From: Glandiceps talaboti | Taxonomy: Eukaryota > Hemichordata > Enteropneusta > Spengelidae | NCBI RefSeq assembly: GCF_964340395.1 | Contig: NC_135549.1 | Span: 30,613,332 to 30,677,331, forward strand | DNA length: 64,000 nucleotides | Direction: 5' to 3' | Shown here: positions 1 through 64,000 of the stretch, in pieces | Layout of the letters: each line of letters starts with the position of its first letter | Position numbering within the stretch: position 1 is the stretch's first letter | Notes under the pieces: generated by a model | The model's input: only the letters and a program-made list of their open reading frames with translations | Database searches by the model: none | Told to the model about the DNA's origin: nothing | Program-made: the position numbers and the translations under genes

Positions 1-219
1 TTAAAACTTGGACCCCAAGACATGATAGGCACTGAAATCAAATAAAATACACACGGCATGTCAGTTGACTGTAAAAATATCCTTGTGTATGTTTACCATC
101 ACTCTCTATACATGCAGTCAATCAAAATAATATAATAATTACACAAATGTTTCATTTCTCAAATATCTGTATTGAATTTGGAACAGGTATTTCTGAATGT
201 TTCTGTGTTTATTAAGTTT

Positions 220-346
220 ATGTATGTATGTATGTATGTATGTATGTATGTATGTATGTATGTATGTATGTATGTTTGTGTGTTTATGTATGCACGTACG
301 TACGTACGTACGTACGTACATATGCATGCATGTATGAATGTATGTA

Positions 347-419
<73 letters not shown>

Positions 420-440
420 AGGTAGGTACCGGTAGGTAGG
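220..440. repeat. Compound microsatellite (TGTA)n-(GTAC)n-(TG)n
   Basis: About 50 bp of TGTA repeats are followed by a short run of GTAC and then about 70 bp of pure TG, ending in GGTA-rich sequence. Cys/Val/Tyr- and His/Thr-rich reading frames on both strands are by-products of the repeat. Confidence 0.95.
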
Positions 441-483
441 TATGTATATACAATATAAATGTGAGTGTGTGTGGTGTACATTA

Positions 484-603
<120 letters not shown>

Positions 604-669
604 CTAATTAATCACTCAAACTAAACATTAATAACCAATCAGACATCATTACCAACAATCACAACTTTC

Positions 670-1344
670 TGACTGCGATTCACTTCGTCCCATTTTCAAC
701 TTGTGTCATTTCAACTTGCCCCATTTTCAACTCGCCCCATTTTTAACTCATCCCATTTTCAACTCGCCCCAACAACACTAGGAAACGTTTATAAATCTAA
801 ACGATACATGGACTCGAAGTACGGGGACCGAAACATTTACATGATTTTACCTACGTAGCAGTTGAAGCGTAGCAAATGTAACATTTCGTAGCAGAAAGTG
901 GTGTGGGTTTTGGCTAAGTGTTTGGTAGATCTAGAACTTATACTAGCACAACAACTTTCCTCAGTCATGGAATATCACTTTTCACATTAGGACTTAATGT
1001 TTACAACCCAAATAAGAAATAATAATGATAATAACCAGGGAGAATATTAGTGACTGACACGCTTACGAGCTCCGCACATATGGGTTTTGGCGACGTGTCT
1101 CCTCTCCCTAGTTAACGCAACTAAGTATTGTAGTATCACTGTATGTGTTTACAGTGCAAGTGGTACTTCATTAGTGGAATACGAGATACCACAGACCCTC
1201 CAAACTGAGTACTACTAGCTTCGATTTCATATATGCACAGGTAAATTATATTGTAAAGAGTTGGGGCGAGTTGAAAATGGGGCGAGTTGAAAATTGGACG
1301 AGTTGAAATGGGACGAGTTGAAATTGGGACGAGTTGATCCGTCA
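670..1344. mobile_element. Inverted-repeat element with 15-16 bp subrepeats in its ends
   Basis: The left end carries about five tandem copies of a unit close to TTTCAACTCGCCCCAT, and the right end carries the same unit about five times in inverted orientation. The outer termini also pair: TGAC, a short AT-containing stretch, then CTCGTCCCA or a close variant. A fragment of the same end occurs at 57804. There is no coding capacity, so this is a MITE or foldback-type non-autonomous DNA element. No clear target duplication was found. Confidence 0.65.
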
Positions 1345-1500
1345 CCCAACTTTCTCTATCCTTGCCTGAAAATATATATACAATATATTTTTTAATTCAT
1401 CTGTCCTGATTCAAAGTAAGGTTATGTATGAACATGTCAGTGCAGATGTTTAAATCAGTTGAGATAGGAATGACTTCAGTACACAGTAACAGCTGGTTTA

Positions 1501-2933
<1,433 letters not shown>

Positions 2934-2952
2934 CTTGATTTTGATCGTATCG

Positions 2953-2965
2953 TGACCCATGACCT
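2953..2965 (-). promoter_or_regulatory. DR1 nuclear-receptor site 1
   Basis: The minus strand reads AGGTCA T GGGTCA, a direct repeat with one-base spacing. This is the consensus bound by HNF4, COUP-TF and RXR heterodimers including PPAR-RXR. It lies about 20 bp upstream of the MKLN1 start codon and about 310 bp upstream of the CPT2 start codon. Binding is inferred only. Confidence 0.5.
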
Positions 2966-3197
2966 TCATACTCCTCAACTTACCAAAGTTTATTTTACAG
3001 CCTCATACAGGCTAGGTAATGAAAGATAGGGCTCCAAATAACAATATAACGTTGCACATTACATTGCACTTAAATGAGATATATAAATTGTACAAAGGAA
3101 AATTTGAAGACCACGATATCTTATCATGTACTCGATAACTCAAGATATTTACATATGAATATTCCTACTAAGTTAGAGAGTTTTATGTTCAGAGTAA

Positions 3198-3210
3198 AGG
3201 TCAAGGGTTA
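3198..3210 (+). promoter_or_regulatory. DR1 nuclear-receptor site 2
   Basis: The plus strand reads AGGTCA A GGGTTA, preceded by AA: a DR1 with one mismatch in the second half-site. It is 66 bp upstream of the CPT2 ATG. In mammals, fatty-acid-oxidation genes are commonly controlled through DR1 elements by PPAR/RXR and HNF4. Confidence 0.5.
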
Positions 3211-3276
3211 AACTACTTTCCACAATAATTTACCGGTGTGTTAGTGGTGAAATTACTGGCAACGGCAACGGAGAAA

Positions 3277-3357
3277 ATGGCTGGTTTACAACGGATTGTT
3301 AGTGCTAAACCATCTTTGGGTGCAGCAGTTAAATGGAACGGCGTAGCAGCTTGTCAG
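3277..3357 (+). CDS. CPT2: CPT2 exon 1
   Basis: Codons 1-27, [10 protein letters not shown] onward: Arg/Lys-containing and without acidic residues, as expected of a mitochondrial leader. Donor CAG|GTAAAA, phase 0. Confidence 0.85.
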
Positions 3358-6300
3358 GTAAAATACAGAGATGTCAGTTGAACTATGTTATAATGACATT
3401 AACATTTTATTTTGACCTTAATTTGTAACACAGTTACAATTCTACCACCGAACTCGTGATATCCATTTCGTTTATTTATTTTTTTTGATAAAGTTTCTTG
3501 TGGGGCATCAGAAAGTTTTTGTACAATTTTATCAAAGTAAAAATAAAATTATCACTAAGCCCAGTCACTACAAACACACTCTGTGTTACAAATATATATC
3601 TTTAATCTCTTTAATCTGTACAGTACATGTTAAATCTGACCTGATATGACCTGACATGTAATTATTACTGTATAATTATGTGATAAAGGTCTGTTATCTG
3701 GAGATGTCATAAACTATGAAATTATGCCATGATGTAGATAAAGTTGTCTCACTGGGGAGATCATTGCTCAATGCAATATTTGTAGCAGAGCATTATTCAT
3801 CATATGTGTCTGAAGATCACAGAAATGTGACAAATTTAATCAATGGAGTACATTTGTATGAATTAATGGTACAAGTTGAACAACAACAAACTAAGAAAGG
3901 AAACAATAAAATCCAGCCAAAACTGTAGGTGTGTGTGTGTCACTGTCACAAGTTACAAGGTACACATTTCTGTGATCTGAATAATGCTCTGCTACAAATA
4001 TTGCATTGAGCAATGATCTCCCCAGTGAAACAACTTTATCTACATCATGGCATAGTTTCATAGTTTATGACATCTCCAGATAACAGACCTTTATCACATA
4101 ATACAGTAATAATTACATGTCAGGTCATATCAGGTCAGATTTAACATGTACAGATTAAAGACTATGTCAAAATAATTTGAAAACATTTGGAATGTATACC
4201 TGATTCTAGCAAAAAAACATGGTGTATCCATCCCAGTGAATGGTGTGGGAACTTTGTACTTTGTGCTCAACACTCTGTTGACAATTGTAATCTGTAACTT
4301 CAGTTTGAACAAGTTGACCAGTAGCAGTACCTGTTGAAAGCATATACTTGTTGGTAAATTTTCACCTCTTGACCCAAAATGAGCTTTTCAGTCAATTTCG
4401 ACATTGTGTAGCTAAAGGTTAAGTGTACTTTATGTACATGCATTAATATATGGAAATCCCCAAGTCTTATTTTCAACCATACCATACATGTACATCTGTA
4501 AATTATAACATGTATGTACAATGTATGTATCATATGCAGTAATATAAAAGTTAAACCCAATACTATGGTTTGCTAACACAGGGGAATTTTCATTTGAAGA
4601 TGTATGTACATGTACATTTCAGCATTCACAAATCCGTGTACATTTGTAAATAATACATGTATATGTAAATTAAAAATGTATTTTTCAGTCCATGCAAGTC
4701 TGCGTACATGTACATTTGTACATCTACACATATTGAAATGTGTACTTACTAAAAAAGGAGCCGTGATCATACAATAGTATTACATTCACTGTAACCAATC
4801 AAAACCCCCTAGAAGTGAACGATTGTGCCCTTTCTATCAAAATAGACAAACTTGTAGAAGATGAATATCACTTTTGTCTTGCCAGTCCAACATATGATGA
4901 CTTAAGAAGGAAGTATATTCTAGATTATTTTTTCGACCCACCCGTTCTTTATAAGTTTTATATATATTAACAGCAAAACATGGACATTTAATTAGACAAA
5001 ATTCATGATATGTTTACTTTGCTTTTCAAAAAAGAGCTTCATTGATAATTAGATATGATGGTAAACTACTGTACACATTTTAGTTTATAATCTTTGTATG
5101 TAAAGGTCGGTGGCCTAATATGAATAAAAGCATATCAACAAACATTGATAGAATTAATTAAAAAAACATTGACAACATAACACATTTCATAATCAAGTCA
5201 TAATGTCTAAACAGATTGAATGATTGGTTCAAACTTGTTATATACCAAGTGGCTGGACTATGTTCTGCCATCTACATATCTTGGAAATCTTGGAAAAATG
5301 AACGACATATTTTCCATCATGAGTCTTAAACATTTTAAATTAACATTACTTTGTAACAAAAAACTCCAACTCATCAAATCACGTAAAAAATTTAGAGGTC
5401 ATTATTCAATTTTTTTTGAATAAAGAACAGAAAGATTTCTAAATCCATTCCATATTATCGATATCAACTACAAAATGGCCGCCAAGTACTGTATTATTAA
5501 AATATAGCATGGAAATATGATAAAAATACAATTTCGTCGAAATGTGTTGAACCAGTGAACATCCAAATTTTTGTAATAATTTCAAAGGCACTAGAAAATA
5601 ATATAAACTAGAACTTCCATATTGCAAAGTTTTAAGTGATTTAAATGACTTTAATTTGTATATAAATTGGTGTTCTGTATCAAATATAAATTCTGTATAC
5701 ATGTATGTTTTATTGACAGACCCCTTTCAGTGGAAATTTACAGCGAGTGAAAGGTGACAGAAAGTGTTACAGGTATGTGCATGTTGCTTAGTAATGCTAC
5801 TAGTTATATACATGTATGTAGCTAGAATGGTTTGCTTTCGTTGTTGTTGGGAGGATACATTAACTGTTTCCTTCTGATGAACTGATTTACTTGTTTACTA
5901 GACTAAGTATATTTTATAGTAGTCTTTGATGGTACTGTAAACTCTTGTTCGACATCCACATGTAAACAGTACAAATAAAATGTCAATATCTGTCCAAAAA
6001 AAATCTAAATACTGACATTTCCACTGATGGACAATTCAACAAAGCCTGTCAATGCAACATGATTGATTAATCAAAATATTACTCTATAAGCTTAGTTATA
6101 TTAGGAGAATTGTACAAATTTAAAGTAAACTTGAAGTTATGTTGAACATTTTTATCATTGTGGTATACTGACATAGTGACATACATGTACTAAGTGCGAC
6201 TTTTTGTTCTAAAACCTACAATGGTTTGAATACTATAAACTTCAATTTTTTTTTGTCACTTTATAATTAGTTCTTCCTCACCATCAATCGAATACCTCCA

Positions 6301-9300
6301 TCATAGTATTGTGCCTACCATGCATTTCCAACCAAGTCTTCCAAGATTACCAATTCCTAAACTAGAAGACACACATAATAGGTACTTGCAGTCACAGAGA
6401 GTGCTACTGGATGATGAACAGTTTGCTAAAACAAGCAAACTAATGGAGGAATTTATCAAAGGTGAAGGAAAAGGTAAGTAAAGGGATCTTGTATTGTCAC
6501 AGCAAGTTTCTAAGTACGAAAGAAATACCTTCTAAGTTCTTTTCTTCTGTACATAGGGAAATCTGTCTTGAAAACTCATAATTTTAGTTTCACCATGTTC
6601 CCTAGTAATACTAAGGAAACTATAATTGTACACATCCAAAATGAATCCATATTTTGACATTACTCAGTTCTCAGCATTGATTTAAAAACAGAAATATTGT
6701 GTTTGAATACTTTTACAATGTTTTCTTTTTCCGAGTCTGTAATTTATTTAACACAGTTTTTAGTTCAGGGAAATTTCCTATGGCTTGGACAGAGGGCATT
6801 ATTTTCCTTAAGTCATTGAAGTTATCTTTTGTTCCAGATGTCCAACGATATAGTGTACATTCACATTATTTTGTACAAAAATGATTTTATTCACTTTGGA
6901 TCATCTTTCTTAGATTAAATGCACTGAGGTGGAAAAGTAGAACATTACTTTGTTTCTTCTTTCAAGTAACTCCAAAACTAAAATTAACTACATAAAAAAC
7001 TTCAGTTTATTAACTTTCGATTGTTTTTGATGTCTGAAGGACATGCATTTTGTTTTATGTGCAGTCTTTTGTGTGAAATGTTAACCTTGAATCTACTTTC
7101 TTGTTGTTCAAATCCTCTGAGGTGGAAAGCACTCACAACATTCAACCAGTTTCTTCATTCAAGCATTACAGCAAATAAATATCTTGATATAGTTTTCATG
7201 AAGTCCTTGTGTATGAGGGACTTATGAGCACATCTAGAAACTTAAATTTGAAGAAAAAAGTGAAAGTGATAATACTGGTATTCCAAAATTTGAATGAATG
7301 GTAAAGACATGTTTTCACTTCATTTGAACTTTTATGATGTGCAAAAAATGGTTCATAATAGTTACATATAAATGTAAAATATTGTTTTATTATTTTGATG
7401 GGAAAATGATAATATTAAAGTTGATTATTGCTATTTGTGTTATTTTCATTATTTTTAATAGGGTTGAATGATGAACTTATTGCTATTGACAAAAAGAATA
7501 AACATACAAGTTATATCACAGGTAAAGTACACTCACATTTGGTTATATCACAGGTAAAGTACACTCACATTTGGTTATATCACAGGTAAAGTACACTCAC
7601 ATTTGGTTATATCACAGGTAAAGTACACTCACATTTGGTTATATCACAGGTAAAGTACACTCACATTTCTTGTTTAGTACTCAATACATTTTGTAAGTGT
7701 TATATAAAAAAAGTTGCTCAAGAGCCCCCCCCCCCCCCAAAAAAAAAAAATGATCCTGCATAATCTGTTTGACTAGTGATCAGCTGGCACTAATGTGAGA
7801 ACCTGAGATTGAATCATGGGTCTCCAGCAATGAGTGGTACACAAGTGTAATTCAACCTTGTCAAAAGAACCATAGTCAAATCAGAGACTAATGGCATTTT
7901 TAAAGATAACAAGTCTACTCCACTAGTTGTAGACTGTTGACAGTTGTCCCAAGTTTTTTCTGAAGGGTATAGTATTTATGTATGCATGAATAATCAGTGT
8001 TCAACCATAGAATACATTATTTCTACTATTTCCCATGATTCAATAGCCCCTAGCAAAGACAACCAGCCTATAAATGCACAAGATGAAATTGATGTTTCTC
8101 TGAAATCTCAAGTAATTGTAGGTGATGTACAATCATGAAATTATTCTCCAGAACCCATATTTTATGGAAATGCCTCTATTTCCTGGAGTAGCATTCTCCT
8201 TTAAAAATGTCTAATGACTTTTTACATAGATTTGTACAAAATATTTGACACCAGTTGTTATGATACCTATGATGTATAACTATAATTGTTTGTAACTTGA
8301 CAGGACCTTGGTTCGATATGTACCTGGAAGCAAGAGATCCACTTGTTCTCAATTTTAATCCCTATATTTGTTTTAACATGGATAGTAGAGCGGAGTACAA
8401 CAATCAGGTTAGTGTAACTGTTAGTCTCAAATCAGTCTAAATTTCTATTAGGAATGTGTTTTCTGTTAATAGATATACCAAACATTTTTGACAAGGAAAC
8501 TACCCATCTTTTCCAAAATTTACCTTTTACATTTAAATATGTATGGAACATGGCTATTAAAAACTATCATTTCAGATATACATCTTGGCTGTAAATTTGT
8601 TGTACATTCTGTATTATTTAATATAAACTTTGCAGTTGGCATTAAAAAAAGCAGATGTTTAGATGCTTTGGACAAGAGTTATGTTATGTTATGTTATGTT
8701 TATTTATTAAAGTGTCATGTGTGGACTTACCCATAGCCACACCCAGCCCCTGGAGTCTTGAATATTACAGTTAGGTTGAATACCTAAAACACTGTTTTGT
8801 GAGTAGGTACCATCGAGAGATTTAGTCTGTAAGGTATGCCATGATGGAGTGCCCTCACTCATCGGTTAATTCTTTTCGGATAGAGCAGGCTGGTGGTGAG
8901 GGTGGAGTCATACAATGTATCTTCCAGTCTAGGACAGATTGAGGAGTCCTGAAAAAATGTCATGGTTTTATGTCAAGATCTAAATTTTGCAAACAAAGAA
9001 ATATAATTCAGACCTGTGTACCCTGTTTGATTATTGATCAAGTACCAATTTTGTCGTAATCTCTATTTAACAGATCTTCAAAACCTTTGAATTGAATTGT
9101 CAGCAAAATAAGCAAATTTAACTACACCAAATTTGGGGGAAAAGTCAACTCTCCAGTTTTTAGTTTTCAGAACAAAAGTCAATGTGTGACACTTGACAAA
9201 AACTACTGTTCTGAAAAGATAGTGAATCAAAAATATGAGCACATGAGGTCATTCATAACTTAAGAGTCATACCTGCTTGTAATTTACATAAAATTGTAAA

Positions 9301-12300
9301 GTGTTCCATTCACTCCAGGTGATTGACATGTGAATTTCACCATAGACTAGGTAGTCAATCAAATCTCAACTCAGGCGACAGCGATCAGCAGTTGGCAGAC
9401 AACCACAACAATGGTCTGACATTCAAGAAAACATGTCATTTATTAATTAAAAGTAGGTATCATTTGGTAAACCAATAAGTTATATCTCCCTGTCAACAGG
9501 TTGTGAAATCAACTAATATGATAGTGTCAGCTATGAGATTCCTGAAAACCATCCGGGCTGGTAAACTGGAACCAGAAGTCTATCATCTCAACCCTGCTAA
9601 AAGTGACACAGAGTCATTCCGTAAAATAGTCAGGTAGGTAATGCTCAATGTTGTTAATCCACCTTTGGCTAAAATACAGACTCTGAGTCATGATGGTTGA
9701 ATGGTTGGCTTGTAATAATGATAACATATTTAAGCTTTGGCCTGTTGTCAATGCAAATCACTGTCAAATTAATGTCGGCTTTGATGAAAAGCATCACAGG
9801 CAGCATTTGAAGCATAATTTTATGTATGGGTAGTTGAAAACTGATATATAAAAATGTCGACTAAGGTTACAATAATTTAAAGTGAAATGAACCAGTGTTT
9901 CCTGCATTTTCATATCATATCCTATTCAATCATGTTTGTATGAAATCAAACAAGAACTTATTATGGAAGAATACTTTACAAAATAATGTAATTATCATTA
10001 AAAAGTAATCAAAAATTTTCATTTTGAATGATTGTGTTTTTTTTGCAGGTGGGTACCAAGTTCACTGTCATGGTATGCAGCCTATCTATATAAAGCGTTT
10101 CCACTTGATATGAGTCAATACAAGAATCTGTTCAACTCAACTAGAATACCTCACCAAGGGAAAGATGAACTGAGACTTGATACCGATGCTAGGCATATAT
10201 TAGTCATGAGGAATGGTCATTTCTATACATTTGATGTACTTGCTAAAGATGGTAAGCTATTCACGAGTTCTTTATTACTTTACCATGTACATACATGTAT
10301 ATCAAGATATTGGATTTGAGGATTTACATCAGTTGAATTTAATGCACGGTAATGTTAATATTGTAAATTTTCCAGTGTAAGAATGTCTCCACATTTTGTA
10401 ATGGTTATGGTTTACCATGTCAAGTTCAAACTAAAAACCAAATAATACAAATGTAGAGTTATATAGATCTATGCAGGATGAGAGATGTCTTGGCACAAAA
10501 AATGCCTGTCCTGCTCAGCCATGATTATTAAGATTTCTGGGTAAATTCTGTAGTAATGAATTATGTTATCAAAGATCACTCACATGGCATGTACAACAAC
10601 ATATCCTGGATTGGACACAGTCCCTCTATCATAGTCTATGTGATAGAGGGACTGTAGGTGAAAGAACACAAAGACTACCTACATATGGTATGTGGATTAG
10701 TCATTCCAAACTACATATGTATAATTATGGAATAATAAAGTACAGAGTGAAATAGTACTAATTACATGGTATTAAAGTAAAATTGGTGAAAAGATTCCCA
10801 CTTGAAAACGATAAAAATATATCCAACTATTAAAAGAAGGAAGTGGACATAAATCAAATCACTGTTTGGTAGAAAAATGTTGCAAGTTATGACGATAGAG
10901 AGATATTTCTTCAAAATATAATCTTATGGTTTTTTGGGTAAAATGGAGTTAAATTTAACCATGATTGATGTTATTTACATTGTACATTACTCCTAATACA
11001 CCTAGGTACCATTGTACCAGCTTCAGAAGTACAAGCCAACCTGGAATACATCTTATCAGACAACAGACCAACAGCTGAGTATCCTGTTGGAATGTTAACA
11101 TCCGAGGAACGTAACACATGGGCATCACTTAGACAAAACTTGGAGGATGCAGGCAATGCTGAGACACTGAAATTAGTAGATTCTGCAGTCTTCTGTTTGT
11201 GTTTAGATGACAATGAACCTGGTCTAGAAGACCCTGTTAAATTAACAAGAGCAATGTTACATGGTGATGGTGTGAATAGGTGAGATACAGTAATAGACAA
11301 CTTATCTACATTTTATGTTTCTGATATGTTACTTGTTGTTAACTTAACAGTATCTTTCACTGATGTGATGACCACAATGGAGTCTCATCCACTGCTTAGA
11401 CTGTGTCTGCCCCAAAAATGGGTGTACACTATTACTTGGTGTAAATGCTGTGTCTGTTAGTACCATTCCACATTGATGACTTCCATTGGTCAACAGAATC
11501 AGTCATACAGTTACAATTTGTATGTGCAATCTTATAGTCAGATGTTAATTGTTAAATAAATCAAATTTCCTGTTAGGTGGCTTGATAAATCATTTCAACT
11601 CATCATCTGCAAGGATGGTATAGCATCACTGAATTTCGAACATGCCTGGGGAGATGGTGTTGCTGTTGTCAGATTCATGAATGAAACTTACAAAGACACA
11701 ACAGAGAGACCAGCTTTAGCACCAGGTGACACTCCTGCAGCAATAGACTGTTCCCAAACTGTTAAAACAGTATGTATGACATAGATAGATTTATTTACAG
11801 TAACTTAATAGATGTAAATTCCCAAGTTCTTTCTTTCTTGTCGAGATAGACAAGTTTCAATCTATTCAGTGATACTTGTCTTTTCTGTCCACACTAGATC
11901 TGACAGAATGATTTAATTTTTTTTAAAGATGTTGAATGATTCAAACTTGAGGAGAGGTGGAAAAGAGGAACTCATGTAGTGGTCATGATGAACAAAATGT
12001 AAATTATCAATTTGTACCTGTGATTATTTGCATCAGCGTGCATACTGCATATACCTATTTGGTATTTGTACTACAGTGCATACCTGTACATGTAATAGGC
12101 ATGCAAGCACTCTGTGTATGCAAAATCACATGTTCACATGATTACAGCCACATAAATCAAAGATATCCTAAATTTTCAGTGAATAAACAGATTTTAGTAG
12201 TAGGTCTACTTTCAAGCTGACATTTGCAACAAACTTAAAATTGATGTTCTTAATTCCAGGCCCACCATTTCATGTACAAAAGAGTGGGGTTTTTTTAGGT

Positions 12301-15300
12301 TTAAAAAAAAAGAAAAAAAAGTTTTCTCTTTAATGATTAATTTAGTAATGAAGCAATCTTTGATTTGTGTCAAATCTTAAAATAAATGGATTTTGATATT
12401 CACAGATGTAGTATTGTTTTACTTTTCACAGTTAGAATGGAATTTGACTCCAGCAATCAAGGAAGGGATAGAAGCAGCTACTAAGAAATTCATCAACAGT
12501 ACATCATCACTGGGAATTCAAGCAATGGAAAATAGAAAACTTAACAAAGGTGTCTTCAAGCAGTATAACGTTAGTCCTGATGCCATGATGCAACTTTCAT
12601 TCCAGGTTTGTACCATGTATTACCATCTTTCCATGGTGTAGCTACCTTTCTGAGCAGATTTCATTCCAGGTTTGTACCTATGATGGATTCGCATCCATAA
12701 TACCATGTTTAAAAGGTCTTAGATTTCTGAACAGATAATATATATACTTTATATATATATACTTTATTATCCAATACAATGGAAATTTGCCTTCGGCACC
12801 AGGCTACAATGACAATAACGACAAAAACAACTTACAGAAACAGCAGAGTAAAAAGACGGAATACACACAAATTGAATATAAACTGTCCAAGACTGACTAA
12901 AAGTCTCGACTGACAGGTGTTGGAGCCCTGCTCCTTGTCAGTGATTTCGGCATATTTGCGTTTAAAACAGCGACAGCAGATGGGACAAACGACTTCTTAA
13001 ATATATTTTTCTTTGCCCTAGGCACCAGCAACCGGCGACCTGAAGGCAGATACTGAAATCTGTCATATAGTGGGTGGGATGGGTCTTTTAGAATTGACAG
13101 ACCTTTCCTACGGAGAGCCTGTTTGTACAGATCTCCAAGCTCAGTGAACCTTACCCCGACAAGTCTGCTACACATATTCACAATTCTCGAAAGTCTTGTC
13201 TTATCTCTAACGGAAAGGTGACCAAACCAAGAGACAATATTAAATGTCAAAACACTCTCAATACAGCAGTGATAAACAGAAACTAGAATATGTGTGCTAA
13301 CATCGAAGCTCTTGAGTTTCCTCAAAAGAAAAAGGCGTTGATGAGCCTTTTTGTATATACTATCGGTGTTTATCCTGAAATTGAGGTCCTGATCTAAGTG
13401 AGAACCCAAATACTTGAACGATGACACTATTTCCACATTTTGACCGTCAATATTAATGGGTACGATTGTATCTGACTTTCTACGATTATCAAGAACTAAT
13501 TCTTTTCTCTTTGCAATATTCAACGTAAGAAAATTATCTTTGAACCAAGAGCAAAGATGACCTATTTCAAGGAAGTAGTTTGACAAGGAATCTTCATCAT
13601 AATATGTATTCATACCAATCTGTACAACCATACATCAATTTCACGATGCCAGTCTATTCAGATGTGTAGCAATCTATTTTAAACCATGTCATAACATTTA
13701 TAACATTATTTTAGTTAAAGTTCACAAATCTCTAAATTTTCAGGTAATCCTTTTAATACCCTCAGCAAAAAAAATGCAAGTACACTAGAGAAGACTCGTC
13801 TATCACCACAAGATGTGTGACTTGTGATTTTTTTAAATATGATTGTGAAACTGTGTGATTTGTTTGAATACCCAGATGGCTTACTACAAACTAACAGGTA
13901 GAACAGTTGCTACCTATGAATCATGCAGTACTGCAGCCTTTAAACATGGACGTACTGAGACACTGAGATCAGGAACTATAGAAACCAAGGCATGTACTGA
14001 AGCTTTCAGTCAATCTGGAGTTAGTAATGAAGAGAAACATAAACTCCTACAGGCCTGCTCTACTAAACACAACCAGTTGACAAAGGATGCTGCAATGGGT
14101 AAGCTCATTTAGTTCCTAATTACTGATCATGTCACTTCATGCCATGATTATAATATGTATAATAAACAGCACCATCTATAGCGTGAATAAGACTGACTAG
14201 TTGCAGTTGCAAACTCTAATCGTACCAAAGTATGTTGTTTGGTTGCTTCATTCACATAACTACATACCAGCAGAAAGTTAGGTCATAATACTCTATTTCT
14301 ACCCCCTCCCCCTAACAAAAGAGATTAAGTGCACAATAGATAATAGTTTCCATAAAAAATATGAACCTTTATATTAGCCTAATAATATGTAGCAGTAACA
14401 AAGAATCATGGTTGTAGAAGTCATGGTGAAAGTACTATTAATTATAACACAATCATGACTTGAAATTAATGGGTAATAGTGGAAGTATGTATTGACATCT
14501 TCATTGGTTTCACAAACAATTATATTGAGATCAATGACTGCCAAAATATGTAATCAAATGTAATAACCTGTACAATTAGTGACACTTGTATAATAAACTA
14601 AGAGCTATTGGAGAGGAAGAGGTGATGGGTAAAGTAACCACATCATCAGCTACAATAAACAGAATTACAAAAAGAATGGTGATTGTTCACCCTATATTTG
14701 AATGGAATAATCCACACATACAATTTGTAAACAATTGTGTTCTATTGGACAGCAGTGCATGATGGGTATAGAATGTAATGATATCATCAATAACTTTCCA
14801 TGCAAACAATCATTGGTGAATTGTTCTATTCAAATGGAAATTCCTTCTGTGAAAGAATACTGATTGTCCACGTACATTGAAATGGAATAATCCTCTAACT
14901 GTACAGCAATGTATGATGGGTATAGAAATGATGTAATGACATGATTGGTCACTTTCAACTTGCAAAGAATCATGGGTAGAATAGTCATTGTCAGTTCATT
15001 CTTTGTTTGAATAGAACAAGTTTGTACTTCAGTGTACATCACTTTTTGTAGTGTTATGGACTGTATTATTCTGGAAACGTGAGTTCTAATGATAATACAT
15101 GTAGTAGGACTAATTTACAGCAAGTACCAGTGAGTATAGTCTTGTAGAATTCTTTTCTTCTGAATATATTGAGTAGTAATTTAAAAGAAAATGATAGACT
15201 TTGAAATTAGAATAGGTCTTAGAATAGATGAGTATGCAGTGCCATCATAATTTCTACTAGCTAAGGATTTAATTATTTAATATTATATGAATTTTAACAT

Positions 15301-15426
15301 TTGATAAATTTTAGCATCAATTATAATTTACATCAATGTCATCATAATTGTTTTAGTTTTCTTGGCACAACAGAAAAGAAGTTTATACAATTGTCATAGG
15401 AATTTGTCACCCTATCTGCCTGGCCG

Positions 15427-15459
<33 letters not shown>

Positions 15460-18400
15460 GACTCTAACTATAGTATCTGTTTCTTAGCATTACAATTCTG
15501 TCGATGCTAAAAGTAACACCTTTTAGCACCTTCTTACACCTGTACCCATATGGTGAATAACGCCACCAGCCTATGCTTTGGGGCTATGTGTAAATAAAAC
15601 TTGTTTGTCTAAACTAAGCATCTTGCTGGAACTCGTTGACACCTCTCAATCCGATAATGGTCAGTAGTTGTACCTCACATCACAGACAAGAAACTGTGTT
15701 CCTTGTCTGTGCTCAGATGTTGTACCATGGCTCACAGTCCTGCTTGCAGACGGTGCACGCGTTTCGCTCAGCACCGTCCTACGAAAAGTAACCGTCCTAT
15801 AGCGAGTGCGAAAACAAAATACTTTCGCACCAATAACAAAATAATTACATATAATTTTTTTTATAAAGCTATCAAATATTAGCAATCGGTCGAATATGTA
15901 CTCATTTTACATCTTTTTGACGATAGTAGTCGCTGGTACGATCACTTTTCCAGTTCCGACTGATTTCAAAGTCCCGCCTTACAAACTCCGCCACATTTGA
16001 TCGGGCGTCCGCTTGGGCATAAATTTTACGATTGAACTTGTGATTTCGGGATTTCTGGTCCTCCGGACTGGGACTAGTACTTTTGTAGCCAAGGCGAGGT
16101 AAAATTACTAAATAGTCGATTTATTGCTGATATTTGAACACAGATGCGTTAAATCTTTAGTTACTACTATACTAGCATTTCAGGTAAGCCCAGGTTTCAC
16201 AACTGTCTCTTTGTAGGCGACTTACTCCGTATGCAAGCAGGGCGACAATGACCCTCAGACCACTAGTGGTCAACCGGTCTGAGATGGATCATAGACCCTA
16301 CGAAATGGATGTAGCCTAGTAGAAATGTCTGTATTTGTGAACAGTAAGGGATGTCTCTCAGATAGACTGTGTCCATGACTGTACAATGTTGTGTCAATCA
16401 AGGCCTCTTCGCATGTTTGTGAAAATGATGCTGGGGAATAATCTCCATTTCAAAAAGGGAAGTTTTTCTAACTGAAAAAGGTGTTTGTCCTGAATGTTCG
16501 ATAACTTGCATTTCCGTCATTTTCTCGTCTCTGTTAATTTTAGCGACGAAGGGATATGATATTCCATAGAACGCCTTTTGTTTTATCAATTACAAACAAT
16601 AGCATGTGAAGGGCGATATAATGTTGCCTTGTCCGAGAAATGGGAAGTACACTAGCTGTTTTCACTTCACTGCTCACACTTACATTGAAGAGCTATGTAG
16701 TCAGTAATCTAACAGAATTTTCCCTCAAATTCAACATCACTGTCAGAATATATTCGAGAAAGGTTTACAACGTTTAAACTTTATTCATCCTGGATCCAAT
16801 AGCAAGTGTACATTCTTTGATCACGGATTTGCGAGTGCAAAACATTATAAAACTTAAAAGCACGGGACTGCAATTTTGTGTTCCTTGTCTGTGTAACCTC
16901 AGATCACTGAAAATATTCATTAGTGGTCTGAGTCTGAGTTGGAACACATCTCCGTTTATAGTGCTAGTTGTGTGTATTCACTAAGCCGTTTCAATATAAT
17001 AATCATATGGATGTTTTATTTTCAACATCACGCAAACCATTGGCCTCTTTTCATGGTAGCGATTAGTCTATCTGCTAGACCTCGGATGTTTTCCGATACA
17101 ATACGACACACGACCGAACATCGCTATCGAGGATGGAACATCCAAGGCAAGCCCTAACTGCGAACTTCGTTCGCTTATAGTAATTAGTATCGAAAGAAAG
17201 CACGAACATCTAGCAGCAAGATTAGGTAGCGATTTGACAGACGCCAACAAAATTGAATTTTAGACTCTAATATTACTCTTCGCACGTACAGAGTACTTTT
17301 TATAGGATAATATCATAAAAAGTGAATCAGAGCAAGCATCTAACCTAGAGTCTAAAATCAGATTTTATCCGATAATGGATATTTGTGTAATGTCGCGTCT
17401 TCATGGGGTCAGGTGTAAAAAAGACGGGTCAAAGTTTGGAAATGTGCACTCAGAGAACTGCGACACAACTGCTGACAGAGAGTTCTCAAATCATATTTCA
17501 GAGCTAAGGTGGCTATTGTCCTGCGTGTTCAATATAAAGCGGCCAAGTTCGCGTCACAATTTGTAAAATAACGCTACGACATTATACTAAACAATAAAGA
17601 ATAAATAAGCCTTTGAAGTTTCTGTGCTCCTACTATAAATACTTCCTATGAATCTGGCCACAGCTACTCATGTCCTAGTCTAGCTGCTAGACCTCAGGTG
17701 TTATTCCGAATTTACAATACGACAAGGATGGGCGTTCGCCGTCACAGCGAACTTCGTCGGGAGAAGCCCGAACGTCTAGCAGCAAGACAACCTCTTTCTA
17801 TAGTGGTCTGAGCGCACCATGCATACAATGAAAAGATGGAAAAGAAGATTATGCAAATACCCGACACTTCTTTATTTCTGTTGATATAGATGATGAGGCC
17901 AATTAACACATTTCTAACAGCTTAGCATATTAACTAACCTCGGATTTTCGAGGTTGGGAAGTTCTCAATTGGTCATACTTTAGCATCGGAGAGAATTATA
18001 ATGGTTTGTTTATCTCTTTGTGTCTGTGTCTTTCCTTTCATCTGCCTTTCTCTGGCTATCTGTTTTTCTCTGAATATCTTTTAATAGTAGTATGGACAAT
18101 CACCATTCACCAATTCTTTTCATGGAAAGTGATCATAAAATTGTAATTTTCAGACAAAAAAGTTAGACTCAGAAAGTTGTGGGTAGATTGGTCTTATACT
18201 CATTTGGGATATTGCTATCCATGTCTTGACAGTAAAATATTAAGTAGAAGACACCGTTCCTAGACATGCAAATTATTATAATATTAATATCCATAAATAG
18301 AGATAAAAACGTCTCAAATTATACTGCAAATCAAGTTAATTCTTTAGTAATAACAAATTCAAGTAAATTATATGCTATGACGTACTGTTTTGTCATTGGT

Positions 18401-19251
18401 GTCAATTGTTTTACTTTTAGTTTGAAAAGAAATATTCTTTCAGTGATAAAATGATAAATGTCCACCCTATAGTGAAATGGAATAATCTGTGTAACTGATA
18501 GAATTTGTATACAAGTAACTCTGTTCTATTGGACTGTAGTGCATGATGGGTACAGAATGTAATGACATCATCAATCACTTTCCATGAAAAGAATCATTGG
18601 TGAATGGTGATTGTCCATACTTGATTGAGAATGGTGATTGTCCATACTATTTGTCCACCCTGTATTGAAATGGATTAATCTTTGTCAATGATGAAATTTG
18701 TCAACAATTGAGTCTGTTCTATTGTACAGCTATGCATGCTGGGTATAGAATACAATGACATGATTGGTCACTTTCAACTTGCAAAGAATCGTGGGTAGAA
18801 TAGTCATTGTCAGTTCATTCTTTGTTTGAATAGAACAAGTTTGTACTTCAGTGTACATCACTTTTTGTAGTGTTATGGACTGTTTTATTCTGGAAAAGTG
18901 ATTTCTAATGATAATAGTAGGACTAATTTACAGGAAGTATCAGTGAGTATAGACTTGTAGAATTCTTTTCTTCTGAATATATTGAGTACTAAAGAAAATG
19001 ATAGATTTTGAAGTTAGAATAGGTCTTAGAATAGATGACTATGCAGTACCATCATAATTTCTACTAGCTAAGGATTGATTTGATATTAATATTATATGAA
19101 TTTTAACATTTGATAAATTTTAGCATCAATTATAATTTACATCAATGTCATCATAATTGTTTTATTAAAATAAGTCTTTAGTTTTCTTGGCACAACAGAA
19201 AAGAAGTTTATACAGTTGTCATAGGAATTTGTCACCCTATCTGCCTGTCCA

Positions 19252-19289
<38 letters not shown>

Positions 19290-21959
19290 AATGTCTGTCT
19301 GTCTGGCTCTAACTATAGTATCTGTTTCTTAGTTTGTTTATCTATTTGTGTCTGTGTCTTTCCTTTCATCTGCCTTTCTCTGGCTGTCTGTTTTTCTCTG
19401 AATATCTTTCAATAGTAGTATGGACAATCACCATTCACCAATTCTTTTTATTGAAAGTGATCATAAAATTGTAATTTTCCGACAAAAATGTTAGACTTAG
19501 AAAGTTGTGGGTAGATTGGTCTTATACTCATTTGGGATATTGCTATCGATGTCTTGACAGTAAAATATTAAATAGAAGACACCGTTCCACGACATGCAAA
19601 TTATTATATTAATTCCATAAATAGAGATAAAAACGTCTCAAATTATACTGCAAATCAAGTTAATTCTTTAGTAGTAACAAATTCAAGTAAATTATATGCT
19701 ATGACGTACTGTTTTGTCATTGGTGTCAATTGTTTTACTTTTACTTTGAAAAGAAATATTCTTTCAGTGATAAAATAATAAATATCCACCCTATAATGAA
19801 ATGGAATAATCTATGTCACTGATAGAATTTGTATACAAGTAACTCTGTTCTATTGGAATGAGTGCATGATGGGTACAGAATGTAATGACATCATCAATCA
19901 CTTTCCATGAAAAGAATCATTGGTGAATGGTGATTGTCCATACTATATTGAAAATGGAATATTCCTTCTGAATTCAGTGAAAGAATGGTGATTGTCCATA
20001 CTATTTGTCCACCCTGTATTGAAATGGAATAATCTTTGTCAATGATGAAATTTGTCAACAATTGAGTCTGTTCTATTGTACAGCTATGCATGATGGGTAT
20101 AGAATGCAATGACATAATTGGTCACTTTCAACTTGCAAAGAATCATGGGTAGAATAGTCATTGTCAGTTCATTCTTTGTTTGTTTGAATAGAACAAGTTT
20201 GTACTTCAGTGTACATCACTTTTTGTAGTGTTATGGACTGTTTTATTCTGGAAAAGTGAGTTCTAATGATTTAGTAGGAGTAATTTACAGCAAGTACCAG
20301 TGAGTATAGTCTTGTAGAATTCTTTTATATTGAGTACTAAAGAAAATGATAGACTTTGAAGTTAGAATAGGTCTTAGAATAGATGACTATGCAGTGCCAT
20401 CATAATTTCTACTAGCTAAGGATTGATTTGATATTAATATTATATGAATTTTAACATTTGATAAATTTTAGCATCAATTATAATTTATATCAATGTCATC
20501 ATAATTGTTTTATTAATATAAGTCTTTAGTTTTCTTGGCACAACAGAAAAGAAGTTTATACAATTGTCATAGCAATTTGTCACCCGATCTGCCTGTCCGT
20601 GTCTGTCTGTCTGTCTGTCTGTCTGTCTGGCTCTAACTATAGTATCTGTTTCTTAGTTTGTTTATCTATTTGTGTCTGCATCTTTCCTTTCATCTGCCTT
20701 TCTCTGACTGTCTGTTTTTCTCTGACTGTCTTTCAATAGTAGTATGGACAATCACCATTCACCAATTCTTTTTATTGAAAGTGATCATAAAATTGTCATT
20801 TTCCGACAAAAATGTTAGACTGAGAAAGTTGTGGGTAGATTGGTCTTATACTCATTTGGGATATTGCTATCGATGTCTTGACATTAAAATATTAAGTAGA
20901 AGACACCGTTCCTGGACATGCAAATTATTATATTAATATCCATAAATACAGATAAAAACGTCTCAAATTATACTGCAAATCAAGTTAATTCTTTAGTAGT
21001 AACAAATTCAAGTAAATTATATGCTATGACGTACTGTTTTGTCTTTGGTGTGAATTGTTTTACTTTTACTTTGAAAAGAAATATTCTTTCAGTGATAAAA
21101 TGATAAATATCCACCCTATAATGAAATGGAATAATCTGTGTAACTGATAGAATTTGTATACAAGTAACTCTGTTCTATTGGACTGTAGTGCATGATGGGT
21201 ACAGAATGTAATGACATCATCAATCACTTTCCATGAAAAGAATCATTGGTGAATGGTGATTGTCCATACTATATTGAAAATGGAATATTCCTTCTGAATT
21301 CAGTGAAAGAATGGTGATTGTCCATACTATTTGTCCACCCTGTATTGAAATGGAATAATCTTTGTCAATGATGAAATTTGTCAATAATTGAGTCTGTTCT
21401 ATTGTACAGCTATGCATGATGGGTATAGAATGCAATGACATAATTGGTCACTTTCAACTTGAAAGAATCGTGGGTAGAATAGTCATTGTCAGTTCATTCT
21501 TTGTTTGAATAGAACAAGTTTGTACTTCAGTGTACATCACTTTTTGTAGTGTTATGGACTGTTTTATTCTGGAAAAGTGAGTTCTAATGATTTACTAGGA
21601 ATAATTTACAGCAAGTACTAGTGAGTATAGTCTTGTAGAATTCTTTTCTTCTGAATATATTGAGTACTAAAGAAAATGATAGACTTTGAAGTTAGAATAG
21701 GTCTTAGAATAGATGACTATGCAGTGCCATCATAATTTCTACTAGCTAAGGATTGATTTGATATTAATATTATATGAATTTTAACATTTGATAAATTTTA
21801 GCATCAATTATAATTTATATCAATGTCATCATAATTGTTTTATTAATATAAGTCTTTAGTTTTCTTGGCACAACATAAAAAAAGTTTAATTTTTATACCA
21901 TTGTCATAGCAATTTGTCAACCTATCTGCCTGTCCATGTCTGTCTGTCTGTCTGTCTGG

Positions 21960-22006
<47 letters not shown>

Positions 22007-25000
22007 GCTCTAACTATAGTATCTGTATCTTAGTTTGTTTATCTATTTGTGTCTGTGTCTTTCCTTTCATCTGCCTTTCTCTGGCTGTCTGTTTTTCTCT
22101 GACTGTCTTTCAATAGTAGTATGGACCAGTGTGTGAACTTAAGGGAAAATGACTACTGGTCATAAGGACCGACATGTAGCAAATACTGCTGGTCCTTAAG
22201 GAAATCTGCTGGTCCATACTCAATGCAGTTCACGTTCACGACCTATATTTATATACCCTCCATTTACAGATTTAGTGATTTTGAACTTTAATATGATACA
22301 ACATATCTTTAGATATACTAAAGTAAAAGAGAGTACAACGAATTGTTCACTATCCACTATTATTTCATAAAATTTCCACTCACAGAGTCAACAAATAACT
22401 TGGAAGTAAATTTTGATTCACTACCAAGTAATATTTGACTCTATGAGTAGAGATTGTCATTTGTAACTATGAACCCAGAAACTATGAATATTCATTCTCG
22501 CATAATCTGTTCCTATAGACTATAGTGGTCTGAGACTGAATGTATTCATTACACCATAGAAATACATATCCATAGATTGTAGATAATATGGGTGAATGAA
22601 TCATTAAATATGCATTATCTGCAATCTCTAAGAGATCACAGTCCTCTCCGTCCTCTCTGTACGATTCACTAAATTCTGAATCACATATCCAAAGTCATAT
22701 TCATCGTCTGTGGCAACAGCTGATGTAGCTTTCCAACTCTTAGTGAAAGTAGACCCACAACTTCATCATGGCAGAAGGTTTTGTCGCATAACTATCCCTC
22801 TTGAAAACTGTGTATTCACTTTATTTCAATTTCCATCCACAAAAGTGACACATAGCGGTTTCTTCTTCCTTCAAATATGTACTGAAGCCCCCCCCCCCCC
22901 CCCCCATAAAGCCCTATCCGTATACCATACAGTGGTGTATTGAGTATCGTCTCTGACTCGACTGTTTGTGTAAGAAATCGGACCATGATGAAGAGAAGTA
23001 TGGCTAAACATGTCTTACAATGCAAGTTTTTTTGACGTGGGAGCGTGATATGGTAACTGTACTATAATGTGTCATCAACTATATGTACTCGTGTTTGGCA
23101 TGATGCAGTAATTTTCCAGATAAAACAATGGCAACAAATAAAAATGCAACATTTCTAAGTTTATACGTTGATTACAACATGACAGGACATACATTATCAT
23201 ATGAATCAAATTGAAAGCAATCAGACTACGCATTTTTTTTACTGTTCTACAAAAAAAAACCTATCGTACTGAAGATATTTTACGAAGTGTGCCTGCCTTC
23301 TTTATTAGTTAAAACGCCATTTTCAGAGTAATTTATATGTTTTCCGTCAGTTTGTTTTGATCATGGCCACACACAAGAGGAACCCAGGTAAATTGATCGG
23401 GAAACCTGCTAACATTTACCAGCTTTAATACCAGCCTTTAAAAAACAGTGTCTGTTTAAATTCGTCTTCTTCTTCGGAAGCTCATTGCTGCCTTCTAAAT
23501 ATCGCCACATACTTTATAAATACAACGTGGAACTGTCTCAAACACGTTAAAAGTTTCATACACTTAGAACAGTAAACTTTACAACAATTACTATATCATG
23601 GTGGGAAAAGACGCATGTGCTGAATGCGTAAAATGGGTCTGGATGTCTAAGACGTTCTGATCAGTCAAGACACAAATAATTGGAGAAATTCGGTCAATTA
23701 TGTGTTTGCTAACATAATTTCATAATGTAAATGCTGTATGCTACGTCATATGTAGACATGATATCAACATTGACAACAACACGTAGCGAGCTAGCTCTGT
23801 GTCGCTTGACTTGAACGAGATGATGTCGAGAGTAAAATAGGTAACACAAGATCAGATTCATGTAGGTAAAATTGGATATATCTTTGAATAAATGTTATTA
23901 TTTACTCCAAATTTCAGTCGGTCATAAGGACCGATACATTGTTGTAATTCTGAAAAACTGTCGGTCCGAACGGAAATCTGTTGGTCTCGGGCCGAAGGAC
24001 CGGCGTTAATTTCGCACGCTGGTATGGACAATCATCATTCACCAATTCTTTTTATTGAAAGTGATCATAAAATTGTCATTTTCCGACAAAAATGTTAGAC
24101 TCAGAAAGTTGTGGGTAGATTGGTCTTATACTCATTTGGGATATTGCTATCGATGTCTTGACAGTAAAATATTAAGTAGAAGACACCGTTCCTAGACATG
24201 CAAATTATTATATTAATTCCATAAATAGAGATAAAAACGTCTCAAATTATACTGCAAATCAAGTTAATTCTTTAGTAGTAACAAATTCAAGTAAATTATA
24301 TGCTATGACGTACTGTTTTGTCATTGGTGTCAATTGTTTTACTTTTACTTTGAAAAGAAATATTCTTTCAGTGATAAAATAATAAATGTCCACCCTATAA
24401 TGAAATGGAATAATCTATGTCACTGATAGAATTTGTATACAAGTAACTCTGTTCTATTGGAATGAGTGCATGATGGGTACAGAATGTAATGACATCATCA
24501 ATCACTTTCCATGAAAAGAATCATTGGTGAATGGTGATTGTCCATACTATATTGAAAATGGAATATTCCTTCTGAATTCAGTGAAAGAATGGTGATTGTC
24601 CATACTATTTGTCCACCCTGTATTGAAATGGAATAATCTTTGTCAATGATGAAATTTGTCAACAATTGAGTCTGTTCTATTGTACAGCTATGCATGATGG
24701 GTATAGAATGCAATGACATAATTGGTCACTTTCAACTTGCAAAGAATCATGGGTAGAATAGTCATTGTCAGTTCATTCTTTGTTTGTTTGAATAGAACAA
24801 GTTTGTACTTCAGTGTACATCACTTTTTGTAGTGTTATGGACTGTTTTATTCTGGAAAAGTGAGTTCTAATGATTTAGTAGGAGTAATTTACAGCAAGTA
24901 CCAGTGAGTATAGTCTTGTAGAATTCTTTTATATTGAGTACTAAAGAAAATGATAGACTTTGAAGTTAGAATAGGTCTTAGAATAGATGACTATGCAGTG

Positions 25001-26527
25001 CCATCATAATTTCTACTAGCTAAGGATTGATTTGATATTAATATTATATGAATTTTAACATTTGATAAATTTTAGCATCAATTATAATTTATATCAATGT
25101 CATCATAATTGTTTTATTAATATAAGTCTTTAGTTTTCTTGGCACAACAGAAAAGAAGTTTATACAATTGTCATAGCAATTTGTCACCCGATCTGCCTGT
25201 CCGTGTCTGTCTGTCTGTCTGTCTGTCTGTCTGGCTCTAACTATAGTATCTGTTTCTTAGTTTGTTTATCTATTTGTGTCTGCATCTTTCCTTTCATCTG
25301 CCTTTCTCTGACTGTCTGTTTTTCTCTGACTGTCTTTCAATAGTAGTATGGACAATCACCATTCACCAATTCTTTTTATTGAAAGTGATCATAAAATTGT
25401 CATTTTCCGACAAAAATGTTAGACTGAGAAAGTTGTGGGTAGATTGGTCTTATACTCATTTGGGATATTGCTATCGATGTCTTGACAGTAAAATATTAAA
25501 TAGAAGACACCGTTCCACGACATGCAAATTATTATATTAATTCCATAAATAGAGATAAAAACGTCTCAAATTATACTGCAAATCAAGTTAATTCTTTAGT
25601 AGTAACAAATTCAAGTAAATTATATGCTATGACGTACTGTTTTGTCATTGGTGTCAATTGTTTTACTTTTACTTTGAAAAGAAATATTCTTTCAGTGATA
25701 AAATAATAAATGTCCACCCTATAATGAAATGGAATAATCTATGTCACTGATAGAATTTGTATACAAGTAACTCTGTTCTATTGGAATGAGTGCATGATGG
25801 GTACAGAATGTAATGACATCATCAATCACTTTCCATGAAAAGAATCATTGGTGAATGGTGATTGTCCATACTATATTGAAAATGGAATATTCCTTCTGAA
25901 TTCAGTGAAAGAATGGTGATTGTCCATACTATTTGTCCACCCTGTATTGAAATGGAATAATCTTTGTCAATGATGAAATTTGTCAACAATTGAGTCTGTT
26001 CTATTGTACAGCTATGCATGATGGGTATAGAATGCAATGACATAATTGGTCACTTTCAACTTGCAAAGAATCATGGGTAGAATAGTCATTGTCAGTTCAT
26101 TCTTTGTTTGTTTGAATAGAACAAGTTTGTACTTCAGTGTACATCACTTTTTGTAGTGTTATGGACTGTTTTATTCTGGAAAAGTGAGTTCTAATGATTT
26201 AGTAGGAGTAATTTACAGCAAGTACCAGTGAGTATAGTCTTGTAGAATTCTTTTATATTGAGTACTAAAGAAAATGATAGACTTTGAAGTTAGAATAGGT
26301 CTTAGAATAGATGACTATGCAGTGCCATCATAATTTCTACTAGCTAAGGATTGATTTGATATTAATATTATATGAATTTTAACATTTGATAAATTTTAGC
26401 ATCAATTATAATTTATATCAATGTCATCATAATTGTTTTATTAATATAAGTCTTTAGTTTTCTTGGCACAACAGAAAAGAAGTTTATACAATTGTCATAG
26501 CAATTTGTCACCCGATCTGCCTGTCCG

Positions 26528-26568
<41 letters not shown>

Positions 26569-27902
26569 GGCTCTAACTATAGTATCTGTTTCTTAGTTTG
26601 TTTATCTGTTTGTGTCTGCATCTTTCCTTTCATCTGCCTTTCTCTGACTGTCTGTTTTTCTCTGACTGTCTTTCAATAGTAGTATGGACAATCACCATTC
26701 ACCAATTCTTTTTATTGAAAGTGATCATAAAATTGTAATTTTCCGACAAAAATGTTAGACTCAGAAAGTTGTGGGTAGATTGGTCTTATACTCATTTGGG
26801 ATATTGCTATCGATGTCTTGACATTAAAATATTAAGTAGAAGACACCGTTCCTGGGCATGCAAATTATTATATTAATATCCATAAATACAGATAAAAACG
26901 TCTCAAATTATACTGCAAATCAAGTTAATTCTTTAGTAGTAACAAATTCAAGTAAATTATATGCTATGACGTACTGTTTTGTCATTGGTGTGAATTGTTT
27001 TACTTTTATTTTGAAAAGAAATATTCTTTCAGTGATAAAATGATAAATATCCACCCTATAGTGAAATGGAATAATCTGTGTCACTGATAGAATTTGTAAA
27101 CAAGTAACTCTGTTCTATTGGACTGTAGTGCATGATGGGTACAGAATGTAATGACATCATCAATCACTTTCCATGAAAAGAATCATTGGTGAATGGTGAT
27201 TGTCCATACTATATTGAAAATGGAATATTCCTTCTGAATTCAGTGAAAGAATGGTGATTGTCCATACTCTATTAAGAATGGACATTGTCCATACTATTTG
27301 TCCACCCTGTATTGAAATGGAATAATCTTTGTCAATGATGAAATTTGTCAACAATTAAGTCTGTTCTATTGTACAGCTATGCATGATGGGTATAGAATGT
27401 AATGACATGATTGGTCACTTTCAACTTGCAAAGAATGATGGGTAGAATAGTCATTGTCAGTTCATTCTTTGTTTGAATAGAACAAGTTTGTACTTCAGTG
27501 TACATCACTTTTTGTAGTTTTATGGACTGTTTTATTCTGGAAAAGTGAGTTCTAATGATTTAGTAGGATTAATTTACAGCAAGTACTAGTGAGTATAGTC
27601 TTGTAGAATTCTTTTCTTCTGAATATATTGAGTACTAACGAAAATGATAGACTTTGAAGTTAGAATAGGTCTTAGAATAGATGACTATGCAGTGCCATCA
27701 TAATTTCTACTAGCTAAGGATTGATTTGATATTAATATTATATGAATTTTAACATTTGATAAATTTTAGCATCAATTATAATTTATATCAATGTCATCAT
27801 AATTGTTTTATTAATATAAGTCTTTAGTTTTCTTGGCACAACAGAAAAAAAGTTTACTTTATACCATTGTCATAGCAATTTGTCAACCTATCTGCCTGTC
27901 CA

Positions 27903-27937
<35 letters not shown>

Positions 27938-29257
27938 GTGTCTGTCTGTCTGTCTGACTCTATCTATAGTATCTGTTTCTTAGTTTGTTTATCTGTTTGT
28001 GTCTGTGTCTTTCCTTTCATCTGCCTTTCTCTGGCTGTCTGTTTTTCTCTGACTGACTTTCAATAGTAGTATAGAGAATCACCATTCACCAATTCTTTTT
28101 ATTGAAAGTGATCATAAAATTGTAATTTTCCGACAAAAATGTTAGACTGAGAAAGTTGTGGGTAGATTGGTCTTATACTCATTTGGGATATTGCTATCGA
28201 TGTCTAGACATTAAAATATTAAATAGAAGACACCGTTCCACGACATGCAAATTATTATATTAATTCATTAAATAGAGATAAAAACGTCTCAAATTATACT
28301 GTAAATCAAGTTAATTCTTTAGTAGTAACAAATTCAAGTAAATTATATGCTATGACGTACTGTTTTGTCATTGGTGTCAATTGTTTTACTTTTATTTTGA
28401 AAAGAAATATTCTTTCAGTGATAAAATAATAAATGTCCACCCTATAATGAAATGGAATAATCTGTGTCACTGATAGAATTTGTATACAAGTAACTCTGTT
28501 CTATTGGACTGTAGTGCATGATGGGTACAGAATGTAATGACATCATCAATCACTTTCCATGAAAAGAATCATTGGTGAATGGTGATTGTCCATACTATAT
28601 TGAAAATGGAATATTCCTTCTGAATTCAGTGAAAGAATGGTGATTGTCCATACTATTTGTCCACCCTGTATTGAAATGGAATAATCTTTGTCAATGATGA
28701 AATTTGTCAACAATTGAGTCTGTTCTATTGTACAGCTATGCATGATGGGTATAGAATGCAATGACATGATTGGTCACTTTCAACTTGCAAAGAATCATGG
28801 GTAGAATAGTCATTGTCAGTTCATTCTTTGTTTGAATAGAACAAGTTTGTACTTCAGTGTACATCACTTTTTGTAGTGTTAGGGACTATTTTATTCTTGA
28901 AAAGTGAGTTATAATGATAATAGTAGGACTAATTTACAGCAAGTACCAGTAAGTATAGTCTTGTAGAATTCTTTTCTTCTGAATATATTGAGTACTAAAG
29001 AAAATGATAGACTTTGAAATTAGAATAGGTCTTAGAATAGATGACTATGCAGTGCCATCATAATTTCTACTAGCTAAGGATTGATTTGATATTAATATTA
29101 TATGAATTTTAACATTTGATAAATTTTAGCATCAATTATAATTTATATCAATGTCATCATAATTGTTTTATTAATATAAGTCTTTAGTTTTCTTGGCACA
29201 ACAGAAAAGAAGTTTATACAATTGTCATAGCAATTTGTCAACCTATCTGCCTGGCCG

Positions 29258-29294
<37 letters not shown>

Positions 29295-31226
29295 GACTCT
29301 AACTATAGTATCTGTTTCTTAGTTTGTTTATCTGTTTGTGTCTGTGTCTTTCCTTTCGTCTGCCTTTCTCTGACTGTCTGTTTTTCTCTGACTGTCTTTC
29401 AATAGTAGTATGAACAATCACCATTCACCAATTCTTTTCATGGAAAGTGATCATAAAATTGTAATTTTCTGACAAAAATGTTAGACTGAGAATGTTGTGG
29501 GTAGATTGGTCTTATACTCATTTGGGATATTGCTATCGATGTCTTGACATATAAAATACTAAGTAGAAGACACCGTTCCTGGACATGCAAATTATTATAT
29601 TAATATCCATAAATGGAGATAAAAACGTCTCAAATTATACTGCAAATCAAGTTAATTCTTTAGCAGTAACAAATTCAAGTAAATTATATGCTATGACGTA
29701 CTGTTTTGTCTTTGGTGTGAATTGTTTTACTTTTACTTTGAAAAGAAATATTCTTTCAGTGATAAAATGATAAATATCCACCCTATAGTGAAATGGAATA
29801 ATCTGTGTCACTGATAGAATTTGTAAACAAGTAACTCTGTTCTATTGGACTGTAGTGCATGATGGGTACAGAATGTAATGACATCATCAATCACTTTCCA
29901 TGAAAAGAATCATTGGTGAATGGTGATTGTCCATACTATATTGAAAATGGAATATTCCTTCTGAATTCAGTGAAAGAATGGTGATTGTCCATACTATTTG
30001 TCCACCCTCTATTTAAATGGAATAATCTTTGTCAATGATGAAATTTGTCAACAATTGAGTCTGTTCTATTGTACAGCTATGCATGATGGGTATATAATGC
30101 TATGACATGATTGGTTACTGTCAACTTGCAAAGAATCATGGGTAGCATTGCCATTGTCAGTTCATTCTTTGAGTAGAACAAGTCAGTTTACAGTCACTTT
30201 TTGTATCACAGTGTTATGGATTGTTTATTCTGTAAATAAATGTTCCTGAATTCTAAGGATTGGTAGGAATAATTAGTGCTTTAAAAAAAAACAAAAAAAA
30301 CGAATAAGTAGTAGTGAGTAGTCATTTATTTTTTGCAATTTTTGACATATAACCCTTAGTATAATTTAAACCCTCAAATGAGTTGATATTACAGTGATTA
30401 TCGAACTTACAAGTACTACTTTGATGTTTCCTGTAATATCTGATGTGAATTGAATTTTATAAATTACATGTAGTTTGTGTGCAGCTATGTGTTTCCAAAG
30501 ACTTTCTTTGTTGGAATTTTCTCACAAAGCAATATGATAAGGAAGATAAAAATATGTACCTTGTAATAATTAGAATTCTGATCTGTGTGTGCTTGCAATA
30601 GCCCTGTATTTTTAGTCCCCAACTGGCTAAGCGCTGATGGGACTACTACTTTGGCTTACATTCGTCTATCTTTCTGTCCATTATTTAAAACAATTATTAT
30701 TACAATAAGCCAGTGTTTAACATGGTTGCATAATTGAATGCATTTAACTATTTTATGCTCCACGGTTGGAAAGTAACATATGATATTAAACCGCACCACC
30801 TAGTTCAAGTGACAAGAATTAACAAATTATGTTGTGTGTGTAATGATTAAAGCTTTATAATTCTCATCAAGTTATTTATGTTTCACGTTTTTGTCTTTTT
30901 TAGGTCAAGGTTGGGACCGTCATCTATTTGCACTTAAATGGCTTGCACAACAAAGTGGTCACACTCCTGCCTTATTTGAAGATCCAGCTTACAAAGACAT
31001 CACTCACATAATTCTGTCAACCAGCACTGTCGCTAGTTCAGCTATTCTACTTGGAGGTTTTGCACCTGTTGTTGCTGATGGTCTAGGAGTCGGCTATCAG
31101 ATGGGCAATGACAGATCAGGATGTAATGTTACATCGTACCCACAGTCTCAAAATGTTGGTGCCTTCTTAGAGTGTGTAGACTCAAGTCTCAACGACATCT
31201 ATCATGTCTTGACAAACTCAAAGTAA
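3277..31226 (+). CDS. CPT2: Carnitine O-palmitoyltransferase 2, mitochondrial (complete, 12 exons)
   Basis: Twelve exons join in frame to 674 codons plus stop: 3277-3357, 5720-5772, 6271-6473, 7462-7521, 8304-8407, 9500-9633, 10049-10251, 11006-11279, 11577-11769, 12432-12605, 13876-14098 and 30904-31226. The human protein has 658 residues. CPT2 acts on the matrix face of the inner mitochondrial membrane. It converts long-chain acylcarnitine and CoA to acyl-CoA and carnitine for beta-oxidation. A basic leader precedes [23 protein letters not shown]. The carnitine-acyltransferase fold follows, with catalytic His about residue 393 in [14 protein letters not shown], the [15 protein letters not shown] segment at about 508-522 and the STS motif at about 606-608. 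All splice sites are GT-AG and phases agree. Intron 11 is unusually long at 16.8 kb. Confidence 0.97.
3609..4161. mobile_element. Foldback (long inverted repeat) element
   Basis: Two arms of roughly 200-230 bp are near-perfect reverse complements around a centre of about 120 bp. The left arm runs from CTTTAATCTGTAC through GATGTCATAAACTATG to CAGAGCATTATTC. The right arm repeats these words in reverse order. A 70-codon frame at 3716 is inside the arm and is not a gene. Typical of foldback or palindromic MITEs; no target duplication is evident. Confidence 0.8.
4800..5125 (+). mobile_element. LINE 3'-end remnant
   Basis: Two frames give [10 protein letters not shown] and then [23 protein letters not shown]. 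This resembles the C-terminal cysteine and EDEYHF region of non-LTR reverse transcriptases, with a frameshift between the two parts. It is followed by AT-rich sequence ending in GAATAAAAG. Decayed and 5'-truncated; the clade cannot be set. The same protein region occurs in the 36400-37030 remnant. Confidence 0.5.
5720..5772 (+). CDS. CPT2: CPT2 exon 2
   Basis: Codons 28-44 plus two bases, [18 protein letters not shown]. Acceptor TTGACAG, donor GTATGT, phase 2. The region is poorly conserved in the family, so this exon rests on frame and splice signals. Confidence 0.8.
5773..6270. other. CPT2 intron 2
   Basis: 498 bp, AT-rich; nothing recognisable. Confidence 0.8.
6271..6473 (+). CDS. CPT2: CPT2 exon 3
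   Basis: Codons 45-112, with the strongly conserved [20 protein letters not shown] stretch that opens the mature enzyme. Donor GTAAGT, phase 1. Confidence 0.96.
6474..7461. other. CPT2 intron 3
   Basis: 988 bp, AT-rich with short open frames but no recognisable gene or repeat. Confidence 0.75.
7462..7521 (+). CDS. CPT2: CPT2 exon 4
   Basis: Codons 113-132, [20 protein letters not shown]. Donor ACAG|GTAAAG, which is repeated downstream four more times at 32 bp spacing. Confidence 0.95.
7511..7668 (+). repeat. Splice-donor minisatellite, 32 bp x 5
   Basis: The last 11 bases of exon 4 plus 21 bases of intron 4 are repeated five times, starting at 7511, 7543, 7575, 7607 and 7639. Every copy keeps TATCACAG|GTAAAG, the real donor. 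Only the first donor keeps the CPT2 frame: the second and third shift it, and extension to the fourth crosses a TAA. Confidence 0.95.
7669..8303. other. Rest of CPT2 intron 4
   Basis: A poly-C/poly-A run lies near 7727-7750. From about 7965 to 8205 there is half of a foldback element whose full copy is at 56091-56548 (shared words include TAAATGCACAAGA and GATGTTTCTCTGAAATC). Confidence 0.7.
8304..8407 (+). CDS. CPT2: CPT2 exon 5
   Basis: Codons 133-167, [20 protein letters not shown] and RAEYNNQ, conserved. Acceptor TTGACAG, donor GTTAGT, phase 0. Confidence 0.95.
8408..9499. other. CPT2 intron 5
   Basis: 1092 bp. A few tandem TTATG words occur near 8680; otherwise unremarkable. Confidence 0.7.
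9500..9633 (+). CDS. CPT2: CPT2 exon 6
   Basis: Codons 168-211, with [20 protein letters not shown] and NPAKSDT. Acceptor CAACAG, donor GTAGGT, phase 2. Confidence 0.95.
9634..10048. other. CPT2 intron 6
   Basis: 415 bp; nothing recognisable. Confidence 0.8.
10049..10251 (+). CDS. CPT2: CPT2 exon 7
   Basis: Codons 212-279, [34 protein letters not shown], then [17 protein letters not shown]. Donor GTAAGC, phase 1. Confidence 0.96.
10252..11005. other. CPT2 intron 7
   Basis: 754 bp. Contains one perfect short hairpin (10617-10655); otherwise nothing recognisable. Confidence 0.75.
10617..10655. repeat. Perfect 15 bp stem hairpin
   Basis: ACAGTCCCTCTATCA and its exact reverse complement are separated by a 9-base loop. 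The stem is too short for a typical miRNA precursor. It could be a remnant of a foldback element or a structured intronic site. Confidence 0.7.
11006..11279 (+). CDS. CPT2: CPT2 exon 8
   Basis: Codons 280-370, with [28 protein letters not shown] and MLHGDGVNR. Donor GTGAGA, phase 2. Confidence 0.96.
11280..11576. other. CPT2 intron 8
   Basis: 297 bp; nothing recognisable. Confidence 0.8.
11577..11769 (+). CDS. CPT2: CPT2 exon 9 (catalytic His)
   Basis: Codons 371-435, [20 protein letters not shown] and then [16 protein letters not shown], with the catalytic histidine at about residue 393. Donor GTATGT, phase 0. Confidence 0.96.
11770..12431. other. CPT2 intron 9
   Basis: 662 bp; nothing beyond A- and T-rich runs. 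Confidence 0.8.
12432..12605 (+). CDS. CPT2: CPT2 exon 10
   Basis: Codons 436-493, [20 protein letters not shown] to [11 protein letters not shown]. Acceptor TTCACAG, donor CAG|GTTTGT. The last bases and donor recur 61-62 bp downstream. Confidence 0.94.
12735..13632 (-). mobile_element. 5'-truncated L2/CR1-like LINE
   Basis: A 244-codon frame (12897-13631) is the C-terminal part of a non-LTR reverse transcriptase, just after where the catalytic YADD would lie. It has [82 protein letters not shown]. The frame runs to its natural stop. The 3' end reads GGCAAATTTCCATTG then GGATAATAAAG and a TATATA-rich tail, as in L2-type elements. The uninterrupted frame suggests a fairly young dead-on-arrival copy in CPT2 intron 10 (12606-13875). 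Confidence 0.88.
13876..14098 (+). CDS. CPT2: CPT2 exon 11
   Basis: Codons 494-567, with [20 protein letters not shown] and [11 protein letters not shown], part of the carnitine/acyl binding region. Donor GTAAGC, phase 1. Confidence 0.97.
15427..15461. repeat. (TGTC)n microsatellite of the array unit, variable length
   Basis: One example of the tract present in every full unit. Others lie near 19253-19310, 20602-20630, 21938-22007, 25205-25234, 26526-26570, 27902-27956 and 29260-29296. Lengths differ between units, explaining part of the unit-size variation. Confidence 0.9.
15735..16243. mobile_element. MITE, copy 2 (longer relative of 2384-2489)
   Basis: Ends AGTCCTGCTTGCAGACGG and CCGTATGCAAGCAGGGC match the family at 2384 and 58424, but the interior is about 500 bp instead of about 110. 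It lies inside the 2.5 kb element. No clean target duplication is seen. Confidence 0.6.
17067..17220. mobile_element. Small MITE, family 2, copy 1
   Basis: Ends TCTATCTGCTAGACCTCGG and GAACATCTAGCAGCAAGA are inverted repeats. Possible 5 bp target duplication ATTAG on both sides. Nested in the 15488-18003 element. Confidence 0.6.
17679..17787. mobile_element. Small MITE, family 2, copy 2
   Basis: Ends TCTAGCTGCTAGACCTCAGG and CGAACGTCTAGCAGCAAGA, the same family as 17067-17220 with a shorter interior. No target duplication is visible. Confidence 0.6.
19417..19944. repeat. Inverted arms inside one array unit (example copy)
   Basis: The left arm, from AGTATGGACAATCACCATTC at 19417 to about 19461, is the reverse complement of the right arm at 19897-19944 ending GGTGATTGTCCATACT. 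About 435 bp lies between. The pair recurs in each full unit and looks like the ends of a MITE that became part of a satellite. Confidence 0.85.
19785..20131. repeat. Internal direct duplication in the array unit (example copy)
   Basis: 19785-19907 and 20008-20131 are diverged copies of a segment of about 124 bp, from TCCACCCT(A/G)TA-TGAAATGG to the GCATGATGGGTA and TCACTTTC words. Present in every unit, including the diverged first one. Confidence 0.85.
22127..24021. mobile_element. Non-autonomous hAT element, 1.9 kb, perfect 8 bp target duplication
   Basis: It is flanked by GTATGGAC on both sides (22119-22126 and 24022-24029), and other array units show the empty site with one GTATGGAC. 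Termini CAGTGTGTGAACTTAA and, reversed, CAGCGTGCGAAATTAA are inverted repeats of the hAT CAGNG type. Subterminal GGTCATAAGGACCGA and CTGGTCC words recur near both ends. A poly-C run lies near 22890. A short minus-strand acidic stretch around 22620-22760 could be a coding relic, but no transposase is recognised. Confidence 0.9.
30904..31226 (+). CDS. CPT2: CPT2 exon 12 (last)
   Basis: Codons 568-674 and stop [20 protein letters not shown], then ILSTSTVAS with the STS motif, [17 protein letters not shown] and GCNVTSYP. Acceptor TTTTTTAG. Ends YHVLTNSK. Confidence 0.97.
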
Positions 31227-31384
31227 AGTGGATCTGATACAGGGAAGGAATTCTTATGATACAGTCAATCAAAGCCAACCATGCAGAACATTAAGTTATA
31301 ATTAATTTTAACATTACAGTACATGTATAAAATTGAAGAATTAAGTTGATTGTTTTCAAAGTAGATTTTTTGCTGGTGCATTTT

Positions 31385-31490
31385 CACTTGGTATGCTCAT
31401 GAAAATATGACCACAGTGAACACTGCAAGCACTTGTGCAAATACCCCCAGTATGCCACACTCAAGCAACATCGGATTTGGTCATGATATG
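31385..31490 (-). pseudogene. Decayed relative of the 34162-34341 exon
   Basis: The plus strand shares spaced words with 34264-34355: GAACTGCAAGCAC / GAACACTGCAAGCAC, CAATACCCATGCAG / AAATACCCCCAGTATG, ACACCACACT / GCCACACT. A minus-strand frame from here gives a short hydrophobic peptide, MLLECGILGVF and so on. It looks like a degenerate duplicate. Confidence 0.4.
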
Positions 31491-32489
31491 CACTTTGGAA
31501 AAAAAGCTACAAACAGTATATTGAAAATCAATAGTTTGGTGGTTTATTCCACGGCCAGGGTTCTGTCCAGACTAACATCAACACTATATCATGGTATTAG
31601 GAGTAGAAGGAGATCAGGAATATAAAATACAGTTAGATAATCTATATGTGCACCGAGTGTCAAATTTGCACCGTCTTACATTTGTAACTTAAAAATTGTG
31701 TGATTAATATTTGCAACATATGCAAACTGTTTATTAACTCCTGGATCTGCATAGTTGGCTTTCCTTATCTGTGTCTATAACAATACAATGCAACATACAG
31801 GGAATGGAACAGTTAAAAGACGTAATTCACTGGTAGCTAACTTTTGCATCATATTATGTATTTAGAGGTGTTCATGAAGTTTATGTCTGATGAAGCTTGT
31901 CAGATTTTCTTATCACATGATGGGAGCATTGATTTCAGTTTAATTCAAAATTGTTGAGAAATGTTTTGACTGTACCAAGTGACAGGGAATAATGTTAGAT
32001 TTATTGATTCATTGTTGTGCTTTGTTCTCTTTAAGTACTAACGTACAAAACAGCACCCACAACAAATCGCTCAGTCTAGAAATATGTAAATATGTTATGA
32101 AATTTATATCAAAGTTCAGATACATGTACAATGAATTAGTGCTATATGTATCTTGTGTTCATACTGTGAAAAGATAATGTCAAGCATTGTATGTTGAAGT
32201 TCTTATTTGATAATTGAGATTCCTATACATTATCCTGTTCACTAAGACTATCTCAAAAACTCAGGAGGATAAAATTGCATTCCAGTAGATGGAAATTCAG
32301 ATTTTGTGGTAAAGCTGAAACAGTTGAAAATGTTTGAATGATTTGAAGTTCATAATTTGTTGATTCTGATCCTGAATATAATACCAAATCAATATTTTAT
32401 GTTTCAATGTTTTATATGATTGGTGATAGTTTACAAGATCTTGTTCAATTCAAATCATAGAATGAATACTTGTTTTTTTATGCATGAAT

Positions 32490-32495
32490 AATAAA
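32490..32495 (+). terminator. Candidate CPT2 polyadenylation signal AATAAA
   Basis: A canonical hexamer 1.26 kb after the stop codon. Other hexamers exist farther downstream (near 35910), so the used site is unknown. Confidence 0.3.
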
Positions 32496-34161
32496 AAGCA
32501 CTTACTATCGGAGAAACTTGAATTAGTACATGTAATGATGAAAGTCTAGTCCATGTACATTTTGTGTCATTTGATTTGATCTCTATATCTATATTTCAGC
32601 TGGTATTGATTATAGAAGAAAGCTGTAAATTACATTGTGTTTTTCAGTACTCTGCATGTAATTTTTTGAAAGTAAAAATTAGCTTAAACCTGGTGTTACT
32701 ATATGTATTAATTACAGAAACTGTAGTACATGTATTTTTTATTTCAACTCATTTGTATAGTTTTCGTCACTAAATCTAATGTATCACTGAAAAAGCCTGC
32801 TTGGTTGCAGCTAGCATGAACCAGCTTGAAATTCTGGCTGATTTCATATACTCACTTAGAATTTGACAACTGTGATTCATTTTTGTAGCTGCAAGCCTTT
32901 TCTTAGATTTCTTAGCAACATCAGTGTATTAAGTTATGTTTTGCATGGGTTCACCTTTTTTTAGCTTGCTTGAGTTAAGAAACCTACTTAATTAGTAAGT
33001 GTTTTAAATTTGAAAACTGAAATACATTTTGCATTTGTGGGAAGCCTGTTAGAGACTAATCATCAGTTCCTTGTTGCCTGGCTGGGTTCACCTTTTGTAG
33101 ATTACTTGAGTTAGACTTAGACTTGTCTTGTATATGTTGATATTTTATAACATTTTCCTATGCACAAAATGCAAAACTTTTTTCCCCATTGATGCAAGTC
33201 CAAAATACAAAATTTAGATTGATTTAAATTTGTTGAATCAGATTATCTACAGAAAAAGCTTGGAGAAAATTCAGTCTTTTTATCATCACATTCCTGATTG
33301 ACCATGTAGGACATGTAGAATTCATGTATTTATGGTTTGATTTACATAATGTTGGAGTCCCTACATCTAAGACATGTGTACACATACTGGTGTGTTATCT
33401 ATCGACAGTGATAGCCCAAGAACCACCCCAACACATGACACCTATAAACTTTATATTTAATGGGCTAATTTTCAATCCCAGGTCAGTGTCTCAACACTTT
33501 CCAATGTAGATCAAACCAACATTTTCACGAAAACAGACCCCAGAACGCAACTATTTTCAAAAATACAGTGTGACCGATTTCTTTCCTGTATATTAATAAT
33601 ACCATGGTCCAATATTAGGAGACATGAAATCAGTAATAGTATACACCTTAAAACAGCAGTTTCATAGGTATTCTATGAGCTCTGTGAGTGTGTTACATGG
33701 TCAAAGTCATCTAGCATAATGAGCGGCATCTTATCATCCAACCCCTATTGATATGCACATAAGGCCTTTATGCCTACTTATCAATATTCTTGCCACAAGT
33801 TTAAGAAGCTAAACATTAAATATCAAGTGTAAAATGTGTGTGAATTAGGAAAATCACATTGGGTTTCTAAAAGGTTCAAATTTTCCCTCCAAGTTTGAGT
33901 GGATTTTTCTATGGATTTTTTGAAGAATACTGGACATAGGGTAGCCATACAGCCTCATGCATGTATGAGTACATGACGTTCTAAGAGTTAAATTAATGGG
34001 TGTACTAGGTGGTCATAATGCCATATAGTTATTATGCCATGCATACATGTGTGCAAATTATGGCTTGATTGTTCCATGTATATTATGTACACAAAATCAC
34101 ATGAACGCGCAATCTTATTGTTCAGAGAGTTTGGTGTTTTAAATAAATATATGTTACTTAC

Positions 34162-34341
34162 ATAATAAGAATAGAACCTCATGCCATAAGAGTGCCAGTG
34201 TGGGTACTCAGTGGTATTGGCACTCCTACTTGTGCTGTTTTCTGCTGCACACTCACCAGCTACAGTTATGAAAGTACATCTGCAGAGAACTGCAAGCACA
34301 CATGCCAATACCCATGCAGAGTACACCACACTGGCACCCAT
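34162..34341 (-). CDS. Orphan exon encoding a signal-peptide-like start
   Basis: Not recognised. The minus strand starts MGASVVYSAWVLACVLAVLC with a hydrophobic core and a possible cleavage region VAGECAAENS, followed by Ser/Thr/Asn- and His/Tyr-rich sequence. Two good donors follow: GTGAGT at 34256 after TVAG, and GTAAGT at 34161. No matching second exon is recognised downstream on the minus strand. It could be the first exon of a secreted-protein gene or a fragment of one. Confidence 0.35.
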
Positions 34342-36231
34342 CTTGAATCATGGGATTCCATAATATACTAAACAGCATTTGATAATAATGTTTTGGCTGT
34401 TTTAGTTATAATTTCATACAACTGTTTATAGCCGCCTATGAACAGCAACTTATGCATGACAAAAAAATAATTTCAGTGTTTACTGTTTCATTGCAATAAT
34501 TAATATGTACCAAAGAATTTCATATTTTGATCCCAATAACTGAAAGGTCAGCACCAACACTTTGGTTGGGAAAATATGACAGTGTGTGTCATCTCAGGAC
34601 GTGATATCAGAAAAATGAGCACAAACAATACAATTATAAGCCTTCATTTTAGAATGGTGATGTACATTTGGCTAATTAAAGCTAAACAGTCATTATACAA
34701 AGTTTTGTCAGCAATGTAGTGTACATGGAGCTTGTCTGAAGTATTACAGAAATAAGGTAGATTTTGATTAAGTCAATTAGACACCAAAATGTTGAATGTC
34801 CTCTTTTCCCACAGTGACTTACAATAACAACAACACACACACAGACAGACAGATACAGAAAGACATTGATAGTGATAGCATACATGCACATCAAATGATA
34901 TTTTACTGCAGACACAAGTAAACATCTCTGTAATTTTTCCAAAGTCAGATTACAACATGTACTGTAACCATGTAAAGTTTTACCAACAGCAATAGTTGTT
35001 ATGATTCAAGTTACATTTTATTAGCACAACTGAACTGATAAGGTTCAGTAGTGCTTTAGGCATGGTGCGGCGCATGTGTGTGTGGACAACTTATGCATGG
35101 TGTGGTGTCTGTGTTGGGACATTACTGAATAAACATTCAAAAAATGTATGCAAATATGCCTAGCAACAAGACCATGCCCATAGCAACAGCCATAATATAT
35201 TGTAAAGATAACAACATGGTCGGATGTGCAACTGGACAAACATTCAGCAAATGAACACCTATACCTAGCATGGATCAGCATGTGGACAAACAATTTTGAA
35301 AACTGTACAGTTGTGCTACAATGCCATTGGTGCTATTTTTGAAGTCTGATATTAAGCAACTATGTAGCTGTCATCTGAATCTCTCAGATGTCTTCATCAT
35401 ACTGACGCTAACCCATGTCGTCACACCCCCCCCCCCACTAAAGGATAAACTCTTCTGACACGACACCAAATTTTATGCAATTCAAAGTGTGAACATAGTA
35501 CTGCTACCAAACTTTGTATAGTATTAACTATTAAACGACATTTGATGAAAGTTGTCTATGTGATGATGATGATGATGAAATATATCACTTTATATACAAA
35601 CACTGTCACTATCAACACAATTCAAAAATACCATAATGTGTAATTGAGTCTATATACCTACCTCATTTCCATGGTAACATCTATAATAAACAAATACGAA
35701 TGTATTATATACATCAACTATCTAAATTCTACTGTGTAGTAACAGCTTACTGGTTTATGATGTTGAGTCTTTGAATACAAATTAATGTTTTATATTTCAA
35801 GTCATTTAGGTATAGGGTTTACATCACACTTTTGTACTGTAGAGACGATATGAATGAAAGAAATGTTATGGATCAAATTTTTCTGAGGTGTACAAAATTG
35901 AGGATTTATCAGAAATAAATTGAAAATGGATAATCATAGTGTTGTTATTGTTATATGGTATTGACATGTTCAATGTACGTGAAGGTTCTGGGTAAAGTTT
36001 ACTATGGTGTGTCTACCTGAGTATGTTTTGGTTTTCAATTACTACATTTGGTTTTCTACTTAAGAACAATCCGTTTGCTTTAGTGTTAGTCTATAGGATA
36101 TTGGCTACCTATTGAACAGGATGTGAATGTTATGATTTTTAGCACTACTGAGCTAAGGTTCAATAGTACTATTGGCATGGCATGGTGAAATGTGTTTGTG
36201 TGTGTGTTTGTGTGTGTGTGTGTGAGTGTGT

Positions 36232-36264
<33 letters not shown>

Positions 36265-36399
36265 ATTCAAATTTTGAAAAACAAAATGAAATATAAAAGG
36301 TTCACAATTGATAAGTATACAATCAACTTACTGCATGGATCTACTGGAGAATCGGCACATAGCAGTGTTTTTAAAAAATAAAGCAAGATTAAGATAATT
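34342..36399. other. Intergenic spacer
   Basis: Holds a MITE at 35021-35318, a poly-C run near 35427 and short ATG repeats near 35570. A second fragment of the MITE end at about 36143-36180 is followed by a (TG)n tract at 36190-36265. No gene seen. Confidence 0.6.
35021..35318. mobile_element. MITE with TAGCACAACTGAAC-type ends
   Basis: Left end TTAGCACAACTGAACTGATA and right end TGTACAGTTGTGCTA are inverted. The left 50 bp or so also matches, reversed, the end of the repeat at 53941-54434, and a partial copy lies near 36143. Confidence 0.6.
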
Positions 36400-37030
36400 G
36401 TGTTTCATTATCATTTTTAACACTTTTTCTTTTTGTGATATAGTGATAAAAGTAGAAATTTTAAACTTACAATTCTTTCAGATTTGAGTTCCTTACATGA
36501 AAATAATAAGTGAAACTCATCATCTATTTCATTATTATTGCATCTGTGACAAATTCTTTCATTTAAAGGTAATCTTGGTTTACTTTTTTTTCCATTTTGA
36601 CAAATTTCTACGTAGTGTAAAATCCAAGTAATCAAATATTCATTGGATAATTTTTTTCCTTATTTACTGATGATATGATTTAACTCCAAATTATTTGAAC
36701 ACTTTAGTATGATTGTAACTTCTGATGAATAAAATTTGCCCATGGTGAATTTATATATTCAGTATTTTCAGAATGTGTGATTACTTGGCAAACTATTTAA
36801 TTTACTCCAATATTTAAACACAGACATATGAAGACTAATCTTTAATGGCAGTCTATCTAACTCAGCTCTAATTCCTTCAAATTGAGTATGTTTACTCACA
36901 CCTAAAATAAACCTGTAATAAAGAGACATACATAATCTTTCTAGACCTGTAATTTCAGTTGCCCAAATTTGTGAAGCATATGAAAGAATTGGTACGATTA
37001 AACTATCATAGAGATGTCAACAAAGTTTTG
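36400..37030 (-). mobile_element. LINE remnant, reverse transcriptase C-terminus
   Basis: The minus strand reads LYDSLIVPILSYASQIWA, then GLERLCMSLYYRFILGVSKH, AELDRLPLKISLHMSVFKYW to a stop at about 36776. In another frame (36417-36635) come NERICHRCNNNEIDDEFHLL and FSCKEL. Both are typical of the C-terminal part of non-LTR reverse transcriptases, here broken by a stop and frameshift. The catalytic core is absent. Confidence 0.8.
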
Positions 37031-40000
37031 GATTGAGCCCCTGGCAAATAGTGCACAAGATGTCACCATTTACAGGGACACTAACATTAACAGCAGTACT
37101 AGTGTCAATCCAATAGATGATGATATTTTCTTTAGTATATAATTTATATACTGTACACAGTCATTTGTAAATGGTGATTTCTGATTATGTTCTGCAGACT
37201 GAGACTCCAGTTTTCTGTTATTGATGGCGGTGAAATTGTGCAGATTTCAACCTTGAGAAATATCTTCATTCAAATGATTGAAGGAAATGAAGAATGATAT
37301 AGATGCAACTACATATCAGAATAGCAACTTGAAGCGAAAACGTAGGATATGGTGATAAGATAGACATCTTTTCGTCCACACTTACACAAGTGTGGGCTCG
37401 TTATGGCTCATAGGGAAAACTCATAAAGATCATGTATAGCATGCAGTAAATTATGGACTGAAAGATTCATTGTTGTTTGCACTCCACAAATGTGGATTCT
37501 GGTGCTGTAGGATAAAAAACTAAATTAATTATTTTACTTTAGGGTGGGGTGGGGTGAGGAATTGAGCCATTTTAGTTCTCATCCTATGAAATTGATTTTA
37601 CTTTTAATGGATGTTTTGTACCCCTAAATACAAAACACTTCTTCCAAAATGTGACTTGTCACAATTGAGAAATGTAAGAATTTTTGCTAAGTAAATGCAT
37701 GGCACTAAAATAAAGTAAAGTGTCAACAAAAAAGCTATTCTTTCCTCTCTACATACTGACTTTATATTCATAGCATTATGATACTACTACATACTGATTT
37801 GACATAGATTGTGCGGTTTGAAGCAATTTTCAATTTTGGCCAATTTAGTTGGGGGGGGGGGGGACACTGAGGCCTTGAGTATAAGAATTTAGTTTTTTAT
37901 CCTACATTGAACTATTGATCTCACCCCTTTATCACTATTGAACAATCACTCTGACAGTCAACAACAACAACAACAATGCAGATCAGGTTCACTGATAAAA
38001 AGTATTCCCAACTTTATTTTAACTTGCTGACAATTCTTGACATAAATTCATTATATTTTTGTACACAACTTGCTGCAAAAAAATGTGCTTATTTGCAACA
38101 CAATATTTGTAATGATTTCTTAAATTTCAAATCTAAGTACATGTACATATTCACTGCAGTTAGCAGTTAAACAATTTTATTTACAAACATGTAACAGGAC
38201 ATTTTCTGATCAGTATGTCATTCGTAACTTTTTCCCAAGGTTAAACAACCCTATTCCTCAGTAAAATAGACTAATCCAACAAAATGATACAAAACTTTGG
38301 ACAAGCTTGAGAGGATTTTGGTTTTGATATTGTATAATGCTGATAAGTGCAAATTCATTTATCCTTTCTAATATTACCTAGAAAATGTATTCATATTTTG
38401 GTATGACAAAATCTTTCCTTCACAACTGAAAATAAATGATTGCAAGGTGCAAAACCGTTCACTTTTGAGTGTTTTATCCAGAAACAAAATGGTGACATAA
38501 TGATAGGAATGAAAAAAATGACAACCATGAGATCATGAAGATGGTATTAGTACTTCAACCATTTCAAAATAGATGTATACTACTGTAGCTTCAATAAAAC
38601 AAGTAATGTATAACTTCATTGGTAAGTGTCTGAACTATACCATATGTTGGGATACTGATAAGATCAGATTGTAGTTTATGGGTTTTTTTTTTTGACATTT
38701 CATAGTAAGCACAGCACTGATGGTCAAAGTTTAATCATAATTTTAGATGTCAATACTCATTTTTTGGTTTTGTAGATTTTAGTATTTTACATGTACTCAT
38801 CAGTAAGTGTACGGTGGGTGTTCTGTTTCCCTGGTTACATTAAACAATGGACTTTGTTGTAGTGAAGCTACAGCGTATACTAATTGCTCAATGAAATATA
38901 CATTGTTGAATTTGGAATAATGTTGTAGATAGTACCGGTAAGCTATAAACTGGTATGTGTAAAAACAGTACAGCGGTTGCCATGTCAACAATACACACCA
39001 CAACAACCATCACCTTTCACATCAAAAATACTTTCAAACTTTGAATACAGAGTTGTTGAACAATTGTTTAAGTATGAAATAGAACACAAAATTGTCTTTA
39101 ATTGTATATTAGACAGTTTTACTCAGACTCAGAGGGTGTATTCCTAGTAAAAAAATACAATCAATACTTTATTTTATGCTTGCTTTTCATGGAGCAATGC
39201 AGTAGATGATTGAACGTGGCCCTGGGTGACGTGGTTACACAAAATATTTCACTGCAGCAAAGAAAGAAGCACCATACATGTACAATGTACTGCTATAGAG
39301 AATTGTGAATTTACAGCTGCATTGTCTTCTCCTGGCACCTATTGTGTGTGTGTGCCTGTGTCAGTGTAAGTGTCAGTCCTATATTTGCCTGCTAGGAGAT
39401 GAATTGCCTCCTGACTACAATACTTTGATAGGGATATACACCTATTGCAAAATTAGATTTTTTTGTCAATGGCCATTCTTCTACTGCAGCCAAAATCTCT
39501 ATCTACAAGGTGTTGAATATAATTTTAAAAAAACATGGAAACCAAAAAATTCAGAGGCAATGTAAACTAGCACAGTTCAGCTCTGACAATAAAGTAAACA
39601 GATCAAGATTTATTTCATTAAAAAGTCAATTACATGTGTATACATAATGTATACTCATACACATTTAACTCCTTGTAAAGCCCTTCTAAGAGTGTCTCAC
39701 TTAGCAATTATTCTACAATTCACATTATGTACAAATACAATTTTTATTATTATTACTATATACATTGTATAATTAATTGATTTCAGGCCAAAGTCTGAAT
39801 TAAAGTTATCAAATACTAAGAAGCATTTATAATTTCATTATTACACAGCAACAATGAAATAATTATATTATTACTATATTCAACAGTCTTTTGATAAATT
39901 ACATTAAAAGCATCATGGCAACATGAAATTTAATAAATAATGTACAAATGGTGATTTCCCATCCAACCCCATTACGAAAGGTGAAAATACAGACAGTTTG

Positions 40001-41534
40001 AAGACTACATGTAGTGATATTTCAATAAAGAGTCATCTAATACTTGAATATCAACATCATGTCTGAGTTTGTTGTACATTCCATTCAAACTTTTTTGTTT
40101 TTAAACCTATATCATAGATCAAACAAAACTTTCTAGCCACAGTGCCAAAAAAATGTCTTGGAAGCAAATCATAAATTTATGTTTGTTGATGTCTCATCGG
40201 CAGCACCATGGGTGTACATGTACTAAAACGGGGCTTCACATGTCACACAGAACTTGAAATATTGGGGATTTGCCTCCCAAGAAATATTTTTACTGTGGCA
40301 GTAGAAATGTTCAATTGATATTATGAACTCAGAGTCCATGATTATTTATTCTTATAGAGCCATACACAAGAAGATTTATCCTTCACAATTTTTACTTTTC
40401 ACTTTTGATATGAAATACCAGACTGTATGATCAATATCATAGATGTGATGGCCAGTTTCCTAAATTATTGACAATGTGTAGTTATATTATATAGCACATT
40501 TATTCAGCAATGTCTGTAATATACACACCAAAGTACTAGTATTGGCCAACAAAACATTCTTATTATCTTAATGAGTCTTTTCTCACAGTCTTGGTACCAA
40601 TAGGCTGGCATATGTTAATCCAGACCTGGCCTAGGTCACGCTATAGAAGTCTAGATGAGTAGGGCACTTCATCAAACATTTTTTTTCTTTTGATTGTGTA
40701 AATATATGTACACATGCACTGCTGCAAGTGCTGCTCACACAATTCTGTACAATCTGCATTAAACACAATACTATGCATAGCTATGTTTATATATTTCAAT
40801 TCCACTCTCAGTACGTACATAGATAGATAAACATTTCAAGAACTTAGTAGTAGTTATAGTGTGGGAGCAAATCAAGGTGTAGAACCCAGCTTAACAGTGA
40901 ATAATAGCTAGGGTGTAGAAAACTCTGTCAGGTATACCATGATTATTATTGGTATGATACCAGCATTCATCTCATACACCTAAACCTAACACTGCAGAAC
41001 CAGCTAAGAACTGTTTAAAGAAAGCCTTAAAGTTTACTATTTCTAAATGCTTCAGTCTGTTTAAAATATTTTCCTTTTTGTAAGGTCAGGGTGTGAAATT
41101 TTTCAGTCCTTTTTTTCAGTTTCTTTTCCCTATATATAATATATTTTTTTTTTTTAAACACGATACACATTTTGTTTTTTTCACAATACCAGAGGGCCCG
41201 AACAAACATGACTACCAACATTTGAGGAGATAGGGAACAATATACATGTACACAGATTGATAGGACATGATTTAGAGAGTATAAACAAACATACAATGAA
41301 TCAAACTACCTGGTTTAAAAGCATAAACAACTTGCGTGAGTGTCTGAACATTTTCTTACCATATATATTACAACTATTGCAGACATACATTGTAACCTTG
41401 CACAACAACTGTGATAGCCATACATGTACACGAGTAAAAACTCTGCGGCCATACACGTTGACAACTATGGTAGCAATTTATGGTTACAACTTTGCAACAT
41501 AATAGATCGTGTTCATAAACAAATTTGAAGTTGT
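37031..41534. other. Spacer and downstream flank of CFAP20DC
   Basis: AT-rich, with a poly-G run near 37853 and ACATGTA-rich patches. No exon recognised. The 3' UTR of CFAP20DC may extend into this stretch; reversed AATAAA signals occur, for example near 39610. Confidence 0.5.
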
Positions 41535-41593
41535 ACTAAAACTAGTGCCATCACTAGAACTGCTCCTCAGATCATCATCACCATAGGTATGAC
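41535..41593 (-). pseudogene. Duplicated fragment of CFAP20DC exon 16
   Basis: About 58 bp downstream of the CFAP20DC stop closely matches the 3' part of exon 16 (around 45049-45105), with a few substitutions and one 3-base insertion. In exon 16 this region encodes [16 protein letters not shown]. The copy keeps the reading frame but has no obvious splice sites around it. Confidence 0.75.
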
Positions 41594-41702
41594 ATGACTC
41601 AACCCTGAACAGTGACTTTGGCAACAATACACTTTTGCAACTTTGAAATCACACACAAGCATCTATACATGTAGCAGACATATTTGGTTACAACCATGCC
41701 AT

Positions 41703-41858
41703 TATATTGGTTACAACCTGCAGCCAGCCATACACTGCAACAACTAGCTATGGCAGCTATGATTGGTTACAACCCTGCAGCCATACACTGCAACAGCTAG
41801 CTATGGCAGCTATGATTGGTTACAACCATGCAGCCATACACTGCAACTGTGGCAACAT
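41703..41858. repeat. Tandem repeat, about 53-57 bp x 3
   Basis: Units of the form TTGGTTACAACC, CTGCAGCCATACACTGCAAC, AGCTAGCTATGGCAGCTATGA are repeated almost three times. It lies within 220 bp of the CFAP20DC stop, so probably in its 3' UTR. Confidence 0.9.
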
Positions 41859-41921
41859 ACCACCTGTGGCTACAACTGTATTTTCACCATGTGTCTTTTG
41901 AAGTATTATGATGGTCACAAT

Positions 41922-42061
41922 TCAAACAAGTTCATAGTATTTACAGCTCTTTGGATCAAAGTAACAGTTAAGGCAGGGATCATACAATAACTCAAGTTCT
42001 TCTTCACCATCACTCTCTCCTTTTCCTGAATCATCTTTACGGCTATCATCTTTCAAAGGAC
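41922..42061 (-). CDS. CFAP20DC: CFAP20DC exon 19 (last)
   Basis: Codons 846-891 and stop TGA. An acidic stretch ([11 protein letters not shown]) is followed by [20 protein letters not shown]. Acceptor ATGCTAG. Confidence 0.94.
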
Positions 42062-45000
42062 CTAGCATGAAAAAATATTAACATTATCAGTAACACTTTC
42101 ATGATTGAAGAACAGAAGAAATGTATCCATTTTTGCTGTATTTTTATATGAAATATGAAGATCTCTAAGTTTGCAGTTTATTAAGCATTTTCCATACCAC
42201 TCTATTAGTGTTAATAATTGCTTTAAAATCTTTCACAGCTAGATTAAACATTATTGCAAACATCAGTTAGTGAAAATGTGAAGCCATCAGAATAAATAAA
42301 AAATAGATAATCTTTATTTATACTGGATAGTTCTTTTAAGTATTATAAACACTTGTCTCCCAAGAAGTCCATTGAGGGCCATCCCTTATTATACAGGAGG
42401 AAACCAGAGTACCCCAGGAAAACCTGCTTTGGTTGGTAGTCAAACTAAACAACATTCTTCTTACTTACAGCATGGTAAATTTAATCAAACCCTAATTGGT
42501 TTTAACCCCAACCACAGTGGTAAGAGGCAAGTGGTTTCACCACTCAGCCACCGACACCCCATCAGTTGGCATTGGTTGGCATTGATTGGAAAGCATACGT
42601 ACGTGTTTATAAGTACAATGTAGACTAACCATTACCAATACAGGCAACAAATGTCATTCTTTTAACAGAGTTTCTGACAAATCAGACTGAACTAAAAACT
42701 ATCAGATTCGTTGTTGTGTACACTCTTTAGCTTATGATTACAGGAGTATAAACAATGGGAATGTTTTAGTCTAAGTGAACCATTTAAAACTGCTGACATC
42801 AAACTAAACAAAACTTGTTATAAACAAGGAAAGTAAAACAAATGAATTGCATTAATAACACTTAGCACAGCAGGTTGGAACAGCAGAGACTTGTATTACA
42901 TTTCATGGTTTGATAAGAACAGTTTTATTTATGTCCTCTTTATGTGTGCATGAAATGTCAGGGGAACTTCAAATTTGTTTGTGTACATGAACTATTATGT
43001 AAAGAGGCATACAGCTGTTCTTATCAAATGATGAAATGTAATATAAGTCTCTGTATTTTCAACATACTGTACCAAGTGTTATTAATCCAATTCAGTTGTT
43101 AACTTTCCCTGTTAATTTGTACAGGTTCTGTTCGTCCATGGTCTGATGCCAGCAGTTGTAGTAAGAAAAAAACTATACATCTAGACCAAGACAACTAACA
43201 ACATATAGGATTTGAACATGATAACAGTTTCTCCAAATGCTTCTACACAGCACTTAACTTTAGGTGTATGCTGTTACCACAACTTGGTTTGTTGGGAGTT
43301 GTACTTACTTTTCAATGCTAAAGCAGCATTGTGTTGTTGTACTGTCTTCATTTGTTCACTGGGAAGTACAATGGGTGGACTGAAAGCATTACTCCATTCT
43401 CTATACATGAAAAGATAACATACAATATGACATTAGTGATTGGCAAATAGAAAATGACAATCTGTACAGTAGGATCTTATAAAAACAACACTATAACCTC
43501 TTGTATACGGCCTTGCATTTTGCATCCTACTATACAATGTATTCTCAACAATTGAAGATATGTAGGAGAGTACAACATAGCTATTTTGAAACGATATATA
43601 TTGGAAATGAATGTGACGTTTCCATACATCTACTACGTTCCAAAGTAACTACACTATATATATTGTACTGTCCTATTGATTCTTGGAACCATGTACAATA
43701 TATTCTCCATTGAAAATACGTACTACATGTATAAGAACTTTCTTAGTGTTATGTTTTTGGCAGTTTCATGACTTCTTGAATCCCCTAGCCTTTGCAGCCT
43801 GGTATTTTCTTTTTGGTATAAACCATCATACCATTCAAGCACTGTGTTCCTAAATCAATAATAACTCTAGATTGTAGATATACAAACTACAATACTGTCA
43901 TCAGTAACATTCTGATGGTCAATGTATAGTTATGGTTGGTACAGTAGCACCAATGTATATGTATTTGACAATCTACAATAACTTACAGAACAAAGATCTA
44001 AATATTTTAATCAGCAGACAAGTGATCTAAACTTATTTGTAAGGATTACCCTAATATTAATGATATTGGAATCAACTTCAACTATTGAAGAGTTTAGTAA
44101 TTGTCTGGTTAGACCTCAAGAAATATGTTATTATATAAATCAAAATATAAACATAAATTTATACTCGTTAGACTAAAGTGAAGGGTAGATATATTTTGCT
44201 CACAGCATGTACTTCATTTCACATTGCAGTAAGGCCCCTAACACACAGGTATAGATCAGCTGACCATACATATTTAGAAACTACTCATGACAAATATGTC
44301 ATGTCTTAGAAATACCCTACATTTACTGGTAACTATAAATTATAGTATTACCCATGTAAGAATTCAGTTGACTATAAAATAAACATGTCAGTGACAACAT
44401 CACAATTCAAAAGACGAAACAACCATGGTAACTATTAAACTCTGTACGATTTTCTACTGATTACAACATTTAAACGACTTACCTTGGATTAGATTGGAAC
44501 AGAGTATCCCCCTGTATTGAGGACGGCAGGTGCATTTCATCTTGATAGTGGTGTGCCAGCATGGCTGGAGCCTGAAATAACCATTGCACATTAAACATTA
44601 AGAAATGCTACATATACAGACCAGATTTTCTTGTCTTTATAGACACTGAGAATTCTGAAAACAAAGAATGGTGTCTCTAACATAAGATATGAAATTATAT
44701 TTTGTAGTCTATAATATCACACACGGTATATCATCATTTTTGGTGCTGGAGACAAGTGAAAGGCATGCAAACATAAACGCATGCATGGATGAATGAATGG
44801 ATCTCCTACAGTTGAGTCAGACAGACAGACAGACAGACAGACAAACAAGCTGGTAGGTAGACAGACAGACACATAAACAATCAGACAAAAGACAGACAAA
44901 CAGCCAGAGTCAAACAACCAGACAGAGAAACAGTCAAACAGCCAGAAACCATAACATACAGACAGACAGACAGACAGACAGATAAACAGCAGGACAGACA

Positions 45001-48000
45001 GATGTACACAAACACTCTATACTTACTGGTCCCCTCCATGTACTAAAACTAGTGTCATCACTTGAACTGCTCAGATCATCATCACCATAGTTATGTTGAT
45101 TCAAATCATTACTTGAAATATGATCAGCTTTGCGATCATCATCGTCTTCTAACATTTCTTCTAGTTGTTGTCTCTTCAAACTAGCTAGCATATTAGCTTC
45201 AAAGGATTCTGACAGTGAGCTGTTAGGGGACGCATACTTTCTCCAGTCATATTCCTGTAAGAGGTATAGTTAAGAGTACATTGTGAATATTGTGTTAATA
45301 AAAACATTAGATTCATCATATTTCTGACCCAGTGTAACAAAGCTTAAGTTTCCATTTTCTATTTTTTTGTACTGTTTTATTTACAATAGATTTGTCCTGT
45401 AATTTTTATTTGACTTTGCATAGTAAAAAGTTTGTGAACACTTTGAATAAGATTTATTGTCTGTGCTTTCCAAATTCCTACATTACAGTGTGTCATAGTT
45501 TATTCCAAATCTTTAATTTGTATACAAATGTTCAAAGTACTGAGACTGTAAATGTAATCAGATTTGAACATAGCATTCTTACGATTTGTCTTCCCTTTGT
45601 TATTGGAAGGAAAAGTTGTCTTAAAATATTTGCAAGTCCACTGAAGTTTACAGCATGTTGAAAAAACATACTATAAAAAATATAGACCTTTATTGAATGA
45701 ATGAATGAATGAATGAATGAATGAATGAATGAATGAATGAATGAATGAATAAATAAATGAATGATTGAATGAATGATTGAATGGATGAATGAATGAATGA
45801 ATGAATGAATGAATGAATGAATGAATGATTGAATGAATGATTGAATGGATGGATGGATGGATGGATGAATGGATGTACGAATGATTGAATGAATGAATGG
45901 ATGAATGGATGGATGGATGAATGATTGAATGGATGGATGGATTGATGAATGAATGGACCAATGAATGAATGAATGAATGAATGAATGAATGGATTGATGA
46001 ATGAATGATTGAATGGATGGATGGATGGATGAATGAATGAATGAATGATTGATTGAATGGATGGATGGATTGATGAATGAATTGACCAATGAATGAATGA
46101 ATGAATGAATGAATGAATGGATTGATGAATGAATGAATGATTGAATGGATGGATGGATGGATGAATGAATGAATGAAAGATTGATTGAATGAATGAATGG
46201 ATGGATGGATGAATGAATGAATGAATGAATGAATGAATGAATGAATGAATGATGCCAGTGGGATTCAATAAAAAGCTGAAAATAATAGAAAATAAGTTGG
46301 GGAAAAATCAGAACTTACACTTGATGCCCTTGTTGGACTGACAGCAGATAATCTAGCATCATCTTTAGGAATTTCTCTGACTTTCTTAGAGCTGATACTT
46401 AGTCTTGATTGGCTGGTACCAGGTGTAGACAGACCATCTGGTATCATCACCTGTTGTAGCGGTACTTGTAACCTATTAACTTCAGGACTTTCTGGACTTG
46501 GTGTTCTTTGGTGTGCTCTGGGACTGGGTGATCTCCTCACTATCTTTTCTCTTGTGTTTGTCTCCTCCTCCTCTTCATTGCCATAGAAATCTTCTTCTGG
46601 TCTTGCACCTCTTGATACTAGCAGGGCTTGTTGGCTTTCTCGTAAGGCAGCAACTTCATTTTTCATATTTGTCTGTGGAAGGAAAATATTATCAGTACTT
46701 ATATTACAGTTGTTTTATACTGGGTTCATGGTCAACATTAAATAGTGCTACTCACAAAGTCTGTGCAAACAACTTTTGATGCTGATGGCAAAAAGTTGTG
46801 ATTCAAAAAATGTTCTCAGCCTGACTGTTAGGTAGCAATATTTGATGTTTAAAATCTATATTTATAGTCTAATAGAAAACATGACATAACATCTCATCAG
46901 ATACCAATTATAAGTCTTGTAGAAGATAAACAGACAAGTCTAACAACTGAAGACAAGTACATTAGTATGTCTGTATAAAACATACTAGACACAGATGTTA
47001 GGGATATTACCAATAGTTGTATGTCTGTGAAACCTGTCTATTACAGCTGATACTATCACTGTATCAGATCTAATTCTTATCAAATGATGAAATGTAATAT
47101 ACAATGTACAATGTAAGTCTGTGTACTTCCAACATGTTGTGCCAAGTGTCATTAATCCAATTCAGTTGTTTACTTTCCCTGTTTATAACAGGTTCAGTTC
47201 ATCCATGGTCTGATGTCAGCAGTTGTAATTCATACAAATAAAAAGCCTTAGGGTGAATGATTTGTCAAAAACATATATCAATGGCATCAGTTTCATCAAC
47301 TGTGCTGTAATTTATCTTTTTTCCAATATATGCATTAATTTGATAATTGCTAAAACTACTAGTTACATTATGCCATAAACTATTTATTGGTACTTACCAC
47401 AATAGTTTTATGATTGACACCAAGGTGGAATTTGTCTTTCCTTGGTGGAGCAGTCCTCGGTGGGGACATAAATGTGTAAATTGTATCTCTGAAAGAAAGA
47501 ATAACATGAAATAATCCCTCTTAACTTTGTTATGACAAAGAACTTATCGTGAATGACTGTATTATTTACAAGTGGAGTAAATAGAAAGTGACATATGACA
47601 GTACAGAGAGTCATTGTTAAAAATCTTTGTCATTACAGAAGACAAGAAATACTCCAATGTGTATCTGTAATTTACATGTTAACTGGTCAGGAGGGCAACA
47701 TCACATGCCTGGTTACTTTGATGTTGAGTAAAACTAGAAATTGTTGGCCAGTATTTTCACCCTATTTCACCAATCACCACAATACAGACTGTTTTTTGGG
47801 CAAGAAGACTGATGTAAACAGACTGTGTGGGCCCGGGGATGACCCACAGACCAAACGGAAACTGATGCACGACGTTACGTGACTTAGACCAACAAACATG
47901 TATTTTGTAACACACCACACCACATCTATTTCCTTCATCATATATCAGCCTAAAAACTATCCATGGACAAAAATTAAATTATGTATTTTTCTGTAAGGGT

Positions 48001-51000
48001 ACTGTATGACAACAATGAATATTGTCCTTGATGCAATACTGGTATCTTCTCACAATATTTCAACTTTAAACAGTTCCAACTCATTCCTCATATAATTATG
48101 TTATATAAATATGGGACAACTTGGTCATCATTATCACAGCATACATTAATTTACATGTATTCCAGTGTGTAAATTTAGAACTGTGGATACTCTCAGAGGT
48201 TTAATTCAATCCACTAAATAGTCAGTAAATTGGTGACATGAATTATGTCATTGTAACGTATATACTGCATGTACCTACCTTGTGAAATTTGTCTCCTGAC
48301 CATTCTCTGATGTCATAATAATGTGGCTTGACCTGTCTTCATTTGTAACATCACCATCTACAGAAAAATCGTTTCACAAATGAAATATGTCCTCTATGTG
48401 TATGTACTGTTGTACAAAATGTATTCAGGGTTACATAGATTCCTAATATGCAGTTACAGAAGCAATGTTTTCAACAAACTACTGTTACTAGTAATATGTT
48501 TCAAGTCACTGGATTTATTTTAGCTGAATACATACAAAAGCTATTTCCACAGAAAAAAGACCAACTAACTAATGAGTCCACTGGTCATATTTCTATATAC
48601 AGCTGTTGCACAAGGTCATTGTCATAAACTACAGCCTCTTTTACAGCACCATCCACGACACACCATCGTTATTTCAGTGTCACGGAAGAAATAACATCTC
48701 TGGTTTGTGAGAATGTGCAAGGTGTTAACAACAGTTTCACTAGTTAGATCAGGCCGACCAGCTGGTGAGTCATTTACAACACAGGCAAGGAAGAAATGTC
48801 TGTGTTTACAAGCAATGTCTACTCTCTTCCCTTATATATTGTCTGTCAAATTAACATGCACCTGACACACCCTTATCTGCTTTGAAGTATCAATTGCACA
48901 TTGTCCAAAATGATAGGTTGTGTTTCTAACACAGAAGTGGCATCATTGAAGATTTGACATTTTGGTATTATTTGTTATGCTGGGTAATTTTTTGTGCATA
49001 TTAAAAGGTACTTATAGTATTCCACTATTGAAGCAAAATTACTAGTTATCTGCTATTGGTAGAATCAAATCCTGGTATTTGTGCATAATACAGATTTTAA
49101 CAATTTGATAACATAATTTAATAATATACATACAGTTACTAAAATGTAGAGGAAACCCATACTATGCCATTTACTGTGCTAACAGTACTAAACTGTAGAC
49201 GATGTTTCTAATGCCATGGCAGATATTCATCAACATAAATATTATACTAGAATAGTTTGATCTCAGTATTTCCACTCAAGTAAAAAGCTGACAAACTCAC
49301 CTTGTGCCCCTTTAACTCATCTCTCCCAAACTACAGTTAAATATAAATTTGACTTACTTCCATTGATGTGTACACTGTTTTCATCATTCTTTCTACTAGC
49401 ACCTCCAGTATCACTTCTTGGTCCATTCTTATTACTAATTCTCTCTATTTGTACAGGGTTGTTTCTTTTTCTTTGTTCACCAGATCCTATTCTATGTGAT
49501 AAACTATTGTCTTCCTCTGTCTTGCTATGTTTACTGTCATCCCTGTTGGACTTTGTACCATGTCTATTGGCCATTTCTCCTGACCCTATTCGGTGGCTCT
49601 TTTCAGCTGAACTAACTCTGTGACTCTTATCTCCAGAACTAACACGATGAGCTGCATCCCCTGAATTGACTCTCTGAGCCACCTCTCCAGAGTTGATCCT
49701 GTGAGCGGCATCTCCCGAGTTGATTCTGTGAGCAGTATCTCCAGAATTCATCCTGTGAGCTGCATCGCCAGAATTCATTCTGTGAGCACTATCTCCAGAG
49801 TTGACTCTATGAGCTGTGGTGTCTGTGTCATCACTTGGTTCATTTACAGTGTCCCCACCACCCTTCTTTCCCCGGACTCTGATAAATCTCCTTGTGCGTT
49901 CACTTGACTTTTCTCTTGGTGGATGAGGTTTCAAGGCTGTGTTCTCTGAAGAAAATCCCCTAGCAGTCAGTAATTCAGCTAAAAAATAAATCAGTGGGAT
50001 GGTTACAGTCAAATCTTAGAAATACACAATTGACAATCATTCTGACCACTTTAAATATTAAAATGTCAACTCTATATATGATCGTAGTAATTCATCAACT
50101 CTTGCATAAAATCAATCAATCAATCAATCAAACAAACACATGACAAAGAGAAGTCATTTATTTTGGGGAAACGGTTGTAGTAAAACTACATTACCACTTT
50201 TGTCAAATAACCTTGGATTGTCCATAATATCAACAAAAGATAGAGGGTATATTTGTACACTGAGAGGATATATCAAAACTTAGAGCAGTGTGTCTTTTTC
50301 TCAGAATAGTACCAAAGTGGACAAGTTCAGCATCTCATTAACTTTTGATGTCACCTACTTTGAAGCCCAGATCTTTTTGAGGGTACTGGATGTAATTACA
50401 AGTTACAAAAGGTCAAAGGTCAACTTACTCTGCTCTGCAACATCATTGCCACTGTCAACATGACTGTGAAGTGACTTAGACCCTGACAGGGATTGTGAAA
50501 GATCTGTAAAGAACAGAATGATCCAAATGTTATTGGGTTTTTTTCAGTCTATGTTAATTGTTTTCAAATTTACATCAAATCATCTATAACTCTTAGTGTG
50601 TGAATAACCAAATTCTCAACATTATCAGCTGACCCTGTCCCTCTATTGACATTTGACAGGTGACAGCTGACAGGTGAATGAAAAATGAGAGATTTGGTCC
50701 AAATCTTTAATCATTCTATAAAATACGATGCTCTGAATCCAGAAATAACTATTCATGTCAAATTCACAGCAAATACATATAATTTTCATTTGCCACTTTA
50801 TTTGAATAATATATTGGGGTGGTTTTTTTTTTTCAGGTTTGTATTCAGTGGATGAGCCTTTTCACATACAATATGCATTCAATGGATTAGAGTCCCCTCA
50901 GCATTATGCACACTGTTTTTTAATTTTAACAAAATGAAGGAACTGGAGACTCAGTTCTAAACAGATTATAAACATATCTCATTACCTCATTCATCATCTC

Positions 51001-53821
51001 TCCGTGATCACTTGATTGCATTTCGTCACTCATACTGTACATGTATGCTGTCAATTACTTGAGGGATTGGATTAAGCTATCACCTATCTCATTCACATTT
51101 CTACACAAACAGTAGACATGTTCTTTTGATAATTTACCAAGGTGTCTTTTGACTGAATTGAGTACAGTTCTTACCTTCTACTCCCTGTATTCTGGAATGA
51201 GTAGATCTACTGGTCCTACTACCAGACTGTAAACAAACAATAAGACAAAGTGTTTACAGTCACAGCCTGAACACAATGTGACAATGATGATATTCATAGA
51301 GTCAGACACTATATAAATACAACTAAAACATTGATAGATTTGGTTAATTTATCAACAATTGTTGTGACAATGTGCAGAGGTTAATAAATTGAGATTTACA
51401 TGTTTGAATCATCAACAAATAGTACTTGTCTCGGTTACAGTTAGCTTGGTGGCCAACCTTTCCTGAAATGGATATGGTTCCAGGCTAATTTACACTACAG
51501 TAATTCTGTGGTTTTTTAAGGGTGGTAAGTAGGTAAAACCTACCAGGGTTCCCATATCATTTTACCAAGGTTCCCCACCAATATTTTAATAAATTCTATG
51601 GGAAACACTGCCAGTTTTACCTCTTTCCCCTTTCTGTTACCGGGGTTCCAACCTTGGTAAAAACACTGAGTATGAGCTGTTCAAAACAACTATTGTAAAG
51701 AATCTTTGAAACCTACATTAATGAATTATAAGGCTATCTATGGATACCTTTACTCAGACTCTGCCCTCATTACACACACATACAGTAGACATTCTTAAAT
51801 AATTTGCCATCAACTTCTACTTGTTCTAGACATTTGGCTGCTGTCAGAGAATGGTGAATAGTAAATTTTCTAAAAGACAATGCTAGACTTTGACATCTCT
51901 TACCTCTGCACTGCTACTACTGGACGGTTTCTTTGAATATGATATACTAGGAACTGGTACTTTTGAACCAAATGCTATGTGCATTGGTACATCAGCATTT
52001 TTGGCTTTTTGACTTGCACCTAAGTCTGTGGAGATAAATACACTGTGAACACCTAGGACTTCAAAGATAGTCAAATCAAACGTACCTAAGTCTGTAAAGA
52101 TAATCACATTAACTACACCTAGGTCTGTAAAGATAATCATATTAACTACACCTAGGTCTGTGAAGATAATCACATTAACTACACCTAAGTCTGTAAAGAT
52201 AATCACATTAACTACACCTAGGTCTGTGAAGATAATCACATTAACTACACCTAGGTCTGTGAAGATAATCACATTAACTACACCTAAGTCTGTAAAGATA
52301 ATCACATTAACTACACCTAGGTCTGTGAAGATAATCACATTAACTACACCTAAGTCTGTAAAGATAATCACATTAAATACACCTAGGTTTGTGAAGATAA
52401 TCACATTAACTATACCTAAGTCTGTAAAGATAATCATATTAAATACACCTAGGTCTGTGAAGATAATCAAAGTAGCTACACCTAGGTCTGTAAAGATAAT
52501 CACATTAACTACACCTAGGTCAGTAAAGATAACCAAATTAACTATACCTAGGTCTGTGAAGATAATCAAAGTAGCTACACCTAGGTCTGTGAAGATAATC
52601 ATATTAACTAAACCTAGGTCTGTGAAGATAATTACAGTAACTACACCTAGGTCTGTGAAGATAATTACAGTAACTACACCTAAGTCTGTAAAGATAATCA
52701 CATTAACTCCACCTTGGTCAGTAAAGATAATTACAGTAACTACACCTAAGTCTGTGAAGATAATTACAGTAACTACACCTAAGTCTGTAAAGATAATTAC
52801 AGTAACTACACCTAGGTCTGTGAAGATAATCAAAGTAGCTACACCTAGGTCTGTGAAGATAATCAAAGTAACTACACCTAAGTCTGTGAAGATAATCACA
52901 GTAACTATACACCTAAGTCTGTGAAGATAATCACATTAACTACACCTAGGTCTGTAAAGATAATTACAGTAACTACACCTAAGTCTGTAAAGATAATTAC
53001 AGTAACTACACCTAAGTCTGTGAAGATAATCAAAGTAACTACACCTAAGTCTGTGAAGATAATCACAGTAACTATACACCTAGGTCTGTGAAGATAATCA
53101 CATTAACTACACCTAGGTCTGTAAAGATAATTACAGTAACTACACCTAAGTCTGTAAAGATAATTACAGTAGCTACACCTAGGTCTGTAAAGATCGCTGC
53201 ATTAAATACAACTAAGTCATTTTCCTTAAATTTGAATAATGATTATCTTTATAACATACCAGGATCTGTTGTTGATATTGGTCTCATTCCAAACACTTCT
53301 CCTTTGAGCTTCATATCTGCTTGTTTTATTTTATGCATAGTTAATACCTGCAACATATAATGATAAAGTAGTTGGCATGATTTCAAATTGTGTTTACAAA
53401 TTATTCTTTCCATTAGAGTTATGTGTACATGGATTAAAATACATACTTAATAGTTGGCACCTTCATCATTTCAACCCTTGGAATGTCCTATAAATATACT
53501 TTATTTACATTGCATTGTAAACCCATGGGCCCAGTAACTGACATGTTCTAGGTATACCAACCTGTGTTAGGTGTTGTACATCAGGTCCAAACTGACATGT
53601 TCTGGGTATACTATCAATGTCTGTGGTATTAGTTGTAGTCTGGCAGTCATATTGCTCTGAAATAACAAGGTTACATGACATGAAACTCACATCATTACAA
53701 ATAATGGAACACAGTGTACATGATACATGTCCGTCCTGCATGTCATTTAATTTAGATTGACCTACTACATGTATAACTGTGTTGGGTTTTTTTTGGTTTT
53801 TTTTGTTGTTGTTGTTTTTTG

Positions 53822-53852
<31 letters not shown>

Positions 53853-54324
53853 TTGTGTTTTTTTTTTTTTGGGGGGGGGGGTATTATTAGCTGGTGAAAT
53901 CTAACTGACTACATATCACATGTCTTTATATATATATATACAATTCTTAATATAAACACCCTGAAGAACATTCCAAACAAATTTCAGCCCAATCTGCTCA
54001 GTAATTTTGGAATCAAAGGTTTTGATCAAAAATACACATTTTAATATGATGAATCTAATTTCCATATCACTTATGGGATCACCATGTTATGAACAATTCT
54101 TAATCCAAACACCTCTATGAACGTTCCAACGAAATTTCAGATTGATCTGCCGAGTAGTTTTGGAGTTTAAGTTTTTTTAAACAAAAATCACATCTTTTTG
54201 ACCCAAATCCCACATTGGTGGTAAGATCATTTTGATTTCAACAATTTCCCAACTGGACACCAAAAGTAATTTCACCATCAAATTACAAGGCAATCGGTCT
54301 GGCAGTTTTTGAGTTTAAGTTGCT

Positions 54325-54367
<43 letters not shown>

Positions 54368-57300
54368 GGACAGATGGACAGACACAGCACCATGCCTATA
54401 GCACTACTGAACCATATCAGTTTAGTTGTGCTAAAAACTGCCATTTTTATAAATTGTCAATCTTTGAATATTTTATACCATGTTTTGTGACTATCAAAAT
54501 AGCAATGGCAAACATCTACATTTAGGATTACTTTTAAGGACTGCAACTGAGTTCATATAGTACATGTTCCCTATACCAAAATTGTGGTACACAGTATAGC
54601 ATGGAAATATGATATTTAAATTGTGTCCTACTCACCATCATCATCCGTGGTATCTGGAGGCTGATTCTTCATTGTAAATACTCGTCGAAGTCGGCAGTTT
54701 GCAGCAATTGTCAAGGAATCTAAGAATTTTAATGTCTGTCCTTTGAAAACATCACTCACCAGAGATATCATATCAAGGCACAGATTCACCCACTATAAAG
54801 AGATACACAAATGATGTAGAAATCTATATGGAAAGGACTGTGTGTGACAGTGTGTGTATGTGTGTGTGTGTCTGTGTGTGTCTGTGTGCGTGTGCTGATT
54901 GACAATCCTAACTAGTATATGTAATAACTAAAATACAAAATTTGTAAGCGATAAGAATATAACACATATTAAACAATACTAATCAGTGTAAAGTAATAAT
55001 TGATTGGACCTTGGAGGGTGGTGTAAATGACTACTAATTTCACAATTATACTTCTTCCATGTCACTAACATTTTTTCTGATTACTCAAAATTCTCTATGC
55101 AAGATCTGAAAGGATTGCATTTTGCTTTTTTCAATGGGATCCTATTAGGGTGTAAATGTTATGTGACATGCACTGACAGTAGGATTATCTTATGTGCAGT
55201 ATGCTCCCTAAAAGTACACGTATGTGCAGGTCCTTTTTAAGTCTGTGCTATGGATAACAAAACCCATAACAACCAGTAACAGTGATTTCACTGTGTTCCT
55301 CACCTGTTTATTGCATTCAAATCAGATACAAAATGATACTGTTCAATTGCTTTAATTATACAAGATGAGAATGCTATTATACTTGTGGTAAAGTCAAAAG
55401 GAATTGGCTTCATTTGGGTGTTACAGGCTACACATGAATAACAATGTCAGAATGTGGTTTACAAGCAAGTTCTATGTTAGTATTGTTACCCTAATTATGG
55501 GAAAATCTGTATACTTCTGACCTGTCATGGTCCTTCCAATTCTACTTTAAGTCACCTACTAAGTTATACAGAACTGAAACACTTACCACTCCTCGTCTCA
55601 AAATGCTCAATGGTATCTTAGCATGCAGAGGTGTTATCGAAATTTCCTTTTGTGCAGATGACAGAAATAATCTTCTCTTGTTATTGCCCATATCAATTAT
55701 ACTGCAATGAAAAGCAAAATAAAACATTTATTAGACCATCCTAATTACTAATATACATGTACATCAATTAACTTATACAGGTATAAAACGTAGTATCTAC
55801 TCAATTTTTAATGTTATACCAACATGATGTGGTGTATGAAAGATATAGATTTTTCAATAAAATCTCACCAGAATAGGTTAGTCGTGGCAGTGATATTAGC
55901 CTGTAGACTTTGCCATCTAATTTGACATACTGTTCTGGCACACAGCATTGAAGCCAGATATCAAAGTCAAACTGTACATTTATGTATGATTTAAGAAAAC
56001 AAATAACAAACTGAGACAGTTGACAGTTAATAGTGTACATATATGAAGATACCGTGGTACACATGAAGAGTCAACTTTAAGTAGTTAAAGGGGAATGCCA
56101 CTCCAGGAAATAGAGACATTTTCATCAAACATGGGTTCTGGAGAGTGACCTCATAATTTTACATAATCTACAACTATTTGCGATTTCAGAGAAACATCAA
56201 ATTGATCTTGTGACTTTATACGGTACCTTTGCTGTGGGCTATTGCACCATGGGGATAGCAGAAATAATGTATTCTATGGTTGAACACTGATTATCCATGC
56301 ATACATAAATGCTATACACTTCAGTGTAAAACAGCTTTCATGAATATTCAGTGTCCAACCATTGAATACATTATTTTTGTTGACTCCCATGATGCAATAG
56401 CCCATAGCAAAGATACCCTATAAATGCACAAGAAATTTCTTGATGTTTCTCTGAAATCACAAGCAAACATAATTGTAGGTGATGTAAAATCATGAAATGA
56501 CTCAAGAATTAACCTTTATGCAAATGTCTCTTTCCAGGAGTGGCGTTCAAACAATTCAATTACTTACCTTAATTCTATTGAAAAATCTTGACCTAGTGGT
56601 ACCATCAACTGTAGTACTAGGTAGCGTTGTATGAGAAGTACTGAAATCAAGATAATACACAGACATATCACATGTTTGAGGATGCAAGACACAAAAAAAT
56701 ACAAGTATGCAATCGTACACCTTTTTCTGGTTACTCACTCACTGTTCAGTAATTTGTTTGCTAAGTATTCTGCAAGGAAGCCCAGATTTGGGAAATTGAG
56801 GGTTAAACTTTTCATACGCATAACATGCAAAAACATGCAACATTGGACAAACTTACAAAATTATCCAGTAATTTGACATGGCTAGGTACTATATTTTAAT
56901 TCTGCATTTAAAAAAAATGAATTTCTATGTAACTAGCAATGTTTTAATCTTATTCAAATGAACTACAATGAAAAGATAGAACAGACAAGAAGACTATATA
57001 CTTACATGATATTTTGTTATCCTTTGGCATCTGAATTCTAGTTGTGGCACTTCCTCCCTCCACCACAACCACATAACTCTTAACATCTTTGTCATAAACC
57101 TGGCAAAGTAACATGATCACAACACTATCAGTACATTGGTCCTAGCAGAACTCTTTAGTGACTGGCAAATTAAATTGCAGCTACAAATACACAGCATTTG
57201 GAGTACCTTTTTCAATTCGCTAAACATATCTGATGTTGATTACCAAGTCCCATTGCAATTACTATGACAGGCAGTAAGAATTTATCATATACACATATCA

Positions 57301-58882
57301 TATAGCATATAGCACAGTGGTTAATATTCATAGTTTTTGTGAATTACACTGTATCTTAAACATGTTCTGCAGAAGAAGACCGTACATTAAATCTGGCAAA
57401 CTAGATGTGAGGTTTTTTTTGGTAAATCTCACTCTAGTCCTGGTAACTTTAAAAGTTACAGTAAGACAGAATCACCATTCACTATAATGATTGTTTGCAT
57501 TTCTTACCATTTAAAACATCACATCTCTAGTTTCTCACAGCTGCTTGCAACCACTTTAAATCATGCATTTATGTTGAACCAATAGACACTGAGCTTTGAA
57601 TTCCTACCTTTTTGACTGCTGAGGCACTGCCAACAACCTTCCACTTCGATATGGTGTCCTTGCCTTGAGCACTAAACACTTCAAAATATGGCCCACCCTG
57701 GATAGAGTAACAAAATACTGGTTTCAACTTATGTACTTCTCAAAATCTACAACTTGTACAAGTTAGTATTTAGCAAAATCAAAATGCTATACAGTTATTG
57801 CAGTGACGGATCATGTCATCCCAATTTCAACTCGTCCCAGTCAACTCGCACTGTCAGTGTCAACCTGCCCCATTTTCAGTGCAGCAGATTTCTGGACTGC
57901 TGTTTGTGTTTTATTTTTCAGTGCAGCAGATTTCTGGACTGCTGTTTGTGGTTTAGTTTTCAGTGCAGCAGATTTCTGGACTGCTGTTTGTATTTTATTT
58001 TTCAGTGCAGCAGATTTCTGGACTGCTTGTTTGTGTTTTATTTTTCATTATATGTTAACATCAAAAATCTGGTTTCTACCAAAATGATGGAGGAGTAAAC
58101 CAAAACAATGGAGGGATAAACTAAAACGATGGAGGGATAAACCAAAACGATGGAGGGATAAACCAAATTGAAAGTCAATATAGTGGATGAATGATGTTTT
58201 TTTTTTACGTCTATCATAAGTTAACGTCTTTAACCACAGACAAAAAAAAACTAAAATCAGGATCGCAATTGTGACCACATCATCTTCACTGGCTTCCAGG
58301 AATTGCGACATTAGTAATCGTACCAAACTTTGTACTTTATCACTTCAATCTTCTGAGGCGGAGAAGACACAATAGTAAGCTTTTTTTATCAGATGGAAGT
58401 CGAGATGAACGATGGGCACAAATTAGTCCTGCTTGCATACGGAGGAATTCGGGACTCGATTCTGACAATTGTCCCTCCCCCTCCTCGGTGTTTAGAGTCA
58501 AGTCAGTAATACAGACTCGTGCACCGTCATGTAAGCAGGACAAGGCACAAATATGCCTTACCTCGTTAACATGTAGGGCTTCTATCTAACATTTAACAAT
58601 TGATCTCTCCCTGCCTCTTTCGTTTGGTGGTAGAGGAATAGGCTTCATCTATTTTCCCACTAAGGACACCATAATTGTTGTTTTTCCTCTAAAGTTATAT
58701 GAAGTTGCAAACCTAGCATGGAACTGCGAACATTGAACAAGAACTGTTGACGAACAAGCTCAAACATGTACGACTTGCACGGTTTTTCTATACGACGCGT
58801 TTCAAGAAAATAATGATTTGTATGAAAAACTGTAAGATCTAACAGAAAATAAAACAATTACCTGGTAGTCGTTCTGAAACAT
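41922..58882 (-). CDS. CFAP20DC: CFAP20 domain-containing protein (complete, 19 exons)
   Basis: Nineteen minus-strand exons join with consistent phases to 891 codons plus stop. Human C3orf67/CFAP20DC is shorter. Residues 1 to about 190 form a CFAP20-like (DUF667) domain, starting [20 protein letters not shown] and including [56 protein letters not shown] and [20 protein letters not shown]20 itself stabilises axonemal doublet microtubules; the role of this relative is poorly known, so a ciliary function is inference. The remainder is disordered and Ser-rich, with conserved islands [14 protein letters not shown] and the C-terminal [20 protein letters not shown]. Exon 12 holds nine 9-residue repeats. 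The gene is divergent from TMA7. Confidence 0.95.
42300..42562 (-). mobile_element. tRNA-derived SINE (decayed)
   Basis: The minus-strand head GGTGTCGGTGGCTGAGTGG resembles a class II (Ser/Leu) tRNA start, with box A-like TGGCTGAGTGGTG (42538-42550) and a degenerate box B GGGGTTAAAACC (42498-42509). A conserved-looking body GGGGTACTCTGGTTTCCTCC and an AATAAAGATTATC-like tail follow. It is not a functional tRNA. Confidence 0.6.
42786..43160. mobile_element. Foldback element, ACAACTGCTGACATC family, full copy
   Basis: Arms of about 140 bp with interruptions. The left starts AAAACTGCTGACATCAAAC and the right ends GTCTGATGCCAGCAGTTGTA, with TTACATTTCAT / ATGAAATGTAA words toward the centre. It lies in CFAP20DC intron 18 (42062-43308). 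Confidence 0.85.
43309..43400 (-). CDS. CFAP20DC: CFAP20DC exon 18
   Basis: Codons 815-845 plus one base, [29 protein letters not shown]. Acceptor TGTATAG, donor GTAAGT. Confidence 0.9.
43401..44482. other. CFAP20DC intron 17
   Basis: 1.1 kb; nothing recognisable. Confidence 0.75.
44483..44571 (-). CDS. CFAP20DC: CFAP20DC exon 17
   Basis: Codons 786-814 plus two bases, [20 protein letters not shown]. Acceptor TTTCAG, donor GTAAGT. Confidence 0.9.
44572..45026. repeat. CFAP20DC intron 16 with (CAGA)n tracts
   Basis: Several CAGA/GACA microsatellite patches between 44817 and 45000; no other element. Confidence 0.9.
45027..45254 (-). CDS. CFAP20DC: CFAP20DC exon 16
   Basis: Codons 710-785, [57 protein letters not shown]. 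Acceptor CTTACAG, donor GTAAGT, phase 0. A piece is duplicated at 41535-41593. Confidence 0.93.
45690..46252. repeat. (GAAT)n/(GGAT)n satellite, about 560 bp
   Basis: Tetranucleotide array of GAAT with interspersed GGAT, GATT and GACC variants in higher-order blocks, in CFAP20DC intron 15 (45255-46318). Ile/His/Ser-rich minus-strand frames of 96-192 codons are artefacts of the repeat. Confidence 0.97.
46319..46672 (-). CDS. CFAP20DC: CFAP20DC exon 15
   Basis: Codons 592-709, [18 protein letters not shown] (a likely short helix), an acidic EEEEE run, then [19 protein letters not shown] and [15 protein letters not shown]. Donor GTAAGT, phase 0. Confidence 0.9.
46673..47397. other. CFAP20DC intron 14
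   Basis: Contains one arm of a foldback family at 47074-47227; the rest shows nothing. Confidence 0.75.
47074..47227. mobile_element. Half copy of the ACAACTGCTGACATCAGAC foldback family
   Basis: Matches the right arms at 42786-43160 and 61971-62232: TTATCAAATGATGAAATGTA, GTTTACTTTCCCTGTTT, CCATGGTCTGATGTCAGCAG. The left arm is missing. Confidence 0.8.
47398..47488 (-). CDS. CFAP20DC: CFAP20DC exon 14
   Basis: Codons 561-591, [30 protein letters not shown]. Acceptor TTTCAG, donor GTAAGT, phase 0. Confidence 0.88.
47489..48278. other. CFAP20DC intron 13
   Basis: 790 bp. A 95-codon plus-strand frame near 47595 shows no known domain and is not called. Confidence 0.75.
48279..48357 (-). CDS. 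CFAP20DC: CFAP20DC exon 13
   Basis: Codons 535-560 plus two bases, [20 protein letters not shown]. Acceptor TCTGTAG, donor GTAGGT. Confidence 0.85.
48358..49357. other. CFAP20DC intron 12
   Basis: 1 kb; nothing recognisable. Confidence 0.75.
49358..49978 (-). CDS. CFAP20DC: CFAP20DC exon 12, with coding minisatellite
   Basis: Codons 328-534, the largest exon. A basic patch ([15 protein letters not shown]) is followed by nine 9-residue repeats of the form AHR(V/M/I)NSGDA, then Ser/Arg/Lys/Asn-rich disordered sequence. Acceptor TTTTTTAG, donor GTAAGT. Confidence 0.9.
49572..49814 (-). repeat. In-frame 27 bp x 9 coding minisatellite
   Basis: Residues about 383-463: nine units [18 protein letters not shown] and variants, drifting to SHRVSSAEK and SHRIGSGEM at the C-terminal side. 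Substitutions between units mostly preserve AHR and SG. Confidence 0.95.
49979..50428. other. CFAP20DC intron 11
   Basis: 450 bp with a short (AATC)n tract near 50112; otherwise nothing. Confidence 0.8.
50429..50503 (-). CDS. CFAP20DC: CFAP20DC exon 11
   Basis: Codons 303-327 plus one base, [20 protein letters not shown]. Acceptor TTTACAG, donor GTAAGT. Confidence 0.82.
50504..51174. other. CFAP20DC intron 10
   Basis: 671 bp; nothing recognisable. Confidence 0.8.
51175..51226 (-). CDS. CFAP20DC: CFAP20DC exon 10
   Basis: Codons 286-302 plus one base, [17 protein letters not shown]. Acceptor TTTACAG, donor GTAAGA. Supported by frame and splice signals; little conservation. Confidence 0.8.
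51227..51903. other. CFAP20DC intron 9
   Basis: 677 bp; nothing recognisable. Confidence 0.8.
51904..52025 (-). CDS. CFAP20DC: CFAP20DC exon 9
   Basis: Codons 245-285, [20 protein letters not shown], then [13 protein letters not shown] and a Ser run. HIAFGSKV is conserved with human. Acceptor CTCCACAG is the nearest of many similar sites; donor GTAAGA, phase 0. Confidence 0.92.
52026..53217 (-). repeat. Splice-acceptor minisatellite, 33 bp x about 36, filling intron 8
   Basis: On the minus strand each unit reads approximately ACTTAGGTGTAGTTAATG, then TGATTATCTTTACAG. The TTACAG (or TTCACAG) end plus the next ACTTAGGTG copies the true exon 9 boundary TTATCTCCACAG|ACTTAGGTG. Units also carry a TTAAT branch-point-like word. 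The array is open in the exon 9 frame for about 26 units (to 52899) as [11 protein letters not shown] repeats. It is interrupted farther out by two-base insertions near 52908 and 53075. Units next to the exon are the most diverged. Confidence 0.97.
53260..53347 (-). CDS. CFAP20DC: CFAP20DC exon 8
   Basis: Codons 216-244 plus one base, [20 protein letters not shown]. Acceptor GTTGCAG, donor GTATGT. Confidence 0.9.
53562..53656 (-). CDS. CFAP20DC: CFAP20DC exon 7
   Basis: Codons 184-215, with [20 protein letters not shown], matching human IIPRSCQLMTDVPQVTQL. Donor GTTGGT, phase 0. Part of the exon is copied just past the donor. Confidence 0.93.
53657..54635. other. CFAP20DC intron 6
   Basis: Contains a T-rich (GTTTT)n and poly-G tract at about 53786-53881 and the composite repeat at 53941-54434. 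Confidence 0.8.
53941..54434. mobile_element. Composite repeat: three ~150 bp subunits, (GACA)n, MITE-type end
   Basis: Subunits starting near 53941, 54093 and 54239 share words such as CAATT(T/C)(T/C), CCAAACA..TTTCAG and TTTTGGA-TTTAAG. They are followed by about ten GACA repeats (54326-54375). The block ends GCACTACTGAACC-ATCAGTTTAGTTGTGCTAA, the reversed end of the 35021 MITE. Superfamily unknown. Confidence 0.65.
54636..54792 (-). CDS. CFAP20DC: CFAP20DC exon 6
   Basis: Codons 132-183 plus one base, [18 protein letters not shown], then [20 protein letters not shown]. This closes the CFAP20-like domain. Donor GTGAGT. Confidence 0.95.
54793..55586. other. CFAP20DC intron 5
   Basis: A short (TG)n tract near 54840-54890; otherwise nothing recognisable. 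Confidence 0.75.
55587..55701 (-). CDS. CFAP20DC: CFAP20DC exon 5
   Basis: Codons 93-131, [20 protein letters not shown] and [16 protein letters not shown]. Acceptor ATTGCAG, donor GTAAGT, phase 0. Confidence 0.96.
56091..56548. mobile_element. Foldback element in CFAP20DC intron 4
   Basis: Ends GGAATGCCACTCCAGGAAA and TTTCCAGGAGTGGCGTTC are inverted. The arms extend about 200 bp with interruptions (GAGACATTT, GGGCTATTGCACCATGG / CCATGATGCAATAGCCC, GAATACATTATTT). A half copy is at 7965-8205. Confidence 0.8.
56568..56640 (-). CDS. CFAP20DC: CFAP20DC exon 4
   Basis: Codons 69-92, [20 protein letters not shown]. Acceptor TTTCAG, donor GTAAGT. A foldback element ends about 20 bp past the donor. 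Confidence 0.95.
57006..57099 (-). CDS. CFAP20DC: CFAP20DC exon 3
   Basis: Codons 38-68 plus one base, [20 protein letters not shown] and RIQMPKDNK. Donor GTAAGT. Confidence 0.95.
57608..57697 (-). CDS. CFAP20DC: CFAP20DC exon 2
   Basis: Codons 8-37, [20 protein letters not shown]. Acceptor TATCCAG, donor GTAGGA, phase 0. Confidence 0.95.
57804..57872. mobile_element. Fragment of the 670-1344 element end
   Basis: TGACGGATCA, TTTCAACTCGTCCCA and CAACCTGCCCCATTTTCA match the terminal subrepeats of the element near the left edge. Confidence 0.65.
57873..58045. repeat. 42 bp x 4 tandem repeat
   Basis: Units TTTTCAGTGCAGCAG, ATTTCTGGACTGCTG, TTTGTGTTTTAT start at 57873, 57915, 57957 and 57999. 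Confidence 0.95.
58079..58168. repeat. 20 bp x 4-5 tandem repeat
   Basis: Units close to AAAACGATGGAGGGATAAACC, in CFAP20DC intron 1. Confidence 0.9.
58424..58543. mobile_element. Small MITE, copy 3, with perfect 9 bp target duplication
   Basis: Flanked by GGCACAAAT on both sides (58415-58423 and 58544-58552). Ends TAGTCCTGCTTGCATACGG and CCGTCATGTAAGCAGGACAA. The interior matches copy 1 in reverse orientation (CTGACAATTGTCC, CCTCGG, GTGCACCG words). Confidence 0.85.
58862..58882 (-). CDS. CFAP20DC: CFAP20DC exon 1
   Basis: Codons 1-7, MFQNDYQ, matching the human start MFKNEYQ. Donor GTAATT, phase 0. Confidence 0.93.
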
Positions 58883-59465
58883 GCTGATGAGATTAGCGTC
58901 GTACAAAAGTTTGCAACTTCACTTGTTGTTCCTCTGAGCTGACCGAAGTACTCAACAGTTGTCAGTTGTAAATAACGTTACGTACAATCTTAGTGTTTGT
59001 TTACAACACAAAATACTTAGTATAACCCGTTATCACTGGAATAACTTGCACTTGTAATAAAGTTTCGAACAAAATACAACTAGAATTACACATATAGTAA
59101 GGTGTCATGCCGAAAAAGTACTCGCCGCATATTTTTTTCATTTGAAAACAGCTTCACTCAATCACTACGTCAGCCATCTTGAAAGAAATGTCACGCATGC
59201 GTACTAGGTAACGACTCCCTAGGTTACACACAATCAACAAGTAGCTATCACGTTTTCGTAAATTGTGAATTTTAAGCTTTCACCACCTTGATATATGCAA
59301 TGTAAATGTGTGAACGGATAATGATTATTCTAAATGAGTAAAATATGCGAAACATGTGACATGAGCCAAGAAAAATCAAATAAATCCAAGCCTTGGCCAG
59401 CAGGTTTTACAATAAATTGACAAGTTAAGGCGTTAAAATAATCCACATTCATTCAATCGACCATC
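58883..59465. promoter_or_regulatory. Shared CFAP20DC-TMA7 bidirectional promoter region
   Basis: 583 bp between divergent start codons. It contains a CRE-like TACGTCA at 59166-59172, an adjoining GCCATCTT (reverse AAGATGGC, YY1-like) and the palindrome ACGCATGCGT at 59193-59202 (NRF1-like). These motif types are common in TATA-less housekeeping promoters. Use is inferred. Confidence 0.65.
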
Positions 59466-59481
59466 ATGTCAGGGCGCGAAG
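59466..59481 (+). CDS. TMA7: TMA7 exon 1
   Basis: Sixteen coding bases, MSGRE plus the first base of Gly6; donor GTAAGT. Confidence 0.93.
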
Positions 59482-62400
59482 GTAAGTGAAAGAGTCCGTT
59501 TTTAATCAAATATTTGTCTCGTTCGCTGACAAGATTGCTTAATTTATGTACATAGGAATCCTCTCAGAATATAGAAATAATGGATTCGTTTAACTGTGGC
59601 CGATAAAGTGGCTATGGTGATCATAGTCAACGTCATTGTCTTGGGGTACATATGCATACGGCATGAGTGCCGTACACCATGTTCACAGGAAGTGTTCGTG
59701 GTCAAAGAATGTTGTGTTGTAAGTTGTATACAACAAACAAATAGTCATTGAGCCTTACATGCATTTCGAACATTGTTCACTGAAGGCGATAAAAATCAGG
59801 TTTATGCTAGGGAATAGGGTGTCTGTCTTATTCCCGCCTACGCTATCTCTAATCCTTACAAGGCTTACTCCCTAGCTCGAATGGAAATATTATTACTGTG
59901 TAGTACAGTCTGTCCTCTATTCTTACACAATCACAGAGAAATGTCATGACTATTGAACGTTGCATGCAGTGAGAGGATTTATAACACAGAGAGTTGTGGA
60001 CGGTTACCTACTATATCGAAATTGTCAGTGTTTGTGTTGTATTTTGTGTACCTTTTAAAGTCACCCTTGTATCACCAGCATATCCTGTGACTTGTCTGTC
60101 ATGTGACTGTACCTAGTAGTTACATGCAGAATATCCAGTTATAAAATATGATGATGTACAATATGTATATAGGGTAAAAGGCTTGCATACACATATGTAT
60201 TTGTATTTATTTGGAATTCACATCCATGTAAGTTGTACCCACAAGTTACCAACACTCAGTTTTGAACAAAATAGAGATACAGGCAGGTATATATATAGAT
60301 ACCAAAGGTTATAGGTCCACTTCTGAGTGTAGGTCTTTGTTGGATCTCTTCTCTTAACTCTGTTTGTCTTAAAATTAGGTTTATCTGCATAGTGCACAAA
60401 GGTTTAGGTTGTTTCCGAAGTTCCACAGTCTAATTGAGTTTGTTTTGAAATGTATGTGTGTTTGTTTGTTTGTGTTTGTGTGCCATGGCTACTGGTATGA
60501 GAGTGCATTGAGGGAAGGTTCTCTAATAAACTTCCTTGGAGAGTGTATGTTTCTAGCAAATGTGTGAGGTTGATGCTGTGGGTTTGAAAACTTCCACAGG
60601 CACACATCACAACTGTACAGTTATTACAAGTTGAGCCAGAGTATTTTTTTACACTATCAGAGGTCAGTTATACATGTAAGTATTCAATAAGATTATTTAT
60701 GTTCATTCATTTGATCTGTATTCCAATTACTGTGATTTATCTTAGTGTGTGTTATTTATTTCAGGTGGTAAGAAGAAGCCTCTCAAACAACCCAAAAAGA
60801 AAAATCAAGATTTGGACGATGTAAGGGTTTTTAACATGACATCAAACCATAAAGTGTACATGAGCTTCATTTGTCATCAGTTTACATAGGAAAGTCGAAT
60901 GCAGTACCACTTAGTTAATAAAGTTGACTGCAGTGTCTTTTGTAGGGCTTCACTACAGTACCACTTAGTTAATAAAAGTTGACTGCGGTGTCTTTTGTAG
61001 GGCTTCATTACAGTACCACTTAGTTAATAAAAGTCGACTGCAGTTTCTTTTGTAGACACACTAGTGTTTTCTACATAATTTTCAAACCATGACACAGATA
61101 GAGAACTTCTGAAAGCAGGTTGCAACATTTTGTAAATGCAAAGAATAGGCAGGAGTATTTTGTTTGCCAGCTATTGGTTCATAATCTGTACAATAGGAAT
61201 GATATCAAGAGTAATTTATTCATACCTCAATTTGCCTGAAAACCACATATTAATAATGCTAATTTGTTTGACTACAAACTAAATACAAGTTACTTTGCTA
61301 TGAAAATGTGGAGATTCCTAAATATTTAGCCTCAGTGGGCAACACCCGGAAGGGGCTTATACATTGAGTTCCATCCATGCATCTGTCCGTCAGTCCCATG
61401 CGTGTGTCCGTCCATGCACACTTTTGGATAAAATCTATTTCTGTAGTGTCTAATTTTAACAATTTTAACAATTTTCAGTGAATATATTGTAGGTTGTCGG
61501 ATTGAAAAATGTTAACTGTAGTAACAGCTAGTACAGTTTCAACAGTGGATGTTTGTATTGAGTCTATGAAGTCAGTTGAGTCTATTGCTAGTTTTGTGGT
61601 TTAAAATATAAAACCATACATCTAATTTGTTGTACTCATTTTATACAATTTGTGTATATGTAAGACTTAAGCTGTGGGTTAGTATGTTAATTAGGAACTA
61701 AATCTGTCCTTAAACCTGCACTAGGTGCAACTGAGACATTTTCTTCATCAAAATAACCAAAGATATATTCACTGAAAATTGGGTCAGTTGCTTACAAAAA
61801 GACATTGTATCTGTTAATTAGTGGTCAGTATTATTCACCGGTAGTGTAGTGTAGTGTAGTGTAGTGGCAAGTTTAAATCTCAAGCAAAAACTCGGTTTTG
61901 AATCTGTAACCATGTTAAAACTGTCCTAGTTGTAATTGGAGTATCATTTTTTTGATCAGACAAACCACAGTACAACTGCTGACATCAGACTTGAACCAAA
62001 GCTTTTACAAACAGGGAAAGTAAACAACTGAATTGAATTGAATTAACAACACTTGGCACACCATGTTGGAAGTACAGACACTTATATTACATTTCATCAT
62101 TTGATAAGAACGCCTGTATGGCCTCTTCACAGTTCAACTTACTGTGCCAAGTGGTATTAATTCATTTCATTTGTTTACTTTCCCTGTTTGTGACAGGTTC
62201 CGTTTGTCCATGGTCTGATGTCAGCAGTTGTATATTCACTGAAAATTGTTAAAATACCAATAATTAGACATACAATGTAGTGCATGTTCATTTAGTGGTC
62301 GAGATTATCCACAAGCAGTACAGAATTAAGTTGAAATGATTTGTGGATGCATTGCAGACCCAAAATCATTTTGCTTTGATTGATCAGGTATACAGCTACA

Positions 62401-62844
62401 AAAATGTGTTTACCCACAGATGATGCAATACTATTCACAGTGTAGGGGTATTATGAGTAAGTTGGTGTACCTAATAAAACATTTGGTTGTTCTAAAACAT
62501 TCCGTTTGCAGCTGTAACCACATTAACCTAACACTAATTCTCTAGTTCAAATACAAAATGTTCTTTCTCTTATCTAGTCAGGCCTCTATTCTGTATTCTT
62601 GCCACATTATTATACAAGCTTATCCAATTTCCCTCAGACTTGTTAATTGTTAATGTGTGCGCCCCCCCCCCCCCCCCCCAGTTAGTGTAATTGCATAATT
62701 GATAGAACAATTTTGACATTTGTAATTTCTTGATCTGTCATTATTTTACTCTGCAGGATGACTTAGCTTACAAGCAAAAACAAAGAGAAGACCAAAAGAA
62801 ATTACAGGAAGCTAAGGCAAAGGCTTCTCAGAAAGGGCCTATGG
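59466..62844 (+). CDS. TMA7: Translation machinery-associated protein 7 (exons 1-3, partial)
   Basis: Exons 59466-59481, 60765-60820 and 62757-62844 join to MSGREGGKKKPLKQPKKK, NQDLDDDDLAYKQKQREDQK, KLQEAKAKASQKGPMG. This matches the small conserved TMA7/CCDC72 family (64 residues in human), which associates with ribosomes. The protein is highly charged and probably helical in its second half. The expected last exon, encoding the TGGIKKSGKK-type end, is not in the window. Phases are 1, 0 and 1, and all sites are GT-AG. Confidence 0.94.
59482..60764. other. TMA7 intron 1
   Basis: 1.3 kb with GTTT-rich patches near 60440-60480; nothing else recognisable. Confidence 0.75.
60765..60820 (+). CDS. 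TMA7: TMA7 exon 2
   Basis: GGKKKPLKQPKKKNQDLDD; acceptor TTTCAG, donor GTAAGG, phase 0. Confidence 0.95.
60902..61055. repeat. 54-55 bp x 3 tandem repeat
   Basis: Units start at 60902, 60956 and 61011 with CAGTACCACTTAGTTAATAA and end in a pyrimidine-rich TTTCTTTTGTAG or TGTCTTTTGTAG, which resembles a 3' splice site. Confidence 0.93.
61971..62232. mobile_element. Foldback element, ACAACTGCTGACATC family, compact copy
   Basis: Arms of about 100 bp: TACAACTGCTGACATCAGAC, CAGGGAAAGTAAACAA, ACTTGGCACA on the left are mirrored on the right. The arms nearly touch, so the element would form one long hairpin. Confidence 0.88.
62757..62844 (+). CDS. TMA7: TMA7 exon 3
   Basis: DDLAYKQKQREDQKKLQEAK, AKASQKGPM plus one base; acceptor CTGCAG, donor GTGAGT. 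Confidence 0.95.
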
Positions 62845-63055
62845 GTGAGTAAAGAAGTTTGAAACATAATAATGTCATTTTTTGTCCATATATTGTGGTC
62901 TGTAGATTAATATATAGTAGTGACCATATCAGAGTGTCTATCAAATCATGACACTAATAATACATTCAAATTTAATATTTTGCATAAATGACAGTTCAAG
63001 CCAAAGAATGTCTCACAAATGTATATGTATACATTGTCAGGTGTTTTCATTCCCC

Positions 63056-63091
<36 letters not shown>

Positions 63092-64000
63092 GAAAATTTA
63101 TAGAGTGCCTGTATCCAATACGAAGTAAACTTCAGAGATGCTGTACTGTTAAATACTGAAAACTTTTGCGACCAAGTGTGTTTTTAAGGTTCATCCTGAA
63201 GGCATTGACTGGGTGTCTGTCAAAGCTCCAGTGGCAATTTCTTTCATAGACATGGTACAGCATGTGAGAAAGAATGGCCACCAAAGGAATTAAGTCTGTA
63301 ATTTGATTCAAACAGTAAATATTTTCCTGATGACCGAAGTCTGCAGTGATAAGGCTTCTCAGGGATAAGTAAGGTGGTGAAAGAATATATAACACTTTAT
63401 AGGTGGTCAGAGAACTGTGTAATCAATTCTGTATTGTACTGGCAACCAGTGCAGTTCCAGTAGTATTGGTGTAATGTGTTCATATGTTACAACTACCAAC
63501 TCCAAGGACATAAACATCAAACTGCCAAAAGAATAACTCCTAAAAGTGCCCTATTTTTGAAAAGATGTGTAGCACACAGATTTGAGACTACATTTTTCAT
63601 GGTTTGAAAAATATTGCTTATTGCAATATGTCAGGTTCAGCTACATCTGTATTTGTGTTTCATAGTGAAAGATCCTGTAAGTGTAATTGCTAAAACTTTG
63701 TATATTAATCTCTGATGTTTTAGTCTCATGGCTTTGGACATGACTTTTGTAATTGAGGCTTCAGTTTACTAAGATAGATACAAACTAAAACTATTGTCAC
63801 AACATATTGATACACCAGTGATAAGCTATTGAATGGACACTGGTTTAATGATAGTCTCAGTAGGAAGGTGTGGGCAGAGTCAGAGTTCTATAAACTTGTA
63901 GTGTGCTGTTTTAGTACTTCCAATGTTTACACTATCTTGATCACTGGGTGAATCTTGGAATGTACGACAGAGAAACCACCATCGCCCACTTGTGTATTCT
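62845..64000. other. TMA7 intron 3 (part)
   Basis: Holds a LINE 3' end (63057-63480). The rest is unremarkable, and the last TMA7 exon was not found before the window ends. Confidence 0.7.
63057..63480 (-). mobile_element. L2/CR1-like LINE 3' fragment with (TTGA)n tail
   Basis: The minus strand begins with THHITPILLELHWLPVQYRI, the conserved HWLPV region of CR1/L2-type reverse transcriptases. Then come KVLYILSPPYLS and HPVNAFRMNLKNTLGRK (compare SLDSFKKNLKTHLF), with frame breaks between them. It ends in eight TTGA repeats at 63057-63090, the microsatellite tail typical of these elements. Strongly 5'-truncated. Confidence 0.75.

Follow-up and report, generated by a model that had tools for sequence, protein, structure and literature searches.

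An array of 36 tandem units fills nearly all of intron 8 in what is presumably the CFAP20DC gene of Glandiceps talaboti, and one splice border, kept in register, is shared by the repeat unit, the intron and exon 9. The array lies on the minus strand at 52026..53217 of the 64,000-nucleotide stretch of DNA that was analyzed (the window), whose numbering is used here. It is probably a minisatellite that expanded from the 3' splice site when the intron was still short, with the terminal acceptor dominant and the upstream copies used at a low level. The splice-acceptor array itself, already noticed in a first-pass annotation of this DNA, was confirmed; the interpretation attached to it, possible isoforms through alternative acceptor use, is partly supported by the sequence.

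The CFAP20DC-type gene and its intron 8

All exon borders were read from the sequence. Exons from 57697 to 51904 (minus strand), once joined, encode a CFA20 domain (PF05018, E 1.5e-37, 129.6 bits against a cut-off of 24), which confirms a CFA20-domain gene at this locus. We tentatively take the gene to be CFAP20DC, rather than CFAP20 or another CFA20 protein, on the basis of this domain and a similarity to the human CFAP20DC protein. A PDB search with the 103 residues of exons 7-9 returned two matches (E 0.42 and 0.49), both to unrelated chlorophyll proteins. Exon 8 (53260..53347, minus strand) ends with ATCCTG in phase 1 and is followed by the 1234-nt intron 8 (52026..53259, minus strand), which opens with the donor GTATGT at 53259. 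Exon 9 (51904..52025, minus strand) starts with ACTTAGGTG and ends at the donor GCAGAG|GTAAGA. The terminal and presumed canonical acceptor of the intron, TATTTATCTCCACAG|ACTTAGG (52026..52050, minus strand), scores 8.14 with vertebrate-type matrices, and the border falls at 52026|52025, exactly where the first-pass annotation had it.

Two other repeats were seen in or beside this gene. A 27-bp tandem repeat (6.2 copies, 49648-49814, minus strand) within an apparent coding exon encodes 9-residue repeats. Just upstream of the first exon read, a 42-bp unit is present in 4.1 copies (57873-58047, plus strand) and contains an acceptor-like TTTTATTTTTCAG, antisense to the gene.

Architecture of the array

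A register split yielded 36 units between 53218 and 52027 on the minus strand (two measure 35 bp and the other 34 measure 33 bp), and TRF independently reported 52084-53194 with a period of 33, 33.5 copies and 90% matches; coordinates, unit length and frame were as previously described. The consensus unit is GACCTAGGTGTAGTTAATGTGATTATCTTCACA, to which the units have a mean identity of 0.93; both were derived from 31 of the 36 units after units 1, 35 and 36 and both 35-bp units were dropped. When the core ACAGACCTAGGT was searched for with at most two mismatches on both strands of the 64-kb window, 40 matches were obtained against 4.06 expected, with 38 located in the array or the start of exon 9 (35 minus, 3 plus) and two elsewhere in the window. 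The array accounts for 1192 of the 1234 nt of intron 8 (96.6%), leaving 42 array-free nt at the 5' end, and the ancestral intron would therefore have been shorter than about 110 nt.

Read as RNA, most units pass from TTAAT or TTACT through a short pyrimidine run to CACAG or TACAG and then ACYTAGGTG, which is the start of exon 9. Each such unit resembles a miniature acceptor (i.e., a pyrimidine stretch, TTATCTTY, followed by CACAG/TACAG and the beginning of exon 9), in agreement with the earlier statement that the units copy the 3' splice site together with the first exon 9 bases in the exon 9 register. Two details of that description needed amending. The branch-point-like TTAAT attributed to every unit was recognized by eye in 17 of the 33 33-bp units among units 2-36, whereas 14 others carry TTACT or CTACT. 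Similarly, the count of about 36 acceptor copies stands for the units, but four of the 36 (1, 16, 22 and 26) have no AG and copy 36 is weak. With head-to-tail units inside the 10-100 bp range, the array is a tandem minisatellite, and it shares with splice-site minisatellites a unit that carries, in register, the splice site of its neighboring exon, here an acceptor whose border was read from the sequence. Both 35-bp units, unit 5 (53052..53086, minus strand) and unit 10 (52885..52919, minus strand), carry an identical TA insertion that creates an in-frame TAG, for acceptors 2-5 and 6-10, respectively. RNA folding of the 300-nt array stretch leading up to the acceptor gave a z of -1.61, with 13 of 200 shuffles as good.

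Acceptor strength of the repeat copies

Splice sites were scored using vertebrate-type matrices, with which the 13 acceptors of the gene range from 4.96 to 10.05 and the terminal acceptor of exon 9 exceeds every array copy. An AG is retained in 32 of the 35 upstream copies (2-36), being missing in 16, 22 and 26, as it also is in copy 1. Scores between 5.65 and 6.75, inside the range of the 13 acceptors of the gene, were obtained for 31 of these 35 copies; ranked against 893 AGs from the gene region outside the array (other real acceptors included), these copies occupy the 95th-97th percentiles. The two exon-proximal units, 35 and 36 (52027..52092, minus strand), have diverged: unit 36 retains a weak acceptor (1.58), and unit 35 holds a strong donor-like TAG|GTACGT (8.0), compared with the weak donor-like AG|GTGTAG of most units (median 3.47). 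A further AG (TTCACAG) lies 17 nt upstream of the terminal acceptor and the branch point is indistinct, so the terminal acceptor may not be the sole site used.

Of the 24 strand-arrays provided by 12 background arrays within 200 kb, three had acceptor-like units compared with 2.44 when units were base-shuffled, and one had donor-like units compared with 1.1. Splice-like units are thus about as common as chance would have them, and splice strength alone is not evidence; since acceptor-like scores are not rare by chance, the case stands on the register and the shared border, not on the score.

Reading frame through the array

In silico joins from exon 8 to the upstream copies gave two outcomes. 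For 23 AG copies (11-36 minus 16, 22 and 26), n x 33 nt are gained and the reading frame continues without a stop into exons 9 and 10, while the nine AG copies 2-10 run into a TAG in 35-bp unit 5 or 10. The earlier count of about 26 units open in the exon 9 frame was reproduced, with acceptors 11-36 reading through. The accompanying claim that any upstream copy would add n x 11 residues holds for the 23 AG copies but fails for copies 2-10, which stop at the TAG. As evidence for such isoforms the open frame counts for little: none of the 99 possible single-base changes to the consensus creates a stop in frame 0, and the opposite (plus) strand is itself open through the array for 291 aa. The open frame is weak evidence of coding. 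Distinct variants divide into 4 synonymous and 11 nonsynonymous against 26:73 possible, about the ratio expected by chance and no sign of purifying selection on the encoded repeat. When weighted by unit number the division becomes 38:36 and leans toward synonymous, although copied variants are then counted many times. A coding repeat was accordingly judged unlikely, as it receives no support from openness or the distinct-variant ratio and a little from the unit-weighted one.

Array history and distribution in the genome

Units 3-6 recur, unit for unit, as units 8-11 with a single difference, at one site between units 5 and 10. This suggests a copied block, and the near-unchanged recurrence makes length variation plausible. 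A scan of the array found no run of at least three units repeated exactly, and mean unit identity is nearly flat with distance (0.889-0.912 at separations 1-15), so recent reshuffling is only suggested. By eye, the end units 1, 35 and 36 appear most diverged. An assembly-wide DNA search (590 Mb) recovered the array itself and at least one stretch, 66% identical, on C4, a count that is a lower bound because the best candidates alone were scored. Tandem core pairs numbered 28 genome-wide, 27 in the intron 8 array and one on C4, and a reversed-pattern control gave none. At the sensitivity of these searches, a large dispersed repeat family was rejected, with one other array found.

The C4 locus (C4:29773183-29773539, minus strand) comprises 13 tandem units spaced 28-30 bp apart, with one spacing of 22, around a core, TTCACAGACCTAGGT, that represents 15 bases common to the intron 8 array and is exact in six of the 13 units. 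This array lies on the sense strand of an intron that separates one sestrin exon from the next (PF04636; E 1.5e-5 for the upstream piece, which is below the Pfam cut-off, and E 3.2e-41 for the downstream piece), and does not touch the sestrin exons read there. Its unit type, TTTTTTCACAG|ACCTAG|GTATGA, combines an acceptor-like site with a donor-like site six bases on; acceptor-like sites are present in 11 of the 13 units (score 6.28-9.86) and AG|GT follows six bases further in nine. The two arrays may have a common origin or may match by coincidence, and the occurrence of the shared core in the sestrin intron away from an exon border would be compatible with a source other than exon 9. The sestrin-intron units themselves could be micro-exons or points of recursive (stepwise) splicing.

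Comparison with known splice-site repeats

The closest precedent comes from intron 18 of human ABCA7, where a VNTR with a 25-bp unit ranges from about 12 to 427 units in people, its length is linked to exon 19 skipping, and one isoform keeps exactly one VNTR unit (PMC5954066). One-unit retention is described there as "not affected by" some factor (PMC5954066). Both are intronic minisatellites that include the splice site of a neighboring exon and so present an array of near-identical sites; the ABCA7 repeat is on the donor side, 25 bp long and frameshifting, whereas the intron 8 array is on the acceptor side, 33 bp long, frame-keeping and known from the sequence of one assembly. In human IFI6 (6-16), two downstream repeat units serve as donors (Turri 1995, as relayed in PMC4526556 and listed among the references of PMC2572611). 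Minisatellite units there act as alternative splice sites to give several mRNA forms, again on the donor side, whereas the intron 8 array lies on the acceptor side and offers candidate sites only.

Intron gain by tandem AGGT duplication (PMC3443670, PMC2891723) likewise copies splice-competent sequence in tandem, and the intron 8 unit holds AG..AGGT; the outcome differs, as a new intron arises inside an exon there, while here an existing intron would have been lengthened from its acceptor. Internal tandem repeats at exon-intron boundaries of human paralogs also alter splicing (PMC2812944). These resemble the present array in their exon-border position, but belong to recently duplicated human genes; half of them lie in coding exons, and the passages on them describe no acceptor array (PMC2812944). 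Among the literature matches listed, no acceptor-side splice-site array was recognized, and nothing among the matches listed for CFAP20DC concerns intron 8. Splice-site minisatellites are known on the donor side, and the acceptor-side form is new among the matches listed.

Probable origin of the array and alternative explanations

In the account we favor, some 33 bp spanning the acceptor of intron 8 were first duplicated, and the duplication would then have been expanded by slippage or unequal exchange. Such expansion could have been tolerated because splicing removes the extra copies along with the intron and because, with a unit length divisible by three, most upstream acceptors chosen by mistake would leave the frame intact. 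As the highest-scoring site, the terminal acceptor at 52025 would be used in most mRNA. Low-level use of copies 11-36 would lengthen the protein in a stepwise series of n x 11 residues, while use of copies 2-10 would yield stop-containing transcripts that are degraded. That upstream copies are used at all is a prediction from their acceptor scores and from the precedent of ABCA7 and IFI6. Alternatively, the copies might derive from the border and yet be inert, with 52025 as sole acceptor. We give this passive state a minor but real chance, since the terminal acceptor is the strongest by the matrices used, the copies have short pyrimidine runs with TTAAT in 17 of 33, and the nine AG copies that lead to stops would be costly if often used; it is harder to reconcile with the 31 of 35 copies that score like real acceptors of the gene on those matrices, or with the use of neighboring repeat units in ABCA7 and IFI6.

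The opposite extreme, in which an upstream copy is the constitutive or major start of exon 9 and the protein contains as many as 26 copies of an 11-residue repeat, is very unlikely. It would agree with a frame open across 26 units and with the synonymous-leaning unit-weighted variation (38:36), but openness is expected without selection (0/99 stops; opposite strand open for 291 aa), the distinct variants (4:11) fit what is possible (26:73), and the human CFAP20DC protein, in which we take these exon sequences to be joined without insertion, counts against it. The sestrin-intron array raises another scenario, namely that a motif common to intron arrays (TTCACAGACCTAGGT) captured the border of exon 9. 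Although that array has the identical 15-base core (exact in 6/13) on its gene's strand at mostly 28-30 bp spacing, the spacers of the two arrays are unlike, the tandem core pair occurs at two loci only in the 590-Mb assembly as searched, and by our estimate a single 15-mer could plausibly match by chance among many minisatellites, making capture improbable. Finally, long arrays are often misassembled, and the copy number rests on one assembly. A misbuilt array or copy number nevertheless strains belief, because the many distinct unit variants in an ordered pattern are not what read collapse or duplication produces.

Intron 8 amounts to a natural experiment on how the spliceosome selects one 3' splice site from about 33 nearly identical sites in cis. 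The unit length would record acceptor choice in 11-residue steps, readable from cDNA length because the array is on the acceptor side and keeps the frame.

A donor-side array in CPT2 and possible seeding at splice borders

The same window contains a second array across a splice junction. The plus strand at 7510-7668 carries a 32-bp sequence in five perfect copies, which begin with the final 12 nt of an exon of CPT2 and continue into the intron, producing five identical donors (TCACAG|GTAAAG, score 8.18) at 7522-7650. The gene was identified by Pfam (E 8.6e-52) and by PDB 2h4t (E 8.6e-89), the latter alignment being gapless over the first-donor join; donors 2-5 would cause a frameshift or stop if used. 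At the sensitivity of the search, the CPT2 donor array is unique. Junction-straddling arrays make up two of the six arrays of 20-70 bp in the 64-kb window, for which rough odds of 0.004-0.10 were calculated post hoc, depending on the assumed numbers of junctions and arrays. Two such arrays in one window are suggestive, as a post hoc observation, and raise the question of whether splice borders seed minisatellites above chance.

A more far-reaching reading would make intron 8 a length-variable, frame-keeping acceptor ladder, with the number of 11-residue repeats in CFAP20DC varying between individuals and tissues, while the nine distal AG copies would meet a stop barrier formed by the 35-bp units. 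Splice borders of this genome would then repeatedly seed minisatellites (the CFAP20DC acceptor, the CPT2 donor, and the sestrin acceptor-plus-donor), and array length would act as a heritable splicing dial. We regard this wider proposal as speculative and rather unlikely as a whole.

Elsewhere in the window, TGTC runs recur six times between 20600 and 29397, in every case with an 18-bp TCTGCCTTTCTCTGACTG-like repeat behind them. These sets form two clusters and are spaced about 1.3-1.4 kb apart, a pattern that would fit the tandem repetition of a larger unit.
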